A stretch of 64,000 nt of DNA, taken from the NCBI GenBank assembly GCA_021155965.1, contig JAJNBJ010000012.1, forward strand, positions 1 to 64,000, given 5' to 3'. A program made the position numbers and the translations under genes. Each line of letters begins with the position of its first letter. Positions within the stretch are counted from its first letter, which is position 1. This DNA comes from Flavipsychrobacter sp. (GTDB taxonomy: Bacteria; Bacteroidota; Bacteroidia; Chitinophagales; Chitinophagaceae). This document shows positions 1-64,000 of the stretch, piece by piece. A model generated the notes under the pieces. The model was not told the origin of the DNA and ran no database searches. It saw only the letters and a list, made by a program, of their open reading frames with translations.

Positions 1-47
1 TTAGATCTTCTGCCTTTTTGACCCTTAAAACCTTTCTGTCTTTCCAT
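1..47 (-). CDS. Possible N-terminal fragment of a leftward gene cut by the window edge
   Basis: An ATG at 47-45 on the minus strand opens a frame that runs off the left edge of the window. The visible residues are MERQKGFKGQKGRRS, very basic. No family can be named from 15 residues. Just upstream, 51-68 is a small hairpin (TTACAC/GTGTAA), and no TAnnTTTG box is visible close by. It could equally be a chance frame, so confidence is low. Confidence 0.25.
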   Translation of the reverse strand, partial: MERQKGFKGQKGRRS

Positions 48-136
48 TGTTTACACTTTTATGTGTAAGGTTTTTTCAGGACTAGACACTGCCTTTTAAG
101 GTATGCCGCGTAAAAAATTAACCTCAGAGGCGCTAA

Positions 137-156
137 CCTGCCTGCCGGCAGACAGG
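137..156. repeat. GC-rich imperfect palindrome (CCTGCCTGCCGGCAGACAGG type)
   Basis: The 20-base sequence is an inverted repeat with one mismatched pair, centred on GCCGGC. Palindromes of this kind are scattered through intergenic DNA of many Bacteroidota genomes. It sits between cgctaa and gacgcaaagg, resembling the repeat at 623-666, as if the palindrome had landed inside such a sequence. Confidence 0.5.
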
Positions 157-363
157 GACGCAAAGGTTTATGTTTTGCGTATGCCTGTTACTAATGTCCA
201 ATTGGCATAAGTCAGGGGGGAAGTTCTTTTGGAGCAAATAACTAACCCAGGATGAGGGCACAAAGAGTGGCAACCGCCGAGCCGGCAGAAGTTGGCGATA
301 CAATATTTCAAAGAGCTTACCCCCGCCTATCAGTAGCCGGGCAGTGATATTTTAGGGGGTATG

Positions 364-457
364 ATGTAAAGTTCGTGCATGCGGCAATGTTGGCAAAATA
401 AAAGATCCATGACGGTTGTACCGTCAAGGAAAATAGTTGCCGCTACCAGTGCAGGTT
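364..457. repeat. Degenerate ~95-bp repeat with a TGACGG palindrome, copy 1
   Basis: Three blocks occur in the same order and spacing here and at 42111-42209: ATGTAAAGTTCG, then a palindrome with TGACGG arms after AAAGATCC (407-429 here), then TACCAG.GCAGGTT (444-457). The DNA between blocks has diverged. This is a dispersed intergenic repeat of unknown function. Confidence 0.55.
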
Positions 458-622
458 CCGGCGGTTTGTCAATTTATTTTGTATTGAAAAACTTTTCCGA
501 AAAAAGGTGCTGAAGCAATGAACTGTTTTTTGCGGTAAATTGCAGGAGCGTTTACATGCAGGGAGGGTATTGCCGGAAGCATGTGTTATACCATCTGAAC
601 GTCAAAAGTTGGCTCACTTAAT

Positions 623-666
623 TTAACCGCTAAGATCGCTAAGAAGGCGCAAAGAAACGCAAAGGC
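623..666. repeat. CGCTAAG/CGCAAAG low-complexity repeat
   Basis: A run of related words (accgctaag, tcgctaag, ggcgcaaag, acgcaaagg) forms a short imperfect tandem array. Sequences of this type are known as dispersed spacers in Bacteroidota and other phyla. A second degenerate copy, split by the palindrome at 137-156, lies at about 131-166. Confidence 0.45.
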
Positions 667-930
667 TCGTGGTTGGATGGAGGTTTTTGATGTTCAATTG
701 GGATTATATATTGATCATTGCTGAATGCGGAGCAAAGGAAGTGATCTGTATATTCCGAATCACGGTTTTGCAGCATTGCAAATCATGGGGCATAATACCT
801 ACCGGCTATTTAAATCACACACATCGGACATTTCTTTTCAAGGTACACAGCAGAACTTTAGTTCGGGATAATAATAAGCCTGTTGTGGTTTTAGCCGAAA
901 CTTACCTAAAACTATAACAGCTGATTAGCG

Positions 931-938
931 TAACTTTG
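931..938 (+). promoter_or_regulatory. Bacteroidota -7 box (TAACTTTG)
   Basis: TAACTTTG matches TAnnTTTG exactly and lies 50 bp before the ATG at 989, the only gene it could serve. Confidence 0.5.
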
Positions 939-988
939 TATACAAATTCCATACACTTTTAGTTTTTCAGCACCACTTTTAACTTAAA

Positions 989-1357
989 ATGAAGCTTCGC
1001 ATCAAAGGTAACTCCATCCGCATAAGGCTTTCACGTACGGAAGTCGATAACCTTGCAAAAAATGGCTATATCGATGAGCATACAGACTTTGGCAACAATA
1101 CCCTCACTTATGCTTTGCAAAGTAAAGATGGCATCAATACGCTTGAAGCTGCTTTTGAGAACGGCAAAGTAACCATGTACGTCCCCTCCAATGTAGTGCC
1201 ATCATGGCCAACGAATGACACAGTGGGCTTCGAGAACCTGATGTCGCTGCCCAATGGCAAAGAACTCTACCTGCTGCTGGAAAAAGATTTTAAGTGTATA
1301 GATAACTCGATGGAAGACCAGTCTGACAACTACGAGAACCCAAATTCAATGTGCTAA
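989..1357 (+). CDS. Conserved Bacteroidota hypothetical protein (DUF7009-like)
   Basis: Encodes 122 aa with no signal peptide or membrane span, so it is probably cytoplasmic. The N-terminus (MKLRIKGNSIRIRLSRTEV) and the acidic C-terminus ending in a Cys (EDQSDNYENPNSMC) are features I associate with a small family widespread in Bacteroidota, annotated DUF7009. Its function is unknown. It starts at an ATG downstream of a TAACTTTG box and converges on the glutathione peroxidase gene. The family label is from memory and should be checked with a profile search; the coding call itself is firm because length, composition and the family N-terminus agree. Confidence 0.75.
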   Translation: MKLRIKGNSIRIRLSRTEVDNLAKNGYIDEHTDFGNNTLTYALQSKDGINTLEAAFENGKVTMYVPSNVVPSWPTNDTVGFENLMSLPNGKELYLLLEKDFKCIDNSMEDQSDNYENPNSMC

Positions 1358-1424
1358 TTTGAAAATTTGATGATTTGAAAATGTCCTCCCATTTTCAAAT
1401 TTTCAAACTCCCACATTTTCAAAT
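1356..1424. repeat. TTTGAAAAT inverted low-complexity repeat between convergent genes
   Basis: The spacer between the stop codons at 1357 and 1424 consists of AATTTGAAAAT/ATTTTCAAATT words on both arms, able to fold into a long AT-rich hairpin. It lies where a bidirectional terminator would be expected, but it lacks the GC stem of an intrinsic terminator. Confidence 0.45.
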
Positions 1425-1969
1425 TAACGCTCGATCGCCGCCACTATCTCCGCATCGGTCGGCTTCATTTTATGCGGGAATACAGCTACGAGTTCACCTT
1501 TTTCGTTAATAAGATATTTCTGGAAATTCCACTTCACTTCGCTGTCTTTCAGTTTATTATATTTTTGTTCGGTCAGCCAAACATAGATAGGCGCTTTTTC
1601 ATCTCCTTTCACGGTTATTTTCGCTGCCATAGGGAAAGTCACCCCATAGTTCTTTTTACAAAAAGCCTCAATTTCCTGGTTGCTGCCCGGCTCCTGTTTC
1701 CCAAAATCATTAGCTGGAAAACCCACGATGACCAGTTTATCTTTATACTTTTCATAAGTAGCCTGCAGGTCGGCATACTGTGGCGTATAACCACATTCCG
1801 AAGCCGTATTGACGATCATTATCTTTTTACCCTTAAATTTTGCAAAATCAATTGTTTCGCCCCTCAAGCCTTCCACTTTAAAATCATAGATGCTGGCAGG
1901 TATATTATCTGCCGGAACGGGTGCAAAAAAGGAAAAAATGTTTAATAGGAATACGGATAAAAATGTCAT
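1424..1969 (-). CDS. Glutathione peroxidase family thiol peroxidase, exported
   Basis: Encodes 181 aa that reduce peroxides with a catalytic cysteine, probably using thioredoxin rather than glutathione as in most bacterial members. A signal peptide covers about residues 1-20 (ending PVPA), so it likely acts in the periplasm. The catalytic tetrad is visible: Cys59 in NTASECGYTPQY, Gln92 in FPANDFGKQEPGS, and Trp147-Asn148 in VKWNFQKYL. Selenocysteine is replaced by Cys. A -7 box reading TACCTTTG on this strand lies 16 bp before the start. The gene is single and converges with the gene at 989. Confidence 0.93.
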   Translation of the reverse strand: MTFLSVFLLNIFSFFAPVPADNIPASIYDFKVEGLRGETIDFAKFKGKKIMIVNTASECGYTPQYADLQATYEKYKDKLVIVGFPANDFGKQEPGSNQEIEAFCKKNYGVTFPMAAKITVKGDEKAPIYVWLTEQKYNKLKDSEVKWNFQKYLINEKGELVAVFPHKMKPTDAEIVAAIER

Positions 1970-1985
1970 TGTTTCAGATTTTGGG

Positions 1986-1993
1986 CAAAGGTA
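1986..1993 (-). promoter_or_regulatory. -7 box (TACCTTTG, minus strand)
   Basis: The plus strand reads CAAAGGTA, which is TACCTTTG on the minus strand, 16 bp before the peroxidase start codon at 1969. Confidence 0.6.
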
Positions 1994-2058
1994 ATAAAAC
2001 CATCAGGCGATTGATCCTTAAATCAGATGAGATGGTAAATAATTGGCCTGTACAGATA

Positions 2059-2268
2059 TTACTTTAAAAAGCGGCGTTTAACGTAACCCCCGATCAAGTA
2101 TACCAGGAAATAGGGTATACCAAAAATTACCGCCCAGACTGTGACATTCCAGACGAACTTAAAGAACAACAATGGAACTGGATAACTTCTCTCCTTATAT
2201 GAATACAAAAAGTATGTCATGGATACCGCCATGATCAGGACTAAGATTATGTGCTTTTGTATTTTCAC
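2059..2268 (-). CDS. Small two-span membrane protein of unknown function
   Basis: Encodes 69 aa with two hydrophobic segments, about residues 8-25 and 37-60, separated by a short charged loop (KERSYP) and ending in a basic tail (KRRFLK). I do not recognise the family. A perfect TATATTTG box (2283-2290, minus strand) 14 bp before the ATG supports it as a real gene. Neighbours are the peroxidase downstream and divergent htpG upstream; neither suggests a function. Confidence 0.55.
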   Translation of the reverse strand: MKIQKHIILVLIMAVSMTYFLYSYKERSYPVPLLFFKFVWNVTVWAVIFGIPYFLVYLIGGYVKRRFLK

Positions 2269-2282
2269 TTTTCGTAGTCATA

Positions 2283-2290
2283 CAAATATA
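2283..2290 (-). promoter_or_regulatory. -7 box (TATATTTG, minus strand)
   Basis: The plus strand reads CAAATATA; on the minus strand this is an exact TAnnTTTG match 14 bp before the ATG of the small membrane protein. Confidence 0.55.
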
Positions 2291-2393
2291 TTCAATTTAT
2301 CATCGAAATCATTGAGAGCTCTGTCATTTTGACAAAAAATAAGCTCTGGAACACAAATTGTACAGCATACATACACTATAATAAATATATTTT

Positions 2394-4298
2394 ATGCAGG
2401 AAAAAGGTAACATATCCATACATACCGAGAACATATTCCCCATTATCAAGAAGTTCCTCTACTCCGACCACGAGATATTCCTCCGGGAGCTGGTATCTAA
2501 CGCCGTAGATGCTGTGCAGAAAGTAAAGCGCCTGTCCTCTATGGGCCAGTACAATGGCGAATTGGGCAATCTAATGGTGGATGTGGCATTCGATGCCGAC
2601 AAAAAAACCATCACCATATCCGATAACGGCATTGGTATGACTGCCGAGGAGATCAAAAAATACATCAACCAGATCGCATTCTCGGGTGCTGAAGAGTTTG
2701 TAGAGAAATTTAAAGACTCAAAAGATGCCAACGAGCTGATCGGTAAGTTCGGCCTCGGCTTTTATTCAGCCTTCATGGTATCTGATAAAGTAGAGATCCA
2801 GACTTTATCCTACCAGGATGGCGCAGAGCCTGCCCGCTGGATATGCGATGGCAGCACCGAATTCGAGATAACCGAAGGCAGCCGCACCACACGTGGCACA
2901 GATATTATCCTGCACATCAACAACGACTCAGAAGAATTTTTGGATAAATACAAGCTGGAAAGCATACTGGAAAAATATTGCCGCTTCCTGCCTATCCCGG
3001 TTCGCTTCGGGACTAAGAAGTCCTTCGACGAAGCTCAGGATGACAATGTGGACGATGGTGTAGATGCAGACGGAAAAGCACAGCGGAAAGAAATTGATGT
3101 AGATAACATCATCAACAACACCGCTCCTATCTGGACAAAAACACTAACCGATCTTAAAGACGAAGACTATCTCTCTTTCTACCGAGAGCTGTATCCAATG
3201 AGCGAAGACCCGCTTTTCTGGATACACCTGAACGTAGATTATCCTTTCAACCTTACCGGTGTGCTTTACTTCCCCAAGGTGAAGAACGATATGGAATTCC
3301 AGCGCAATAAGATAAAACTCTTCAGCCGCCAGGTATTCATTACCGATGAGGTGAAGGATATTGTGCCTGAATTCCTCATGCTGTTACACGGCGTTATCGA
3401 CTCTCCCGATATCCCGCTCAATGTATCACGCAGCTTCCTGCAGGCCGATAGCAATGTAAAAAAGATAAACAGCTACATCACCCGCAAGGTAGCCGATAAA
3501 CTGGGCGAACTCTTCAAGGCAGACCGCAAAGCCTTTGAAGAGAAGTGGGGTGATATTGGCATCTTCGTGAAATACGGCATGATCAGCGAAGAGAAGTTTT
3601 ATGAGAAAGCAAAAGACTTCGCCTTGCTGGAGAACACAAAGAAAGAATATGCAACATTGGGTGAATACAAAGACAAAGTAGCACCATTGCAAACAGATAA
3701 GAACGGGACTATTGTATATCTCTATACCAACGATCCCGCAAAACAGGATTCATTCATACAAAGCGCCAATAAAAAGAGCTACGATGTACTGTTGATGAAC
3801 TCCCCGCTCGATGGACACTTTATCAGCAACCTGGAACGCAAGCTGGAGAAAACATCCCTGAAACGCGTAGATGCCGATGTGATAGATAAGCTCATAGAAA
3901 AAGAAGAAAAGATTGAATCAGTCCTCACCGATTCCGAAAAAGAAAAAGTGAAAGGCATATTTGAAGGCGCCATCAGCCGCACCGATATGAAGGTGGAAAT
4001 AGACAGCCTCAGCCCCGATGAGTTGCCCGTTACTGTTACCATGGACGAATTCACCCGCCGCATGAAGGATATGGCTGCGCTTGGTGGCGGCATGAGCTTC
4101 TATGGCGCTATGCCCAATAACTATAAAGTAGCCATCAACGGCAACCACAAACTGGTGGGCCGCATCCTTAAAGCAGGCGATGAAGCACAGCAAAAGCAAT
4201 TGGCAAAGCAGGCATTCGACCTTGCCATGCTCTCACAAGGCATGCTCACCGGCGCAGAGCTGACTGATTTCGTCAACCGCTCTATTGAGTTAATATAA
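2394..4298 (+). CDS. htpG: Chaperone protein HtpG (Hsp90 family)
   Basis: Encodes 634 aa, the ATP-dependent cytosolic Hsp90 homologue. The N-terminal GHKL ATPase domain shows ELVSNAVDA (residues 32-40), DNGIGM (77-82) and GKFGLGF (117-123). The middle domain follows from about 230 with the family motif DEDYLSFYRELYPM, and a C-terminal dimerisation domain ends the protein. An oddity lies at about residues 205-222: a stretch reading KKSFDEAQDD that matches a known Bacteroidota dispersed DNA repeat (see 3021-3046), inserted in frame in the linker between the ATPase and middle domains. No TAnnTTTG box is evident upstream. A strong intrinsic terminator follows. Confidence 0.97.
   Translation: MQEKGNISIHTENIFPIIKKFLYSDHEIFLRELVSNAVDAVQKVKRLSSMGQYNGELGNLMVDVAFDADKKTITISDNGIGMTAEEIKKYINQIAFSGAEEFVEKFKDSKDANELIGKFGLGFYSAFMVSDKVEIQTLSYQDGAEPARWICDGSTEFEITEGSRTTRGTDIILHINNDSEEFLDKYKLESILEKYCRFLPIPVRFGTKKSFDEAQDDNVDDGVDADGKAQRKEIDVDNIINNTAPIWTKTLTDLKDEDYLSFYRELYPMSEDPLFWIHLNVDYPFNLTGVLYFPKVKNDMEFQRNKIKLFSRQVFITDEVKDIVPEFLMLLHGVIDSPDIPLNVSRSFLQADSNVKKINSYITRKVADKLGELFKADRKAFEEKWGDIGIFVKYGMISEEKFYEKAKDFALLENTKKEYATLGEYKDKVAPLQTDKNGTIVYLYTNDPAKQDSFIQSANKKSYDVLLMNSPLDGHFISNLERKLEKTSLKRVDADVIDKLIEKEEKIESVLTDSEKEKVKGIFEGAISRTDMKVEIDSLSPDELPVTVTMDEFTRRMKDMAALGGGMSFYGAMPNNYKVAINGNHKLVGRILKAGDEAQQKQLAKQAFDLAMLSQGMLTGAELTDFVNRSIELI
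3021..3046 (+). repeat. Dispersed repeat (tccttcgacgaagctcagg type) inside htpG
   Basis: The sequence corresponds to the frequent Bacteroidota intergenic repeat of the form TCCTTCGAC.AAGCTCAGGATGACA, here translated as SFDEAQDD. It lies in a region where Hsp90 homologues have a short, variable linker, so it appears to be a tolerated in-frame insertion. A partial relative (TTGTCATCCTGA and GCTCAGG) lies at about 41980-42002. Confidence 0.55.
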
Positions 4299-4325
4299 TA
4301 AGTAGAAAAAGACTTACATTTTTTG

Positions 4326-4354
4326 AATAGAGCAGGCAAAATGCCTGCTCTATT
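4326..4354 (+). terminator. Intrinsic terminator after htpG
   Basis: A perfect 13-bp stem (AATAGAGCAGGCA / TGCCTGCTCTATT) with loop AAA is followed by a T-rich run (TCTTTTC), 27 bp after the htpG stop. Confidence 0.85.
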
Positions 4355-4435
4355 TCTTTTCATATATACCTAAAAGCCTATCTTTAAATGTTGGTGGCAC
4401 GCGTTTTTTGCGGCTTTCTTAAAAACAAATACATC

Positions 4436-5401
4436 ATGCGCTTCCGCTCATGGATATTGTGTTCAGTAATAGTTATCTGCTCTGTGTCTTCGTTTGCACA
4501 GGAGTCAGATACCCTGCGCAAACAACTGGACAGCATGCGTAAGGATGAGAAAGGCCCGGGTAATAAACCTATAATAGACGTTGACAAGGAAGAATACACC
4601 AGTTCTACGAACATTACCCCCAAGGCATACTTCGTTCTCCTTGCCACAGATTTTAAGCATATAGGCACCTCTCCGCTCCATGCCTCGAAAAAAACGTGGA
4701 TAAAAGTAGGTGAGCTGGTATTGCTGGAAGGCGCAATGTTCTTCGCCGATAAACCCATCCGGAAATACTCGCAGGAATTCATGGCGAACAACCCCGGTAT
4801 GCGGCGCACCAGCGAGTACATCACAAATTTTGGTGGCATGTGGGAAGTATATACCCTTGCGGCCTTTGGTGCATACGGTGTAATTTTCAAAAGCAATAAA
4901 GTAAAGACCACTACCCTGCTGGCAACACAGGCATACATCACAGCTGGCGCTGTATCGTCCGTAGTAAAATATGCAACAGGCCGTGTGCGCCCGAATTTTT
5001 ACGATCCCAACAACCCCAAAGATCCCGACAACGCTATATTCTATGGCCCGCCAATTTTTGACTCACGTTCCTACGGATTTAATAGCTCCTTTCCTTCCGG
5101 CCACACTACGGCCGCTTTTGCAGCAGCAACGGTATTTGCTTATGAATACAAAGACCAGATACTCATCCCGGCCATTGCATACACAGCTGCAGGCCTTGTA
5201 GGTATAAGCCGCATCACCGAAAACGCACACTGGGCTACCGATGTTATTGCCGGCTTTGCGCTGGGTTATATCTGCGGCAAACAGGTCGTTTACAACTACC
5301 ACAGATATGCCCGCTTGATGGCTTCAAAAAAGATGTCGTTTAACTGGAACCTCAATTACAGCCAAGGGGTAATAATGCCCGGCCTTGTTTGTACTTTTTG
5401 A
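4436..5401 (+). CDS. PAP2-family membrane-associated phosphatase
   Basis: Encodes 321 aa from the preferred ATG, chosen because it begins a signal peptide (MRFRSWILCSVIVICSVSS); an upstream in-frame ATG at 4388 adds 16 unlikely residues. All three PAP2 active-site motifs are present: KYATGRVRP, FPSGHTTAA, and SRITENAHWATD. The family removes phosphate from lipid phosphates such as undecaprenyl pyrophosphate or phosphatidylglycerol phosphate. Here the N-terminal export signal and extra 100-residue N-terminal region suggest periplasmic action. The substrate cannot be decided from sequence. Confidence 0.88.
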   Translation: MRFRSWILCSVIVICSVSSFAQESDTLRKQLDSMRKDEKGPGNKPIIDVDKEEYTSSTNITPKAYFVLLATDFKHIGTSPLHASKKTWIKVGELVLLEGAMFFADKPIRKYSQEFMANNPGMRRTSEYITNFGGMWEVYTLAAFGAYGVIFKSNKVKTTTLLATQAYITAGAVSSVVKYATGRVRPNFYDPNNPKDPDNAIFYGPPIFDSRSYGFNSSFPSGHTTAAFAAATVFAYEYKDQILIPAIAYTAAGLVGISRITENAHWATDVIAGFALGYICGKQVVYNYHRYARLMASKKMSFNWNLNYSQGVIMPGLVCTF

Positions 5402-5538
5402 TCACACAATTATTCTCCACGGTCCTTTTGTCGTAAAATACCTGTATTTTGTCTTTTACAGGCATCACCGGTATACTTTTTCTGCCTCACCTTTGTGATG
5501 TAAACGAAACACTTTTAAAAACTATAAAAACAACAATT

Positions 5539-5949
5539 ATGCAATCACAGGTATTTATCAATTTAGCAGTAAAAGACCTTGCAAAGTCAATGGCATTTTA
5601 CACCGGTATGGGCTTCACCAACAATCCCCAGTTCAGCGATGACACCGCTAAATGCATGGTATGGAGCGACACTATTTTTGTAATGATCATGACACATGAA
5701 AAATTCAGCGGATTTGCCACAAAGCCTGTTGCAGACACTAAAAATAACGTAGCAGCGCTGTATTCATTGTCGGTAGAGAGTGTTGGCAAGATGAATGAAG
5801 TGACCGATAATGCCATTAAAGCAGGCGGAACAGAGCCAACCCCGGTACGCGACTACGGCTTTATGCTGCAGCGCACAGTAGAAGACTTAGACGGGCATAC
5901 CTGGGAGGTGTTCTTTATGGACATGAGCAAGTTCCCTGCTGAGCAATAA
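5539..5949 (+). CDS. VOC superfamily protein (glyoxalase/bleomycin-resistance fold)
   Basis: Encodes 136 aa from ATG 5539. Earlier in-frame residues lie over what looks like the promoter (CACCTTTG at about 5489), so the later start is chosen. The pattern of FINLAVKDLAKSMAFYTGMGF at the N-terminus and ending DLDGHTWEVFFMDMSKFP is typical of short VOC proteins annotated as extradiol dioxygenase or lactoylglutathione lyase-like. These usually bind a metal and a small ligand, but the reaction cannot be inferred. Confidence 0.85.
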   Translation: MQSQVFINLAVKDLAKSMAFYTGMGFTNNPQFSDDTAKCMVWSDTIFVMIMTHEKFSGFATKPVADTKNNVAALYSLSVESVGKMNEVTDNAIKAGGTEPTPVRDYGFMLQRTVEDLDGHTWEVFFMDMSKFPAEQ

Positions 5950-5996
5950 TCAAGATTTCAGGATTGGACTGACGGAAAACATTGCTCAAAATGTCA

Positions 5997-6004
5997 TATA
6001 TTTG
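5997..6004 (+). promoter_or_regulatory. -7 box (TATATTTG)
   Basis: Exact TAnnTTTG match 11 bp before the ATG at 6016; it would drive the two-gene module 6016-6692. Confidence 0.6.
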
Positions 6005-6015
6005 CATGCAAAGAA

Positions 6016-6177
6016 ATGAGTATGGCGAAGCTTGAACGATTTGCGGATTTTGAGAGTTTAAAAGCTGTGAAGGATAGCGTAAAAAAAACAACGCAGCCTA
6101 ACTCAAATGCCATTGCTGAATTAAAGATGCTTGTTGACGTTTTGAGGCGAGCCGTCTTACCCAAACGCAAGCGCTGA
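6016..6177 (+). CDS. 53-aa charged protein paired with a nucleotidyltransferase
   Basis: An ATG at 6016 opens 53 codons ending TGA at 6177. The protein (start MSMAKLERFADFESLK, end AVLPKRKR) is rich in Lys/Glu/Arg, predicted helical, with no membrane span. It is not a family I can name. It is preceded by a perfect TATATTTG box, and its stop is only 20 bp before the nucleotidyltransferase start, so the two probably form one transcript. The arrangement resembles small partner plus MNT-fold nucleotidyltransferase pairs, including toxin-antitoxin modules, but that role is inferred from context only. Confidence 0.6.
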   Translation: MSMAKLERFADFESLKAVKDSVKKTTQPNSNAIAELKMLVDVLRRAVLPKRKR

Positions 6178-6197
6178 ATAACCTCTAATGTGGCGAT

Positions 6198-6692
6198 ATG
6201 GATAGTAACTTATCCGAAAATCTTTCAGGTATTTGCAAAGTTCTCCTTAAGAATAATGTCGACTATTTAATAGTGGGCGGAATGGCTGTTGCCCTCCATG
6301 GTTATTTCAGGGTATCTATAACGAGTTTAGGAATTCCTACTGAAAAGCCTGATTTTGATTTTTGGTACAATCCTTCTTATAAAAACTATTTTAATTTGCT
6401 TAATGCCCTGAAAGAATTAGGGCAGGATGTATCAGCGTTTGAAAAAGAAACGGCTCCAGATCCTAAAAGCTCATTTTTCAAGCTGGAACTTGATCTGTTC
6501 ACAATGGATTTCCTGCCAAGCATTCCCGGTATTTCGAAATTCAAGAATTCCTACGCAAATAGAGAAATTGCAACTCTTAACAGTGTGGAAATATCTTTCA
6601 TTTGCCTTGACGACCTTTTAACGAGTAAACAAGCCACAAAAAGACCACAGGATATAAATGATATAGAGCAGCTTAAATCTAAAAAGAAGTAA
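6198..6692 (+). CDS. Nucleotidyltransferase-fold protein (DUF6036/AbiEii-like)
   Basis: Encodes 164 aa. The N-terminus carries a GG motif (VDYLIVGGMAVALHGYFR, about residues 19-36) and then a DxD-type metal motif in KPDFDFWY, the core signature of the polymerase-beta-like nucleotidyltransferase fold. Proteins with this pattern transfer nucleotides to protein or RNA targets, and several act as toxins or antitoxins. The C-terminal half contains a D-L-F-x-M-D segment that could supply a third acidic residue. It follows the 53-aa gene at 6016 and ends in a lysine-rich tail. Classification is by motif; target and partner are unknown. Confidence 0.72.
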   Translation: MDSNLSENLSGICKVLLKNNVDYLIVGGMAVALHGYFRVSITSLGIPTEKPDFDFWYNPSYKNYFNLLNALKELGQDVSAFEKETAPDPKSSFFKLELDLFTMDFLPSIPGISKFKNSYANREIATLNSVEISFICLDDLLTSKQATKRPQDINDIEQLKSKKK

Positions 6693-6751
6693 GTGGTTTG
6701 TTTTAAAACTTTTGTACCTTGATGCAGCTGAATCTATATAAAACAAACTAT

Positions 6752-7537
6752 ATGAGCAACCTGAGAGCATTATGCCTGGTATTAAGCATTTTTTTCCTGA
6801 ACAACGCTCATGCGCAAACGGAAGTTACCTATTTTACAAGTATGGGCAACTTCAAGATAAGGCTTACAGACACACTTACGCCCAGGACAGTGGACAGCTT
6901 TATAGCACGCGTATCTGAAAAATTCTATGACGGACAGATATTTCACCGCGTGATAGATAATTTTATGATACAGGGCGGCGACCCGCTGGGCACAGGATAT
7001 GGCGGGCCGGGGTATTCCTTCCCGGATGAATTTGTCCCCTCGCTCAAGAACGTGCCTGCTGCGCTGGCTATGGCCAATTCAGGGCCAAATACAAATGGCA
7101 GCCAGTTTTTTATCAACCTCGTTACCAATGCCCACCTTGATAATCACCACACAGTTTTTGGAATGGTGTATAATAATTTCACAGTAGTTCAGAGCATTGG
7201 GCATGTACCCACCAACACCAGCAATAATAAACCCCTTACTGACGTAAGGCTGGATAGCATCAGGATTACGAAGCTGTACGTCCCTGCCAGTGTAAATAAC
7301 GTTACCAATAGCAGTGTTGTGTCTGTCTATCCAAACCCTTGCAGGGGAATAGTGAATATCGACCTGCCAAATATTACCACAAAAGTGGAGATAGTGAATA
7401 TGCTTGGGCGCATGGTATATAGCATTGAAGCTAAGGGCACAACAAAAGTTGACCTGCGGGAGCAGCCTGCCGGTTTGTATGTGGTACGCTTGTCTAATGT
7501 AAATGGTGTGGCTGAGGGTAGATTGGTGGTGCAGTAA
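6752..7537 (+). CDS. Secreted cyclophilin-type peptidyl-prolyl isomerase with T9SS sorting domain
   Basis: Encodes 261 aa from ATG 6752, chosen because a signal peptide follows at once (MSNLRALCLVLSIFF, cleavage after AHA). Residues about 25-165 form a cyclophilin domain with FHRVIDNFMIQGGDP and the active-site run NSGPNTNGSQFFI, so it should catalyse proline isomerisation. From about residue 190 comes a type A T9SS C-terminal domain (VYPNPCRGIVNID, then GRMVYS, ending AGLYVVRLSN...RLVVQ). It is therefore probably exported across the outer membrane or anchored on the surface, an unusual place for a folding catalyst. Confidence 0.9.
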   Translation: MSNLRALCLVLSIFFLNNAHAQTEVTYFTSMGNFKIRLTDTLTPRTVDSFIARVSEKFYDGQIFHRVIDNFMIQGGDPLGTGYGGPGYSFPDEFVPSLKNVPAALAMANSGPNTNGSQFFINLVTNAHLDNHHTVFGMVYNNFTVVQSIGHVPTNTSNNKPLTDVRLDSIRITKLYVPASVNNVTNSSVVSVYPNPCRGIVNIDLPNITTKVEIVNMLGRMVYSIEAKGTTKVDLREQPAGLYVVRLSNVNGVAEGRLVVQ

Positions 7538-7605
7538 AACCTGATACCAAGTGGGAATTTTAATTCATATTTTAAAAATATTTATCTTATGTAAAATTTT
7601 ATCTT

Positions 7606-9180
7606 ATGAAGAGCGCAATTTTATTACTGACCTTAATCATCATTATTTCGATAAGCACCAACGTGTATGCTCAAAACTGGGCATGGGCTAAAAGTAGTGC
7701 TGGTTATGGTGATATAACTCTCGGGCGTGTGGCTACTGATGCCACAAGCAATGTAATTGTATGTGGCGAGAGTTATATTGCTAAATATAACTCTTCAGGT
7801 AGCCTTTTATGGAAAAAAGATGCCACCAGCGGTTTTGGAGGAGGGGCACGTGACGTATGTACCGACGCATCCGGCAACATCTATGTAGCAGGCTTTTTTA
7901 CAGGAACTGCTACCTTTGGATCTACTACATTGACCAGCGCTGGCAACGATGACATTTTTCTTGCAAAGTATGACAACAGTGGAGGTGTGGTATGGGCAAA
8001 AAGTGCGGGTGGCGCCAGTAATGACAATGCTTCTTCAGTAGCGGTAAATGCGGCAGGCGATATATATATATGTGGTAGTTTCTCCAGTACAAGCATTTCA
8101 TTCGGCTCAACTACCCTGAGTAATACCGGCTCCGGCTCTATGTTCATTGCAAAGTATAACTCCTCCGGCAGTGTTACCTGGGCAAGGGCAGCAAGCAGTG
8201 GTACTTTTTCATGCGGAGCTGCTTCTATTGCAGCAGATAATAGCGGCAATGTATGGATTACAGGTAATTTTAACGGTACTACAATAACTCTAGGAACAGT
8301 GACTGTTTCAAATGTAGCAAGTCCATATCCTGATATGTTCATTGCCAAGTATGACGCAACAGGAAGCGTATTGTGGGCCAAAGGTGGCGGCAGCGATTAC
8401 TACGATGGCCCTTGGGAAGTTACTGTTGACGCTGCAGGCAACAGCTATGTCGTAGGCACGTTTACAGGTGATAGCATGTATGTTGGCTCTGTTGCACTGC
8501 CCAATACATTAACGGGAGGAATGGATGCTTTCGTTGTTTCTTACAATGCATCAGGCGGTGCGAGGTGGGCAAAAAGTATAGGCAATACGGGCTATGATGA
8601 AATAGTTGCGGCAGCTGTGGATAGCGGAGGCAACTTATATGTTGCAGGCGCCTATAACGGTTCCACATTTGTTTTTGGCCCAACTACACTCACAAATGCC
8701 GGCGACTGGGACATAGTAATAGCCAAATACAACACTTCCGGAGTGGAACAATGGGCTACAAAAGTTGGGGGCAGTGATAACGACGGAGTTGATGGAATAG
8801 CATTAGATAATGCCGGTGCAATATATGTGAGTGGTTCATTTTTGAGCCCAACCCTGACCTTTGGATCTACTGCATTAACCTATAGTGGAGGATTCAACAG
8901 GGATAATTTTATTGCTAAAATGCACAAACCCTCTGGTGTGCCTGGAATAAAAAAACAACCGCTCTATTTTTCCATTTATCCGAATCCGGCAAACGATGAA
9001 CTTATAGTAACTGCGAAGGAGTTGATAACAGACATTGCGATAATTGACCTTTACGGCAAACGAATACTGCAAAATGAATATGTAGCCAAAGAAGTGCATA
9101 TTAATACCAGCGGTATTGCAGCCGGAGTTTACACACTTGTTATCAACGGCACTGAAGCAAAAAATTTTGTGAAGAGATAA
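7606..9180 (+). CDS. SBBP-repeat beta-propeller protein exported by T9SS
   Basis: Encodes 524 aa. After a signal peptide (residues 1-22, ending VYA), residues about 25-440 hold roughly eight copies of a 50-60 residue SBBP-type repeat with the pattern D-x-x-G-N-x-Y-V-x-G-x-F ... TFG-x-T-x-L ... F-I-A-K-Y-x-x-S-G ... W-A-K. This predicts a beta-propeller. The last ~70 residues are a T9SS sorting domain (FSIYPNPANDELIV ... GVYTLVING). Ligand and role are unknown; such proteins are usually surface-displayed or secreted. The sequence repeats produce antisense frames that are not genes. Confidence 0.9.
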   Translation: MKSAILLLTLIIIISISTNVYAQNWAWAKSSAGYGDITLGRVATDATSNVIVCGESYIAKYNSSGSLLWKKDATSGFGGGARDVCTDASGNIYVAGFFTGTATFGSTTLTSAGNDDIFLAKYDNSGGVVWAKSAGGASNDNASSVAVNAAGDIYICGSFSSTSISFGSTTLSNTGSGSMFIAKYNSSGSVTWARAASSGTFSCGAASIAADNSGNVWITGNFNGTTITLGTVTVSNVASPYPDMFIAKYDATGSVLWAKGGGSDYYDGPWEVTVDAAGNSYVVGTFTGDSMYVGSVALPNTLTGGMDAFVVSYNASGGARWAKSIGNTGYDEIVAAAVDSGGNLYVAGAYNGSTFVFGPTTLTNAGDWDIVIAKYNTSGVEQWATKVGGSDNDGVDGIALDNAGAIYVSGSFLSPTLTFGSTALTYSGGFNRDNFIAKMHKPSGVPGIKKQPLYFSIYPNPANDELIVTAKELITDIAIIDLYGKRILQNEYVAKEVHINTSGIAAGVYTLVINGTEAKNFVKR

Positions 9181-9248
9181 ATCTTATAAAGTTGTTTCGC
9201 CAATGTCTGCAAGAAGGTCAGCCCTTGCTCTTCGCAACGACAAAAACA

Positions 9249-9274
9249 AAAAAGCGCCCTCTCGGGCGCTTTTT
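9249..9274. terminator. Bidirectional intrinsic terminator
   Basis: An 11-bp stem AAAAAGCGCCC/GGGCGCTTTTT with loop TCTC sits between the convergent SBBP gene and rpsG. A-runs on one side and T-runs on the other allow it to work in both directions. Confidence 0.88.
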
Positions 9275-9297
9275 CAATATTATATACTCTAGGAGTA

Positions 9298-9765
9298 TTA
9301 GATCTTAAAGTGAGAGAACGCTTTGTTCGCCTCAGCCATACGGTGGGTGTCTTCTTTCTTTTTGAAAGCGCCACCTTCACCTTTTGCTGCTGCCACTATC
9401 TCGTTCGCCAGCTTATCAGCAATAGTTTTGCCATTACGCTCGCGGCTGAAACGGATGAGCCACTTCATACTCAGCGATATCTTACGGTCAGGACGAACTT
9501 CAGATGGTATCTGGAAAGTAGCACCACCTATACGGCGGCTGCGTACTTCTACAGCAGGCGTCACATTCTGCAATGCCTTTTTCCATACCTCGTAACCATC
9601 TTCATTGGTTATTTTAGATACTTTGTCCACTGCATCATAAAAAGCGCTCAACACAGTTGTTTTATTACCTCCCAGCATCAGGCAGTTCACAAAACGGGTC
9701 ACGTTCTTATCGTTAAATCTTGGGTCCGGCGCTAACGGAAGTTTTTTTGCTTGTGCCTTTCTCAT
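9298..9765 (-). CDS. rpsG: 30S ribosomal protein S7
   Basis: Encodes 155 aa, the normal length. S7 binds the 3' domain of 16S rRNA and nucleates the 30S head. Recognised by the N-terminal [20 protein letters not shown] and [18 protein letters not shown]. It is 35 bp downstream of rpsL, as in the classical str operon, but here the operon ends with a terminator and fusA does not follow. Confidence 0.97.
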
Positions 9766-9800
9766 CTATTTTGATTGGCTTATATTATTTGTTATGAAAA

Positions 9801-10205
9801 TTATTTTTTCTTGCCTGCTGCTGCAGCTGCACCTTTCTTGTCCCTCTTGGTACCATACTTGCTGCGGCTCTTCTTGCGGTCTTTTACACCGGCAGTATCG
9901 AGCGCACCACGAACGATATGGTAACGCACACCCGGAAGGTCTTTAACACGGCCTCCGCGTATCAGCACTATCGAGTGCTCCTGCAGGTTGTGGCCCTCAC
10001 CCGGAATGTAGGCGATCACCTCCACTTTATTGGTAAGGCGCACTTTCGCTACTTTACGCAGCGCTGAGTTTGGCTTCTTGGGGGTTGTCGTGTACACACG
10101 GGTACAAACACCACGGCGTTGTGGGCAGGAGTCCAATGCACGGCTCTTTGATTTGTTGCGCATCTGCTCACGGCCTTTACGTACTAATTGTTGTATGGTT
10201 GGCAT
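9801..10205 (-). CDS. rpsL: 30S ribosomal protein S12
   Basis: Encodes 134 aa. S12 lies at the decoding centre. Family signatures are [11 protein letters not shown] at the N-terminus, the loop [24 protein letters not shown], which contains the Lys (KKPNS) whose mutation gives streptomycin resistance (wild type here), and [10 protein letters not shown]. The C-terminus ends in a short Ala/Lys tail ([10 protein letters not shown]). A -7 box TATCTTTG with a TTTTG -33 element lies upstream. Confidence 0.97.
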
Positions 10206-10237
10206 GCTTACTTTAAATAAAAATTTAAAACGGAGCG

Positions 10238-10245
10238 CAAAGATA
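10238..10245 (-). promoter_or_regulatory. rpsL promoter -7 box (TATCTTTG, minus strand)
   Basis: The plus strand reads CAAAGATA, giving TATCTTTG on the minus strand. About 18 bp upstream, 10264-10268 supplies a CTTTTG -33 element. Together they fit the Bacteroidota housekeeping sigma consensus. Confidence 0.7.
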
Positions 10246-10382
10246 AGGGATTAATTCAAAACCCAAAAGTAAAAAAGCAAAAATATTTACCGCTTTGCTT
10301 CTTCCTATTATAATGTCCTTAAAACGCATACGAATAAGGATGCATATAATTGATTTTTAGTCCAACAAATATACATAATGAA

Positions 10383-11504
10383 TTATATAATTGGCAGTAT
10401 TCCTGCCTGCATTGCCTCCACTATTCTCTGTGCTGCCTTCCCATCCCCATAAGGGTTCGACCGCATAGCCATCGCATCATAGGCTACTTTGTCTGTAAGC
10501 AGTTGCAGGGCTTCTGTATATAATAACAGGGGGTCACTGCCCACTTTCACCACGGTTCCGGCTTCCAGGGCTTCAGGCCGTTCGGTGGTATCTCTTAATA
10601 ACAAAACAGGCTTCCCAAGCGATGGCGCTTCTTCCTGCACGCCACCACTGTCAGTAAAAATGAGGCGGGCATTGTTCATCAGCCACAAAAACTCAGGGTA
10701 AGCAAAAGGGGGCGTAAGGTGTATGCGCGGGTGGTTGCCCAGCAGTTCCTGCACCACATCCTTCACATTGGGGTTCAGGTGCACGGGGAATATTACGGGT
10801 ACATTGGTATCATCCACCAGCTTCTTTATGGCATTACAGATATTCCGGATACCCTCGCCGTGGTTCTCCCGCCGGTGCATGGTGACGAGGATATAGTCCT
10901 TTATTCCTTCTAGGTTGTGGACTTTGATGCCTGCCGGAATGGAACCTTCTATCTTCTTCAACCCCAGGAAGAGGGCATCTATACCGGTGTTGCCGGTAAC
11001 CAGCATTTTATCTGCGGGTACTCTTTCTGCCAGCAGATTTTCAAACGCCTGCTCTGTCGGCGGGTAATGAAAATCAGCAATACTGGACGTAATAACCCTG
11101 TTTATCTCTTCGGGGAACGGTGAGAACTTATCAAACGTACGCAACCCGGCCTCTACATGGTGCAGCTTTATCCGGTTATAGAACGCCGCCAGCGATGCTG
11201 CGAATGTAGTATGTGTATCACCCTGCACCATCACTATATCCGGCTGTTCCCTTTTCAGCACCTCATCTATGTTGGTGAGCAGCTTTGCCGTAAGCCCGGC
11301 AAGCTGCTGGTTAGGCTCCATTACATCGAGGGTGATGTGGATGGGGATATTGAAAAAGTCGATCACCTGCTGCAGCATTTCCTTATGCTGGCCGGTGGAG
11401 CAAACAATGGTGTTGAAATTTTTATTAGCCTGTAAAGCCTCCACTACCGGGGCAAGCTTTATTGCCTCTGGTCGTGTGCCAAAAAAAATGATCACTTTCT
11501 GCAT
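10383..11504 (-). CDS. wecB: UDP-N-acetylglucosamine 2-epimerase (non-hydrolysing)
   Basis: Encodes 373 aa from the chosen ATG at 11504 (MQKVIIFFGTRPEAIK); an earlier in-frame ATG at 11528 would add eight residues reaching into a repeat. The enzyme interconverts UDP-GlcNAc and UDP-ManNAc for surface polysaccharide synthesis. Signature segments are GTRPEAIK at the start, QGDTHTT, the HRREN motif, and DSGGVQEEAPSLGKP near the nucleotide site. Two glycosyltransferase genes lie upstream on the same strand, consistent with a glycan role, but a 170-bp gap with a DnaA-box inverted repeat separates them. Confidence 0.95.
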   Translation of the reverse strand: MQKVIIFFGTRPEAIKLAPVVEALQANKNFNTIVCSTGQHKEMLQQVIDFFNIPIHITLDVMEPNQQLAGLTAKLLTNIDEVLKREQPDIVMVQGDTHTTFAASLAAFYNRIKLHHVEAGLRTFDKFSPFPEEINRVITSSIADFHYPPTEQAFENLLAERVPADKMLVTGNTGIDALFLGLKKIEGSIPAGIKVHNLEGIKDYILVTMHRRENHGEGIRNICNAIKKLVDDTNVPVIFPVHLNPNVKDVVQELLGNHPRIHLTPPFAYPEFLWLMNNARLIFTDSGGVQEEAPSLGKPVLLLRDTTERPEALEAGTVVKVGSDPLLLYTEALQLLTDKVAYDAMAMRSNPYGDGKAAQRIVEAMQAGILPII

Positions 11505-11514
11505 TAGCGTACTT

Positions 11515-11531
11515 AGTGTGGATAACAAAAT
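11515..11531 (-). repeat. Inverted repeat arm with perfect DnaA box (left)
   Basis: AGTGTGGATAACAAAAT contains TGTGGATAA, the perfect DnaA-box consensus. The exact reverse complement, 17 of 17 bases, is found at 11659-11675. Confidence 0.7.
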
Positions 11532-11658
11532 TAAATATTACCAACTTACTTGTTCTTTTCCATTTTTTCTACGTTGAAAAAAGCTTTAAATAGGTCAAAC
11601 TATTCTCAGTTTTTTCGCCTTGAAAAAAAGAAAATAACTGCCCAATTTAGTAACATTT
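11532..11658. other. AT-rich spacer between two opposed DnaA boxes
   Basis: This is 127 bp of AT-rich DNA with several A- and T-tracts and no frame of note. It is the 5' untranslated region of wecB and may hold its promoter, though no clear TAnnTTTG box was found on the minus strand. Confidence 0.5.
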
Positions 11659-11675
11659 ATTTTGTTATCCACACT
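11659..11675 (+). repeat. Inverted repeat arm with perfect DnaA box (right)
   Basis: ATTTTGTTATCCACACT is the reverse complement of 11515-11531 and contains TTATCCACA. It touches the stop codon of the glycosyltransferase gene ending at 11675. Confidence 0.7.
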
Positions 11676-13123
11676 TAATCTTTTATCACCGGTATCTTCT
11701 CTACACCTGTTGTTTTATACAGGGTAAAGTAAGGCCCTTCAGAGCTGCGAAAGTAATCTATTTTATAACCTTGTGGTAAAAGGGTGTGCAGCAGGAGGGC
11801 ATCCTGCCATTCGGGCACTTCAATTTTCGATACCTTATTCCTGGCTATATCAGCAGCTATTGAGGGGTGGTTATACCTTAATACTGATGTTTCCTTTAAA
11901 GTTCCTATAGCAAAAAAAACGAATGCCGGAATGATCAATAGAACGGAAAGGCAAGTTTTGATGAAACCGCTCACTTTAGGGCTGTTGTAGCACACATACA
12001 GCAAATAGGCAACAAACAGTGTGCTGAAAGGCAATCCGAATGAATAGTAACGGAAATAAAGTGAGGTATAATGATGTGATTTTAAGCTTAACACAAGCAG
12101 GAATATGCTGCTGCTTATCCCTAATGCAAATAAAATATGCAGGTCCCTTTTCTCTGTTTTTGTTGTTGATGCCCATATGCCTGTATAATAAAGTATGGGT
12201 ATGAACAGGAATGAAACAAAAATAATGACGGCGTTATCCTTAAATGCGGGCATCACTGCTTTAAAATTAATGGCCACATACTTCATGCTGCGCAGGAATA
12301 CTTCTGATGTCTTATAGCCGAAGTCGGCATAGCCCTCCTCTATATGCCTGCTCTGCGAGCTCATAACATTCAACCCGGAATAAGCGTAATAAAAGAATAA
12401 GCCAAGCAGTGAAGCCGGCACTAATATGGCTATGATGTTCTTTACAGTAAACAGCGTTTTACCTTTTACAATTAACAGCACACACAGGAACACGGCTATG
12501 ATGTAAACACTTAAGAAATGCGATAACACAGCACATACCGAAAACAGTGCGTTAAGAAAAAGATATACAGCTTTCTCCCTGGCTATGAACTTATAAAAAA
12601 ACAACGCTGCAAATGTCACAAACATGGTGCCCATAGCATAAGCCCGTATCTCGTGGCTCATACTGATAAAATTCAGGTCGCTGACCAGCAATATGATCGC
12701 TATACCGGTAAAAATACTATTATTCAATAACGACCTGCTCAAGGCGAAAAAAGCGATCAATGTGGCAATAGCACACAGCTTGGAAAGCAACATATATATA
12801 GGCACGCTGCTTCCTAGCATCTGCGTGAACCAGTGCAGCTTGTAGTTGTATAAAAAGCTGTTGGCATTATCATTCACCGTTGCCCGGAAAACATCGTTGG
12901 TATTGTTAAGCCGGTCCAGTTGCGCAGAACTGATACTGGTGTCATTGGCAAACTGTGCAGGCGTATCGTGACTGATACCTTTACTGCATAGCATGCTCAC
13001 AGTTTCATCGTACCATATCTCTTTTTTGAATGGCAGGATGAACACAATGGCAATAGCAGCAATAAGACAAAAAAAATTTATTTTTTGAACAAAGCTATTT
13101 CCGGTAAGTGCGGGGGCAGCCAT
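11675..13123 (-). CDS. Multi-span GT-C type glycosyltransferase (PMT/ArnT-like)
   Basis: Encodes 482 aa with about ten membrane spans. The first extracytoplasmic loop contains EIWYDETVSM (from about residue 34), the acidic motif position used by GT-C enzymes that take sugars from polyprenyl phosphate. A long soluble loop follows and the C-terminus has a small periplasmic domain. It probably transfers a sugar from a lipid carrier to a protein, lipid or glycan outside the membrane. It directly abuts the GT2 gene at 13124, which would make the polyprenyl-phosphate sugar donor. Confidence 0.75.
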   Translation of the reverse strand: MAAPALTGNSFVQKINFFCLIAAIAIVFILPFKKEIWYDETVSMLCSKGISHDTPAQFANDTSISSAQLDRLNNTNDVFRATVNDNANSFLYNYKLHWFTQMLGSSVPIYMLLSKLCAIATLIAFFALSRSLLNNSIFTGIAIILLVSDLNFISMSHEIRAYAMGTMFVTFAALFFYKFIAREKAVYLFLNALFSVCAVLSHFLSVYIIAVFLCVLLIVKGKTLFTVKNIIAILVPASLLGLFFYYAYSGLNVMSSQSRHIEEGYADFGYKTSEVFLRSMKYVAINFKAVMPAFKDNAVIIFVSFLFIPILYYTGIWASTTKTEKRDLHILFALGISSSIFLLVLSLKSHHYTSLYFRYYSFGLPFSTLFVAYLLYVCYNSPKVSGFIKTCLSVLLIIPAFVFFAIGTLKETSVLRYNHPSIAADIARNKVSKIEVPEWQDALLLHTLLPQGYKIDYFRSSEGPYFTLYKTTGVEKIPVIKD

Positions 13124-13870
13124 TTAAGGTTTCAGTTTGCCTGTTTTATAATCCAGAAGGAGTTTAAGTGTCTGGCGCATGGTCTTTTTCACATTCATCT
13201 TCGATTCACCCTGCTTCAGGTCGTAGCGCAGTATCATGGGCACTTCGTTCATGGTCGCGCTTTGGCTGGCTACCTTCAGCAGCACCTCTACCATGCAGCC
13301 AAAACCCTTCTGGGTGATGAACTTATCGCCATAATAGTTAATGGTCTTCTTCAGCATATCCACGCGGTATGCCCTGAACCCGCAGGTGTAGTCTTTAATA
13401 CCCTCAAAACCCACCATTATGCGGAACAGCATACCTGCAGCCCAGCTAAAGAAAGTGCGCGATTTTTTCAAACCCTTTATCCGTGCACCCGGCTGGTACC
13501 GCGAAGCGATCACCAGGTCGCTGCCTTCAGCCACTTGCTGGGCCATGCGCTGTATCAGGAAGGGGGTTTGGCTGTCGTCCGCATCAAGTGTAACAACAAT
13601 ATCGGTATCCTTCAGCCCCTCTATTGCTTTGCGCATGCCCTGGTTTATGGCGTTGGCAAGCCCGCTGTTGGGCTGTATGTCCAGTACATCTATCTTTATA
13701 TCTGCCTTAAAATTTTGGGCTACGGCAAGGGTATTGTCCTTACTGCCATCGTTCACCACAAGTACGCTGGCATCCCACCCGTAATAATTATACGCTTCAT
13801 TTACTTTCTGAAGCAGGGGCGGCAATGATTCTTCTTCATTATATGCCGGTAATACTATCCTGATGTGCAT
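13124..13870 (-). CDS. Family 2 glycosyltransferase, polyprenol-phosphate (DPM1-like) type
   Basis: Encodes 248 aa with a GT-A fold: IVLPAYNEEESLPPLL at the N-terminus, VVNDGSKDNT, the metal-binding VTLDADDSQ, and a conserved FGCMVEVLLKV region. It has no transmembrane segments. The closest known roles are dolichol- or undecaprenyl-phosphate mannose/glucose synthases. Its stop codon is adjacent to the start of the GT-C gene, so the two are co-translated and probably act in series: this protein loads the lipid carrier and the membrane enzyme uses it. Confidence 0.88.
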   Translation of the reverse strand: MHIRIVLPAYNEEESLPPLLQKVNEAYNYYGWDASVLVVNDGSKDNTLAVAQNFKADIKIDVLDIQPNSGLANAINQGMRKAIEGLKDTDIVVTLDADDSQTPFLIQRMAQQVAEGSDLVIASRYQPGARIKGLKKSRTFFSWAAGMLFRIMVGFEGIKDYTCGFRAYRVDMLKKTINYYGDKFITQKGFGCMVEVLLKVASQSATMNEVPMILRYDLKQGESKMNVKKTMRQTLKLLLDYKTGKLKP

Positions 13871-13992
13871 ATGTTCGGTGGTGTTCCTTTATCAGTTATA
13901 TATTGGTATTTTGTGATAAGAGCAGGCTTATGACGGCGAAAATAATCTATTTTACAGTATGATTAGAGCCTTGTGGAAAAAGGGTGCATTGA

Positions 13993-14412
13993 TCATATTT
14001 TCCTGCCCTCTATTGCCTCTACTGTTTTGCGGTAAGCATTGGTAATTGGTGCTTTCTCGTTTTTGTTGAAGTCGAAATTAACAATAATATCATGTGCCTC
14101 AGCGGCTATCTCGTTATCCTCATTTATTATGTAATGCTCAATACCAAAGCTGGTGTTCTTAATGAATTCCATTTTCGCAGCTATTATTATATTTCCCGGA
14201 TAGTGTAATGGTTTAATGAACTTACAGGTAGTGGACAATAATATAGGTCCTATTTTAGTTTCACTAAAGGTGGCGGCCAATCCGGTCTTTTCCCAGTAAT
14301 TTACCCGTGATGCCTGGATATATTTGAAGTAGGCCACATTGTTCACATGGCCGAAGAGGTCCATCTCGCTCCAGTCTATTCTTATGGGTAACTTTACGGG
14401 AAAGTGCTTCAT
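13993..14412 (-). CDS. Acyl-CoA thioesterase, hot-dog fold (YbgC/FadM type)
   Basis: Encodes 139 aa from ATG 14412, a normal length; an extended frame upstream to 14565 overlaps the divergent lipoprotein gene and is rejected. The motif DWSEMDLFGHVNNVAYFKYI (about residues 13-32) contains the 4-hydroxybenzoyl-CoA thioesterase signature with its catalytic Asp and the GHVNN turn. It would hydrolyse acyl-CoA or acyl-ACP thioesters in the cytoplasm; the chain length is not predictable. The gene is divergent from the lipoprotein gene at 14459. Confidence 0.85.
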   Translation of the reverse strand: MKHFPVKLPIRIDWSEMDLFGHVNNVAYFKYIQASRVNYWEKTGLAATFSETKIGPILLSTTCKFIKPLHYPGNIIIAAKMEFIKNTSFGIEHYIINEDNEIAAEAHDIIVNFDFNKNEKAPITNAYRKTVEAIEGRKI

Positions 14413-14436
14413 ATAGTAAAAGTACGCAGAACTCCT

Positions 14437-14444
14437 TATCTTGC
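14437..14444 (+). promoter_or_regulatory. Variant -7 box (TATCTTGC)
   Basis: TATCTTGC lies 14 bp before the ATG at 14459. The same octamer occurs 16 bp before the small gene at 23115, suggesting a variant of TAnnTTTG. Confidence 0.4.
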
Positions 14445-14458
14445 TGTAGCAAATCTGT

Positions 14459-14779
14459 ATGAGGTTTTTATTGTTTTTTCTTGTTGCGGCCATGATCATA
14501 GCCTCTTCCTGCAAAAAGGAGAAAAAGAAGGCATATATGAGCACAGCTACCATCGCCGGGCACAACTATACCGTTGGACAATGCCATGGGCTGTATTATA
14601 TAAGGCTGGATAATCCCGGCGGCCCGAACATTACTTATACATTTGACACAGTGCCGCCGTACAGCGGCATCAACCTGCCTGTAGTAACAGCATCTAACCC
14701 CATAAGAGTACAACTGAACTGGCATTTCGCAGGTGGCTGCGATAAGATAGTGATAGACGAGATAGAGCAGATACGCTAG
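14459..14779 (+). CDS. Small lipoprotein of unknown function
   Basis: Encodes 106 aa. The N-terminal signal MRFLLFFLVAAMIIASSC ends in a lipobox (IASSC), with Lys residues after the Cys. The mature part is about 88 aa, rich in Thr and Pro, with three further Cys-free beta-like stretches, and ends DEIEQIR. No family is recognised. It is probably anchored in the outer membrane. Its stop (TAG 14777-14779) overlaps the stop of the convergent barrel gene within one CTAG. Confidence 0.7.
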   Translation: MRFLLFFLVAAMIIASSCKKEKKKAYMSTATIAGHNYTVGQCHGLYYIRLDNPGGPNITYTFDTVPPYSGINLPVVTASNPIRVQLNWHFAGGCDKIVIDEIEQIR

Positions 14780-15483
14780 TAAAACAGGTACATCAGCCGG
14801 AAAACCCATAGGTTGTTATACTGCTTTGCCCTCGCAAAATCAGCAGGGGGTATTTCCGTGCGCATGGGCATCAGTGAATACTGGAAACGCACATTAAGAA
14901 ACAGGCCTTTCCATAAATGAAGGTGGGCACCCGCCAGCAGGTCGAAAGCATCCTGCCTGAAAGGGTATCTGCCTTTAAAGTCCACAACCGAATCCTGTGT
15001 ATTGCTTAATTTCAATACTATATTCTCTTTACTGCTCACCAGCCGCCCATAAGACACCCCAATCCCAAAATGGCTTTTGCGCTTATCAAAATAACTGAGC
15101 ATGACAGGCACCTCAGCATAATCTGCATTGATACCGTATTTTTTTATCTCTATTGAAGGGTTGCCGGGCGACTTCTGCGGCAGGTTGCTGCGGCTGCCCT
15201 TTTGGGAATACAATATTTCCATGCTTATGGCCACATGTTCGGCAACATGCGCATATGCAATAGCGCCAACATTCATGCCTGCCCTGCGGTAACCGGCAAA
15301 ATAATCACCGTCCACCTGTGCGAAATTGGCGCCTGCCACAAAGCCCGCATAAAATAATTTAGGATCTTCGAGATACATGCCTTTACTCTCCTCATCATCA
15401 TCTTGTGCACACGCAATCCCCGAAAAACCCATTAAAATAACCGTAATGGTTATAAGTGCGGCGAAAGTTCTACTTTTATTCAT
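14776..15483 (-). CDS. Outer-membrane beta-barrel protein (porin-like, OMP_b-brl family)
   Basis: Encodes 235 aa from ATG 15483, selected because a signal peptide begins there (MNKSRTFAALITITVILMG, cleavage near ACA). The mature protein begins with an acidic stretch (QDDDEESKG), followed by alternating amphipathic strands such as FYAGFVAGANFAQ, GMNVGAIAYAHV, HFGIGVSYGRLV and LFLNVRFQYSLMPM, ending LMYLFY with a C-terminal aromatic. This is the usual pattern of 8-10-stranded Bacteroidota barrels. Function is unknown. Confidence 0.82.
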   Translation of the reverse strand: MNKSRTFAALITITVILMGFSGIACAQDDDEESKGMYLEDPKLFYAGFVAGANFAQVDGDYFAGYRRAGMNVGAIAYAHVAEHVAISMEILYSQKGSRSNLPQKSPGNPSIEIKKYGINADYAEVPVMLSYFDKRKSHFGIGVSYGRLVSSKENIVLKLSNTQDSVVDFKGRYPFRQDAFDLLAGAHLHLWKGLFLNVRFQYSLMPMRTEIPPADFARAKQYNNLWVFRLMYLFY

Positions 15484-15529
15484 CGAAAACGGGTTCGCTC
15501 CATACCATATAGACGCAAAAACGGATATA

Positions 15530-15537
15530 TATCTTTG
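15530..15537 (+). promoter_or_regulatory. -7 box (TATCTTTG)
   Basis: Exact TAnnTTTG match 32 bp before the ATG at 15570, driving the two abutting genes 15570-16643. Confidence 0.6.
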
Positions 15538-15569
15538 GTTAGCGCGATAGAACATCTTAAACGGTACTA

Positions 15570-15878
15570 ATGAGTTTCAAATATACACCAAACACGCTAA
15601 AAAAACTCGAAGAGCTTTTTGACGAGGCACGCTACATTATACGCTATGAGAAAGGGAATTTCAATAGCGGCTATTGCATACTCGAAGAACGGCGCGTGGT
15701 GGTGATCAATAAGTTCTTCAGCGTGGAGGGCCGTATCAATGCCCTTATAGAAATATTGCAATCTATTACCGTAAATGAAGCAGAGCTCAGCAGCGAAGGC
15801 CTGAAACTATACAAGCAGCTCAGGTCTGAACCATCATTTGGCGAAGACACATCGGTTCAATCTCAAATGGACATGTAG
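15570..15878 (+). CDS. Conserved Bacteroidota hypothetical protein
   Basis: Encodes 102 aa, soluble, no signal. The segment YIIRYEKGNFNSGYCIL followed by VVVINKFFSVEGRINALIEIL is conserved in many Bacteroidota genomes in my recollection, usually next to an MBL-fold hydrolase or tRNA-related gene. Function is unknown. Its TAG stop is directly followed by the GTG start of the MBL gene, with no intervening base, so the two are translationally coupled. Confidence 0.78.
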   Translation: MSFKYTPNTLKKLEELFDEARYIIRYEKGNFNSGYCILEERRVVVINKFFSVEGRINALIEILQSITVNEAELSSEGLKLYKQLRSEPSFGEDTSVQSQMDM

Positions 15879-16643
15879 GTGAAAGTAACGTTCCTCGGCA
15901 CCGGCACATCGCAGGGCATACCTATTATTGGCTGCCAGTGCTCCGTTTGTACCTCCACTAATAAAAAGGATAACCGCTTGAGGACGTCGGTATGGATAAA
16001 AACCCCGGAAGCCAGCATTGTTATAGACAGCGGCCCCGATTTTCGCTACCAGATGCTGCGCGCAAAAGTGCACCAATTGGATGCTATAGTATTCACCCAT
16101 GGGCATAAAGACCACATAGCCGGTATGGATGATGTGCGGGCATACAACTTCATTCATGGCAAGCCGGTGGACATATACGCCACCGAAGAAACAATGGAAA
16201 CGATAAGGCGGGAGTTCAGCTATGTTTTTGAGAACGCAACCTATCCGGGCATCCCGCAGATAAACATCAATACCATAAATGCCTGGGATCCTTTTGAGAT
16301 CAACGGAGTGAAAATAACACCCATCCGCCTGCTGCATTATAGAATGGAGGTGCTCGGCTTCCGCATAGGCGACTTTACCTACATAACAGATGCCAACTTT
16401 ATTGAACCGGAAGAACTTGCCAAAGCCAATGGCAGCAAAGCCCTTGTGCTGAATGCCCTGCGCCACGAGCCGCATATTTCACACTATACACTGGCACAGG
16501 CTATGGAAGTCGCCAAAACAGTACAAACCGGTGACACCTACTTCACTCACATCAGCCACCAGCTTGGGCTGCATGATGATATAGATGCAAGCTTGCCAGC
16601 TGGTATGCACCTGGCGTATGACGGGATGGAACTGGAGTTTTAA
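15879..16643 (+). CDS. MBL-fold metallo-hydrolase (PhnP/YycJ-like phosphodiesterase)
   Basis: Encodes 254 aa from a GTG start placed immediately after the preceding stop codon; the family N-terminus VTFLGTGTSQGIPIIGC begins at once, which fixes the start. The zinc site is present as HGHKDH (THGHKDHIAG), preceded by a CxC-x-x-C cluster (GCQCSVC) and a final conserved HISH. The CxCxxC cluster is typical of PhnP, a 1,2-cyclic phosphate phosphodiesterase. No C-P lyase genes are nearby, so the real substrate is uncertain. Confidence 0.88.
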   Translation: MKVTFLGTGTSQGIPIIGCQCSVCTSTNKKDNRLRTSVWIKTPEASIVIDSGPDFRYQMLRAKVHQLDAIVFTHGHKDHIAGMDDVRAYNFIHGKPVDIYATEETMETIRREFSYVFENATYPGIPQININTINAWDPFEINGVKITPIRLLHYRMEVLGFRIGDFTYITDANFIEPEELAKANGSKALVLNALRHEPHISHYTLAQAMEVAKTVQTGDTYFTHISHQLGLHDDIDASLPAGMHLAYDGMELEF

Positions 16644-16676
16644 AGTTATATTAATCATCGTTTTACGGGAAATCGC

Positions 16677-16684
16677 TATTTTTG
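16677..16684 (+). promoter_or_regulatory. -7 box (TATTTTTG)
   Basis: Exact consensus 15 bp before the ATG at 16700; a TTG start at 16682 would fall inside this box. Confidence 0.6.
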
Positions 16685-16699
16685 ATTAAAAATGTGGCT

Positions 16700-17296
16700 A
16701 TGAAGCTTGCTGATCTTGATTTGAATAAAGCATATACCTATGCAGATTATTACAAGTGGAAGTTTGAAGAAAGGGTAGAGTTGATAAAAGGCCGCATTTT
16801 TAAAATGAGCCCTGCACCGAACAGGCTGCACCAAGAGATTGCGGGTAAAGTTTATCTCCGGCTGGGTAATTTTCTATACAACAATCCATGTAAAGTATAC
16901 ATAGCTCCTTTTGATGTACGTCTGCCAAGGAAATCAAAAGATGATACGGACATTGTTACGGTTTTACAACCGGATCTTTGTGTTATATGCGATCCGTCAA
17001 AACTTGACGTTCGAGGCTGCATTGGTGCACCCGATATAGTAGTAGAGATCCTTTCCCCATCAAACAATAAGAAGGAACTGAAAAATAAGTATGAAGTATA
17101 TGAAGAATCCGGAGTGAAAGAATATTGGGTAGTGATGCCCACTGAAAAAACCATGCTTATTTATAGACTTACAGATGGTAAGTATGTGCCGTCCCGGCTC
17201 ATGGTTAGCGGAGACATTGTTACATCTACCATATTACCGGGGTTTTCAATGGACCTCACTGATATATTTTCAGGTTATGGAGATGAAGAGAGTTAA
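16700..17296 (+). CDS. Uma2 family protein (DUF820, restriction-endonuclease-like fold)
   Basis: Encodes 198 aa from ATG 16700, fixed by the promoter box at 16677. The PD-(D/E)XK-like core reads LQPDLCVICD, then GAPDIVVEILSPSN and a conserved Lys in KNKYEVYEESGVKEYWVV. The N-terminal half has the family-typical RVELIKGRIFKMSPAP...H. Uma2 proteins are very common in Cyanobacteria and Bacteroidota; they adopt a nuclease-like fold but have no settled function. Here it stands alone between the MBL hydrolase and leuS. Confidence 0.88.
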   Translation: MKLADLDLNKAYTYADYYKWKFEERVELIKGRIFKMSPAPNRLHQEIAGKVYLRLGNFLYNNPCKVYIAPFDVRLPRKSKDDTDIVTVLQPDLCVICDPSKLDVRGCIGAPDIVVEILSPSNNKKELKNKYEVYEESGVKEYWVVMPTEKTMLIYRLTDGKYVPSRLMVSGDIVTSTILPGFSMDLTDIFSGYGDEES

Positions 17297-17350
17297 TTAA
17301 GGTCTATTTTGATAATAAAACCTGAGGGGCTGCATATAACAGCCCTTTCG

Positions 17351-17358
17351 TATTTTTG
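17351..17358 (+). promoter_or_regulatory. leuS promoter -7 box (TATTTTTG)
   Basis: Exact TAnnTTTG match 19 bp before ATG 17378. It decides the start of leuS, because the in-frame start at 17309 would lie upstream of transcription. Confidence 0.65.
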
Positions 17359-17377
17359 CCAACTTACATTACGATCA

Positions 17378-20300
17378 ATGGAATATAATTTTACAGATAT
17401 CGAGAGCCGGGCCAAAGACAAGTGGGCTAAGGAAAAGGTTTATAAAGTCTCAAACGAAAGTGATAAACCCAAGTGCTATGTGCTGGATATGTTCCCCTAC
17501 CCAAGTGGTGCCGGGCTGCATGTGGGGCACCCGCTGGGGTATATAGCATCTGATATATATGCACGATACAAAAGATTGTGCGGCTACAATGTGCTGCACC
17601 CAATGGGCTTCGATGCCTTTGGCTTACCTGCCGAACAATATGCCATAGAAACAGGTCAGCACCCCGCTGATACCACCCAAAAGAATATTGCACGTTATAT
17701 AGACCAACTAAATAAAATAGGCTTCTGCTATGACTGGGACCGCGAAGTGCGCACCAGCGATCCTAAATACTATAAGTGGACGCAATGGATATTCCTGCAG
17801 CTCTTCCATAGCTGGTATGACAGGGCGCAGCAGAAAGCAAGACCGATAAGCGAACTGGTAAGCATTTTTGAAAAAGAAGGCAATACAAACAACGCATGTC
17901 CGGGTGATGAAACAATACGTTTTGATACTGAAGAATGGAAAGGTTACAATGAAAAAGAAAAGCGCAGCATATTAATGCAGTACCGCATAGCCTACCAGGA
18001 CTATGCACAGGTGTGGTGGTGCGAGGCATTGGGTACAGTGTTAGCGAATGATGAAGTAGTAAATGGCGTATCAGAGCGCGGCGGGCATCCCGTAGAGCGC
18101 AAGAATATGCGCCAATGGTTTTTGCGTATTACTGAATATGCAGAGCGTTTGCTGACCAGCCTCAAAAATCTCGACTGGAGCGAAGCCATGAAAGAAATGC
18201 AGCGCAACTGGATAGGCAAGAGCAATGGCGCTGAGGTCTACTTTAAGATAGATTACAACGATGAACGTGAAGACAATGTACTCCCGCCCATCCGGGTATT
18301 TACCACCCGCCCTGATACCATATTTGGTGTGGACTTTATTGTGCTTGCCCCCGAGCATGAACTGGTGGATTCAGTAACCCTGACCCAACAAAAACAAGCC
18401 ATAGAAGAATACAAAACCTACGTAAAAAGCCGATCGGAGCGTGAGCGTATGAGCGAGGTGAAACAGGTGACCGGTTGCTTTACCGGGGCATATGTGCAAC
18501 ATCCGTTCACAGGCAGGAATGTGCCCATCTGGATATCAGAATATGTACTGGCAGGCTATGGCACAGGCGCTATTATGGCTGTGCCCAGCGGCGATGAACG
18601 TGATCATGCCTTTGCGAAACATTTCAACATACCCATCACTAATATATTTGGAGATAAGTACACCGGCGAAGAAGCTTACAGCACAAAAACCGGCACCATA
18701 TACAACAGCGACTTCCTGATAGGGCTGAGCATACAGGATGCTTCGGAAGCCGCGATAAATGCATTAGTAAAAGCAAACTTTGGCAAACGCAAAGTAAACT
18801 ACCGTCTGCGCGATGCGGGTTTTAGCAGGCAGAGGTATTGGGGTGAACCATTCCCCATAGTGTACGTGGATGATGTGCCCTATGCAATTGATGAGGAACC
18901 TTTTGATGGCACTGACTTAAATGAGTTGCCGGTTGAGTTGCCGCATGTGGAAAGTTATAAACCAGGGCCTGAAGGACAGGGGCCATTGGCTAACCTGCGC
19001 GAGTGGGCCTCACCCCGGCCCTCTCCACAGGTGGAGAGGGTGACTTCGCGAGAGGAAGATGAACCGGGCGAAGTGCGAAGAAATCCGGGACCGAAGTATT
19101 CTGTTCAACATATTAAGCTGTTTGAGAATGCACGTCTTAACAGAAAAAATGCTACCGCATCGGAAGATATACTATGGCAGAGCCTTCGCAATAATCAACT
19201 CGGCGAGAAATTCAGGAGGCAGCATCCTATCGAATATTATGTTGTTGATTTTGTTTCTCTTTCAAAAGGCTTGATCATTGAGATTGATGGAGGATATCAT
19301 GAAGATGCGCAACAGCAAGCCTATGATATTGACCGGGCTAAAACTTTAGAGGCCTTAGGATTTACTGTTTTGAGATTTACGAATGAAATGGTCCTGCAGC
19401 GTTTGGAAGATGTGCTTATTGCTATTAAAGAAAACCTCATCTCTGCCCCTTCTCCACAGGTGGAGAAGGGAAGCGTGGACCAACATGTCACCCTCTCCAT
19501 TTATGGAGAGGGCCGGGGTGAGGTGACTCGCGAAACCAACACCATGCCCGGCTATGCCGGCAGCAGTTGGTACTTCCTCCGCTATATGGATCCAAACAAT
19601 GATGCAGCATTTGCAGACCGCAAAGCCACCGACTACTGGAACCAGGTGGACCTGTACATAGGCGGTACCGAACATGCCGTAGGCCACCTCCTCTACAGCC
19701 GCATGTGGACAAAAGCCTTGTGCGACCTCGGCCACATTAGCTTTGATGAGCCATTTAAGAAGTTACTGAACCAGGGGATGATACAGGGGATGTCTTATTT
19801 TACTGGTTCTATTTTTTGGGAATCAGAAACTTTACTAAAGCGAGAAGACTTTATTAGGTCATATGAAAATGTTGGAGAAAACCCAGTAGCAATCCCCGGG
19901 AAAAAATATACGTACAATGGCGTAGATGGAAAATCGTGGTACGGTCCAAATACACGATTGAAATATGGCCATTTGTTTGTTGATACAAAGAGTAGGCTTA
20001 CAAGGTCGAAATATCAAGCGCAGTTATCTCTTCTAGGGTATAATGAGGATGACATTAAGGGACGACTAGAAAATTCAGAATGGACAGGAGTTACCGAAGA
20101 TGGGGAACAATACATCCAATGCAAAATGGAAGTCGAAAAAATGTCCAAATCCAAATACAACGTCGTAAACCCAGATGACATTGTAGCACAATATGGGGCA
20201 GACACTTTCCGGATGTATGAGATGTTCCTCGGCCCAATAGATGTGAGCAAGCCATGGGATACCAAGGGTATAGAAGGTGTGCACCGTTTCTTGAAAAAAA

Positions 20301-20821
20301 TGTGGCGCTTGTATGCTGATGAACAAAAAGGCTGGATAGTAACAGACGAAAAAGCCACCGATGCCGAGTTGCGCATACTGCACAAGACCATTAAGAAGAT
20401 AGGCGAGGACATTGAGCGTTTCTCTTTCAATACCTCCGTTAGCCAGTTCATGATATGCGTGAATGAACTGAGCGGCCTTAACTGCCATAAGCGGGAGATA
20501 TTGGAGCCATTAGCGATTGCCATATGTCCCTTCGCACCGCACATAGCGGAGGAGTTGTGGCAGAAATTAGGCAATGCAGGTAGTGTTATCAATGCAGCCT
20601 TCCCGAAATACGAAGAAAAATACGTAACGGATAACAGTAAAATGTACCCCGTGGCTATTAACGGCAAAACCCGTGTTGAAATGGAGTTCCCGCTGGATGC
20701 CGAGCAGTCGTTCATAGAAAAAGAAGTACTGGCAGATGCCGCCGTACAAAAATGGCTGGAAGGCAAAGCACCCAAGAAGTTCATTTATGTGAAGGGCAAG
20801 ATGATAAATGTAGTAGTGTAA
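17378..20821 (+). CDS. leuS: Leucyl-tRNA synthetase carrying an in-frame DUF559 endonuclease element
   Basis: Encodes 1147 aa. It charges tRNA-Leu with leucine. The HIGH-type motif is GLHVGHPLG at about residue 48 and KMSKS is at about 921 (VEKMSKSKYN). The editing domain contains VFTTRPDTIFGVDF and YGTGAIMAVPSGDERDHAFA. Residues 544-716 are foreign: between PLANLREW and the conserved RETNTMPGYAGSSWYF lies a 172-codon insertion with a DUF559 nuclease domain and terminal inverted repeats. Without it the protein would be about 975 aa, close to the size usual in the phylum. A second odd part, about residues 806-912 in the leucine-specific region, is diverged and AT-rich. Both catalytic signatures and an uninterrupted frame argue that the enzyme is made and works. 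Confidence 0.96.
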   Translation: MEYNFTDIESRAKDKWAKEKVYKVSNESDKPKCYVLDMFPYPSGAGLHVGHPLGYIASDIYARYKRLCGYNVLHPMGFDAFGLPAEQYAIETGQHPADTTQKNIARYIDQLNKIGFCYDWDREVRTSDPKYYKWTQWIFLQLFHSWYDRAQQKARPISELVSIFEKEGNTNNACPGDETIRFDTEEWKGYNEKEKRSILMQYRIAYQDYAQVWWCEALGTVLANDEVVNGVSERGGHPVERKNMRQWFLRITEYAERLLTSLKNLDWSEAMKEMQRNWIGKSNGAEVYFKIDYNDEREDNVLPPIRVFTTRPDTIFGVDFIVLAPEHELVDSVTLTQQKQAIEEYKTYVKSRSERERMSEVKQVTGCFTGAYVQHPFTGRNVPIWISEYVLAGYGTGAIMAVPSGDERDHAFAKHFNIPITNIFGDKYTGEEAYSTKTGTIYNSDFLIGLSIQDASEAAINALVKANFGKRKVNYRLRDAGFSRQRYWGEPFPIVYVDDVPYAIDEEPFDGTDLNELPVELPHVESYKPGPEGQGPLANLREWASPRPSPQVERVTSREEDEPGEVRRNPGPKYSVQHIKLFENARLNRKNATASEDILWQSLRNNQLGEKFRRQHPIEYYVVDFVSLSKGLIIEIDGGYHEDAQQQAYDIDRAKTLEALGFTVLRFTNEMVLQRLEDVLIAIKENLISAPSPQVEKGSVDQHVTLSIYGEGRGEVTRETNTMPGYAGSSWYFLRYMDPNNDAAFADRKATDYWNQVDLYIGGTEHAVGHLLYSRMWTKALCDLGHISFDEPFKKLLNQGMIQGMSYFTGSIFWESETLLKREDFIRSYENVGENPVAIPGKKYTYNGVDGKSWYGPNTRLKYGHLFVDTKSRLTRSKYQAQLSLLGYNEDDIKGRLENSEWTGVTEDGEQYIQCKMEVEKMSKSKYNVVNPDDIVAQYGADTFRMYEMFLGPIDVSKPWDTKGIEGVHRFLKKMWRLYADEQKGWIVTDEKATDAELRILHKTIKKIGEDIERFSFNTSVSQFMICVNELSGLNCHKREILEPLAIAICPFAPHIAEELWQKLGNAGSVINAAFPKYEEKYVTDNSKMYPVAINGKTRVEMEFPLDAEQSFIEKEVLADAAVQKWLEGKAPKKFIYVKGKMINVVV
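19008..19044 (+). repeat. Left terminal inverted repeat of the DUF559 element
   Basis: Begins CCTCACCCCGG, contains a perfect 10-bp stem CCCTCTCCAC/GTGGAGAGGG (19019-19040) with loop AG, and ends GTGAC. It is translated within LeuRS as ASPRPSPQVERVT. Dispersed repeats of this sequence type are common in Bacteroidota intergenic DNA. Confidence 0.8.
19487..19523 (-). repeat. Right terminal inverted repeat of the DUF559 element
   Basis: Reverse complement of the left end apart from four loop bases, with a perfect stem CCCTCTCCAT/ATGGAGAGGG (19491-19512). It is translated as VTLSIYGEGRGE and is followed at once by the conserved RETNTMPG of LeuRS. Confidence 0.8.
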
Positions 20822-20827
20822 ACATAG

Positions 20828-20847
20828 CCCACGGTTTCAACCGTGGG
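20828..20847. repeat. REP-like palindrome after leuS, unit 1
   Basis: CCCACGGTTTCAACCGTGGG is a perfect hairpin with 9-bp arms, 7 bp after the leuS stop. It may also act as a transcription terminator or mRNA-stabilising hairpin. Similar palindromes are dispersed in Bacteroidota genomes. Confidence 0.65.
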
Positions 20848-20871
20848 AAAATATATACATGCAGAGATCAT

Positions 20872-20887
20872 AACCGTTTCAACGGTT
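20872..20887. repeat. REP-like palindrome after leuS, unit 2
   Basis: AACCGTTTCAACGGTT is a second perfect hairpin sharing the GTTTCAAC centre with unit 1 but with inverted arm bases. The two form a closely spaced pair, as REP units often do. Confidence 0.55.
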
Positions 20888-20937
20888 TCGTAAGTTCATA
20901 AAACGATGAATATCACAAAGTTTAACTAAAAAACATG

Positions 20938-20963
20938 AGAAAGCCCCTTTAGGGGTTTGGGGT
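20938..20963 (+). repeat. AGCCCCTTTAGGGGTTTGGGG repeat, left of sco1
   Basis: A 26-bp repeat that folds as CCCCTTTAGGGG. Its inverse copy is at 21625-21649, differing by one A, so sco1 is flanked by inverted copies. Further copies are at 40131-40152 and, degenerate, 21721-21742. Confidence 0.65.
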
Positions 20964-20969
20964 TTGAAT

Positions 20970-20977
20970 TACCTTTG
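20970..20977 (+). promoter_or_regulatory. -7 box (TACCTTTG) of sco1
   Basis: Exact TAnnTTTG match only 5 bp before the ATG at 20983, implying a very short or absent leader. Confidence 0.55.
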
Positions 20978-20982
20978 CGCCC

Positions 20983-21639
20983 ATGAAATCTAATAAGACC
21001 ACCATTTTTCTTGTTTCTTTTTTCATGCTGCTGGGCATAGGCTTTATTGCTTATATATTCCCTCAGATAAAGGCAAACCAGGATAAAGCCCCGCAGCTTC
21101 CCATTATCGGCAACGACCTCAATCATCACGTCTCCGATTTCTCATTCGTGAACCAGGATGGCAAAACCATTACCAATGCCGATATTAAAGGCAAGGTGGT
21201 TGTGGTGGAGTATTTCTTTGCTACCTGTAAGGGCATATGCCCCAAAATGAATGAGAATATGGAGAAGGTGTACAAGGCTTTTCGTGGAAATAAGAATGTG
21301 CTTCTCCTGTCTCATACCGTAGATCCAATGAAGGACACCGTACAGGCTTTGAAAGCATATAGCCTGCGTTTTGATGCCGACCCGTCTCAATGGATGTTCC
21401 TCACCGGAGATAAGAAGCAACTATACGATATGGCGCGCTACAGCTACCTCATAAGCGCAGAAGATGATACCGCAGGCGTTAGTGTCGATGAAGATTTTAT
21501 TCACGATGAACATTTTGTGCTTGTTGATCGTCATGGCCGTGTGCGTGGCTTTTATGAAGGCACTAAGCAGGAAGGTACAAATAAGCTGATAGGTGATATT
21601 AATATTCTGCTGAAAGAAAAAGACACCCCAAACCCCTAA
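20983..21639 (+). CDS. SCO1/SenC family copper chaperone for cytochrome oxidase assembly
   Basis: Encodes 218 aa anchored by an N-terminal span (residues 7-28) with a thioredoxin-like domain in the periplasm. The copper ligands are Cys82 and Cys86 in TCKGICP and probably His174 in FIHDEHFVLVD, placed eight residues before the conserved Asp as in SCO proteins. It inserts copper into the CuA site of cytochrome c oxidase or acts as a thiol reductase. The last residues (DTPNP) are encoded by the dispersed repeat at 21625-21649, so the repeat has captured the 3' end of the gene. No oxidase genes are in the window. Confidence 0.93.
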   Translation: MKSNKTTIFLVSFFMLLGIGFIAYIFPQIKANQDKAPQLPIIGNDLNHHVSDFSFVNQDGKTITNADIKGKVVVVEYFFATCKGICPKMNENMEKVYKAFRGNKNVLLLSHTVDPMKDTVQALKAYSLRFDADPSQWMFLTGDKKQLYDMARYSYLISAEDDTAGVSVDEDFIHDEHFVLVDRHGRVRGFYEGTKQEGTNKLIGDINILLKEKDTPNP

Positions 21640-21649
21640 AGGGGCTTCT
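21625..21649 (-). repeat. AGCCCCTTTAGGGGTTTGGGG repeat, right of sco1 (inverted)
   Basis: 25-bp inverse copy of 20938-20963 overlapping the last codons and stop of sco1. Its GGGG/CCCC stem could terminate transcription. Confidence 0.65.
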
Positions 21650-21720
21650 CCTCACTTTGTAATGATCTTGCTGAACGATAATAGAAGAACATCTCTTTTG
21701 ATCAGGCAAAATGCTTGGTT

Positions 21721-21742
21721 CCCCCTTTAGGGGGTCAGGGGG
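21721..21742. repeat. CCCCCTTTAGGGGG repeat at the 3' end of chrA
   Basis: A variant of the same repeat family (hairpin CCCCCTTTAGGGGG followed by TCAGGGGG) abuts the chrA stop codon and may serve as its terminator. Confidence 0.5.
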
Positions 21743-22957
21743 CTAATGCAACGACCAACCCAGCAGCAGCCACCCCACTACAATTAGGGGCGCGGGCACT
21801 TTCGTGAAATGCAGCATGCAGAAGGTGATGATCACCACTACAAGGTTGCTCCACTCAAAATCCAGTGCTCCGTCAAAAGCTATCGATTGAAACAATATCA
21901 TGCCCGAGGCCCAGATAATACCCACAATGGCTGCATTAATACCCTCCAGGGCGCGGAAGATGATAACATGGTGCTTCAGGTTATGATATATAGGGAACAG
22001 GAAGAACAGCAACAGCGTACTTGGCAGGAACACCGCCGTAGTGGCCACAATGCACCCAAGCACCTGCCATATGCCGCCATACTCGCTCATGGCAAGTCCA
22101 CCCGCAAAAGAGCATATCGAGAATACAGGCCCCGGCACGGCATGCACTATACCAAAGCCGGTAAGCAGGTCTTCTGCCGATAGTATCTGTGAGCCCGGCC
22201 TGCGCACGAACTGCGAGAACATAAGCGGCAGCAATGCCTGCCCGCCGCCAAACACAATAGCGCCAAAACGGTAAAAGTTCTCAAACAAATGGGCAAGCCG
22301 CTCCTGCTCCCAATGCTGCCTTGCCGACAATTCACTTATAATAATAGCCACCAGGTATATCACCACGAACAGCCACAAATGGAACCAGTTTATTTTCTTA
22401 GGTGCCTCCAATGGTTTAGGGATACGGTTATTACTGAAATTGGATATAGTGCCCCCCACAACCAGCAATAGTGGGAACACCCACGGCGAGTTAATGAACA
22501 GAGTGGCTATAAGGCTGCCAACCATTATACAGGCAGTGGCAACAAACTTCACGCTGCTCTTCATCATCCGCACCGCAGCAAAAAAGATAAACCCCACCGA
22601 CATGGGCGTTACATAAGAGAACAAATTTGTTTGTGCATCGGTCTTGTCAAAATAGGTCAGGAGAAATGTCAATGCGCCCATTATCAGCGCTGCAGGAAAC
22701 ACCCAAAGCAACAGGGTAATTATAGCCAGTGGTATGCCGCCCCGCTTCATGGCTATCAACGTCACCGTTTGGGTCGACGATGGCCCTGGCAGCATCTGGC
22801 AAAAGGCATTATATTCCAATAATTCATCTTCTGTTACATCCTTTCTTTTCTGCACAAAGGTTTTCACCATCATGCCCATATGCCCATGGGGCCCGCCAAA
22901 GGCAGTAAAAGAATATAAAAAAACAGATTTGATGAATGGTACATGCCTCAACAACAT
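21743..22957 (-). CDS. chrA: Chromate transporter, long-chain type
   Basis: Encodes 404 aa with about 10-12 spans. The N-terminal half carries the CHR signature FTAFGGPHGHMGMM and FCQMLPGPSSTQT; the C-terminal half repeats it as FGAIVFGGGQALLPLM and VHAVPGPVFS. Two homologous CHR domains in one chain define the long-chain class, which exports chromate, probably in exchange with protons or sulfate-linked. No chrB regulator is next to it. Specificity for chromate is the family label and not shown by the sequence. Confidence 0.92.
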   Translation of the reverse strand: MLLRHVPFIKSVFLYSFTAFGGPHGHMGMMVKTFVQKRKDVTEDELLEYNAFCQMLPGPSSTQTVTLIAMKRGGIPLAIITLLLWVFPAALIMGALTFLLTYFDKTDAQTNLFSYVTPMSVGFIFFAAVRMMKSSVKFVATACIMVGSLIATLFINSPWVFPLLLVVGGTISNFSNNRIPKPLEAPKKINWFHLWLFVVIYLVAIIISELSARQHWEQERLAHLFENFYRFGAIVFGGGQALLPLMFSQFVRRPGSQILSAEDLLTGFGIVHAVPGPVFSICSFAGGLAMSEYGGIWQVLGCIVATTAVFLPSTLLLFFLFPIYHNLKHHVIIFRALEGINAAIVGIIWASGMILFQSIAFDGALDFEWSNLVVVIITFCMLHFTKVPAPLIVVGWLLLGWSLH

Positions 22958-23090
22958 CCTGCGGCAAATTAGGAATTGAAAGTAAAAACAAAAACTCGTA
23001 AATCACAACCGGTTAACACTATTTGCATTTTCCATGCTACGCATTAGCCCTTTTTAACCTATCAACCTATCAACTTTTCAACTTATGCCG

Positions 23091-23098
23091 TATCTTGC
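23091..23098 (+). promoter_or_regulatory. Variant -7 box (TATCTTGC)
   Basis: Located 16 bp before ATG 23115 and identical to the box at 14437-14444. It argues for the 23115 start of the small membrane protein instead of ATG 23085. Confidence 0.4.
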
Positions 23099-23114
23099 AC
23101 CGCAAATTACAGTC

Positions 23115-23264
23115 ATGAATCACTTAATGCTCAATGCGTTTTACGATAGTGTAAATAAAGGCTTAGGCCCTACCCTTACTTGGGTTTTCTTTTTCCTGAT
23201 GATCATAGAGCTGCTCTACGTAACTATAAAATACGCAGACGGTTCCGTTGACGAAAAAAAATAA
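23115..23264 (+). CDS. 49-aa single-span membrane protein upstream of pdxH
   Basis: ATG 23115 to TAA 23264 encodes 49 aa (an ATG at 23085 would give 59). One hydrophobic segment, about residues 20-38 (TWVFFFLMIIELLYVTI), is followed by a charged tail (KYADGSVDEKK). I do not recognise a family. The frame ends 6 bp before the pdxH start, so it may be translated together with pdxH. Coding status rests on the promoter-like box, the clean frame and the membrane-protein pattern. Confidence 0.5.
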   Translation: MNHLMLNAFYDSVNKGLGPTLTWVFFFLMIIELLYVTIKYADGSVDEKK

Positions 23265-23270
23265 CCTTCT

Positions 23271-23912
23271 TTGTCGCTAAATATCGCTGATATCCGCCGG
23301 GAATATATGCTCGAGGCGCTTGATGAAGAAGTTGCCGGGCTTGATCCCATCGCTTTTTTCAAAAAATGGTTCTCAGAGGCTGAATCCGCACAGATCACGG
23401 ATATTAATGCTATGACCCTGGCAACAGTGGATGCTAACGCAGCGCCGCATGCACGCATAGTTTTACTCAAGGGCTTGGATGAAGAGGGCTTTGTATTCTT
23501 TACCAATTACGATAGCGCCAAAGGCACAGAAATGAGTGCTAATCAGAATGTGGCACTTGCTTTCTACTGGAAAGAGCTGGAACGGCAGATACGTATTGAA
23601 GGTAAAGTAGGAAAGGTGGATGAAGCAGAAAGCAATACGTATTTCCAGTCGCGCCCTGCCGGCAGTAAGATAGGTGCCTGGGCATCACCGCAAAGCAAAA
23701 AAATTACCCACCGCAATATCCTCGACACTAATTATTCCAAGTACGAAGCTGAATTCTCAAATATAGATATCCCCCGCCCGCCACATTGGGGTGGGTACAG
23801 GGTAATTCCAAATCATATTGAATTCTGGCAGGGTCGCGCCAGCCGCATGCACGACCGCATAGTATTTACAAAGGAAAAAGGGAACTGGGAACGGCACAGG
23901 CTCGCACCCTGA
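23271..23912 (+). CDS. pdxH: Pyridoxamine 5'-phosphate oxidase
   Basis: Encodes 213 aa from a TTG start. No ATG exists before residue 13, and the conserved N-terminal IADIRREY lies before that ATG, so TTG 23271 is the best start. The enzyme oxidises PNP or PMP to pyridoxal phosphate with FMN. FMN and substrate motifs are ARIVLLKGLDEEGFVFFTNY, QIRIEGKVGKV, FQSRP and the C-terminal EFWQGRASRMHDR...WERHRLAP, the last being diagnostic. The start is 6 bp after the small membrane gene, suggesting coupling. Confidence 0.96.
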   Translation: MSLNIADIRREYMLEALDEEVAGLDPIAFFKKWFSEAESAQITDINAMTLATVDANAAPHARIVLLKGLDEEGFVFFTNYDSAKGTEMSANQNVALAFYWKELERQIRIEGKVGKVDEAESNTYFQSRPAGSKIGAWASPQSKKITHRNILDTNYSKYEAEFSNIDIPRPPHWGGYRVIPNHIEFWQGRASRMHDRIVFTKEKGNWERHRLAP

Positions 23913-23921
23913 TGGACCATT

Positions 23922-24353
23922 ATGAAACGAACACTGTTATTATTGTTGTTGTTGTTTGTATTGATAGCTGCCTGCAAAAAAAGCAAGGAGCGTGTTATTC
24001 CTGCTACACCTGTGGATACACTTACCCTGCTTACTGCACATAGATGGTATGTAGACTATATTTGGAATGACGGCAACAATAACGGACTTGTAGATACACC
24101 ATTGGGCGAGATAAAACCGGGCACACTCAACTATACCGCATACACTTTTTTAAGGAACGGTGGTTTTATTGACAGCATACCAAACAAGATATTATATGGC
24201 ACCTGGTATTTTAAAGGTGCCACAAAAGACAGTGTTTACATCACTATCGATACTATTGGTAATTACCTCCATAGCATACAAAGCATCTCCGGAACCAATA
24301 TGGTAACCAAACGCTGGGGCTCACTGGAAAGATGGTATTTCGTAAAGTTTTAA
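23922..24353 (+). CDS. Lipocalin-like lipoprotein of unknown function
   Basis: Encodes 143 aa. The leucine-rich signal with lipobox (LIAACKK) predicts lipidation at Cys18. The mature part starts with a linker and then LLTAHRWYVDYIWNDGNNNG, repeated WY and GTWYF strands, and ends WGSLERWYFVKF, resembling the lipocalin-like/DUF5004-type small beta barrels common in Bacteroidota lipoproteins. Binding partner unknown. It starts 9 bp after pdxH. Confidence 0.72.
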   Translation: MKRTLLLLLLLFVLIAACKKSKERVIPATPVDTLTLLTAHRWYVDYIWNDGNNNGLVDTPLGEIKPGTLNYTAYTFLRNGGFIDSIPNKILYGTWYFKGATKDSVYITIDTIGNYLHSIQSISGTNMVTKRWGSLERWYFVKF

Positions 24354-24379
24354 GAAAGCATCAGTAACTTATCAACAGA

Positions 24380-25126
24380 TCAACTTTTCAACCTATTAAC
24401 TGATTTCCGCTCCCACCTTATCCCATAGCTAAGGTAAACGTTGAAGATAAAATTAGCGCCCTTGTCACCCCTGCCAAAACCTGCTATATACAACGGTGCC
24501 AGTTCCCGGAACGATTTGCCATTCATGATGAATTTACCCCTTAGGTTCCATCCTGCATACAGCCCTTTGAATATCTCCACACGCATGCCGCCTGTAAGTT
24601 CCAGCCAAAAGGCATTGTAATTCTTGCCGGGTAAAGTCTCTGTTGGTGTATTGCCCCATACACTATCCATTACTATATAAGAAACACTGCTCCTGCTTAT
24701 TGGCGCAAAGCCTGCCCGCAACCCCATCATCATCATATCCCAGTCTTTCCAGCTATCCCTGGCCAGTATGCTCTTGTTAAACCCTAGCTGGATGAAGCTG
24801 TTGCTGCTGGTATATTTCAGGTCGGTATAGTTTACAGTTGAATTACCCCAGCCGCCTTCAGCAGCAAGGTAAAATTCATTCTTTAAATAATAATCAGCCT
24901 GGAATTCGTACCCCTTCCTGTCCGTATAATAATAGTTCGAGCCAAGGCGCACCAGGTCCACGCCCAGGCATAGCTGGTGTCCCGCACTATCCGGTTTCTT
25001 CACCTTTCCATCGCTAACGGTATCGGCAGCATCCTGTGCCTGTGCAAATACAGGCATACTGCTGCACATCACCCACACACTAATAGTTAGGATGAATAAA
25101 TATTTGCACATGCTTTGTATTGACAT
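24380..25126 (-). CDS. Predicted outer-membrane barrel protein (DUF6048 family)
   Basis: Encodes 248 aa with a signal peptide (about 1-28, ending VFA) and alternating beta-strand pattern: YEFQADYYLKNEFYLAAEGGWG, FIQLGFNKSIL, GLRAGFAP, FWLELTGGMRVEIF, GLYAGWNLRGKF. It ends in a strand NVYLSYGIRWE. I associate this with DUF6048, which usually follows a DUF6452 gene, and that is the arrangement here. Its start overlaps the preceding gene by 47 bp, indicating tight coupling. Function unknown; perhaps an envelope biogenesis component. Confidence 0.75.
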   Translation of the reverse strand: MSIQSMCKYLFILTISVWVMCSSMPVFAQAQDAADTVSDGKVKKPDSAGHQLCLGVDLVRLGSNYYYTDRKGYEFQADYYLKNEFYLAAEGGWGNSTVNYTDLKYTSSNSFIQLGFNKSILARDSWKDWDMMMMGLRAGFAPISRSSVSYIVMDSVWGNTPTETLPGKNYNAFWLELTGGMRVEIFKGLYAGWNLRGKFIMNGKSFRELAPLYIAGFGRGDKGANFIFNVYLSYGIRWERKSVNRLKS

Positions 25127-25574
25127 TGTTGTTTACGGTTGCATTCAGGATATCTGCTGAATCGATCGCTTTATGCGTTGTGCGCACAGAGTCCAGGTTA
25201 TAAAAATAGATAAACCCGCAGGCATTCGACAGAAACTCTAGCCTGCGCTGGTAATAAAATGAAATAGTGTCCAGGGCGCCGTTCCTGGTGGGTGAGAACA
25301 GCCATTGGCAGAAACCGGTATCGGGCGAGAGCGATAGAATGAAAGCAGAACTTGAGCTATACAGGTTTGTATCATTCGGCAATACCGTTACCGGATAAAA
25401 TACCGCAGATGGCAGCGAGCTATCAACCGGGATTTTACTTGTGTCACTCTTAAAATGAACGGAGCTTACTATGAGGCTTGCGGTCACAGGGTCTAGGCAT
25501 GGCTGGCGCTGCTGGCTGCAGGCAACCCACATCATGGCGCAAAACAACAATAACGTGGCAGCGGTCCTAGTCAT
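25080..25574 (-). CDS. Lipoprotein-like exported protein (DUF6452 family)
   Basis: Encodes 164 aa. The N-terminus ends in a lipobox-like MMWVACSQ, so it is likely lipidated. The body has Cys27 and two more cysteines, and strands such as AVFYPVTVLPN and ISFYYQRRLEFLSNACGFIYFY. The pairing with DUF6048 supports the family call. It overlaps the next gene by 47 bp and the coiled-coil gene upstream by 8 bp. Confidence 0.72.
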   Translation of the reverse strand: MTRTAATLLLFCAMMWVACSQQRQPCLDPVTASLIVSSVHFKSDTSKIPVDSSLPSAVFYPVTVLPNDTNLYSSSSAFILSLSPDTGFCQWLFSPTRNGALDTISFYYQRRLEFLSNACGFIYFYNLDSVRTTHKAIDSADILNATVNNNVNTKHVQIFIHPNY

Positions 25575-25842
25575 TCAGCGTATTCAGAATTTTGTCTATC
25601 TCCCCTATCACTGTATCCAGTTGCTGGCGCATATTTTCGCGCTCCTCGTCATTTTCAACCGTGTTACCTAACCGAACGCTCACCATATCTTTCTCCAACG
25701 ACGTAAGTTTTTTTTGCAGCTTTTCCGTTGTTTTAATCTGCGTGGCAATGGTCTCCTTCAGCCGTTTGTTCTCCGACTCTATGGCTGCGTATTTCTTCAG
25801 CAGCGAATCCAGTTTCTTGCTTAGTTTATCCAGTGCTTCCAT
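25567..25842 (-). CDS. Small coiled-coil protein encoded directly after pheT (ZapB-like in form)
   Basis: Encodes 91 aa, almost wholly a heptad-repeat coiled coil (LDKLSKKLDSLLKKYAAIES, then KTTEKLQKKLTSLEKDM), with a short C-terminal helix. In Bacteroidota a gene of this type usually stands between pheT and zapA, hinting at a division role. No zapA follows here. The start overlaps the pheT stop by one base (TAATG). The link to division is inferred from known gene order elsewhere. Confidence 0.75.
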   Translation of the reverse strand: MEALDKLSKKLDSLLKKYAAIESENKRLKETIATQIKTTEKLQKKLTSLEKDMVSVRLGNTVENDEERENMRQQLDTVIGEIDKILNTLND

Positions 25843-28280
25843 TATTCACGGATTTGTGCGCTTAGCTTGTTTTTGTACACATCCATCAGCTGCTTCATCA
25901 GTTGCTCTATCTCTGCATCTGTTAAGGTACGGTCTTGTAGCTGAAAAGTATAACTCAGTGCCAAAGATTTTTTCCCTTGTCCCAGTTTCTCGCTCTCAAA
26001 CACATCAAATAACCCAAACGAATGCAGCGCATCCAGCTTCAATTGCTCGGTGGTCTTCTGCACCTGCTCGTAGGTGATGGTATTGTCAATAACAATAGCA
26101 ATATCACGCTGCACGGCAGGAAATTTCGGCACCTCAGTGTATTTTATTTTTCCCGCAGCAACCGCTTTCACCCACAGGTCCCAGTTGATCTCTGCGAAGT
26201 AAACATCCTGCTTCACATCAAATTCCTTCAACCGTTTTGGTGTTACCTGTGTTGCAGTGCAAAGCGGCTGGTTCTTCCACTTCCACGTAATACTTCCATC
26301 TTCACCATATACCAGCGCAACATTTTTTATCCCACCATAATTCAGCAGGTTATTGATGATGCCCTTCAGGTGAAAAATATTGGCTGGTTGCGCTTTCTGG
26401 TCCCAATGTGTGGTGCGCACATTACCTGTTACACTAATAGCGAGCTTAGCTTCTTGTATATACTTACCATTGTGCTGCGTATAAGTATTACCAAATTCAA
26501 ACAAGCTAAGGTCCTGGCTTTTGCGGTTGCAGTTATATTGTATCACTTCCAGTGCACCTTCAAGCATGCTCGGGCGCATCACGTCCAGCTCGCTGCTCAG
26601 GCTGTTGATCATCTTCACCAGGTCGTTCCGTTCAGGATAATACTTACTGTTCACAATAGAGTTGGTGAGTATTTCCTGCAGACCCATACCACACAGCAAT
26701 TCAGCAGCCCTGTTGCGTATCTCCCTATCACCCGGCTGTGTTTTTGCAAGGGAGATATTCAACCGCGATGGTATCTGTATATTATCCAGGCCATCTATGC
26801 GCAATATCTCTTCCACAATATCTGCCGGATGTGCAACATCTGTTTTGTTCGATGGCACTTTCAGCGTCAGTGCTTCATTGGTCTCATTAATTATCTCAAA
26901 GCCTGATGCAGTAAGCAGCTCCTGTATCGCTATCTGTTTATAATGCTTACCACTCAGTTTGTGTATGTATTGATAAGTAACCGTTACTGTTTGTGGCTGC
27001 AATGGTTTAGGATACTCATCCACAACAGCCGATGCAATTTCACCACCGGCTACCTCTACTATCATAGCTGCAGCACGCTTCATGGCAGGTATCACATTGT
27101 TGATGTCCACTCCCTTCTCAAAGTGCGTGGCAGCATCTGTACGTAACCCATGGTGCAGCGAAGTCCTGCGTATATGTGTCGGATCAAAATAAGCGCTTTC
27201 TAAAAACACATTCGTCGTGCTTTCATTGATACCGCTATGCAAGCCTCCAAACACACCCCCTATCGCCACCGGGCCTTTTGCATCACATATCATCAAATCA
27301 TTGCCCTGCAGCTTTCTTTCTTTTTCATCCAGCGCTGTGAATGTTGTCCCTTCAGGCAGGCATTTCACGATGATCTCACTACCATTTATTTTATCCGCGT
27401 CAAATGCATGCAGCGGCTGCCCATACTCATGCAGCACATAGTTGGTGATGTCCACTATATTATTAATACTGCGCGATCCTATCGTCTGCAATCTCTTCTG
27501 CAACCACTCCGGCGATGCACCCACTTTTATATTCTTTATGCTGACACCCGTGTACCTCGCACATGCATCCGGCGCCTCTATTTTCACCCGTATCGTAGGG
27601 GTGTACCCTTGCGGTCGCCCTGACTCGCGTTGTTCCACATTCCCATGTTCTCCAATTTCACCAACAGGCATTTTCACCGCATATTTCCCCTCGCGATGAT
27701 GCGTAAGATACGCACACACGTCCCTCGCCACGCCTATATGGCTGTTCGCATCAGAGCGATTGGGCGTCAGGCCAATATGTATCGCAAGATCTGCCTGTGG
27801 TATGTTGAAGTATTCCTTCGCAAGCATGCCCACAGCGGCTTCCGGCGGCAGTATCATGATGCCTGCATGGCTCTTGCCAAGGCCTATTTCGTCCTCCGCA
27901 CATATCATTCCGCAGCTTTCTTCGCCACGTATTTTTGCCTTTTTTATCAGGAACGGCGCACCTTCCACAGGATGCACAGTCGTACCCACCGGTGCCACCA
28001 CTACCTTCTGCCCTGCTGCCACATTAGGCGCTCCGCACACTATCTGCACGGCTTCCGGGCCGCCCAGGTTCACTGTGGTCACACTTAATTTGTCTGCATT
28101 AGGGTGCCGGCCACAGGTCAAAACCTCCCCAATTACAAGCCCCTCAAGGCCTCCGGGGATACCGCCCACAGGTTCAACTGCTTCAACCTCAAGGCCAATA
28201 GAAGTAAGTATTTTGCTTAATTCGTTTACTGGCAAGGGTTCCGGCAGGTATTCCAGCAGCCATTGGTAAGAAATGATCAT
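25842..28280 (-). CDS. pheT: Phenylalanyl-tRNA synthetase beta subunit
   Basis: Encodes 812 aa, the usual length. It pairs with the alpha subunit (gene not in the window) to charge tRNA-Phe. Domains in order: N-terminal B1, tRNA-binding OB domain (about 40-150, with GGPEAVQIVCGAPNVAAGQKV), B3/4 with tRNA editing site, B5 DNA-binding-like domain, the core B6/7, and a C-terminal anticodon-binding FDX-ACB domain (KFPAVQRDIAIVIDN). A TATCTTTG promoter box lies upstream. It leads the operon with the coiled-coil, DUF6452 and DUF6048 genes. Confidence 0.96.
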   Translation of the reverse strand: MIISYQWLLEYLPEPLPVNELSKILTSIGLEVEAVEPVGGIPGGLEGLVIGEVLTCGRHPNADKLSVTTVNLGGPEAVQIVCGAPNVAAGQKVVVAPVGTTVHPVEGAPFLIKKAKIRGEESCGMICAEDEIGLGKSHAGIMILPPEAAVGMLAKEYFNIPQADLAIHIGLTPNRSDANSHIGVARDVCAYLTHHREGKYAVKMPVGEIGEHGNVEQRESGRPQGYTPTIRVKIEAPDACARYTGVSIKNIKVGASPEWLQKRLQTIGSRSINNIVDITNYVLHEYGQPLHAFDADKINGSEIIVKCLPEGTTFTALDEKERKLQGNDLMICDAKGPVAIGGVFGGLHSGINESTTNVFLESAYFDPTHIRRTSLHHGLRTDAATHFEKGVDINNVIPAMKRAAAMIVEVAGGEIASAVVDEYPKPLQPQTVTVTYQYIHKLSGKHYKQIAIQELLTASGFEIINETNEALTLKVPSNKTDVAHPADIVEEILRIDGLDNIQIPSRLNISLAKTQPGDREIRNRAAELLCGMGLQEILTNSIVNSKYYPERNDLVKMINSLSSELDVMRPSMLEGALEVIQYNCNRKSQDLSLFEFGNTYTQHNGKYIQEAKLAISVTGNVRTTHWDQKAQPANIFHLKGIINNLLNYGGIKNVALVYGEDGSITWKWKNQPLCTATQVTPKRLKEFDVKQDVYFAEINWDLWVKAVAAGKIKYTEVPKFPAVQRDIAIVIDNTITYEQVQKTTEQLKLDALHSFGLFDVFESEKLGQGKKSLALSYTFQLQDRTLTDAEIEQLMKQLMDVYKNKLSAQIRE

Positions 28281-28298
28281 CTAAACACTAAATTTTGG

Positions 28299-28306
28299 CA
28301 AAGATA
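28299..28306 (-). promoter_or_regulatory. pheT promoter -7 box (TATCTTTG, minus strand)
   Basis: The plus strand reads CAAAGATA, 18 bp before the pheT start; exact consensus match. Confidence 0.65.
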
Positions 28307-28691
28307 GCCCATCATTATAGGAAAAAGTAGGAACCAAAAAAAACCGTTAACAAAACCATTTATCCCCATTATAATGTGTACTTCCTGTTAATTGTTGTTG
28401 GCAACTAAAATACTTTGTGGAAATACCCCCGCTTTTCGGAACTTTATGGTAACAAACGGTGTATAAGATGTGCGGGGACTGCTTAAAATTTTACAAGCGC
28501 AAATTGTTTGCGATTATGAAAATCGCGTTTACATTCGTTTCACTCCTCCGGTTTTTAACCTTCACTTAATGATGGCGTAACAGTTTGGAAACATTGAAAA
28601 ATGTCCAATTCTGGCCCAAAATGAAGAAAAAATGTCCGGTAAGGACCGAAAAAACAATATTACAACTTACTATATAAGTACTACCCACAGA
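28307..28691. other. Intergenic region between divergent pheT and dnaB
   Basis: 385 bp without a gene. No clear TAnnTTTG box is seen for dnaB; a partial match, TACTTTG at about 28411, is nearest. An alternative dnaB start at 28632 lies here but lacks family similarity. No further structure was noticed. Confidence 0.5.
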
Positions 28692-30398
28692 ATGGCTGTA
28701 AATATTAAAAAAGATTTTGGTGGAACATCTCGCCGCAAACCCGACCTCACAACGCTGGTTTATGGTAAAGTCCCCCCCCAGGCCCCCGAGCTGGAAGAAG
28801 CAGTCCTTGGCGCCTGCATGCTCGAAAAAGACACTTTTGCCCAGGTACTGGAAATTATCCAGAGCGAGGAGTGTTTTTACATGGATGCCCACCAGAAGAT
28901 ATATGGTGCTATGCGCCGCCTCTTCGACAAGGGTACCCCCGTCGACCTTTTAACCATTACCGAAGAATTAAGAAAAGTAAACGAACTGGAGCTGGTAGGT
29001 GGTGCATATTACCTCACCCGTCTCACCATGAGCGTACTTTCCAGTGCGCACGTGGAGGCACACGCACGCATTGTGATGGAGAAATTCATCCAGCGCGAGC
29101 TGATACGCATCAGCGGGGCGGTGATAGGAGATGCCTACGAAGACAGCACCGATGTGTTCGACCTGCTGGACAAAGCAGAATCAAGCCTGTACGAAATTAC
29201 CGATAAGCACCTGCGCAAGAACTTCAAAAGCCTGAAGGATGTAATGGTGCGCACCGTGAGCGAGATAGAGGAGAACATGAAGAAGACGGACGACCTTACG
29301 GGTGTTCCATCCGGCTTCAAAGCGCTCGACAATCTCACTGCCGGCTGGCAGAAAACAGACCTTATCATCCTTGCGGCACGCCCGTCGGTGGGTAAAACGG
29401 CATTTGCGCTCAACCTGGCCATGAATGCAGCAATGAACGCAGGCAAGCAATTCCCCGTAGCTGTGTTCTCGTTAGAAATGGGTGCAGGGCAGATAGTAAA
29501 AAGGATGCTCAGCGCAGTTACCGAGGTGAGCATGGAGAGCATCACGCGCGGCAAAATGGCCGACCATGAGTTCATACAGATGACACAACGTATGGACAAG
29601 CTCTCCAAGGCAAAAATATTTCTCGATGACCAGGCAGCCCTCAACATCTTCGAGCTGCGTGCAAAAGCACGCAGACTCAAACAGAAGCATGGCATAGAGA
29701 TGATCATCATCGATTACCTCCAACTGATGCAAGCCACTGTCAACGGTGGCGGCAATCGTGAGCAGGAAATAAGTAAAATATCGCGCGACCTTAAGGCACT
29801 GGCAAAAGAGCTTGAAGTGCCGATAATAGCCCTCTCTCAGTTGAACCGTTCTGTAGAGAACCGTAAAGAATCGAAGATGCCGCAGCTAAGTGACCTGCGT
29901 GAATCGGGAGCGATAGAGCAGGATGCCGACCTCGTTATGTTCCTCTACAGGCCCGAGTATTACGGCATCAACAACGATGCAATGGGCGAGGCCATTGAGG
30001 GTGAAACACACATATCCATAGCCAAGCACCGTAACGGTAGCACAGGTGTCGAAAAACTGCGCTTCATCAAAGAATACCAGAAATTCGTTGACCTCGAAGA
30101 TAACCGCTTCAACAGCGGCGGTGGTTTTGGTGGTGGCAGCTTTGGCGGCGGTGGTGGAGGTTTCAATCCTGCCAATCCTGCTGGTCCAAAAGATAACCCA
30201 ATGGCAGGCATTCGCCGCGACCCAAGTGAATTCAGTGGCTCAAAAGTGTTCATACAACCCGGTGTGCAGCCCGGCTTCCAGACACGCCCCTCAAAAGCCA
30301 ACGATGTGAACTGGGACGAAGACGATATGCCTGGCGGAGGTGGTATTCCCGGCGGTTTCAGGAAGGCTCCGCCGCCCGATGAGGATGTACCGTTTTAA
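28692..30398 (+). CDS. dnaB: Replicative DNA helicase DnaB with SSB-like acidic tip
   Basis: Encodes 568 aa from ATG 28692, chosen because RRKPDLTTLVYGKVPPQAPE is the usual family N-terminus. The protein unwinds DNA at the fork. The N-terminal domain (about 30-140) is followed by a RecA-like ATPase domain with Walker A ARPSVGKTAFALNLA, Walker B MIIIDYLQLM and the arginine-finger region RNGSTGVEKL. After about residue 465 comes a long Gly-rich tail (GGGFGGGSFGGGGGG), and the last residues are PPDEDVPF, very like the SSB C-terminal tip (DDDIPF). This tail resembles that of SSB and may recruit the same partners. Confidence 0.96.
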   Translation: MAVNIKKDFGGTSRRKPDLTTLVYGKVPPQAPELEEAVLGACMLEKDTFAQVLEIIQSEECFYMDAHQKIYGAMRRLFDKGTPVDLLTITEELRKVNELELVGGAYYLTRLTMSVLSSAHVEAHARIVMEKFIQRELIRISGAVIGDAYEDSTDVFDLLDKAESSLYEITDKHLRKNFKSLKDVMVRTVSEIEENMKKTDDLTGVPSGFKALDNLTAGWQKTDLIILAARPSVGKTAFALNLAMNAAMNAGKQFPVAVFSLEMGAGQIVKRMLSAVTEVSMESITRGKMADHEFIQMTQRMDKLSKAKIFLDDQAALNIFELRAKARRLKQKHGIEMIIIDYLQLMQATVNGGGNREQEISKISRDLKALAKELEVPIIALSQLNRSVENRKESKMPQLSDLRESGAIEQDADLVMFLYRPEYYGINNDAMGEAIEGETHISIAKHRNGSTGVEKLRFIKEYQKFVDLEDNRFNSGGGFGGGSFGGGGGGFNPANPAGPKDNPMAGIRRDPSEFSGSKVFIQPGVQPGFQTRPSKANDVNWDEDDMPGGGGIPGGFRKAPPPDEDVPF

Positions 30399-30401
30399 CA
30401 C

Positions 30402-30462
30402 ACCGTCATTGCGAACCCCATAGCAGAGCCCTTACCGAGCATGGGGTGAAGCAATCTCGCGC
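30402..30462 (+). repeat. CGTCATTGCGA...GAAGCAATCTC dispersed repeat
   Basis: Begins CCGTCATTGCGAA and ends GAAGCAATCTCGC, both recurring ends of a known dispersed Bacteroidota repeat, with an internal 7-bp stem ACCCCAT/ATGGGGT. It directly follows the dnaB stop. Confidence 0.5.
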
Positions 30463-30680
30463 AACAGGGATAGATTTTCGCCATTGGGCAACAGAAATCG
30501 AACTTTTGTATTTTTATTATCAAAAAACTGCATGAGCGCCGTACATTCAGAAGATTGCAGCAAAGAAGATGATAAGATAATTGAAGACGTTGCAAGTTGG
30601 GTTAGATTTTTCAGGACGATACAAATCGCTCAATTCCACCAATTCCTAAAATTCTATAAATTCGGGTTCAGACTAATACG

Positions 30681-31217
30681 ATGGACATATTCCCACTACT
30701 ATACACCCCGCGCCTGCAACTCCGCAAAATAGAAGTTGATGATATCCCATCGCTCGTAAAATATGCCGGCAACAAAAAAATATCAGACTATGTGCTCAAC
30801 ATACCTTATCCCTACAACGAGCCCGATGCTGTGTTCCGGATAAGTTATGTGGTACAGGGTTTTAAGAACAAGGCACGCTATGTTTTTGCCATCATCCTCA
30901 AAGAAACCGGCGAGTTTATCGGCGAGATAGGCCTGCATATGGATAGCAATAATGGCACAGCACAGTTAGGCTACTGGGTTGGCGAGCGTTTCTGGAACAA
31001 AGGCATCGCAACAGAGGCAGTAAAGAAAGTACTTGAATTTGGCTTTACAAAACTGGAACTGAATAGGATATTCGCCACCTGCCATGTAGACAACCCCGCA
31101 TCAGGCAAAGTATTGTTAAACAACGGGCTTAAAAATAAAAACACCAACGGCAATGTAACCCAGTATGTGATCACAAAGCAAGAATATGAGGCAGTAATAA
31201 GTCAACGAATAATTTAA
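30681..31217 (+). CDS. GNAT family N-acetyltransferase (RimJ/RimL type)
   Basis: Encodes 178 aa with the acetyl-CoA binding fold. Recognised by TPRLQLRKIEVDDIP at the start, GEIGLHMDSNNGTAQLGYWVGERFWNKGIATEAVKKVL (the acetyl-CoA pyrophosphate loop region at about 92-130) and CHVDNPASGKVLLNNGL. RimJ/RimL-like enzymes acetylate ribosomal protein N-termini or small amines. Substrate unknown. The preceding 280 bp hold a repeat and no gene. Confidence 0.88.
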   Translation: MDIFPLLYTPRLQLRKIEVDDIPSLVKYAGNKKISDYVLNIPYPYNEPDAVFRISYVVQGFKNKARYVFAIILKETGEFIGEIGLHMDSNNGTAQLGYWVGERFWNKGIATEAVKKVLEFGFTKLELNRIFATCHVDNPASGKVLLNNGLKNKNTNGNVTQYVITKQEYEAVISQRII

Positions 31218-31309
31218 ATTCTGCATCAGATCATATATTACAGTCAATAACAACTCCTTTAGTTGCCAAAACAATACCATGGTATTATTTTTATAATAGA
31301 CTAAACATT

Positions 31310-32158
31310 ATGATAAATTTTACTGTAAGTAAAAAGGTATTCGATTTCAAGTATTTACCTGATTTTGCCGATTTCATCCTGAAAGAAAAGCTGGAAGAAT
31401 TCGTTACGGTGGGCATCAGGTTTTGCCGTGAAGTTGACCTGCCTATATTAAAACCACTCAGTAAATTCTCAGAGGCCGAGCTGGTGCAGTTGAGCATACA
31501 AAGCAACACAGAATTACTGGATGCCATAGCCCACAACCAGGTAGCAGACTACATTATAGCCGGAGCAAAAAAATATATAGCCAACGAAATGGGCTTCCTC
31601 GACCAGGCCGATCTTGTGGCAGAAGACCTCACGCTTGGGTTCTACCTGAGGCGCAAGCTGTTCACTTACTTCCTGGATGCCTATACCAAAAATATGGTGC
31701 TGCAGAAATTCATCATCGGCGAGCTGGATATTTATACTTCACAGGAGGAACTCATTGCTTACAGCATTTACCTGAAGTTACAACACGATAAATTCAGGGA
31801 AACAGAAAATCTATATAAGCTGGGGTTGGGACTAAACAACATCGGTAGTTGGGTATGGGACCTTGCATCGGGCAAGTTGCAGTGGTCGCAGCAGATGTAC
31901 CGAATTTTTGAAGTGGAGGAAAACAAAACAGTAAGCTTTGGCGAGTTTTTATCCATGATACATCCCTCCGATAGGGATGCCGTTAAAAATGTACTGCAAA
32001 CTGTATCTAACGGTTCGGATAGATCGGAATATACATTCACAATATCCGTTGGCAACCAAGCAAAGACCATAAAAGGCATTAGCCGGATAGAGGTTAATGA
32101 ACAAAAGCAGATAAAGCGCTGCTACGGCACTTGCCAGGAGATAGATGTGGATGCGTAG
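31310..32158 (+). CDS. Single PAS-domain protein with uncharacterised N-terminal domain
   Basis: Encodes 282 aa, no membrane span. Residues about 1-165 form an all-helical domain I cannot name (start MINFTVSKKVFDFKYLPDFA). Residues about 170-278 are a PAS_3-like sensory domain, with IGSWVWDLASGKLQWSQQMYRIF, MIHPSDRD and a C-terminal GTCQEID strand. No kinase, cyclase or output domain follows in this frame or in the next gene, so it may regulate by protein contact. Partner and ligand unknown. Confidence 0.7.
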   Translation: MINFTVSKKVFDFKYLPDFADFILKEKLEEFVTVGIRFCREVDLPILKPLSKFSEAELVQLSIQSNTELLDAIAHNQVADYIIAGAKKYIANEMGFLDQADLVAEDLTLGFYLRRKLFTYFLDAYTKNMVLQKFIIGELDIYTSQEELIAYSIYLKLQHDKFRETENLYKLGLGLNNIGSWVWDLASGKLQWSQQMYRIFEVEENKTVSFGEFLSMIHPSDRDAVKNVLQTVSNGSDRSEYTFTISVGNQAKTIKGISRIEVNEQKQIKRCYGTCQEIDVDA

Positions 32159-32180
32159 CCGCCAATTCAAGGCAATTTTG

Positions 32181-32188
32181 TAGATTTG
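32181..32188 (+). promoter_or_regulatory. -7 box (TAGATTTG)
   Basis: Exact TAnnTTTG match 19 bp before the ATG at 32208. Confidence 0.55.
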
Positions 32189-32207
32189 GATACATTCACC
32201 GCATTTT

Positions 32208-32540
32208 ATGCATAGCGATCAGCAACCACTACGCAGTTACGATACCTTGAGCGAGGCGGTAAACGACCTTGTAAAAAGAGGTTACACCGCAGATTTTTTA
32301 CTGCACGAAGAGAAGGATTGCCTTTATTGCAGGGGTAATTCTCTTGAGTTATCGCCCGAAGATTTTGTTATTGATGAGGTGTACCGTTTCGAGGGCATGA
32401 CCGACCCGGCAGATGAAAGCATAGTATTCGCAATCTCCTCTGAGAAATTCAATGTCAAAGGATTGGTCATCAACAGCTTTGGCGCAGGCTTCGGTTACCG
32501 CTCATCAAAGCTTGTGGAACATTTACATAAGCATTTATAG
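32208..32540 (+). CDS. Conserved small cytosolic protein, function unknown
   Basis: Encodes 110 aa. The pattern YDTLSEAVNDLVKRGYTADF, then EDFVIDEVYRFEGMTDPADE and a C-terminal KGLVINSFGAGFGYRSS with KLVEHLHKHL, recurs in Bacteroidota genomes, where it is sometimes labelled phosphoribosylpyrophosphate synthetase without support. I see no PRPP-binding motif here and leave function open. A TAGATTTG box gives its own promoter. Confidence 0.75.
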   Translation: MHSDQQPLRSYDTLSEAVNDLVKRGYTADFLLHEEKDCLYCRGNSLELSPEDFVIDEVYRFEGMTDPADESIVFAISSEKFNVKGLVINSFGAGFGYRSSKLVEHLHKHL

Positions 32541-32619
32541 TTTTCAGCCTGCTGATCATTCACCTAAATTTAACCCTCACGCATCCTGAAAAATTCTTAA
32601 ATCCTGATTAAATCCTGAT

Positions 32620-32627
32620 TATCTTTG
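32620..32627 (+). promoter_or_regulatory. -7 box (TATCTTTG)
   Basis: Exact match; the TTG at 32625 lies inside it, so the correct start of the next gene is ATG 32652. Confidence 0.6.
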
Positions 32628-32651
32628 CCCTCCACAAAAAAATATTCAACT

Positions 32652-33092
32652 ATGCCATCAGTAAATGTTTATCTCACTTTTAATGGTAATTGCGAAGACG
32701 CATTTAATTTCTACAAGTCAGTATTCGGCGGAGAGTTTCCATACATCGGCCGCTACAAAGACATGCCACAAGAAGGTGGAAAAGAAATAGCACCTGAAGA
32801 AGGCAACAAGATCATGCATGTATCTCTTCCGGTAGGCAACAGTACAGTGCTCATGGGCAGCGATACCGGCGGCGAATGGGCTTCCAACTACAAGGAGGGT
32901 AATAACTTCTCTATCTCTGTAAACGCTGACAGCAAAGACCAGGCCGACCAGATCTTCAACGGCCTTGCCAACGGTGGAATGGTAACCATGCCTATGAACA
33001 AAACTTTCTGGGGCGATTACTTCGGTATGTGCACCGATAAGTTCGGCATCAACTGGATGATGAGCTTTAACGAGAACCAGCAGAAAAACTAA
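32652..33092 (+). CDS. VOC/PhnB-like protein (3-demethylubiquinone methyltransferase-like fold)
   Basis: Encodes 146 aa from ATG 32652, the start being set by the TATCTTTG box. The body resembles PhnB-type glyoxalase-fold proteins: VNVYLTFNGNCEDAFNFYKSVFGGE at the N-terminus, VLMGSDTGGEWASNY, and TFWGDYFGMCTDKFGINWMM at the C-terminus. Members bind small ligands, and a common annotation, 3-demethylubiquinone-9 methyltransferase, is not supported by enzyme data. A strong terminator follows. Confidence 0.82.
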   Translation: MPSVNVYLTFNGNCEDAFNFYKSVFGGEFPYIGRYKDMPQEGGKEIAPEEGNKIMHVSLPVGNSTVLMGSDTGGEWASNYKEGNNFSISVNADSKDQADQIFNGLANGGMVTMPMNKTFWGDYFGMCTDKFGINWMMSFNENQQKN

Positions 33093-33103
33093 GTTTGGTT
33101 TTC

Positions 33104-33142
33104 ATAAAAGGGGTGGGAAGGATACCTTCCCACCCCTTTTAT
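33104..33142 (+). terminator. Intrinsic terminator
   Basis: A perfect stem of 18 bp (ATAAAAGGGGTGGGAAGG with its complement) and a 3-base loop ATA, ending in TTTTAT; starts 11 bp after the stop of the VOC gene. Confidence 0.85.
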
Positions 33143-33255
33143 GTTCGCGCATTCTGAAAATCCTATAATCCTTAAATCCTGATCCAGGTTAATTAATGTT
33201 AAAAAATAGAATATTATAATTATATTCCGTAAATTGGATAATAAAATTTGCGGTT

Positions 33256-33453
33256 ATGGCTGATTTATTATTATCAGGTGGTGGTTATCCTTCAGATAAT
33301 TGGCTGCCACTCATCTCACCACTGGTTGCGCTGGTAATTATATTGTACAGTGGTGACTTTATTATAAAGTTCATCAAAAAGCGCCGCACCATCAGGCACC
33401 ATTCCACCACCTATCTCGGCCAGCCTGATATTTTTAATAACATTGATCTTTGA
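33256..33453 (+). CDS. Tiny membrane protein, first of a tandem trio
   Basis: Encodes 65 aa with one membrane span (about residues 17-40, PLISPLVALVIILYSGDFII), a basic region (KKRRTIRHH) and a C-terminal extension. It shares with the next two genes the order LLL, NW-x-P, a hydrophobic span with Y and a Lys/Arg-His patch. A box close to TAnnTTTG (TAAAATTTG, one base longer) lies just upstream. No family is recognised. Confidence 0.6.
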   Translation: MADLLLSGGGYPSDNWLPLISPLVALVIILYSGDFIIKFIKKRRTIRHHSTTYLGQPDIFNNIDL

Positions 33454-33457
33454 ACCT

Positions 33458-33616
33458 ATGCAGGAGTTATTACTACGCGCAAACTGGGTCCCGTTCATCA
33501 TACCGGCAATTGCTGTGCTGCTTGGCTTGTATGCAGCAGAATATATCGCAATGCTTATTAGGAAGTGCTTACATAAAAGCCATAATACAGATGATCCTCA
33601 AACCCCTGACATATGA
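33458..33616 (+). CDS. Tiny membrane protein, second of a tandem trio
   Basis: Encodes 52 aa. It starts MQELLLRANWVPFIIPAIAV, has one span (about 9-34, ending EYIAML), then RKCLHKSHNTDDPQTPDI. The LLL-x-x-NW-x-P block and the R/K-x-x-L-H-K end match its neighbours. The stop TGA overlaps the ATG of the third gene (ATGA), so the two are coupled in translation. It lies 4 bp after the first gene. Confidence 0.6.
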   Translation: MQELLLRANWVPFIIPAIAVLLGLYAAEYIAMLIRKCLHKSHNTDDPQTPDI

Positions 33617-33759
33617 AAGAATTATTACTTGGAGTTGCTCCAAATGCCAACTGGATACCACTGTTTGGTGTGGTTATGGCGCCACTTGCTCTGTACTGCC
33701 TGGTAGCCTATACCGTTAAACTTATTAAGAGAAAGTTACATAAAAAGCCCGGTCAATAG
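33613..33759 (+). CDS. Tiny membrane protein, third of a tandem trio
   Basis: Encodes 48 aa starting MKELLLGVAPNANWIPLFGV. A single span (about 13-35) with the same NWIP and AxYxLxAY pattern is followed by KLIKRKLHKKPGQ. Starts within the stop of the second gene. The trio appears to be a recent tandem expansion. Function unknown. Confidence 0.6.
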   Translation: MKELLLGVAPNANWIPLFGVVMAPLALYCLVAYTVKLIKRKLHKKPGQ

Positions 33760-33779
33760 CTTGAATAAAATATTTGGGT

Positions 33780-33787
33780 TAATTTTG
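33780..33787 (+). promoter_or_regulatory. -7 box (TAATTTTG)
   Basis: Exact TAnnTTTG match 31 bp before the cysteine desulfurase start. Confidence 0.55.
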
Positions 33788-33818
33788 CGGGCTCTGTTCA
33801 AAACATAGCCTGCTGATA

Positions 33819-34952
33819 ATGAGCCGTATTTATTTTGATAATGCAGCCACCACCTCCCTCGATCCGGATGTACTGGAAGCCATGATGCCCTTCCTTACCG
33901 AAAAGTTTGGTAACCCATCATCTATCTATTCCTACGGCAGGGAAACCAAAATGGCTATAGAGAATGCCCGCAAAACAGTAGCCAAAATACTTAATGCTGC
34001 TCCCGGCGAGATATTCTTCACCTCCGGCGGCACAGAGAGTACTAATACGGCTGTTACGGCTGCTATTCGTGACTTAGGTTGTAAACACATCATCACATCA
34101 CGCATAGAGCACCATGCTACTTTACACACTGTAGAGCACATGGAGCATTTTAAACATGCTACATTGAGTTACGTTCGTCTCACAGATAAGGGCCATATAG
34201 ACCTCGCCCACCTGGAAGAATTATTGGCAGGTAATAAAGAGCGTTCATTAGTTACACTCATGCATGCTAACAACGAAGTCGGCAACCTGCTGAAAATAAA
34301 AGCCGTTGGTGAGCTCTGTAAAAAGTATGATGCCATCTTCCACAGCGACACTGTTCAGACAGTAGGCCATTATCCTTTAAACCTGAAGGATATTAATGTA
34401 CACTTCATCAATGGTGCTGGCCATAAGTTTCATGGGCCAAAAGGTGTAGGCATCCTTTACGTGAATGAGAATGTGCGCATCAAACCGCACCTGCATGGCG
34501 GTTCACAGGAGCGCAACATGCGTGCCGGCACCGAGAACCTGTATGGTATAGTTGGTTTTGCTAAGGCGCTGGAAATAGCCACTGAACGCTATGAACAGGA
34601 CAGCCAATACATAAAAGGCCTGAAAACATACATGGCTGAGAAGCTGCAGCAAAATTTTCCGGGCGTAAAATTTAATGGCGATACCAACGGCAGCAGTTTA
34701 TATACTGTGCTCAATGTCTCATTCCCTATGAATGAGAAGTCTGACATGCTGCTTTTCAACCTCGATATGGCAGGCATATGTGTAAGTGGCGGCAGCGCAT
34801 GCACCAGCGGTGCAAATGCGGTAAGCCACGTAATATCGGCCATCTACAATGGCCAGGCTACAGATATGGTGCCCATCCGTTTTTCATTCAGCAGGCATAA
34901 CACCAAAGAAGAAATAGATACAGTACTCGAAAAACTAAAAGAACTGGTATAG
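33819..34952 (+). CDS. Cysteine desulfurase (NifS/IscS family)
   Basis: Encodes 377 aa. The PLP enzyme removes sulfur from cysteine as a persulfide for iron-sulfur clusters or tRNA thiolation. The Lys that binds PLP lies in GAGHKFHGPKGVG, a conserved His-Ala-Asn segment is MHANNEVGN, and the catalytic Cys lies in GGSACTSGANAVSHV. The short loop around that Cys suits the IscS/NifS (group I) type. No iscU or other cluster gene is next to it. The adjacent membrane protein gene at 34963 is unrelated. Confidence 0.93.
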   Translation: MSRIYFDNAATTSLDPDVLEAMMPFLTEKFGNPSSIYSYGRETKMAIENARKTVAKILNAAPGEIFFTSGGTESTNTAVTAAIRDLGCKHIITSRIEHHATLHTVEHMEHFKHATLSYVRLTDKGHIDLAHLEELLAGNKERSLVTLMHANNEVGNLLKIKAVGELCKKYDAIFHSDTVQTVGHYPLNLKDINVHFINGAGHKFHGPKGVGILYVNENVRIKPHLHGGSQERNMRAGTENLYGIVGFAKALEIATERYEQDSQYIKGLKTYMAEKLQQNFPGVKFNGDTNGSSLYTVLNVSFPMNEKSDMLLFNLDMAGICVSGGSACTSGANAVSHVISAIYNGQATDMVPIRFSFSRHNTKEEIDTVLEKLKELV

Positions 34953-34962
34953 CAAACAAACT

Positions 34963-35673
34963 ATGATGCTGCAGGCAGGATTCATAATACTCACCGTTGT
35001 CCTTGCAATTGTTCTATTTGTTTATTCTGTCAATGTTGTTTCAAAAGCTTATTCCGCCGATAAAAGAAAACGTTTCCTTTTTAAGGCTGCCCTGGTAATT
35101 TTTGGCTGGCTGGCCTATGTAACCTTTATCTCGCTCACCGGTATATTCACCGATACAAGCCTGCCACCCCGCATACCACTGCTCTTAGTGTTGCCCACAT
35201 TCCTGTTCTTCATTTACTTTTTCAGGAACAGACACTTTAAACCACTCATTGCACAAACACCAGCCACATGGCCAGTATATTTTCAATCTTTCAGGATATT
35301 TGTAGAACTGCTCATATGGCAGGCATATCTTAATGATATATTACCTAAAGAAGCATCATTTGAAGGTTATAATTTTGATGTTATGATAGGCATTACTGCT
35401 CCATTGGTGGGCTATTTTCTTTTCAGGAATGGAGTACCTAAATCAAAATCCCTTATCATATTATGGAACATAGCAGGTTTTATTACATTAGCCATCGTTG
35501 TTTCCATACTCATCTCCCAGGCATACTTTTATAGTATTTGGGGGCTTACAGAAAGTGCTGTGAATAAAGGCTTTGGGCTATTCCCATACACATTGCTGGC
35601 AGGTTTTTTAATGCCGGCAGCCATGTTTATGCATATTTTTTCTCTGGTAAAAACAAAGTCATTGGCACAATAA
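34963..35673 (+). CDS. Conserved multi-span membrane protein, function unknown
   Basis: Encodes 236 aa with about seven hydrophobic helices and few charges. The central block YFQSFRIFVELLIWQAYLN followed by EGYNFDVMIGITAPLVGYF and WNIAGFITLAIVVS is conserved in Bacteroidota membrane proteins in my recollection, none with a known role. It starts 10 bp after the cysteine desulfurase stop and may share its transcript. Confidence 0.75.
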   Translation: MMLQAGFIILTVVLAIVLFVYSVNVVSKAYSADKRKRFLFKAALVIFGWLAYVTFISLTGIFTDTSLPPRIPLLLVLPTFLFFIYFFRNRHFKPLIAQTPATWPVYFQSFRIFVELLIWQAYLNDILPKEASFEGYNFDVMIGITAPLVGYFLFRNGVPKSKSLIILWNIAGFITLAIVVSILISQAYFYSIWGLTESAVNKGFGLFPYTLLAGFLMPAAMFMHIFSLVKTKSLAQ

Positions 35674-35740
35674 TTTTTATTTAGCACTTATATAATATTT
35701 CTTTTGACGGAAAGTAAGGATATTTGCGAACTAAGACCAT

Positions 35741-37162
35741 ATGTTACACAAAACGAAGATAGTAGCGACCGTAGGCCCCGCCTCCAATACATACGATAAA
35801 CTTCTGGCGCTGGTGAACGAAGGTGTGAATGTCTTCAGGCTCAATTTCTCGCACGGTACACACGAGCAGCACCTGGAAGTCATCAACCACATCAAAACCA
35901 TCAATAAAACCTTCCAGTTCAACATCGCCATCCTGGCCGACCTCCAGGGGCCCAAGCTCCGCGTTGGCGAAATACAGGACAATGCCCTGATGCTGAAAAA
36001 AGGAGACCACTTTTATTTCACGAATGAGAAGTGTATCGGCACACTGGCAAATATTTACATCTCCTACCCTTCCTTTTTTATGGATGTAAAAGTGGATGAG
36101 AAGATACTGTTGGACGACGGTAAAATAGAAGTGCTGGTAAAAGAAATAGGCGAAGACAAACGCGTGAAAGTTGAAGTGTTGACACCCGGCATATTATCTT
36201 CTAAAAAAGGAGTGAACCTGCCCGATACAAGAATATCCTTGCCCTCACTTTCTGAAAAGGACTTGGCTGATGTGGACTTTATAGTAGACCAGGACGTTGA
36301 CTGGATAGCGCTCTCATTCGTGCGCAAACCGGAAGATGTACATATGCTACGCGAGATCATAAGAAAGAAGGAAGGCTGTGCCAAGATAATTGCCAAAATA
36401 GAAAAACCCGAAGCGCTGGAGCACCTGCGCGAGATAATCCTTGCATCAGATGCAGTGATGGTAGCCCGTGGCGACCTGGGCGTGGAAATACCACTGGAGA
36501 AGATACCTATGATACAAAAGAGTATTATCCAGAAATGCATACACAGGGCAAAGCCGGTGATCATTGCCACGCAGATGATGGAGAGTATGATAACGCATAC
36601 ACGCCCATACCGCAGCGAGATCACAGATGTTGCCAATGCAGTGATGGAGGGGGCAGATGCCGTGATGCTGAGCGGTGAAACTGCCATAGGCCAGCACCCC
36701 GAACTGGTGATAAGCACAATGGTAAGTATCATTAACGAAGTGGAAAAAGTAGAGACCGTATATAATCGCAACCTGGTGCCGCAAAAGCATTCACCCTCTT
36801 TCCTCAGCGATGCGCTGTGCTACAATGCCTGCGAGATAGCAAAAGACATTGAGGCCAATGCGTTGATAGGACAGACGCAGTCTGGTTATACCGGTTTCAT
36901 GCTATCGAGCTATCGGCCACACTCTCCGCTATATGTTTTTACTAAGACACAATCACTGGTGAACCAGCTGAGCTTGAGCTGGGGCGTAAAGGCTTTCTAT
37001 TATGATAGGGAAGTAAGCATTGATGACACCATCGCAGACCAGGTACAATTCCTTAAAGAAAGGAATCTCCTAAAAGCTGGCGATGTAGTGGTTAACACCT
37101 GCAGCACACCCATAAAGGAACACCTGCCCACCAACATGCTGAAGATATCAAAGGTGTCTTAA
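35741..37162 (+). CDS. pyk: Pyruvate kinase
   Basis: Encodes 473 aa, typical size. It converts PEP and ADP to pyruvate and ATP at the end of glycolysis. The start is MLHKTKIVATVGPASNTYDKL. Catalytic core pieces are NFSHGTHEQH, AILADLQGPKLRVGE and the signature IIAKIEKPEAL with MVARGDLGVEIP (Mg and PEP binding), then TQMMESMITHTRPYRSEITDVANAVMEGADAVMLSGETA. The C-terminal domain is shorter than in enterobacterial type and lacks obvious extra domains. Confidence 0.97.
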   Translation: MLHKTKIVATVGPASNTYDKLLALVNEGVNVFRLNFSHGTHEQHLEVINHIKTINKTFQFNIAILADLQGPKLRVGEIQDNALMLKKGDHFYFTNEKCIGTLANIYISYPSFFMDVKVDEKILLDDGKIEVLVKEIGEDKRVKVEVLTPGILSSKKGVNLPDTRISLPSLSEKDLADVDFIVDQDVDWIALSFVRKPEDVHMLREIIRKKEGCAKIIAKIEKPEALEHLREIILASDAVMVARGDLGVEIPLEKIPMIQKSIIQKCIHRAKPVIIATQMMESMITHTRPYRSEITDVANAVMEGADAVMLSGETAIGQHPELVISTMVSIINEVEKVETVYNRNLVPQKHSPSFLSDALCYNACEIAKDIEANALIGQTQSGYTGFMLSSYRPHSPLYVFTKTQSLVNQLSLSWGVKAFYYDREVSIDDTIADQVQFLKERNLLKAGDVVVNTCSTPIKEHLPTNMLKISKVS

Positions 37163-37174
37163 GAGGTTTTTCAA

Positions 37175-37182
37175 TAGCTTTG
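37175..37182 (+). promoter_or_regulatory. -7 box (TAGCTTTG)
   Basis: Exact match 17 bp before the GTG at 37200, supporting the GTG start of the next gene. Confidence 0.55.
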
Positions 37183-37199
37183 TAGTAATCCAATTCGTA

Positions 37200-37802
37200 G
37201 TGCGCGCATTCTTTATTTGTTTCCTGCTATGCATAATGGCGCATGCCCATGCGCAGGAAATATCTTTTAAAGACACCGTAGCAGTATACAACGCTCAACG
37301 CATACGCACCAACAAAACCGGCATGAAGGTATTAGGTGCCATGGGCATAGCCAGCATGGTCTCAGGAGGTGTTGGCTATGTCACCGCCCGGCAGGATGAA
37401 TGGAAATACTTCCACGGGATGAACGTACTATGGGGCGCTGTGAACACAGGCATAGCCTTTATGGGCATGAGTGGCGTGCGAAAGGAAATGGCCGCAAAGT
37501 ACAACTACCTGCAGGCTTATAACCGCTACCTCTCCAACAAAAAACTATACCTCATAAATGCCGGTCTCGATGTCCTCTACATAGCCGGAGGCGTAGCTCT
37601 CAACGAGTATGGCAGAACAGCAGGCAATGATAAAGCCATATACCAGGGCTTCGGTAAGTCAATAGCTATACAGGGTATTGCCTTGCTGTTATTCGATAAC
37701 ATCATGTTTGCCTCACATCACCGGCACAACAGCAAATGGCATATATTGATGTACGACCTTAGGTTTACGGGTAACGGCATCGGTTTCATACATAATTTCT
37801 AG
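37200..37802 (+). CDS. Exported membrane protein, conserved in Bacteroidota (DUF6992-like)
   Basis: Encodes 200 aa from GTG 37200. The choice rests on the TAGCTTTG box and on a signal peptide (RAFFICFLLCIMAHAHA). Several short hydrophobic segments follow (GAMGIASMVSGGVGYV, WGAVNTGIAFMGM, YIAGGVAL, IAIQGIALLLFDNIMFA), giving a small helical membrane protein. It resembles the family I recall as DUF6992, though that is uncertain. It ends one base before the convergent GH92 stop codon. Confidence 0.6.
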   Translation: MRAFFICFLLCIMAHAHAQEISFKDTVAVYNAQRIRTNKTGMKVLGAMGIASMVSGGVGYVTARQDEWKYFHGMNVLWGAVNTGIAFMGMSGVRKEMAAKYNYLQAYNRYLSNKKLYLINAGLDVLYIAGGVALNEYGRTAGNDKAIYQGFGKSIAIQGIALLLFDNIMFASHHRHNSKWHILMYDLRFTGNGIGFIHNF

Positions 37803-37803
37803 C

Positions 37804-40116
37804 CTATTTTTGCTTATCACTCATATGAAAAACTAATTCTCCTCCGTTCATTATTTCATCATGCTTTATGTAAAGCCTGTCGAGTTCCTTCCCGTTGAGC
37901 TCTATTTTTTGCACATATACATTCTTGCTGCTTTGGTTCTTTGCCTTTATGGAAAAGGTTTTACCATTCTCTAAGTACAGCACTGCAGCATTTACACATG
38001 GGCTGCCAATGTCATAATGGCTACTGCCGGGGGCTACGGGATAAAAGCCCATTGCACTGAATATATACCATGCGCTGATCTGCCCGCAATCATCATTGCC
38101 GCTAAGACCATCGGGTACAGGGCGGTACATTTTCTGCATGATCATGCGCACACGCTCCTGTGTTCTCCAGGGCGCATCGGCCCAATTGTACAGATATGCC
38201 ACGTGATGCGATGGTTCATTGCCATGCACATAATTGCCAATAATGCCGTCTCTTGTAATATCCTCTGTATGCGCAAAAAAGCTATCAGGCAATTGCATGG
38301 TGAACAGGGAATCTAAGTGCTTTACAAATCGTTTTTTGCCGCCCATCATTTTAATTAAGCTATCCGGCGCATGAGGCACATAAAGGCTGTAATTCCATGT
38401 ATTGCCCTCTATAAAACCCGGCTCATCCGTATTCAGCTCATTGAACTCTTTCTTAAAACTGCCGTCACTCATACGCGGCCTCATAAAACCGGTTGATGGA
38501 TCGAAAACATTTTTATAATTAGCCGAGCGTTTTATGAATTCAGTGTACACATCATACCGCTCCAGCGTTTTTGCAATTTGGGCAATGCACCAGTCATCGT
38601 AGGCATACTCTAAGGTCTTCGATACCGATGCACCGCTCTTATCCTCCGGTACATAACCCAGTTTCATATAATACTCCAGCCCGTCATAATTTTTATGTTT
38701 TGCCGTAGCAATGCACGCATTAAGGGCTGCATTTGCGTTAAACCATTGATGATCACCCATTCCCTTGTGCGACCCTTTTACAACTGCATCGGCAATTACC
38801 GAAACACTGTGATAACCTATCATGCACCAGTTCTCGTTTGCGCTGTTGCTCCATACCGGCAGCATATGGTGTACACTTTGATCATAGTGCGCCAGCATAG
38901 AGATGATCATATCATTGTTCCTGCCCGGCTGTATAAGGTTCAGCAAAGGATGCAACGCCCTGTAAGTATCCCAAAGAGAGAACGTAGTATAGTTGGTGCC
39001 GCCGAAGTGGGAATTCTGGTCAAGCCCGCGGTAGGACCCATCTACGTCCATATATATGGTAGGACTTAGATAAGCATGGTAAACAGCAGTATAAAAATTC
39101 TGCTTCGTTTCTTTATCCGCTTCTATCACTATCTTATTCAGTTCCTGCTCCCATTGGTTCTGTGCTTTCTCTTTAATCGCGTAAAAATCCGGTTTTGGTG
39201 TTTCCTCCCGTAGATTGGTCAATGCATTCGCCATACTCACAGGCGATATCGCAAATCGGATATTTATCTTTTCACCTTCTGTGGTATTGAAATCAAAATA
39301 GGCTCTTACCTGTGTCCCTGCCATCTCAGGGAAATTTTTTGTCTGGTCAAATTTCCTCCAGAAGCCACGGTACACCTGTTTCTTGCTATTGTTCTGCCAG
39401 CCGTATTCTTTAAATGGCTTCGAGAATACCATGGCAAAATAAACAGTGCGCGTGCGTCCCCAGCCATTGGTCTGCCGGTAGCCGGTCACTACAGTATCAT
39501 TCTCCACACGCATAAAGGTCCACACATTCTTATCAGGGTAATTATATATGCCATACACAGCATCCAGTATAATATGCGCATTGTCGCTCTTCGGAAATGT
39601 ATACTGGTGCACACCCACACGCGTTGTTGCGGTCAGCTCTGCAAGCACATTGTACTTTTCCAGCTTCACCATATAATAACCCGGCTCAGCAACTTCGTTA
39701 ACATGAGAGAACTCCGAACGGAAGCCGCTTTCAGGATCAGCCGCTGTTCCTGGATTTAATCTTAACAGCCCCACAGTTGGCATAATAAGAAAATCGCCAA
39801 GATCAGAATGTCCGGTACCGCTGAAGTGAGTATGCGAAAACCCAACTATCGAATTATCCTGGTATTGATAGCCCGCGCAATATTTATAAACATCTTTGTT
39901 ATACTTGCCATTCACCTCATAAGGCAGTGTATCTGTTTCCGGGCTTAGCTGCACAGAACCGAACGGCACTGTCGCACCGGGATAAGTATATCCCATGCGG
40001 TCTGTACCAATCAGCGGGTTCACATACTTAATAAGCTGATCGTACTGTGCCATGCATACACAATGGCACACTAATAGCAGTATAATGGATAACCCTCTTT
40101 TCAACTTCATCGCCAT
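37804..40116 (-). CDS. GH92 family alpha-mannosidase
   Basis: Encodes 770 aa with an N-terminal signal peptide (about 1-23, ending CVCMA). GH92 enzymes are calcium-dependent exo-alpha-mannosidases that trim mannose from glycans such as N-glycans and yeast mannan. Family blocks are YVNPLIGTD near the start, GHSDLGDFL, FSLWDTYRALHPLLN, the conserved SYHSVSVIADAV-like segment, and the C-terminal domain DDCGQISAWYIFSAMGFYPV with GSPCVNAAVLYLENG. It likely acts in the periplasm or on the surface. It is followed upstream on the same strand by an M28 peptidase with a repeat in between; no SusC/D pair is nearby. Confidence 0.95.
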   Translation of the reverse strand: MAMKLKRGLSIILLLVCHCVCMAQYDQLIKYVNPLIGTDRMGYTYPGATVPFGSVQLSPETDTLPYEVNGKYNKDVYKYCAGYQYQDNSIVGFSHTHFSGTGHSDLGDFLIMPTVGLLRLNPGTAADPESGFRSEFSHVNEVAEPGYYMVKLEKYNVLAELTATTRVGVHQYTFPKSDNAHIILDAVYGIYNYPDKNVWTFMRVENDTVVTGYRQTNGWGRTRTVYFAMVFSKPFKEYGWQNNSKKQVYRGFWRKFDQTKNFPEMAGTQVRAYFDFNTTEGEKINIRFAISPVSMANALTNLREETPKPDFYAIKEKAQNQWEQELNKIVIEADKETKQNFYTAVYHAYLSPTIYMDVDGSYRGLDQNSHFGGTNYTTFSLWDTYRALHPLLNLIQPGRNNDMIISMLAHYDQSVHHMLPVWSNSANENWCMIGYHSVSVIADAVVKGSHKGMGDHQWFNANAALNACIATAKHKNYDGLEYYMKLGYVPEDKSGASVSKTLEYAYDDWCIAQIAKTLERYDVYTEFIKRSANYKNVFDPSTGFMRPRMSDGSFKKEFNELNTDEPGFIEGNTWNYSLYVPHAPDSLIKMMGGKKRFVKHLDSLFTMQLPDSFFAHTEDITRDGIIGNYVHGNEPSHHVAYLYNWADAPWRTQERVRMIMQKMYRPVPDGLSGNDDCGQISAWYIFSAMGFYPVAPGSSHYDIGSPCVNAAVLYLENGKTFSIKAKNQSSKNVYVQKIELNGKELDRLYIKHDEIMNGGELVFHMSDKQK

Positions 40117-40130
40117 GATCTCATATTTAA

Positions 40131-40152
40131 AGCCCCTTTAGGGGTTTGGGGC
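40131..40152 (+). repeat. AGCCCCTTTAGGGGTTTGGGG repeat between GH92 and M28 genes
   Basis: Third copy of the family seen around sco1, in the 36-bp gap between two leftward genes. The hairpin CCCCTTTAGGGG could act as a terminator or attenuator for the M28-GH92 pair. Confidence 0.55.
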
Positions 40153-41730
40153 TTATCTTCTCCAACTATTGGGTTCATTATTCACTTTGGGCAGCGCTTT
40201 GCGTGGCAGTTTTTCATCGCGCATGGCTGTGTGGTAAACGAACGATGCCATGATGATAGATGCCTGCATCAGGTCGTTGGCACTGGCACGGTCGTAGCTG
40301 TCCATATTGGTGTGGTGCGTGCGGGTGCCGTATTCCAGGCCATCCTGTATGAACTGGAAGCCCGGTATGCCCACCTCATCAAAAGCTATATGGTCGGTAG
40401 AGCCGGTGTTGCGGTAGGTAACTGTGTGCGCGCCAAGGTCTGCAAAAGGTGCCAGCCATTCTTCAAATATGGGGCGCAGTTCATCATTGCCCTGCAGGTA
40501 TATGCCGCGTATCTTGCCGCCGCCATTGTCCAGGTTGTAGTAGGCCGATACTTTGCTGTGCTCCGGTTTCAGTTCCATGGTCAGCCTGTTGCCATAATGG
40601 TTCTTCACATACCCGCGCGATCCCAGCAAGCCCTGCTCTTCACCGCTCCATAATATTACGCGTATAGTGCGGCGTGGTTTCAGGCCAAGTGTTTTGATTA
40701 TCCTTACTGCTTCCATAGCAACTGCTACGCCCGTGCCGTTGTCTGTTGTACCCGTAGATCCATGCCAGCTATCCATATGGCCGCCCAGCATTACCAGTTC
40801 TTCTTTCAGTTTAGGATCGGTGCCGGGTATCTCTGCTACCACATTATATTCTATGGAGTCGGTGGTGAAGAAAGTTGTTTTTGTATCCAGTTCCAGTTTC
40901 ACTTCTTTATCAGCATCCAGCAAGCGCTGTATTTTGGCTATATGCTCAGCGCCCATTTCCAGCTCCGGCAGCACAGGTTTTGCATCCCATGCGCGTGGCG
41001 AACCGTTGGATGTGAACACTGTGCCCATAGTGCCACGCCCGCCACTCAGCACAGCTATTGCACCTTCCGAGATAAAGAACGAATCGATAGACGAGCGCAG
41101 TGCCATGGCTGCAGCCCTTTGGTTGCGCTGCTGCTGGCGTGCTGACGGCGCCGGCGATTCATCGTTGTGCGGGTCCAGGCTCATTTTTGCCAGGTCGGCT
41201 TCGCTAACCCTGCTGGCGTCAGCGGTAAAGTTGGGGCGTGTATCGCCCGGCGTTCCCATCACCACTATCCTGCCCCTTAGCTTGCCAGCATATTGCGCCA
41301 TGTCGGCCATGGTCTCTATCTTCACCATTATTGCGTTGCCGCTTACCAGGCCGTTGGTGCCGGGTGTCCATGCGCGGGGCACAGCTATCAGGTGCTGGTA
41401 GTATGGTGCGGTCATCGCCACATAACACTTATTGATCTCCCACCCTTTGCCAAAGCCGCCCCATGGCTCTATGGCGGCATTCTCCAGCCCCCAGCTTTGC
41501 AGTTTTTCCTTACACCATTTTTCAGCGCTCTTCATCCCCGGCGAACCTGTAAGCCGCGGCCCGTTCACTTCACAAAGCTCAAACAATGTCTGCATCACTT
41601 TCGAATTACCAAATCCCTCATTTTTGATGAGCATGATGGTGCGGAGGTCTGCCTTCTCGGCATTATCACCTTTGAATGATATGAGGATGAGCGCAAATGC
41701 TGCCAGTAATGCTATGGTAAGTCTATGCAT
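40153..41730 (-). CDS. M28 family metallopeptidase (aminopeptidase-like), exported
   Basis: Encodes 525 aa with an N-terminal signal (about residues 1-20, MHRLTIALLAAFALILISF). The zinc-dependent catalytic domain has GGHMDSWHGSTGTTDNGTG (first zinc ligands), WSGEEQGLLGSRGYVKNH, and NTGSTDHIAFDEVGIPGFQFIQD (second half), the layout of M28 aminopeptidases and carboxypeptidases. A PA-like insertion precedes the catalytic part. It probably degrades peptides outside the inner membrane. It is upstream of the GH92 gene on the same strand. Confidence 0.92.
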   Translation of the reverse strand: MHRLTIALLAAFALILISFKGDNAEKADLRTIMLIKNEGFGNSKVMQTLFELCEVNGPRLTGSPGMKSAEKWCKEKLQSWGLENAAIEPWGGFGKGWEINKCYVAMTAPYYQHLIAVPRAWTPGTNGLVSGNAIMVKIETMADMAQYAGKLRGRIVVMGTPGDTRPNFTADASRVSEADLAKMSLDPHNDESPAPSARQQQRNQRAAAMALRSSIDSFFISEGAIAVLSGGRGTMGTVFTSNGSPRAWDAKPVLPELEMGAEHIAKIQRLLDADKEVKLELDTKTTFFTTDSIEYNVVAEIPGTDPKLKEELVMLGGHMDSWHGSTGTTDNGTGVAVAMEAVRIIKTLGLKPRRTIRVILWSGEEQGLLGSRGYVKNHYGNRLTMELKPEHSKVSAYYNLDNGGGKIRGIYLQGNDELRPIFEEWLAPFADLGAHTVTYRNTGSTDHIAFDEVGIPGFQFIQDGLEYGTRTHHTNMDSYDRASANDLMQASIIMASFVYHTAMRDEKLPRKALPKVNNEPNSWRR

Positions 41731-41872
41731 AAATTTGTATTTGTGCGGAAAGTAATAAAACGGATGATGATTTCAGAATTTTCAGGGTGTGTGTGCTCAT
41801 TTTTTCAATTTTTTTTGTAACAACACTTGCATTTATAATATACTGTTTAACAACTACACTATACATTTTTAT

Positions 41873-41891
41873 TTGCGCACTACTTGCGCAC
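41873..41891. repeat. Pair of TTGCGCAC words at 11-bp spacing
   Basis: TTGCGCAC occurs at 41873-41880 and 41884-41891, one helical turn apart. The TGCGCA core and the 11-bp period match the six-unit array at 45320-45380. Confidence 0.5.
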
Positions 41892-41896
41892 TTTTT

Positions 41897-41925
41897 GCCC
41901 GCCCGGCCAGCCGTTCGGACGGGCG
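41897..41925 (+). repeat. Inverted GC-rich repeat, left arm
   Basis: Contains CCGCCCGGCCAGCCGTTCGG and ends in GACGGGC. The right arm (42026-42052) is its reverse complement with a single extra base, about 100 bp away. Its GC content contrasts with the AT-rich surroundings. Confidence 0.6.
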
Positions 41926-42025
41926 CACTTTGTGATTGATTCCCAATAGGCTTGTACCTAAATGGGTTTATACTTGTTTGTCATCCTGAACAAGCGCTCA
42001 GGTGTGTGCCTTGGTGCGCAGTGAA

Positions 42026-42052
42026 GCCCGTCCGAACGGCATGGCCGGGCGG
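42026..42052 (-). repeat. Inverted GC-rich repeat, right arm
   Basis: Reverse complement of the left arm apart from one inserted base in the centre (GCATGGCC against GGCCAGC). The two arms frame about 100 bp. Confidence 0.6.
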
Positions 42053-42110
42053 AAATCTATACTCGCGAGTATAGCCCCTTCTTTCCTGCCAATGACAGCG
42101 AAGTGTAACC

Positions 42111-42209
42111 ATGTAAAGTTCGCAAGAGTTTTTTTGTTAGAAAAATCAAAGATCCTTGACGGTACAGAAACAGTACCCAAGGTTTTGGGATGTAATACCA
42201 GCGCAGGTT
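42111..42209. repeat. Degenerate ~95-bp repeat with a TGACGG palindrome, copy 2
   Basis: Same block order as 364-457: ATGTAAAGTTCG (42111-42122), then CCTTGACGGTAC...GTACCCAAGG palindrome (42154-42182), then TACCAGCGCAGGTT (42196-42209). Confidence 0.55.
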
Positions 42210-42362
42210 TGAGCAGGTTTTAAGGTTTTAGAATTTTACAGAATTTGTGAAGACACACCTAACCCCTATCAAGCGGGGAAGTGATGAATGTCCTACGCGA
42301 GGAGACCCAAATATGGTGGGTTGCTTTGTTCCTGCCAACGACCGGAAGTTTATTTTAAGTGT

Positions 42363-43328
42363 TTATTTAGTAAGGTTATTCAACTGTGCTTTGAATTGTG
42401 CGGGGTCTGTTTCGAAAAGTGTGACGGTGTAGGTTTCTCCTGTTTTTGGAGTGGCGGCTGTGACTCCGGCGTAGAAGCGATCATTAACTAAGCCATAAAA
42501 AATAAAATGTACAGGACAGTTAAAAAAATCAAAATTGAAGTTCATATCAAGGCCACGAAACGGGCCATTATAAACAGCTTTAAAATTGTCGACCAGAATG
42601 AACCCACGCAGATAAGGTAAACTACCTGGAGTGATGCCGGATATAACCACATTCACCGTAATTTTCTGGTATTGATATAAGCCTGCAAATTTACCTTTGA
42701 GGAATACGTCTGCGTTAATATATCGTAAGCTATCTGAAATAATAGTAACAGTATCTCCATTATAAATAATGGCTCTGATCCCTCCACCTGAATCTGTTCT
42801 TTTCCAGTTGACTTTATTGTCTGCAGATGGCGGGTTGGCAGTACCTGCAAAAAATTCCATACCCTTAACAGTGTCTTTGTCTTTTGGAATAGTGGCAGAG
42901 ACAGTGCAGCCTCCGGACTTTAGATAAATTGGCTGTCCTGCAAGGGTCGCTTTTATAGATATTTCGCCGCCTGATAGCAGAGGCTCATCATCACTTACAG
43001 GCAGCATCTTCGAAAATATCATATCCCCTTTCTTCAGGTATTCGGCTACTTCAAACTGCACGTTAGTGGTAACGGCATTGCCTGCGGCATCCTGCAGGCA
43101 GTTGGGGGGTATCACATAGCGTGTGCCGCTGGTGCCATAGAATGTGCCGCCGGTGCCGCCATTAACAGTTACGTATTTTGGTTTCACTTCCAGCATCTGG
43201 TAGATGGCATCCATTGAGGAATAGGTACTGAAGGTGGAGGTAGTTGAGGGTAAGGTTTCCGGCTTTTTGCAGGAAGCGACAACTATGCAAAATGCAGCGA
43301 CCGCAAGTATATTCTTTGTCATGTTCAT
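42363..43328 (-). CDS. Lipoprotein, tandem paralogue B
   Basis: Encodes 321 aa with a signal and lipobox (CIVVASCKK), so probably lipidated. The N-terminal ~95 residues (SSMDAIYQMLEVKPKYVTV...SGTRYVIPPNCLQDAAGN) and the last ~30 (GVTAATPKTGETYTVTLFE) match paralogue A almost exactly, whereas the centre differs. It appears to be a beta-rich adhesion or binding protein. No domain is recognised. It lies 5 bp after gene A in the direction of transcription. Confidence 0.72.
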   Translation of the reverse strand: MNMTKNILAVAAFCIVVASCKKPETLPSTTSTFSTYSSMDAIYQMLEVKPKYVTVNGGTGGTFYGTSGTRYVIPPNCLQDAAGNAVTTNVQFEVAEYLKKGDMIFSKMLPVSDDEPLLSGGEISIKATLAGQPIYLKSGGCTVSATIPKDKDTVKGMEFFAGTANPPSADNKVNWKRTDSGGGIRAIIYNGDTVTIISDSLRYINADVFLKGKFAGLYQYQKITVNVVISGITPGSLPYLRGFILVDNFKAVYNGPFRGLDMNFNFDFFNCPVHFIFYGLVNDRFYAGVTAATPKTGETYTVTLFETDPAQFKAQLNNLTK

Positions 43329-43333
43329 AATGT

Positions 43334-44299
43334 TTACTTAGTAAGGTTATTTAATTGTGCTTTGAATTGAGCAGGGTCTGTTTCGAAGAGAGTGACTGTA
43401 TAGTTCTCCCCTGTTTTTGGTGTAGCGGCAGTGACACCAGCGTAGAAGCGTTTATTTATAAGCGCGTATGATACAAAATGCACTGGAATGTCGGGCACAT
43501 GATGTTCTGAATAAACATTATCTACAGGGCCACCATACCAACTACAATTCCAAAAGCTTTTATAATTGTCATAGAACGCATAGGTATGTAGTTCGTCTGT
43601 CGACGTAAGTGTGGCATTGGATGCCATAATAGTAATTTTAAAGGTTTGATACTTCCAACCCGAAAGACCAAGTCTGTCTGCATTGCAGAACCTGAAGCTA
43701 TCTGATATAATTTCCAAGGTATCCTTGATTCTGTCGAAGGGCTTAACTATAGGCCTGACAATACCCGCTGAATCATTTTTCTTCCAATTCACCTTATTCT
43801 TTATTGAGTCTGGCCCTGGCCTTCCTGCAAAAAACTCCATCCCATCAGTAGTGTCCCCATTTCTTGGAATATTTGCCAGGCAAGTACAACCCGGTTTCAA
43901 ATAAATTTTCTGCCCGGATAAGGTTGCGCTTATATAAAACTCCCCGCCAGAGATCAGTTCATTATTGTCACTTTGAGGCAACACACCCGAAAAAATCATA
44001 TCACCCTTCTTCAGGTATTCAGCTACTTCAAATTGCACGCTGGCGATAACAGGGTTGCCTGCGCCATCCTGCAGGCAGTTGGGCGGTATCACGTAGCGTG
44101 TGCCACTGGTGCCATAGAAGGTGCCTCCGGTGCCGCCATTAACAGTTACGTATTTTGGTTTCACTTCCAGCATCTGGTAGATGGTATCCATTGAGGAGTA
44201 GGTACTGAAGGTGGAGGTGGTTGAGGGTAAGGTTTCCGGCTTTTTGCATGATGCTATGAGGACAATAACACCTGCGCAAAGGAGTAATATATTTTTCAT
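43334..44299 (-). CDS. Lipoprotein, tandem paralogue A
   Basis: Encodes 321 aa from ATG 44299 (MKNILLLCAGVIVLIASCKK), the start set by the lipoprotein signal; earlier in-frame residues extend past the promoter box TACTTTTG at 44325-44332. N-terminal and C-terminal parts are near-identical with paralogue B, while the central ~150 residues are diverged. It is the first gene of the pair. Function unknown. Confidence 0.72.
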   Translation of the reverse strand: MKNILLLCAGVIVLIASCKKPETLPSTTSTFSTYSSMDTIYQMLEVKPKYVTVNGGTGGTFYGTSGTRYVIPPNCLQDGAGNPVIASVQFEVAEYLKKGDMIFSGVLPQSDNNELISGGEFYISATLSGQKIYLKPGCTCLANIPRNGDTTDGMEFFAGRPGPDSIKNKVNWKKNDSAGIVRPIVKPFDRIKDTLEIISDSFRFCNADRLGLSGWKYQTFKITIMASNATLTSTDELHTYAFYDNYKSFWNCSWYGGPVDNVYSEHHVPDIPVHFVSYALINKRFYAGVTAATPKTGENYTVTLFETDPAQFKAQLNNLTK

Positions 44300-44324
44300 A
44301 AAGCTGATTTTTATGTTATAGTAG

Positions 44325-44332
44325 CAAAAGTA
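44325..44332 (-). promoter_or_regulatory. -7 box (TACTTTTG, minus strand)
   Basis: The plus strand reads CAAAAGTA; exact TAnnTTTG match 25 bp before the start of paralogue A. Confidence 0.55.
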
Positions 44333-44509
44333 GTGCCGGATTTGCACAAAAAAATAGGTATAAATACCCATTTTTCGTTGCAAAGCCGGCCCGTTTGTAA
44401 CCAGGGGTTAATAGACTCGCTTCTTTTGATAAAGATCCCCTCCTTCCTTGCTTTCTGCCAATACATCTCCACTAGTCGAAAGGTCTCGCTTGCGAAACAT
44501 ACAACTTTT

Positions 44510-44627
44510 CACTGGCCCAAGTCTGTAGCACAGCATTGAGCGCAGCAGACTTGTGCCTCCCAATCCTTCACTGACCCAAGTCTGTAGTACAGCATTGAGC
44601 GTGGCAGACTTCTACCTCCCGATCTCT
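44510..44627. repeat. Tandem duplication of a ~59-bp unit
   Basis: Two adjacent copies begin CACTG.CCCAAGTCTGTAG at 44510 and 44569. Each unit contains an AAGTCTG/CAGACTT inverted pair. The copies differ at about nine positions, so the duplication is not very recent. Confidence 0.7.
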
Positions 44628-44982
44628 CAGGTCTGCAACCGGCATCGGAACGGCGAAATTGAGGATCTGGTGTCTCAGTTTAAAAATTATGTAAACATGA
44701 ATCGGCAATTATTTTATATCTTGTTTGCAAAGTTTGCCGCATGAAATATATACTCCTCTTTGGTCTGCCTGACACTAGAGAACTTGGTATTTTATCGCTC
44801 ATTGTGTTTTTGCTGGTTTTCTTTAAGTTGGCGCGATGGCATGAGCAAAGTAAAAATAATAAATAAGGGCGCTGCCTGGAGTTATTTTCTGCAACAGCCT
44901 CACACAAATCCCTCACAAAAAAGCGCCAAAAAATTCATACCATAAATCAGCTCAAAACTGCGCCCCTGCTGCAAAGTATTTT

Positions 44983-45036
44983 CCATGACGGTACTATTTT
45001 AGTACCGTGACGGTACAGTTTTCTGTACCGTCATGG
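44983..45036. repeat. Nested TGACGGTAC palindrome
   Basis: Outer arms CCATGACGGTAC and GTACCGTCATGG enclose two inner hairpins, GGTACTATTTTAGTACC and GGTACAGTTTTCTGTACC. Related simpler palindromes lie at 407-429 and 42154-42182. Confidence 0.7.
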
Positions 45037-45319
45037 TTTTCCCATTTTTTCCCTCCGGAAATTGATACGAACTTTACTTAGTGCAAGAAAATTTTGAACA
45101 AAATGCAACACAGCTTAAAATATATGCGGACTTATTCCCCCTTTAGAAGCGGGTGGCCTTTAGGACGGGGGATGTTGACGGGGACATTGATGCCGGCAGA
45201 TCGGAGATATATCAGGTGGTTAACTCGCTCATTGCCGGCATGTGATCCTAACACGGAAGTGCATAACAATATAAACCTATTAGAAACCAGACTTACGACT
45301 TATGACTCACGACTAAAAA

Positions 45320-45380
45320 TGCGCAAAGAATGCGCAAAAGTGCGCAAGAAATGCGCAAATAGTGCGCAAATAGTGCGCAA
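45320..45380. repeat. Six TGCGCAA words at 10-11 bp phase
   Basis: TGCGCAA starts at 45320, 45331, 45341, 45352, 45363 and 45374, giving spacings 11, 10, 11, 11, 11. The array is about 90-150 bp upstream of the -7 box for the M16 peptidase gene. Confidence 0.7.
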
Positions 45381-45466
45381 AAAAAATTTGATAAGATATT
45401 ATGAACCAATCACTTAAACAAAAAGCCGTCTCCCACACAAAAAATTGTGCAAAAGCGCATTTCAGT

Positions 45467-45474
45467 TAACTTTG
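45467..45474 (+). promoter_or_regulatory. -7 box (TAACTTTG)
   Basis: Exact TAnnTTTG match 19 bp before the ATG of the M16 peptidase. Confidence 0.65.
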
Positions 45475-45493
45475 GCAACACAAAAAACAGATC

Positions 45494-46732
45494 ATGCTTC
45501 AGTTCGAACGGTTTACATTGAATAATGGGTTAAGGGTACTGGTACATATTGATAAAGCTACCCCAATGGTGGCTATGAATATACTGTATGATGTAGGCGC
45601 ACGCGATGAGGAGGCCAACCGCACCGGCTTTGCACACCTGTTCGAGCACCTGATGTTTGGCGGCAGCATGAATATACCCGTATATGATGAGCCGCTGCAA
45701 ATGGCAGGCGGCGAGAATAATGCCTACACCACCAACGATATTACCAACTACCACCTGCAGATTCCGCTCAAAAATATAGAGACCGCCTTCTGGCTGGAGA
45801 GCGACCGCATGCTATCCCTCGCCTTCAGCGAAAAAAGCCTCGATGTGCAGCGCAAAGTGGTGTGCGAGGAATTCAAAGAGCACTACCTGAACAAACCATA
45901 CGGCGATGCATGGCACCTGATGCGCAAGATCGCATACAAGCAGCACCCCTACCAGTGGCCAACCATAGGCATGAACCTGGAACAGATAGAGACAGCCCAA
46001 CTGGACGATGTGAAAGCCTTTTTTTATAAGCACTACAACCCCTTGAACGCTGTGATGTGTGTAGCCGGCAATATCACCGTGAAGCAGGTAAAAGAATTAT
46101 CAGAAAGATGGTTTGGCAATATACCCTCCGGCGATAAATACGTTCGTAATGTAGCTGCAGAGCCTGCGCAACAGGAAGCACGCACACAAACCGTGCATGC
46201 AGATGTGCCGCTGGATGCGTTGTACAAAGCATGGCACATAGGCCCAAGGCTTACCCCACCCTACTATGCCACTGACCTGATAACAGAGATAATGGGCAGC
46301 GGCTTTGCATCGCGCCTGTACCAGCGGCTGGTAAAAGAAGAGCAGTTGTTCAGCAACATCAACTGCTACCACACAGGCAGCCTGGATCCCGGGCTGGTAG
46401 TGATAGAAGGAAAGATACGCGAAGGCAAAAGCATAGAAGCAGCCAACGAAGCTGTGGAGGCCGAACTGGCAAAGCTTGTAGCCGGTGGCGTAACCGACGA
46501 TGAACTGCAAAAAGCAAAAAATAAAATAGAGGCAATGATCGCCTTTGAAGATATGACACTGCTGAGCCGCGCCAACAACCTCGCCTTCTACGAGCTCATG
46601 GGCGATGCCGCAATGATCAATAAAGAATGGGACCACTACCAATCCGTAACAAAAGATTTCCTCCGGGAAACCGCGCAACAAATTTTCAGAACAGAGAATA
46701 GCAACACACTATTCTACAAAAAGAAAACATAA
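45494..46732 (+). CDS. M16 family zinc metallopeptidase
   Basis: Encodes 412 aa, no signal peptide seen, so probably cytoplasmic. The inverted zinc motif HLFEHLMFGG (HxxEH, about residues 46-55) is present, and the downstream Glu ligand is probably in VVCEEFKEHYLNKPYGDAWH (about 126-145). A second, inactive-type M16 domain fills the C-terminal half (from about 165), with RLYQRLVKEEQLFSNI. Many Bacteroidota carry two adjacent M16 genes; only one is seen here, and the gene is followed by a terminator before the ftsZ gene. Confidence 0.92.
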   Translation: MLQFERFTLNNGLRVLVHIDKATPMVAMNILYDVGARDEEANRTGFAHLFEHLMFGGSMNIPVYDEPLQMAGGENNAYTTNDITNYHLQIPLKNIETAFWLESDRMLSLAFSEKSLDVQRKVVCEEFKEHYLNKPYGDAWHLMRKIAYKQHPYQWPTIGMNLEQIETAQLDDVKAFFYKHYNPLNAVMCVAGNITVKQVKELSERWFGNIPSGDKYVRNVAAEPAQQEARTQTVHADVPLDALYKAWHIGPRLTPPYYATDLITEIMGSGFASRLYQRLVKEEQLFSNINCYHTGSLDPGLVVIEGKIREGKSIEAANEAVEAELAKLVAGGVTDDELQKAKNKIEAMIAFEDMTLLSRANNLAFYELMGDAAMINKEWDHYQSVTKDFLRETAQQIFRTENSNTLFYKKKT

Positions 46733-46738
46733 AAAAAT

Positions 46739-46760
46739 GCTCCCGTTAGAAAACGGGAGC
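46739..46760. terminator. Terminator between M16 gene and ftsZ
   Basis: A stem GCTCCCGTT/AACGGGAGC with loop AGAA, preceded by an A-run, lies between the two convergent genes. For the leftward dcw transcript the A-run reads as T. Confidence 0.8.
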
Positions 46761-46791
46761 CTACGCAATATAAATAAACAAAAGAAACAAC

Positions 46792-48456
46792 TTAGTCCGG
46801 CTTTTTGCCGTCGAGGAATGTATTGATAGTTTGTATTGCTGCCTGCGGATTGTTCTGGTTATCGTTCATCCCCACAGAGTAGCCACTGTAATAAGGGTCA
46901 GAAGAGGCCACCTGGTTGTCCAGCTTCATATTCTTACGCATGTATGCAGGAACATTTTCCATCTCATCGCTGCTATCCGTGCCTTTTATATTAAAGCTCA
47001 TACGGCGCAGGCGCTCAGCACGGTCTTCAAGTGCTTTCTTCTGCTCCTCGAACCTTCTCTTCTCTTCGATCTCATCCGCAGAAAGAAAACGCTCACCTAT
47101 CTTCATTACAGGTTGCTCTTCAACCGGCTCATTTTTCATAACCAGTTGCATAGGTATCTCTTCTGCCTTCCGTTCCTCCTCCCCGAAAACGGGTACATCA
47201 ATTACGGTCATAACAGGCTCCTCGGCCACCACCATAACCGGCTGTTCAACTATAGGCTCCGGTTGCACTTCAGGTTCTGTGCGGTTGGCAAATGCTTCAG
47301 CCGGCCTGAAGTCATACACCGTGTTTACAACCGGCTGCATCTCCACCAATGTAGGAGACATGCTCTCGGGTTGCCTTACCACCTGCTTCAGTTCAGGAAT
47401 ATGTACTTCAGCCGGCGTGTTTATTTCACCGAGCTTCACTACTATCTTTTCAGGCTCATTGTTCTTCGCAGGATACTCTGATTTGATATCCTTGTGGTTG
47501 AAACCTGTAGCAATTACAGTCACCGCGATCCGCTCATGCAGGTTAGGATCGTGGCCCATACCCAGGATAACATCGCAATTATCACCAGCCTGTTGCTGCA
47601 CATATGCCTGTATAGCCTCTGCCTCATCCATAGTATGTTCGTGCTCACCGGCAGCAGATGTAATGTTGAGGAGTAACCACTTAGCGCCGCGGATGTCATT
47701 GTCATTCAGCAATGGCGAGCTTAATGCTTCTTCCACAGCCATCAGTGCTCGGTTCTCACCTGTAGCCGATGCACTGCCAAGGATCGCAACACCGCCGTTC
47801 TTCATTACCGTACAAACGTCAGCAAAGTCAACATTTATCTGTCCTGTAGTAGTGATCACATCAGTGATACATTTTGCAGCCGTAGCCAGTATATCATCAG
47901 CCTTTGCAAACGCCTGCGTGAATGGCAGGTTGCCAAACTGCTGGCGCAGCTTATCATTAGAGATGATGAGTATAGTATCCACATGATCGCGCATTCGGTC
48001 AATGCCTTCCTGTGCCTGTTTCATACGCTTGCGGCCCTCATAAGTGAACGGCGTGGTAACGATACCCACTGTGAGGATACCGAGATCGCGGCATATTTTC
48101 GCTACCACAGGAGCACCACCAGTACCGGTGCCGCCACCCATACCTGCTGTAATAAACGCCATGCGTGTATTTACCTTCAATATCTTGGAAACATCCTCAA
48201 GGCTCTCCTCGCACGATTGCTTACCGATCTCGGGGTTAGCGCCGGCGCCAAGGCCTTGTGTGAGGTGCGGGCCAAGCTGTATTTTATTGGCAACAGGACT
48301 AAGCGCCAGCGCCTGTGAATCTGTATTGCATACCACAAAATCCACTCCTTCAATACCAAGGTTATGCATATAGTTCACGGCGTTGCTTCCGCCGCCGCCT
48401 ACACCTATTACTTTAATGATCGATGACTGATTCTTTGGAATTTCGAAATGTATCAT
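46792..48456 (-). CDS. ftsZ: Cell division protein FtsZ
   Basis: Encodes 554 aa. The tubulin-like GTPase forms the Z ring. The GTP-binding signature GMGGGTGTGGAPVVAK is at about residue 103-118, and the N-terminus VIGVGGGGSNAVNYMH is typical. After the ~320-residue globular part comes a long variable linker rich in Glu, Val and Pro (e.g. EPEVQPEPIVEQPVMVVAEEP), and a conserved C-terminal peptide (AIQTINTFLDGKKPD) binds FtsA. The 68-bp gap to ftsA and the terminator downstream end the dcw cluster. Confidence 0.98.
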   Translation of the reverse strand: MIHFEIPKNQSSIIKVIGVGGGGSNAVNYMHNLGIEGVDFVVCNTDSQALALSPVANKIQLGPHLTQGLGAGANPEIGKQSCEESLEDVSKILKVNTRMAFITAGMGGGTGTGGAPVVAKICRDLGILTVGIVTTPFTYEGRKRMKQAQEGIDRMRDHVDTILIISNDKLRQQFGNLPFTQAFAKADDILATAAKCITDVITTTGQINVDFADVCTVMKNGGVAILGSASATGENRALMAVEEALSSPLLNDNDIRGAKWLLLNITSAAGEHEHTMDEAEAIQAYVQQQAGDNCDVILGMGHDPNLHERIAVTVIATGFNHKDIKSEYPAKNNEPEKIVVKLGEINTPAEVHIPELKQVVRQPESMSPTLVEMQPVVNTVYDFRPAEAFANRTEPEVQPEPIVEQPVMVVAEEPVMTVIDVPVFGEEERKAEEIPMQLVMKNEPVEEQPVMKIGERFLSADEIEEKRRFEEQKKALEDRAERLRRMSFNIKGTDSSDEMENVPAYMRKNMKLDNQVASSDPYYSGYSVGMNDNQNNPQAAIQTINTFLDGKKPD

Positions 48457-48524
48457 ATTGCTTCTTTTGCAGGTTAGTAAATAAAATGGTTAGTTGTGTT
48501 TGTTTATAATTTATATGCAGTTAA

Positions 48525-49949
48525 TTACTCAATTTCCTGGTCATCTACATCTTCAAACATCTTCATGAACTTTCCTTTCAATCCATCGAACAAGCGCTTT
48601 ACATTCTCGTTCCGCTTTCGCGCTTTTTGCCTGTTTGTTTCCATTTGCTCTTCAGCAGTAGGCGCATCTTCTTCTATAGCTTCCGGCTGTACTGTTTCCT
48701 GTATATCAGCAACAAGCGCCTGCATATCCTCTGCAGGTAAGTGCATGTAATTGCCGCCTTCTCCGGTAAATCGCAACTTGCCATTCTCATAATCATGATA
48801 GCCACGTAGTATGAGTCCGATACAGGTTGAGTACATTGGGTTCATCAATGACTCTTTGTCGCCGCCAGCAAGATGCTCGTTAGGATAGCCTATGCGTGCA
48901 CCCAATCCTGTAACAAATTCTGTAAGCTGCGTAATGTGCTTTAACTGTGCTCCGCCGCCGGTAAGGATAATACCACCGTACAAACGCTTGTCCAGGTCTA
49001 TCTGTTTCAGGTGATATACGACATAGTCGAGTATCTCCTGCATACGCGCCTGGATGATGTGCGCAAGGTTCTTAACCGATATTTCTTTGGGTGGCAATCC
49101 ACGCAGGCCGGGTATGGTAATGTATGCATTGGCATTGGCTTCTTCAGCCAATGCAGTACCAAACTGCACTTTCATTTGCTCTGCCTGAGCCCTCAGCACT
49201 CCAAGGCCGTTACGAATATCGTTGGTGATATTTACACCGGCATAAGGGATAACCGCAGTGTGTTTTAAGATACCATCGTAGAACACTGCCATATCGGTAG
49301 TGCCACCGCCAATGTCAACTATAGCAACACCGGCCTCAAGATCCTCATCATTCATTACGGCAGCAGCCGATGCTAATGGCTGTAGTACAAGATCGCGTGT
49401 TATCAGTTTTGACCTGTCGACGCAGCGCTTGATGTTGCGGATGGCATTGCGATCGCCAGTGATGATGTGGAAGTTGGCGCCTATCTTAACGCCGCTCATA
49501 CCTATCGGGTCAACCACATACGCTGTACTGTCAACCGTGAAATCCTGCGGAATGATATCTATTATCTGGTCTCCCGCAGGAATATAGGTGCGATGCTGAT
49601 CACGCACCAACAGTTCTATGTCTTCTTTACCTATTTCTGATTCAACATTTGTGCGTACCCTGTCGCCACGGGTTTGCAGGCTTTTTATATGCTGGCCGGC
49701 AATACCCACGTATACCTCTTTTACCTCAAGGTTTGGATTAGAAAGGATACACCTTTCTATAGCCTGCTCGATAGAGCGGATACATTGCTCGATATTCATC
49801 ACCACCCCATGGCTAACTCCAGCAGAGTCGGCGCGCCCCATACCGAGAATCTCCACTTTACCGAATTCGTTTTTGCGACCAGCGATAGCAACCACTTTTG
49901 TGGTACCAATATCCAGGCCTACGATAATTGGTTGTTCTTTCCTATTCAT
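48525..49949 (-). CDS. ftsA: Cell division protein FtsA
   Basis: Encodes 474 aa, an actin-like ATPase that tethers FtsZ to the membrane. The N-terminus has the phosphate-binding VGLDIGTTKVVAIAG, a 1C domain follows, and a second phosphate motif is GVAIVDIGGGTTDMAVFY with LTGGGAQLKHI. The C-terminus is a long Lys/Glu region ending in an amphipathic helix-like segment (KRLFDGLKGKFMKMFED) that fits the membrane-targeting sequence. Confidence 0.97.
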   Translation of the reverse strand: MNRKEQPIIVGLDIGTTKVVAIAGRKNEFGKVEILGMGRADSAGVSHGVVMNIEQCIRSIEQAIERCILSNPNLEVKEVYVGIAGQHIKSLQTRGDRVRTNVESEIGKEDIELLVRDQHRTYIPAGDQIIDIIPQDFTVDSTAYVVDPIGMSGVKIGANFHIITGDRNAIRNIKRCVDRSKLITRDLVLQPLASAAAVMNDEDLEAGVAIVDIGGGTTDMAVFYDGILKHTAVIPYAGVNITNDIRNGLGVLRAQAEQMKVQFGTALAEEANANAYITIPGLRGLPPKEISVKNLAHIIQARMQEILDYVVYHLKQIDLDKRLYGGIILTGGGAQLKHITQLTEFVTGLGARIGYPNEHLAGGDKESLMNPMYSTCIGLILRGYHDYENGKLRFTGEGGNYMHLPAEDMQALVADIQETVQPEAIEEDAPTAEEQMETNRQKARKRNENVKRLFDGLKGKFMKMFEDVDDQEIE

Positions 49950-49975
49950 ATTGCTGAGGTTTAAAACTTTGTTTA

Positions 49976-51331
49976 TTAATGTCTATTTGCGTTTTTGTCG
50001 TTTTTGTTCACTGTTTTCTTTGGTGTTGCTTTTACATTCTTTGGTGGAGGTTTTTTTACATTAGGCTTCGTTGCGGCACCAGTTACCGGCTTACTTGCCG
50101 CTGCCTGTTTGGGTGGTGGTTTTACCGGTGACTTTACAGGAGGTTTTGTCTGTGCATTCTTTTTATCTGTGCTGGCCGGTGCCGACTTCTTGTCAATAGG
50201 TTTTGCGGGAGCGGCAACCGGGGTTTTATTTGCCGGTGTAACCTGCGCAGGTTGTTTAGCAACTACTTTTACAGGTGGCTTTGCAGCATCTTTCTTTACC
50301 TGTGTGACTTGTGCCGGTTTCTTATCTATTTGTTTTCCAGCGTTTGTAACCGGCAGTTTCTTTGCGGGTGGAACCTGCGCTGGTTGCTTAACAGGAGCTT
50401 TTGCAATTGGTTTTATAGCATCTTTCTTCGCTTGTGCAACCAGTACCGGTTTCTTATCTACATGTGCAGAATCGCTCTTGGCTTCGGTTTCAATTATGCT
50501 GTTTACCCAGTTAATAGTATTTACTGCTTTATCAACCGGGCCACTATAGGGCAGTGAAGGAGATGCAACCACCTGCCCTGCAAACCTTACATCCAACAAC
50601 TGGTACTTATCCCAGCCTATCCTGTTCAGCACATTCTTATAGAATGCAAACAGGTTGTCGAACTTCTCCCTGGCATTGAGTGCATTTCCAAACAATATTT
50701 TATGGTCTCCAAGTACGGGCACCAATTCGTACATGCCGGGCGAATCCACAATAACATGCGATATCTGTGCAGACCAGAAGGAATCGGAGTGGATGGTTCT
50801 TACCAGAGATATAATATCCTTTCGCACTGCCCAGCTAATACTATCAGTTTTTATCTCGGGTACGTTGGTAACTACTGTGCTGTAATAGATATAGTTTGCA
50901 GACAACGGTATAATGCTCATTGTTGTATCCATATAATAACTCGCACCATTTTGCTGGAATACCCTGACAACAGGTATGCGCTGTGTTACGTACATATGCA
51001 GTATACGCTCATTATCTATAAACATCTGTGCATTTGCTATCCACGGATTGTTCATGATGGTTTTTTCCATGCCATGGATATCCAGCCTTGATGCGGGCGT
51101 GCGAGTTATGTCTATATTTCTGTTAGTAATTGCCAAGTCCAGAATTTCCTGTTCTTCAACAGAATGATATTTTTTACAGTTGTTATAGTGAATAGCTACG
51201 CTTTTCAACACCTTCTCACTTTCTATCTTTGAAGCGCTGATGATAGCAACAATACAGCAGGATGTTACCACTAACGTGAGCAACATCTGCAGTATTTTGC
51301 GTATCGATATTTTGCGCTTCTTCTCCCCCAT
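49976..51331 (-). CDS. ftsQ: Cell division protein FtsQ with long basic repeat tail
   Basis: Encodes 451 aa. One N-terminal span (about residues 13-33) is followed by the POTRA/FtsQ-like periplasmic region up to about residue 285 (e.g. ITRTPASRLDIHGMEKTIMNN, DVRFAGQVV). Residues 291-451 form a 161-aa tail of Lys, Pro, Ala, Gln and Val with imperfect repeats (KKPAQVTQVKKDA, KQPAQVTPANKT and similar). The tail is not part of the usual FtsQ and should lie in the periplasm. The start overlaps murC's stop by one base. Confidence 0.9.
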   Translation of the reverse strand: MGEKKRKISIRKILQMLLTLVVTSCCIVAIISASKIESEKVLKSVAIHYNNCKKYHSVEEQEILDLAITNRNIDITRTPASRLDIHGMEKTIMNNPWIANAQMFIDNERILHMYVTQRIPVVRVFQQNGASYYMDTTMSIIPLSANYIYYSTVVTNVPEIKTDSISWAVRKDIISLVRTIHSDSFWSAQISHVIVDSPGMYELVPVLGDHKILFGNALNAREKFDNLFAFYKNVLNRIGWDKYQLLDVRFAGQVVASPSLPYSGPVDKAVNTINWVNSIIETEAKSDSAHVDKKPVLVAQAKKDAIKPIAKAPVKQPAQVPPAKKLPVTNAGKQIDKKPAQVTQVKKDAAKPPVKVVAKQPAQVTPANKTPVAAPAKPIDKKSAPASTDKKNAQTKPPVKSPVKPPPKQAAASKPVTGAATKPNVKKPPPKNVKATPKKTVNKNDKNANRH

Positions 51332-52689
51332 TACTTATTCGCCAAAATATTTTTTATAGGTTCTACCAATTTATCTATATCGCCTGCACCTGCGGTAATG
51401 AGCAAATCAAGCGGAGCAACTTTTATGTATTCCAGCAATCCTTCCTTCGACAATATAGTGTGTGCCGAATTTGCCATCCTGTCGGCTATCATCTTTGATG
51501 TCACTCCCTCCATCGGCAATTCGCGTGCAGGATATATATCCAGGAGTATCACCTCATCCGCCATATCCAGGCTATGCGCGAATCCATCAGCGAAATCCCG
51601 CGTGCGACTGAACAAATGCGGTTGGAAACAAACCACACATCTGCGGCCTTGGAATAACTGCTTCGCACTTTTTATCAAAGCTGCCAATTCTTCGGGATGA
51701 TGTGCATAGTCATCTATGTATACGATCTTATCATTCCTCAACACATATTCGAAGCGACGGCCTATGCCTTTGAAGCCTGTAAGTGCCTTCCTCACATCTT
51801 CTCCGTTTATGCCTAGCAACTGGGTAACGGCAATAGCAGCTATTGCGTTCTCTACGTTGTGCATGCCACCAATATTCAGGTGCATGCCTTCCAACTTCCA
51901 GTCTTCTCCGGCCACATCGAACACATAACCACCATCCCTCTGAACAATGTTTTGTCCATAGATATCTGCCGCATCATTTTGCAGGCTGTAAGTCAAAGTC
52001 CTTGGGCCTTTCAGATCGCTCTGTCTATGCAGCCCATGCTTTACCAGCAACGTGCCACCTATCTTAATGTTCTTTGTGTACTGGATAAATGCAGCTTCCA
52101 TTTCCTCTGCAGTGCCATAAATATCCAGGTGGTCGGGATCAATAGCGGTGAGTACGGCTATATCGGGGGAGAGCTTCAGGAAGCTTCTGTCATATTCATC
52201 AGCTTCTATGACAGCAGTATCATTTTTACTGCTCCAGTAGTTCCTGCCATAATTCACGGAAATGCCACCTAAGAATGCGTTGCAACCATATTTCGTTTCA
52301 CGGAGCAGGTAAGCTACCATGGTTGAGGTAGTGGTCTTGCCATGCGTGCCCGCAACAGTTATCGCATGCATTGACTGTGTTATAGACTGCAGTACATCAC
52401 TACGTTTGAACATTGGATAGTGATTGTTGAGGTACCAATTGTACTCAACATGATCTTTAGGAATAGCGGGTGTGTATACTACCAACTGGGCTTCCTTATC
52501 CAGCAGTTGTATATCGTCAGTATAATGTATTTCAATTCCCTCTGTTGCCAGTTGTTTTGTAAGCGGAGTTTCGGTACGGTCATAGCCGCTCACTTTGGCA
52601 CCCTGCTCACGGAAAAACCTTGCCAGTGCGCTCATGCCTATGCCGCCTACACCTATAAAATACACCCTATTTATCTCCCTTACCTTCAT
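51331..52689 (-). CDS. murC: UDP-N-acetylmuramate--L-alanine ligase
   Basis: Encodes 452 aa. It adds L-Ala to UDP-MurNAc with ATP. Start VREINRVYFIGVGGIGMSALA is the Rossmann-type substrate domain, the ATP site is VAGTHGKTTTSTMVAY (about 110), and DEYDRSFLKLSPDIAVLTAIDPDHLDIYG marks the ligase core. The C-terminal domain ends with the family pattern RTRDFADGFAHSL. One-base overlap (TAATG) with murG upstream and ftsQ downstream. Confidence 0.97.
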   Translation of the reverse strand: MKVREINRVYFIGVGGIGMSALARFFREQGAKVSGYDRTETPLTKQLATEGIEIHYTDDIQLLDKEAQLVVYTPAIPKDHVEYNWYLNNHYPMFKRSDVLQSITQSMHAITVAGTHGKTTTSTMVAYLLRETKYGCNAFLGGISVNYGRNYWSSKNDTAVIEADEYDRSFLKLSPDIAVLTAIDPDHLDIYGTAEEMEAAFIQYTKNIKIGGTLLVKHGLHRQSDLKGPRTLTYSLQNDAADIYGQNIVQRDGGYVFDVAGEDWKLEGMHLNIGGMHNVENAIAAIAVTQLLGINGEDVRKALTGFKGIGRRFEYVLRNDKIVYIDDYAHHPEELAALIKSAKQLFQGRRCVVCFQPHLFSRTRDFADGFAHSLDMADEVILLDIYPARELPMEGVTSKMIADRMANSAHTILSKEGLLEYIKVAPLDLLITAGAGDIDKLVEPIKNILANK

Positions 52690-53792
52690 TAATGCGATTT
52701 CGCTATTTCAATTACTTTATTTGCTATTCTTTCATCTGCATCCTTTATTGCCATCGCTTTTAAATTCGATGACATTGTTTGCTGCAGCGTGGTATCATTC
52801 AATATTGTCTTTAACAACTTCACTAGTTCCATTTTAGCATCTCCATCTTTCACCAGCATTGCTGCATTATGTTTTACCAATGCTTTTGCATTGCTTGTCT
52901 GGTGGTCTTCAGCCGCATGCGGGTAGGGCACAAATATCACCGGCTTACCTGCAATGCATAGTTCTGCAATTGCTAATGCACCCGCCCTGGATACAACTAC
53001 ATCAGCCGCAGCATAAGCATAGTCCATATCGCGGATGAAATCGAATATCTTTACCCGGCTGCCATAGGCTGTAGCATAACTCTTTACCTGTTCATAGTAA
53101 TGTTTGCCCGTTTGCCAGATAAGGTTCACATCCTCCTTCATTATTTCGTCCAGCTCAGCATGGATAGTTTCATTTATTGATTTGGCACCAAGGCTGCCAC
53201 CCACCACCAATACGGTCTTCCTGTGATCATCAATACAAAAGTATGCACGACCTTCTGCAGCAGTCCTCTTCATCTCTGAAATACTCTTTCGCACTGGGTT
53301 ACCAGTAACTACTATCTTTTCCTGCGGGAAGAATTTATCCATATGCTCATATGCCACGCATATTGCCTTTGCACCTCTGCCCAATATCTTATTGCTCTTG
53401 CCTGCGTAAGAATTTTGCTCCTGTATCAGCGTGGGTATATTCATTCCCTGTCCCGCATGCAGCACAGGGAAGCTGGCAAAACCACCAACACCCACTATTG
53501 CAGATGGTTTGAACTTCTTAATAATGCTTCTTGATTCTATTCTTGTCTGCAACAACTTAAATGGCAATGAGAGGTTCTTTAAAAGATTGCCCCTGTTAAA
53601 TCCGACTATATCCAGGCCTATTATTTCAAAACCTTCCTGCGGTATCTTTTCCATTTCCATCTTACCCTTTGCGCCAACAAACAACAGTTGCGTACCCGGC
53701 CTGAGGCGCTGCAAAGCATGCCCCACTGCCACAGCGGGAAATATATGCCCGCCTGTACCACCGCCTGCTATTATTACACGCAATCCGCTCAT
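52689..53792 (-). CDS. murG: UDP-N-acetylglucosamine--N-acetylmuramyl transferase
   Basis: Encodes 367 aa from ATG 53792, preferred because MSGLRVIIAGGGTGGHIFPAVAV is the standard beginning and this start leaves a 7-bp gap to ftsW; the ATG at 53825 overlaps ftsW. The enzyme makes lipid II from lipid I at the inner face of the membrane. Other family blocks are VVGVGGFASFPVLHAG, LIQEQNSYAGKSNKI, VVGGSLGAKSINETIH and VVSRAGALAIAELCIAGKP with FVPYPHAAEDHQ. Confidence 0.96.
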   Translation of the reverse strand: MSGLRVIIAGGGTGGHIFPAVAVGHALQRLRPGTQLLFVGAKGKMEMEKIPQEGFEIIGLDIVGFNRGNLLKNLSLPFKLLQTRIESRSIIKKFKPSAIVGVGGFASFPVLHAGQGMNIPTLIQEQNSYAGKSNKILGRGAKAICVAYEHMDKFFPQEKIVVTGNPVRKSISEMKRTAAEGRAYFCIDDHRKTVLVVGGSLGAKSINETIHAELDEIMKEDVNLIWQTGKHYYEQVKSYATAYGSRVKIFDFIRDMDYAYAAADVVVSRAGALAIAELCIAGKPVIFVPYPHAAEDHQTSNAKALVKHNAAMLVKDGDAKMELVKLLKTILNDTTLQQTMSSNLKAMAIKDADERIANKVIEIAKSH

Positions 53793-53799
53793 TATTATA

Positions 53800-55128
53800 T
53801 TATATTGCCGGTATCGGACCATCATCCAATACCTGTTTTTTGCTTGCTCTTTTTCTTGGTTTCTTTTCTACTATTTCTTCCTCAACCCGCTCCTCTTCTT
53901 CTGTCGTTTCATCTGTTACCTCTTCAACTCCTGCGTCTGTTGCACCATCAGCCTGTGCAGGCTTAGCCTTTTTCTTTTTGCTGCCTTCCATTTCATCCAC
54001 ATATTTGCTCACGCTGAGTACAATGCCGATAGCAATACTCGTAAACCATATGGACGAGCCACCCATGCTTATCATGGGCAGTGTAAGGCCTGTAACAGGC
54101 ACCAAATGCACATTTACGGCCATATTCAACATGGCCTGGAACACTAGCGTTATACTTAAACCAACAGCCAGGAAGGCCCCGAATGCGAATGGGCATCTCT
54201 TGAAGATCAGCACTGCCCGCCACAGGAATAGCAGGTACAGCATCACAACAAGGCCTCCGCCCATTAACCCATACTCCTCAATGATTATAGAGAATATGAA
54301 ATCTGAATAAGGGTGCGGCAAGAAGTTCTTCTGCAGGCTCTTTCCCGGCCCACGACCTGTTATACCACCACCTGCTATGGCTATTTTTGCCTGTTGCACC
54401 TGGTAAACATCATCTTTCTTGCCATCCTTATCCTTTGTGCCAAAGAAGTCGGTAATGCGCTGTTCCCATGTGCTGGCACGCCCCCAGCCTGTGAGCTTGG
54501 AAACTGTGAATAATACACACAATCCCATAATACCAGCTAATGCCAACAACATCAAATGCTTCATCTGTACACGGCCGATGAAGAACAGGATACTGCAGGT
54601 AAATCCTAGCATCAATGCAGTGGACAGATTTGCCGGAGCTATCAGCGCGCATGTAAACAAGACAGGCAGCAACACTGGAATAAAGCCTTTCTTGAGATCT
54701 TTAATATCAGCCTGTTTAATACTTAGTGTACGCGCCAGGAACATGAACAGCGCCAATTTTGCGAGGTCTGATGTTTGGAACGTAAGATTAATTACAGGCA
54801 GCTTTATCCAGCGCGAACCCTCGTTCAGGCTTGTACCAAAACACAGGGTGTACAACAGCAGCGGCAAGCTTAACAGGTATAATATCACAGCCAGTTTAGC
54901 AAACTTGGTATAGTTAATATTATGTACCCAGTAGATGATCATTAACCCCAGCCCTAAAACCATTACCTGCTTGATGAGGTAGTAGTTCGAATTCTTTTCC
55001 ATCCGGTAAGCAAGCGAACCGGTGGAGCTAAACACTGCGAGCAAGCTAATGAACGAAAGCAGCAGCACAACGCCCCAAATCACTTTGTCGCCTTTTGTTT
55101 TTTTCAATAATTGCTGCATTTGTTCCAT
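53800..55128 (-). CDS. ftsW: Lipid II polymerase FtsW (SEDS family)
   Basis: Encodes 442 aa with about ten spans. It polymerises lipid II with its cognate PBP. Family blocks are INYTKFAKLAVILYLLSLP, GSRWIKLPVINLTFQTSDLAKLALFMFLA, and TGLTLPMISMGGSSIWFTSIAIGIVLSVS near the end. A cytoplasmic tail (about 375-442) is acidic then basic, with ETTEEEERVEEEIVEKK and RKRASKKQ. The tail may contact FtsA or other divisome parts, but that is inference. Confidence 0.95.
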   Translation of the reverse strand: MEQMQQLLKKTKGDKVIWGVVLLLSFISLLAVFSSTGSLAYRMEKNSNYYLIKQVMVLGLGLMIIYWVHNINYTKFAKLAVILYLLSLPLLLYTLCFGTSLNEGSRWIKLPVINLTFQTSDLAKLALFMFLARTLSIKQADIKDLKKGFIPVLLPVLFTCALIAPANLSTALMLGFTCSILFFIGRVQMKHLMLLALAGIMGLCVLFTVSKLTGWGRASTWEQRITDFFGTKDKDGKKDDVYQVQQAKIAIAGGGITGRGPGKSLQKNFLPHPYSDFIFSIIIEEYGLMGGGLVVMLYLLFLWRAVLIFKRCPFAFGAFLAVGLSITLVFQAMLNMAVNVHLVPVTGLTLPMISMGGSSIWFTSIAIGIVLSVSKYVDEMEGSKKKKAKPAQADGATDAGVEEVTDETTEEEERVEEEIVEKKPRKRASKKQVLDDGPIPAI

Positions 55129-55140
55129 TACTCCTTACTA

Positions 55141-56496
55141 TTAAAGGTTGCGTACTGCGTCTTTAAACTGTTTACCCCTGTCCTCATAATTCTTAAATAA
55201 GTCGAAGCTGGCACATGCCGGCGCCAGCAACACCACATCTCCCGGCTCTGACACTGCATACGATGCATTAACGGCATCCTGCGCACTGGTGGTATCCACT
55301 ATTGTCGGCACTACCTCACCAAATGCTTCATGGATAGCTGTATTGTCAATACCGAGGCATACGATAGCTTTTACTTTTTCCTTTACGAGGTCCATTATCT
55401 CGCTGTAGTCATTTCCCTTGTCCTGCCCTCCCAATATCAGCACTACCGGCTTCTTCATACTCTCGAGGGCATACCATACAGAGTTGACATTCGTTGCCTT
55501 ACTGTCATTAATATACTCTACGCCACGTATCGTTGCCACGAATTCCAGCCTGTGCTCCAACCCTGTGAACCCGAGAAAGCTCTCGCGGATCTTTTCCTTT
55601 CTCACGCCTGCTATACGTGCTGATATTCCGGCTGCCATAGAATTATATTGATTGTGTTTGCCCTTGATCGCGAGGTCATGGATCGACATGTCCAGGTTTT
55701 CCCCATTGAACAGTACATGCATGTGATCATCACTGATGTAGCCGCCTTCGTTGCCTGTGTTGTTGTCGTTCATCGTAAAAAATAGTGTTTGAGCGTGAAT
55801 AGAATGAGCAGATAAATGGTTAGTAATTACCTTGTCGTCATGGTTCACAACAAAGTAGTCGGTGGGTTGTTGATTTTGTGTTATCCTGAATTTTGATGCT
55901 ATATAATTTTCAAACTTGTAATCGTACCTGTCCAGGTGATCGGGTGTAATGTTGAGCAGCACAGCCACATCCGGCCTGAAATAATGTATATCATCCAACT
56001 GGAAACTGCTTATCTCCATCACGTACCATTCACATGGCTTTTCCGCAATCTGCCTTGCAAAGCTGTAGCCAATATTCCCCACCATTGCCACATCATAGTC
56101 TGCTGTTTTCAGCGTATGATAAGTGAGCTTAGTAGTAGTACTTTTACCGTTGCTGCCCGTTATCGCTATTATTTTGCTATCGCCTTTATACCTGTACCCA
56201 AACTCAATCTCGCTGCATACTTCAATGCCAGCCTTGCGTACATCCTTCATCACAGCAACCTTATCACTGATGCCCGGGCTCTTCACCACACAAGTTGCAT
56301 TGAGCACCCTATCCATAGTATGATGCCCCTCTTCAAATTCAATAGCATTTTGCCGCAATACTGTTTTGAACTGTTCTTTTATAGAACCGCCATCACTTAC
56401 AAATACATCCCAACCCTGCTGTTTGCCCAGCAATGCAGCACCTACACCACTTTCAGCGGCTCCAAGTATCACGAGGCGTTGTTGGTTTGTGCTCAC
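55141..56496 (-). CDS. murD: UDP-N-acetylmuramoylalanine--D-glutamate ligase
   Basis: Encodes 451 aa. It adds D-Glu to UDP-MurNAc-L-Ala. Start QQRLVILGAAESGVGAALLG is the MurD-type substrate domain; ATP site is ITGSNGKSTTTKLTYHTL (about 112) and the core shows VLLNITPDHLDRYDYKFENY. The carbamylated-Lys region and HRLEFVATIRGVEYINDSKATN are also present, followed by LAPACASFDLFKNYEDRG, diagnostic of MurD. One-base overlap with mraY upstream. Confidence 0.97.
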   Translation of the reverse strand: MSTNQQRLVILGAAESGVGAALLGKQQGWDVFVSDGGSIKEQFKTVLRQNAIEFEEGHHTMDRVLNATCVVKSPGISDKVAVMKDVRKAGIEVCSEIEFGYRYKGDSKIIAITGSNGKSTTTKLTYHTLKTADYDVAMVGNIGYSFARQIAEKPCEWYVMEISSFQLDDIHYFRPDVAVLLNITPDHLDRYDYKFENYIASKFRITQNQQPTDYFVVNHDDKVITNHLSAHSIHAQTLFFTMNDNNTGNEGGYISDDHMHVLFNGENLDMSIHDLAIKGKHNQYNSMAAGISARIAGVRKEKIRESFLGFTGLEHRLEFVATIRGVEYINDSKATNVNSVWYALESMKKPVVLILGGQDKGNDYSEIMDLVKEKVKAIVCLGIDNTAIHEAFGEVVPTIVDTTSAQDAVNASYAVSEPGDVVLLAPACASFDLFKNYEDRGKQFKDAVRNL

Positions 56497-57770
56497 TATT
56501 GCAGTTTTAATGTTACTATACTCATTATTGCCAATAATATCCCGATGATCCAGAAACGAGTTACGATCTTGGATTCATGATAACCTAATTTCTGGTAATG
56601 ATGATGCAACGGCGACATTAGGAATATCCTCCTGCCCTCACCATATTTCTTCTTGGTTCGTTTGAAATACCATACTTGTATCACTACTGACAAATTCTCT
56701 ACAAGGAATATTCCGCAGATAATAGGTATCAGCAGCTCTTTTCTAATGATAATAGCAAGCGATGCAATGATGCCTCCCAATGCAAGGCTGCCCGTATCGC
56801 CCATGAACACCTGCGCCGGGTAAGCATTATACCACAGAAAACCTACACATGCCCCAACGAACGCACCGATAAATATGGACAACTCTCCAAGGTTAGGAAT
56901 GTGCATAATATTCAGGTAACCAGCAAACACATAGTTGCCAGACAGGTATGCGAATACGCCCAGGCATACACCTATTATTGCGGAAACACCTGTAGCAAGC
57001 CCATCGACACCATCTGTAATGTTCGCACCGTTGGATACAGCTACTATGATGAAAATGACAAAGAGGATATAAATGATCGGCGTAGCAATATCCAGGTTCT
57101 TCTCTCCAAATATTGCAGCTATGCGGGAATAACTCAATTCGTGTGTTTTCAAAAAAGGTATAGTAGTGGTCGCTGTCCTTACATTCACATATTTTCGTTC
57201 GTTACCGTTCTCATCTTTTCTCACAAACTCTCCTGCTTCCAGTTTTTCAGCAGCATTATACACACCGCTGGGGTTACCTGCCGTTACTTCCCTGCTGATC
57301 ACGACATGATTATTATAATACAGAGTGAGGCCTACGATAATTCCGAGTCCAATCTGCCCCATCACTTTGAAACGTCCTGCAAGGCCCTCTTTATTTTTCC
57401 TAAATACTTTTATATAATCATCCAGGAAACCTACCATACCTAACCATATGGTAGAAACGATCATCAGGATAATGTACACATTCATCACGCGCGCAAAAAG
57501 CAAGGTGGGTACCAGTATAGCAGCTATAATGATCAATCCACCCATTGTTGGCGTACCTTTCTTTTGAGCTTCTCCTTGCAACCCAAGATCACGTACAGTT
57601 TCGCCTATCTGTTTATACTGCAGGTACTTTATCAACCGCTTGCCCATGAGCATAGATATCACCAGCGACAGTATTATCGCCATCGCAGCACGGAAAGTGA
57701 TATAATTGAACACTCCCGCACCGGAAAGGTGTATCGTATCGCGCAGGTATGTGAACAAATAGTACAGCAT
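56496..57770 (-). CDS. mraY: Phospho-N-acetylmuramoyl-pentapeptide transferase
   Basis: Encodes 424 aa with about ten spans. It transfers phospho-MurNAc-pentapeptide to undecaprenyl phosphate, giving lipid I. Signatures are [44 protein letters not shown] and the C-terminal [20 protein letters not shown] ~65-residue extramembrane insertion ([18 protein letters not shown] and neighbouring residues) follows the fourth helix region, as in other Bacteroidota. Stop and start overlap by one base with murD. Confidence 0.97.
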
Positions 57771-57778
57771 GTATGCTC

Positions 57779-59245
57779 TTATTTACTTAATGTTTCAAAT
57801 GCTTCTGTCAAAACTTCTCTATCGTCAAAATGATGTTTCACTCCCTTTATCTCCTGGTAAGTTTCATGGCCTTTACCAGCAACCAGCACTACATCGCCCG
57901 CCCGGGCAAGGGTTACTGCTACTTTTATCGCCTCTTTTCTATCTGCGATGCGTAAGCTTTTTCTTTTTTGAGGCCCCGTAAGCCCGGCCTCCATTTCGTT
58001 CAATATTTCCTCAGGGTTCTCGCTTCTTGGATTATCAGACGTAAGTATTGCTTTATCGCTGTGCTCGCAGGCTACCTGTGCCATTATCGGGCGTTTTGTT
58101 TTGTCCCTGTCGCCGCCACAGCCGACCACTGTAAACAATTGCTGCCCTTGGGTACGCAATTGGTTTATTGTTGCCAGCACGTTCAATAATGCGTCCGGTG
58201 TATGGGCATAATCAACAATGCCTAATACTTTTTCTTTAGATGATGTATAGGTTTCAAAGCGCCCCTGTGCACCATGCAATCCGCTTAACACTGCCAAGAC
58301 ATTCATCTCATCTTCACCCAACAGCTTTGCAGCTCCATATACCGCCAACAGGTTATAGGCATTGAATGTACCTATCATCCTGAAATGCGCCTCATGGCCA
58401 TCTACCATCATTACAAGCCCAGTCAGGTTATTTTCCAGCACCTTGCCTTTTATATCCGTAGGCACTTTTAAACTATAGGTATTTTTTTGCGCCTTTGTAT
58501 TCTGCAGCATCACCATACCACGCTTATCGTCTGCATTGGTAAGTGCAAATGCATCTGCGGGCAATTCATCGAAGAAGCTTTTCTTTACCCTAATGTATTC
58601 ATCAAAGGTTTTATGATAATCGAGATGGTCATGTGTAATATTGGTGAATATACCCCCTACAAACCTGATACCTGCAATACGCTGCTGGTGAATGGCGTGT
58701 GAGCTCACTTCCATGAATGCATACTTGCAGCCGGCATCTGCCATCCGCTTCAATAATGCCTGTATAGATATCGCATCCGGTGTTGTATGGGTCGCTGTCT
58801 CTATCTTGTTATGGATGTGGTTCTGCACGGTAGATAACAAGCCACACTTATAACCCAGCTTTTCAAAAAGTTGGTACAATAAAGTAGCAGTAGTTGTCTT
58901 GCCATTCGTTCCTGTTACCCCAACAACCTTTAACTGTTCAGAAGGAAACCCATAAAATGCTGCTGCCATCAGCCCAACTGTTCCAGCGGTATCCTTTACC
59001 TTTATATAGACGACACCTTCTTTCAATATTTCTGGTAAAGCTTCACAGACTATTACACTAGCGCCCAGTTCAACTGCCTTATCGATGAAAACATGACCAT
59101 CAGATGTTGTTCCGCGTACAGCGAAAAATATGCTCCCGCGCTCCACCCTGCGTGAATCTATATACAGGCTGTGTACAGCAACATCTGAATCGCCGTACAC
59201 CTGCACAGTGTTTACATTGGCCAATATGTCTCGCAATATGGGCAT
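57779..59245 (-). CDS. murE: UDP-MurNAc-tripeptide synthetase (meso-DAP type)
   Basis: Encodes 488 aa. It adds the third residue of the stem peptide. The ATP motif is [17 protein letters not shown], and the sequence [13 protein letters not shown] contains DNPR, the loop that specifies meso-diaminopimelate, so the organism should have DAP-type peptidoglycan. Family blocks are [24 protein letters not shown] at the N-terminus and [13 protein letters not shown]-like [16 protein letters not shown]. One-base overlap with the PBP gene upstream. Confidence 0.97.
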
Positions 59246-61338
59246 TAACTCAGTTGAATTGTTATTACCTGTCCTTTAGTTACTGTTGTTCCGGGTGTTA
59301 TCGATTGTTCTGCTACTTTTCCTTTTCCTTTCACGTTCACATGCATGCCGAATGTCTCCAGCATATATACGGCATCCCGGAGGCTCATTCCTTTCACATC
59401 AGGCACCAGATTGCGGTACATGCTTTTGGGTGCTACAACAATACGGTTTGTAGAATCAACAGAGACCTGCATGATTTTATTTACATCTTCATCAGGCATC
59501 GGCAATTTCTTCCTTATTGCGTTGAACAGAACATTATAGTTCCTTGCTGTAGCCGACTTAGCCGGCACCACACCTGTACTAAACCTCGCAAGGCTATCCA
59601 GCGGGCCGCCCCATGCGCCTATATTCTCTGAGAATATCTTGTCGGCCACCATTCTGAAAACCGGCGCAGCTATAGCGCCACCATAATAAGCGCGCGAATG
59701 TGGTTTAGTGCGTATCACCACGCAAATAGTATATTGCGGGTTTTCTGCAGGCAAGTATCCTACAAACGAGCCCTGGTACACACCATCTCCATAACTGATG
59801 CCTTTGTCTGCCACCTGTGCAGTGCCGGTCTTGCCGCACATGGTATAATATGGCGATTCGATCCCTTTTGCAGTACCCTCGGTAACAACGGCCCTTGTAC
59901 ATTTCTGCGCCTGGGCAATAACACCCGCATCACCCACTGTTGTAAGCACCACAGGTTCTATTCTCCTTACCTCCTTACCATACTCCCTTATCGAGCTTAC
60001 CAGGTAGGGTTTCATCATTTTGCCACCGTTAGCAACTGCATTGTAGAGCATGCAGGTATGTAATGGCGATATCTGTATACCATATCCTGTACCCATCCAT
60101 GGCAGTGTTGAATTACTCCACGATGCTGTGCCGGGCCTGGTTATTACTGTTCTGCGCTCACCCAGCAGGTCAATGCCCGTGAAAGTATCCAGTCTGAACT
60201 GATGTAAATGATCTATGAACTTCTTAGGATTATTGGCATAATTACTATTGGCCAGCTTAGCCATGGCAGTATTACTTGACTCTGCGTATGCCTTCCAAAT
60301 GGGCATTACCCCCAACCCCAAGTGAGAATCATGCATTGTCCTGTTTCCAAAATGTACTGTACCACCCTCCGCATCCACATTCTGATCAACATTTATGAGC
60401 TTGTCATTCAGCAACGACAATAAAGTAGCCAGTTTGAAAGTAGATCCCGGCTCGGTCGGGATCATTGCATAGTTAAAATCTTCCCAGTAAGTGCCGTTAG
60501 GCTGGCGGCCAAGATTTACGAGCGTACGTATCTTGCCTGTCTTTGTCTCCATTACAATGCAAGTGCCATACAGGCATTCGTATTTTTCCAGTATGCTCCT
60601 CAGGGCATACTCAGCTACTTCCTGCACGTTTATGTCGAGTGTGGTAACAATATCCTTTCCATTCTGCGGCTCAACTTCCGAACCCTCGATAGGCACCCAT
60701 ACATTTCCGGTACTTTTCTGCACTACGCGGCGCCCATTCTCACCTATCAGCACCCTGTTATAAGTAGCTTCAAGGCCAGACATATTCTTATCCCTGAAAA
60801 CACCAATGGTTCGGAACGCACGCATGCCGTAAGGGTTCTCACGTTTTTCTTTTGCGTCGGCTATAAAACCACCAAGTGCTTTACCCCTGTTGAATATTGG
60901 GAATTTCCTCAGCGCCTCGTACTCAAAGTATTTGAACTTTCTCCTAGCCAATGGATAGTACTTGCTGCCCTCTTCATATGCACGCACAAATTCTTCTTTA
61001 TACTGGTCCTGCGTTTTATCCATTGTCAGGCGCGACATGCACAGCGCCAGGGTATCAATATTTTTCCTGAATGTGGCAGAATCAATTACCGAAAAATCAA
61101 CATGCACATCAAACTCCGGAATGGATGAACTCAGTAATGCACCTTCTTCTGTATATATATTCCCACGTTCAGCAATCAGCGTATCGAAACGGGTGTGCAT
61201 CTCGCGCGCCATTGCCCGAAGCTTTGGCCCTTCCTTCACCTGTATCATAGCTGCCTTGAAAATAATAGCACAGCCAAACAGGCAAATGCATGTGAATGCT
61301 ATGTAAACCCTGAACCGTATGTCCTTCTTAATATTCAA
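59245..61338 (-). CDS. ftsI: Septal penicillin-binding protein with PASTA domain (FtsI/SpoVD type)
   Basis: Encodes 697 aa from a TTG start (61338). No ATG or GTG lies between the preceding in-frame TGA and this codon, and the family N-terminus NIKKDIRFRVYIAF starts there. One span (about 9-28) precedes the dimerisation domain and the transpeptidase domain, with active-site PGSTFKLA (STFK), SSN in YAESSNTAMAK and CGKTGTAQ. Residues about 640-697 form a PASTA domain (NLVPDVKGMSLRDAVYMLE). It crosslinks peptidoglycan at the septum. 35 bp separate it from the ftsL-like gene. Confidence 0.96.
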   Translation of the reverse strand: MNIKKDIRFRVYIAFTCICLFGCAIIFKAAMIQVKEGPKLRAMAREMHTRFDTLIAERGNIYTEEGALLSSSIPEFDVHVDFSVIDSATFRKNIDTLALCMSRLTMDKTQDQYKEEFVRAYEEGSKYYPLARRKFKYFEYEALRKFPIFNRGKALGGFIADAKEKRENPYGMRAFRTIGVFRDKNMSGLEATYNRVLIGENGRRVVQKSTGNVWVPIEGSEVEPQNGKDIVTTLDINVQEVAEYALRSILEKYECLYGTCIVMETKTGKIRTLVNLGRQPNGTYWEDFNYAMIPTEPGSTFKLATLLSLLNDKLINVDQNVDAEGGTVHFGNRTMHDSHLGLGVMPIWKAYAESSNTAMAKLANSNYANNPKKFIDHLHQFRLDTFTGIDLLGERRTVITRPGTASWSNSTLPWMGTGYGIQISPLHTCMLYNAVANGGKMMKPYLVSSIREYGKEVRRIEPVVLTTVGDAGVIAQAQKCTRAVVTEGTAKGIESPYYTMCGKTGTAQVADKGISYGDGVYQGSFVGYLPAENPQYTICVVIRTKPHSRAYYGGAIAAPVFRMVADKIFSENIGAWGGPLDSLARFSTGVVPAKSATARNYNVLFNAIRKKLPMPDEDVNKIMQVSVDSTNRIVVAPKSMYRNLVPDVKGMSLRDAVYMLETFGMHVNVKGKGKVAEQSITPGTTVTKGQVITIQLS

Positions 61339-61373
61339 TTTATATTGCGATGGAAAGCCAGGCTTTCCGCTAT

Positions 61374-61733
61374 TTACTTTTTCACTTCAATTTTATACGC
61401 CGGCAACAATGATGGCTTCAAACCAATGTTCCCCGCATTCTTCATTACCTGCGTTTCCGTCTTCACATACATCAGTTGCGATTTCACATCTATGTACTTC
61501 CACCTCAGTTCTTTCAGTTGCTTGTTCTTGGCATTATACTCCCGCTGCATCTCTATTGCACGATGATTGTTGCTGATATACAGCACACACAGTAAAACCA
61601 AAAATGCCAGGTATGGAATATTATTGACGATTGCCTTATAGGATACTTTCTCCACTAACGACCGCCAGTCGTTCTTAACCCTTTGGGCAGGGGTCATCAC
61701 CTCTTCCTGCTTATTCTGCTCCTCCGTACTCAT
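61374..61733 (-). CDS. FtsL-like bitopic coiled-coil protein
   Basis: Encodes 119 aa with a single span (about residues 36-53, IPYLAFLVLLCVLYISN) after a 35-residue basic cytoplasmic part, and a short periplasmic coiled coil (IEMQREYNAKNKQLKELRW, then VKSQLMYVKTETQVMKNA). Position between rsmH and the PBP gene is that of ftsL in dcw clusters. Sequence conservation in this family is too weak for direct proof, so the name is not assigned. Confidence 0.8.
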   Translation of the reverse strand: MSTEEQNKQEEVMTPAQRVKNDWRSLVEKVSYKAIVNNIPYLAFLVLLCVLYISNNHRAIEMQREYNAKNKQLKELRWKYIDVKSQLMYVKTETQVMKNAGNIGLKPSLLPAYKIEVKK

Positions 61734-61773
61734 TTATATATTCATAGCCCGCATTGGGCCAACTTTTTTCTCA

Positions 61774-62679
61774 CTATTCTGCCACCCTTTCTCCTACTCT
61801 CAGCTTCGCGCTTCTCGCTCTCGGGTTGTTCTTCAACTCTTCCTCTGTAGGTTCTATAGGTTTGGGGTTTACTGGTTTCAGCATGGGCTTCACTTCTTGC
61901 CCCATCTCGCTCTCATCCCATCTGCCCCTCTTTATATACTGTTTCACTATCCTGTCCTCAAGCGAGTGAAACGATATCACACTCAATCTGCCTCCCGGCT
62001 TCAGGCTTATTGCTGCCTGTTCTAAAAATTCTTTCAGCACACCCAGTTCATCATTCACTTCTATCCTCAGTGCCTGGAACACTTGCGCCAGGTACCTGTT
62101 TGGATTCCCCTTCATCACCGGCCCCAGCATTGCTTTCAGCGCTGTTATGGTTTGCACATTTGTACCTCTGCGGTGCGCAGTTATGTGCCTTGCCAGTTGC
62201 TTCGAGTTGCGCACTTCGCCATATTGCTCGAAGAGTTGGTGCAACTGCTGCTCGCTATAGGTTTGCAACACTTTAGCCGCTGTCAGCTCCGATCGCTTAT
62301 CCATCCGCATGTCCAGCGGACCATCATAACGTATCGAGAACCCCCGCTCTGCCGTATCAAACTGAAAAGAACTTACACCCAAATCTGCCAATATCCCATC
62401 CACCTCTTTATATCCATGCAGTCTTAAAAACCGCCGCATGTATTTAAAATTTTCGGTCACCGGTATCAGCCGCTCGTCATCAGGTTTATTCACCCATGCA
62501 TCTGCATCCTGGTCAAACGCTATCAGCTTTCCCTGCGGCCCCAATTGCTCCAGTATCAGCCTGCTGTGCCCGCCTCCGCCAAACGTTGCATCCACATACA
62601 CGCCATCTTTCTTCACTGCCAATCCATCAACCGCCTCATGTAAAAGAACTGTTGTGTGGTAAAAACCGGGTGTACCCAT
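61774..62679 (-). CDS. rsmH: 16S rRNA (cytosine1402-N4)-methyltransferase
   Basis: Encodes 301 aa. It methylates C1402 in 16S rRNA. SAM motifs are VYVDATFGGGGHSRLILEQL (about 28-47) and GILADLGVSSFQFD; the family signature FHSLEDRIVKQYIKRG is near the C-terminus. It begins 2 bp after the mraZ stop, as usual in dcw clusters, where it is also called mraW. Confidence 0.97.
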   Translation of the reverse strand: MGTPGFYHTTVLLHEAVDGLAVKKDGVYVDATFGGGGHSRLILEQLGPQGKLIAFDQDADAWVNKPDDERLIPVTENFKYMRRFLRLHGYKEVDGILADLGVSSFQFDTAERGFSIRYDGPLDMRMDKRSELTAAKVLQTYSEQQLHQLFEQYGEVRNSKQLARHITAHRRGTNVQTITALKAMLGPVMKGNPNRYLAQVFQALRIEVNDELGVLKEFLEQAAISLKPGGRLSVISFHSLEDRIVKQYIKRGRWDESEMGQEVKPMLKPVNPKPIEPTEEELKNNPRARSAKLRVGERVAE

Positions 62680-62681
62680 TC

Positions 62682-63149
62682 TTATAGATTTTCAAAAAGG
62701 TTCCCGTTATCATTCGCCACATCTTCCGCCAGCCTGCTCATATTCACCGCATTTTGACGCAGATAGTTATAGTATGTATCTTTATCCCACAATTCCATCT
62801 TGTTGCCCTGCGCTGCCAATACCGCCTCTTTCTTAATGCCGGCATATTCCTGTAGCGGCTTTGGCACCAGCATCCTGTCAGCACTATCCAACTCAACAAC
62901 CGTTGCACCATTCAGGAATAAACGCTTGAATTCGCGCACATCTTTTTTCAGGTCATTCAGCTTGTTCAGTTTTGCGCTTATAGCATTCCAGGTTTCTATA
63001 TGGTATATCGTGAGGCAATTTTCAAAATCACGTTTGACGACAAATTGCATACTCACCCCCTCGCCTATTTGCTTACGCAAACCCGACGGCAGCAAAAAAC
63101 GCCCTTTGGCGTCCAGCGCTATCTCATATTCACCGAGGAAATTGGCCAT
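62682..63149 (-). CDS. mraZ: Transcriptional regulator MraZ
   Basis: Encodes 155 aa from ATG 63149, where the family N-terminus MANFLGEYEIALDAKGRFLLP begins; a TTG five codons earlier is rejected. MraZ has two SpoVT-AbrB-like halves: DAKGRFLLPSGLRKQ (first) and DSADRMLVPKPLQEYAG (second). It binds repeated GTGGG boxes upstream of its own operon, and such boxes are present at 63174-63207. It therefore probably autoregulates the dcw operon. Confidence 0.96.
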   Translation of the reverse strand: MANFLGEYEIALDAKGRFLLPSGLRKQIGEGVSMQFVVKRDFENCLTIYHIETWNAISAKLNKLNDLKKDVREFKRLFLNGATVVELDSADRMLVPKPLQEYAGIKKEAVLAAQGNKMELWDKDTYYNYLRQNAVNMSRLAEDVANDNGNLFENL

Positions 63150-63161
63150 TAGTATGTGTGA

Positions 63162-63169
63162 CAACTATA
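63162..63169 (-). promoter_or_regulatory. Possible dcw promoter -7 box (TATAGTTG, minus strand)
   Basis: TATAGTTG has one mismatch to TAnnTTTG and lies 12 bp before the mraZ ATG. An AATTG -33 candidate sits 18 bp upstream, within the MraZ box array. Confidence 0.45.
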
Positions 63170-63173
63170 ATAG

Positions 63174-63207
63174 ACACAAAATAACACAATTTCCCACAAA
63201 TTCCCAC
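63174..63207 (-). promoter_or_regulatory. MraZ operator: four GTG-type boxes at 10-bp period
   Basis: On the minus strand GTGGGAATTT is followed by GTGGGAAATT, GTGTTATTTT and GTGTC, so GTG recurs every 10 bp (plus-strand CAC at 63205, 63195, 63185, 63175). The first two are full GTGGGAA boxes; the others are weaker. This is the known MraZ binding arrangement and overlaps the promoter of mraZ. Confidence 0.78.
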
Positions 63208-63421
63208 CATTCTATAAAAACATATTTATCCACATCATGATATATTCGGCTAAATGCAATACAGCAAAGGATTTTAGCTGATCCTATGCTCTAAAACAGC
63301 GATTTTACTGTTAATTACTTGTGGATTAATGTGAATTGCTGTGGAAAGCTTCAAAATTTGTCATAAATAACGCCTGAAATGGGGCTTGGCAAGGTATTTT
63401 TATACCTATTTAACAAAAATA
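63208..63421. other. Divergent intergenic region with DnaA-box-like sites
   Basis: AT-rich, without a gene. TTATCCACA (63226-63234) is a perfect DnaA box and TGTGGATTA (63320-63328) matches eight of nine in the opposite orientation. No other cluster of boxes is seen. Confidence 0.45.
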
Positions 63422-63427
63422 ATGGAT

Positions 63428-63667
63428 ATGAAAAGGCTATTATTGATCATATTGCTGGCTGTTTTCGCATTAGAGACAGCTTCAGCCCAACATAGACACA
63501 GGCGTCATCGCTACCACAGGTATAAAGGCGATCGCACAACCATCTCTATTCCCCTGCCACCGGCACCACCGAGGCCTAGATTACACCGACCGCCGGCACC
63601 ACCTATGCCGCCATTGCCCCCAAGGCCACCTAGACCACCATTGCCGCCATTACCGCCTCGACCATAA
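63428..63667 (+). CDS. Small secreted proline-rich protein
   Basis: Encodes 79 aa from ATG 63428 (an ATG 6 bp earlier adds two residues). A signal peptide (KRLLLIILLAVFALETASA) is followed by a short basic His/Arg stretch (QHRHRRHRYHRYKGDR) and then ~50 residues built of Pro with Leu and Arg (PPLPPRP, PPAPPMPP), which must be a polyproline II type helix. The product would lie in the periplasm or outside. No family is recognised; low complexity may mislead homology searches. An intrinsic terminator follows. Confidence 0.6.
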   Translation: MKRLLLIILLAVFALETASAQHRHRRHRYHRYKGDRTTISIPLPPAPPRPRLHRPPAPPMPPLPPRPPRPPLPPLPPRP

Positions 63668-63685
63668 AATGGGTAAAATCACAAG

Positions 63686-63726
63686 AAAAGTGCATCGAAA
63701 ATGTTTAACGTTTTCCATGCACTTTC
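63686..63726 (+). terminator. Intrinsic terminator after the proline-rich gene
   Basis: Inverted arms AAAGTGCAT.GAAAA.GTT and AACGTTTTCCATGCACTTT make a long stem with two mismatches, followed by CTTT. Confidence 0.7.
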
Positions 63727-63751
63727 TTTATGAAAAACCGCCTATTTTTGA

Positions 63752-63759
63752 TATATTTG
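63752..63759 (+). promoter_or_regulatory. -7 box (TATATTTG)
   Basis: Exact match 9 bp before the ATG of bamD; a second box, TATTTTTG, is directly upstream at 63743-63750. Confidence 0.55.
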
Positions 63760-63768
63760 CATCCCTCT

Positions 63769-64000
63769 ATGGCATTTCGCATTAGAAATTTATTTTATTT
63801 ATTTGCTTGTATCGCATTGCTTGGTTCATGTAACGGCTATGAAAGGGTGAGGAAAAGCAGCGATGTGAACTATAAACTCACTAAGGCGAATGAGTATTAT
63901 GATAAGAAACATTATCAGCATGCGAATGAGTTGTACAGGGAGCTGATGCCTGTCATGAAAAGCACGCGTAATTATGAAGCGATGTTTTACAAATATGCAT
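63769..64000 (+). CDS. bamD: Outer-membrane assembly lipoprotein BamD (N-terminal part)
   Basis: Only the first 77 codons are in the window. A signal and lipobox (LLGSC, Cys21) are followed by YERVRKSSDVNYKLTKANEYY and HANELYRELMPVM, the TPR-like beginning of BamD, which in the BAM complex folds barrel proteins into the outer membrane. The ATG at 63769 is chosen over an in-frame ATG at 63730 because the promoter box lies between them. The rest of the gene is beyond the window edge. Confidence 0.85.
   Translation, partial: MAFRIRNLFYLFACIALLGSCNGYERVRKSSDVNYKLTKANEYYDKKHYQHANELYRELMPVMKSTRNYEAMFYKYA

Follow-up and report, generated by a model that had tools for sequence, protein, structure and literature searches.

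Tandem genes for tiny predicted membrane proteins

The stretch of DNA analysed here (the window) comprises 64,000 nucleotides of a Flavipsychrobacter sp. genome (contig JAJNBJ010000012.1). Three short consecutive genes lie on its forward strand, with promoter-like features on either side:

33188–33202, + strand: regulatory box GTTAATTAATGTTAA, a direct repeat GTTAA-N5-GTTAA, putative response-regulator site
33230–33237, + strand: -7-like element TAAATTGG of the Bacteroidota TAnnTTTG type, at a fixed distance from the box
33256–33453, + strand: tiny membrane protein 1 (ORF1), 65 aa, ATG start
33458–33616, + strand: tiny membrane protein 2 (ORF2), 52 aa, ATG start
33613–33759, + strand: tiny membrane protein 3 (ORF3), 48 aa, ATG start, overlapping the ORF2 stop (ATGA)
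33780–33787, + strand: TAATTTTG, probably a promoter element in its own right for the cysteine desulfurase gene that follows, marking the boundary of the unit

A sequence-only reading of the window had described the trio as tandem paralogous single-span membrane proteins, and this was borne out in position, spacing and order of features. ORF1 and ORF2 are 4 bp apart, ORF2 and ORF3 overlap by the ATGA at 33613–33616, and all three translations, read directly, run from LLL through NW-L/V/I-P and a hydrophobic span with Y to a tail rich in K, R and H. A family profile detects ORF1, ORF2 and ORF3 at E-values of 9.5e-21, 1.4e-12 and 5.3e-14, partly by construction since the profile contains these sequences. 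A search with ORF3 alone (40 relatives) matched a relative from another species of the genus at E 1.2e-8, several weaker ones, and its own two neighbours only weakly (E 0.15 and 0.32). In the family tree, ORF2 and ORF3 stand out as the most diverged, on long branches. We regard it as virtually certain that the three ORFs are real genes. Four genes separate them from dnaB (28632–30398), and the sequence is best read as a separate operon encoding three paralogous proteins, predicted to be single-pass and to lie in the inner membrane.

The small single-pass plan is upheld by prediction across the family, with members of 42–72 aa in the alignment and one hydrophobic span each. The Trp is invariant in 37 aligned members, [ND]W is found in 36 of them and W-x-P in 31, and near the end of the span many members carry D, E or Q. 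AlphaFold2 models ORF1 as one helix (16–48) with a block pLDDT of 93–94 in the span and weak ends (mean 72). In all 37 members, the C-terminal flank of the span carries more basic residues than the N-terminal one. Because the positive-inside rule orients the basic side to the cytoplasm, the predicted topology is N-out/C-in, with a short N-terminus bearing NW-x-P, the putative interface motif, outside and a cytoplasmic basic tail.

Distribution and selection

Profile searches found homologues in 21 of the 35 genus genomes at E<1e-10. A looser cut gave 22/35, and the extra genome (G019) was dropped for stops inside the frame; weak matches with internal stops or in large frames (e.g. G019, G009, G020:C22) were left out of all counts. 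Members with the same plan also occur in other genera (G477, G394, G440, G334, G248, G186, G387, G300 and G290, among 294 same-family genomes sampled). The prospect that the proteins might have no homologues anywhere can thus be set aside. A phylum search of 395 genomes gave no accepted member outside the GTDB family, and an order-wide search gave nothing strong outside it, the same-family match G186 being retained. Phylum matches outside the family sit inside BatD/DUF4381-like proteins (by eye) of ~320–344 aa, at an NWLL-type span, and we read them as convergence.

Searches of Pfam, NCBIfam, PHROG and PADLOC with single members and with 33 members gave no convincing family; the best PHROG match, phrog_28789 (5 members, E 7e-5), has no assigned function. 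An early idea that the N-terminus resembles YajC was dropped when the Pfam scans gave no YajC match.

The peptides are found at a dnaB and/or cysteine desulfurase (nifS) locus in 16 of the 21 carrier genomes of the genus. Copy number, which the sequence-only reading had proposed to check between strains, varies between species, with 1, 2 or 3 copies at this locus. In G006 and G048 the contig ends before the full locus. In G049 another gene precedes nifS, and in G008 a toxin-antitoxin-like pair does so, a type II pair resembling RelBE by eye (L031:2057-2513) between the peptide cluster and nifS. The G012 members and the second G011 copy lie elsewhere, and a PGSP-PDW variant stands upstream of guaB (named by eye) in G015, G020, G040 and G045 (L038–L041).

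NG86 estimates of dN/dS for eight close orthologue pairs range from 0.06 to 0.45 and none approaches 1; these values are rough, as synonymous sites are mostly saturated, and the pairs come from other species, with the trio's own ORFs excluded. In two of these genome pairs the dN/dS of NifS is 0.02–0.03, so the peptides evolve several times faster (dN 0.11–0.33 for the peptides vs 0.02–0.04 for NifS in the same pairs). By these sequence comparisons, the peptides are under purifying selection. In the tree, neither the first-gene nor the second-gene group forms one clade, with five changes each.

A conserved box upstream of the peptide genes

The upstream regions of the family align on the box, with a TAnnTTnG element 42–43 bp after the box start; TAnnTTTG is what we take to be the Bacteroidota -7 consensus. 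At the trio, the start codon follows 18 bp after the -7 element. Within 33181–33830, TAATTTTG is the only TAnnTTTG on the plus strand, and a consensus scan of the minus strand, which can miss a promoter, gave no match.

Each cluster has the box at a single gene. This is the first gene except in G016, where the box precedes the second. GTTAA-N5-GTTAA lies within 150 bp upstream of 19/32 family leader genes, vs a Markov expectation of 0.06. The enrichment extends to leaders that lie outside the genus or are not the main leader of the nifS locus (6/16, vs 0.03 expected), and a GTTAA-N4-GTTA form precedes another three leaders, all from one genus. The exact 15-mer GTTAATTAATGTTAA has a single copy in the trio's own 4.25-Mb genome and 15 copies in the 35 genus genomes, 13 of which sit 68–72 bp upstream of a family gene. 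The other two (G003 and G024; L237 and L242) have no ORF behind them and may mark an RNA gene or a lost gene.

Conservation of the box is incomplete. The G008 box carries one mismatch, and at guaB, G040 has its box at a greater upstream distance while G045 and G020 have theirs inverted. No recognisable box, whether missing or decayed, was found at the leaders in G003, G024, G012 and G015 or at the first gene of G016, and none precedes the second paralogues that were read in genus g133 (three genomes).

Copies of the 15-mer with a single mismatch (60 places examined) are mostly unrelated to the family. In several species (L198, L209, L215, L224, L234, L243) a near-copy runs into the ATG of a gene that encodes a membrane protein of 261 aa or more, by eye similar to CAAX proteases; this near-copy may be coincidence. 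Our literature search gave no match for the 15-mer.

The promoter class is shared with a two-component operon

The promoter was generalised to the class GTTAANNNNNGTTAA-N26..29-TANNTTNG, which has 39 matches in the 35 genus genomes vs 4 (summed by hand) in the reversed control. The trio's own genome has three class promoters, vs none in the reversed control: that of the trio, that of a 797-aa CarboxypepD_reg/OMP_b-brl_3 outer-membrane protein (C14:302648), and that of a histidine kinase–response regulator operon. At the family level the pattern is present in 114/294 genomes, where the control is also high (~61 matches, counted by hand) and single sites mean little. A few class sites resemble chance (nuoM-like and enolase-like genes). 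The sequence-only reading had stated that the neighbours explain nothing; this holds for the adjacent genes, and the lead came instead from the promoter and from a distant operon with the same promoter class.

Genes for CarboxypepD_reg-like proteins with outer-membrane barrels repeatedly have the class promoter and are probably a conserved target (G000:C14:302581-305041 = L303; L283, L290–L295, L298, L300, L301; only L303 was Pfam-scanned). A 271–272-aa alpha/beta hydrolase with a signal-like N-terminus has it in four genomes (L280, L282, L284, L288). Since the hydrolase and barrel genes also have the promoter, the peptides would be one output among several.

The operon that shares the promoter lies outside the window:

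G000:C33:46799-48847 (region read 46721–48847, L302): histidine kinase (438 aa) and OmpR/PhoB-type, RprY-like response regulator (230 aa, 48155–48847)

Its domains, HisKA, HATPase_c, Response_reg and Trans_reg_C, all score above cut-off (E 8.2e-12, 1.4e-22, 6.5e-27 and 9.9e-17), which identifies it by profile as an OmpR/PhoB-family two-component system. Thirteen genus genomes have an exact class promoter in front of the kinase (G000, which is the trio's own, G003, G008, G011, G012, G015, G017, G020, G044, G045, G046, G047 and G049; for G003 and G008 the reading covered just the kinase part, and in G047 the kinase frame appears interrupted in the assembly). G013 also has the box before the kinase operon. 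Outside the genus, GTTAA-N5-GTTAA precedes the kinase in G248, G394, G440 and G477, and a three-half-site variant does so in G334 (L304–L315 include kinase loci). The middle bases differ, with GTTAATTAATGTTAA at the peptide genes and GTTAAATAAGGTTAA at most kinase boxes.

We then compared the occurrence of kinase, box and peptide. The kinase was searched by sequence in 18 genomes (E<=1e-60). Among them were nine peptide-less genus genomes; it was not found in eight of these, and the ninth, G013, has it. Those eight kinase-less genomes hold one class site in total and no peptide. By comparison, the 14 genomes with the kinase operon hold 25 class sites, or 12 excluding the kinase's own (binomial p 0.04, a value that ignores shared descent, as the eight genomes may be one clade). 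All 12 genus peptide carriers with known kinase status have the kinase; the remaining 9 of the 21 carriers fall outside that count, and the kinase carriers were mostly found via the box, so that this sample is not independent. Outside the genus, a box stands at the main peptide gene in 5/5 kinase-bearing peptide carriers (GTTAA-N5-GTTAA in two of them, GTTAA-N4-GTTA in three) and in 0/4 carriers without the kinase (Fisher p 0.008, which overstates independence, as four of the five kinase-bearing carriers are one genus).

Taken from sequence comparison, a regulatory link between the trio and the two-component system is likely. OmpR-family dimers bind direct repeats spaced by roughly one turn of the helix ahead of a promoter, and the box would be such a site. 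The place of the box relative to the promoter fits activation rather than repression, and its presence before the kinase operon implies autoregulation. The comparisons also indicate that the peptides are frequent outputs of the regulon and not its core, because some members have no box, the orientation and distance of the box vary at guaB, and the kinase operon is present in G013 and G017, where no peptide was found; in some genera the family exists without the link. At no locus read are the peptides adjacent to the kinase genes.

Comparison with known systems

Most of the known small membrane proteins that tune sensor kinases come from enterobacteria. The trio is comparable to MgrB, which is 47 aa long, belongs to the PhoQ/PhoP regulon and inhibits PhoQ (PMC8404706, PMC10576120, PMC7808668); a Trp and polar residues in its span are functionally important (PMC8404706). 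Both are small proteins with a single membrane span, predicted in the case of the trio. MgrB is produced under an OmpR-family two-component system (PMC8404706), and the trio would be as well. However, the predicted N-out/C-in topology is opposite to that of MgrB, and the trio consists of tandem paralogues from another phylum; MgrB-like feedback here is an analogy. Membership of the MgrB family was rejected given this topology and because no MgrB model is among the Pfam/NCBIfam matches of 33 members (E<=0.1).

The regulator of the box-bearing operon best fits the NCBIfam model for RprY (NF051850), of the RprX/RprY system of Bacteroides and Porphyromonas. Its score of 198.9 bits is below the 370-bit cut-off, so it is a relative of RprY rather than RprY itself. 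RprY of P. gingivalis binds its own promoter (PMC3646045). The accessible parts of the RprX/RprY literature gave no small membrane proteins.

The box itself is almost identical in its letters to GTTAATTAAATGTTA, which we take to be the ArcA consensus, an OmpR-family operator with a direct GTTA repeat. There the half-sites are 11 bp apart vs 10 here, and the regulator and phylum are different. We recognised no literature on such peptides or such a box in Bacteroidota, in a search whose coverage mostly excluded subscription journals. Small membrane proteins in two-component regulons are a known idea; for these peptides and their box, the databases and literature searched gave no described family.

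Proposed mechanism and alternatives

We propose that the autoregulated two-component system would switch the trio on through the GTTAA-N5-GTTAA box, whose start lies 42–43 bp upstream of the -7 element. Most likely, the peptides would then act back from within the membrane on the sensor kinase, or on envelope proteins that the kinase guards, much as MgrB acts on PhoQ. The copies would have been duplicated and then diverged to adjust binding. The trio proteins probably serve as small switches or helpers in a circuit that senses the envelope, one for which our searches gave no description. The sequence-only reading had listed subunits of small membrane complexes among its guesses; if the peptides are such subunits, the sensor kinase is the leading candidate partner. 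As a whole, the proposal of two-component-driven peptides that act back on the kinase or on guarded envelope proteins is tentative, with prospects somewhat short of even. Feedback on the kinase is favoured by analogy, and an effector role in the envelope comes close behind. A more specific version, in which the diverged tandem paralogues from one regulator-driven operon combine with the kinase or with each other as a tunable sensor accessory, is doubtful; each species would then set the gain and input specificity of a conserved envelope two-component system through the copy number and span sequence of these peptides.

In the envelope effector case, the peptides belong to the same regulon and stabilise the membrane or modulate a transporter, protease or secretion system, with no contact to the kinase. 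We consider this quite possible but less probable than not. The other genes read with the class promoter are envelope-related (CarboxypepD_reg/OMP_b-brl_3 barrels and the exported-looking hydrolase), and the faster divergence of the peptides relative to NifS suits varied targets. The presence of the kinase operon in G013 and G017, which have no peptides, points the same way. However, no partner gene travels with the peptides, whose loci vary (dnaB/nifS, guaB and others). A link to the neighbours, dnaB and the cysteine desulfurase, is a further alternative, in which the likeness of the boxes is coincidental or due to another OmpR-type regulator. It would account for the synteny in 16 genus genomes and for the different middle bases of the peptide and kinase boxes. 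It is unlikely in view of the unlinked relatives (G011:C53 and G248), which carry the same kind of promoter as the trio, and of the tendency of kinase and box to be absent together. In addition, nifS has its own promoter motif and occurs without the peptides in many genomes.

The sequence-only reading had also raised toxic and bacteriocin-like peptides, and neither guess gained support. Size, single span, basic tail and tandem chromosomal copies do recall type I toxins of the Ldr, Fst and Hok kind, and ORF3 has a weak PHROG holin match, which at E 0.36 is the best holin match in PHROG or Pfam and is too weak for membership. Unlike those toxins, the trio has no sign of an antisense RNA or a long leader: the minus strand of 33181–33830 has no TAnnTTTG, no Rfam family scores above its gathering score, and the distance from the -7 element to the start codon is short, therefore leaving no room for a long structured leader. 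Viral contigs gave 10 pattern matches and no confirmed relative, and the promoter class is common to a two-component operon. That the peptides depolarise the membrane of their own cell, as type I toxins or holins would, thus has only a slight probability. Secreted or leaderless bacteriocin-like peptides would also be small, cationic and encoded in tandem. We consider them highly improbable, since the ORF lists around the clusters, read by eye, showed no export or immunity genes and the family is also found at unrelated loci.

If the proposal is correct, this family of uncultivated Chitinophagaceae, identified purely from sequence, would bring with it its regulator candidate, its operator, which is defined, and its co-regulated genes, and its function would be directly testable. 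Following the promoter rather than the neighbours may also be a cheap path to the function of unannotated ORFs.
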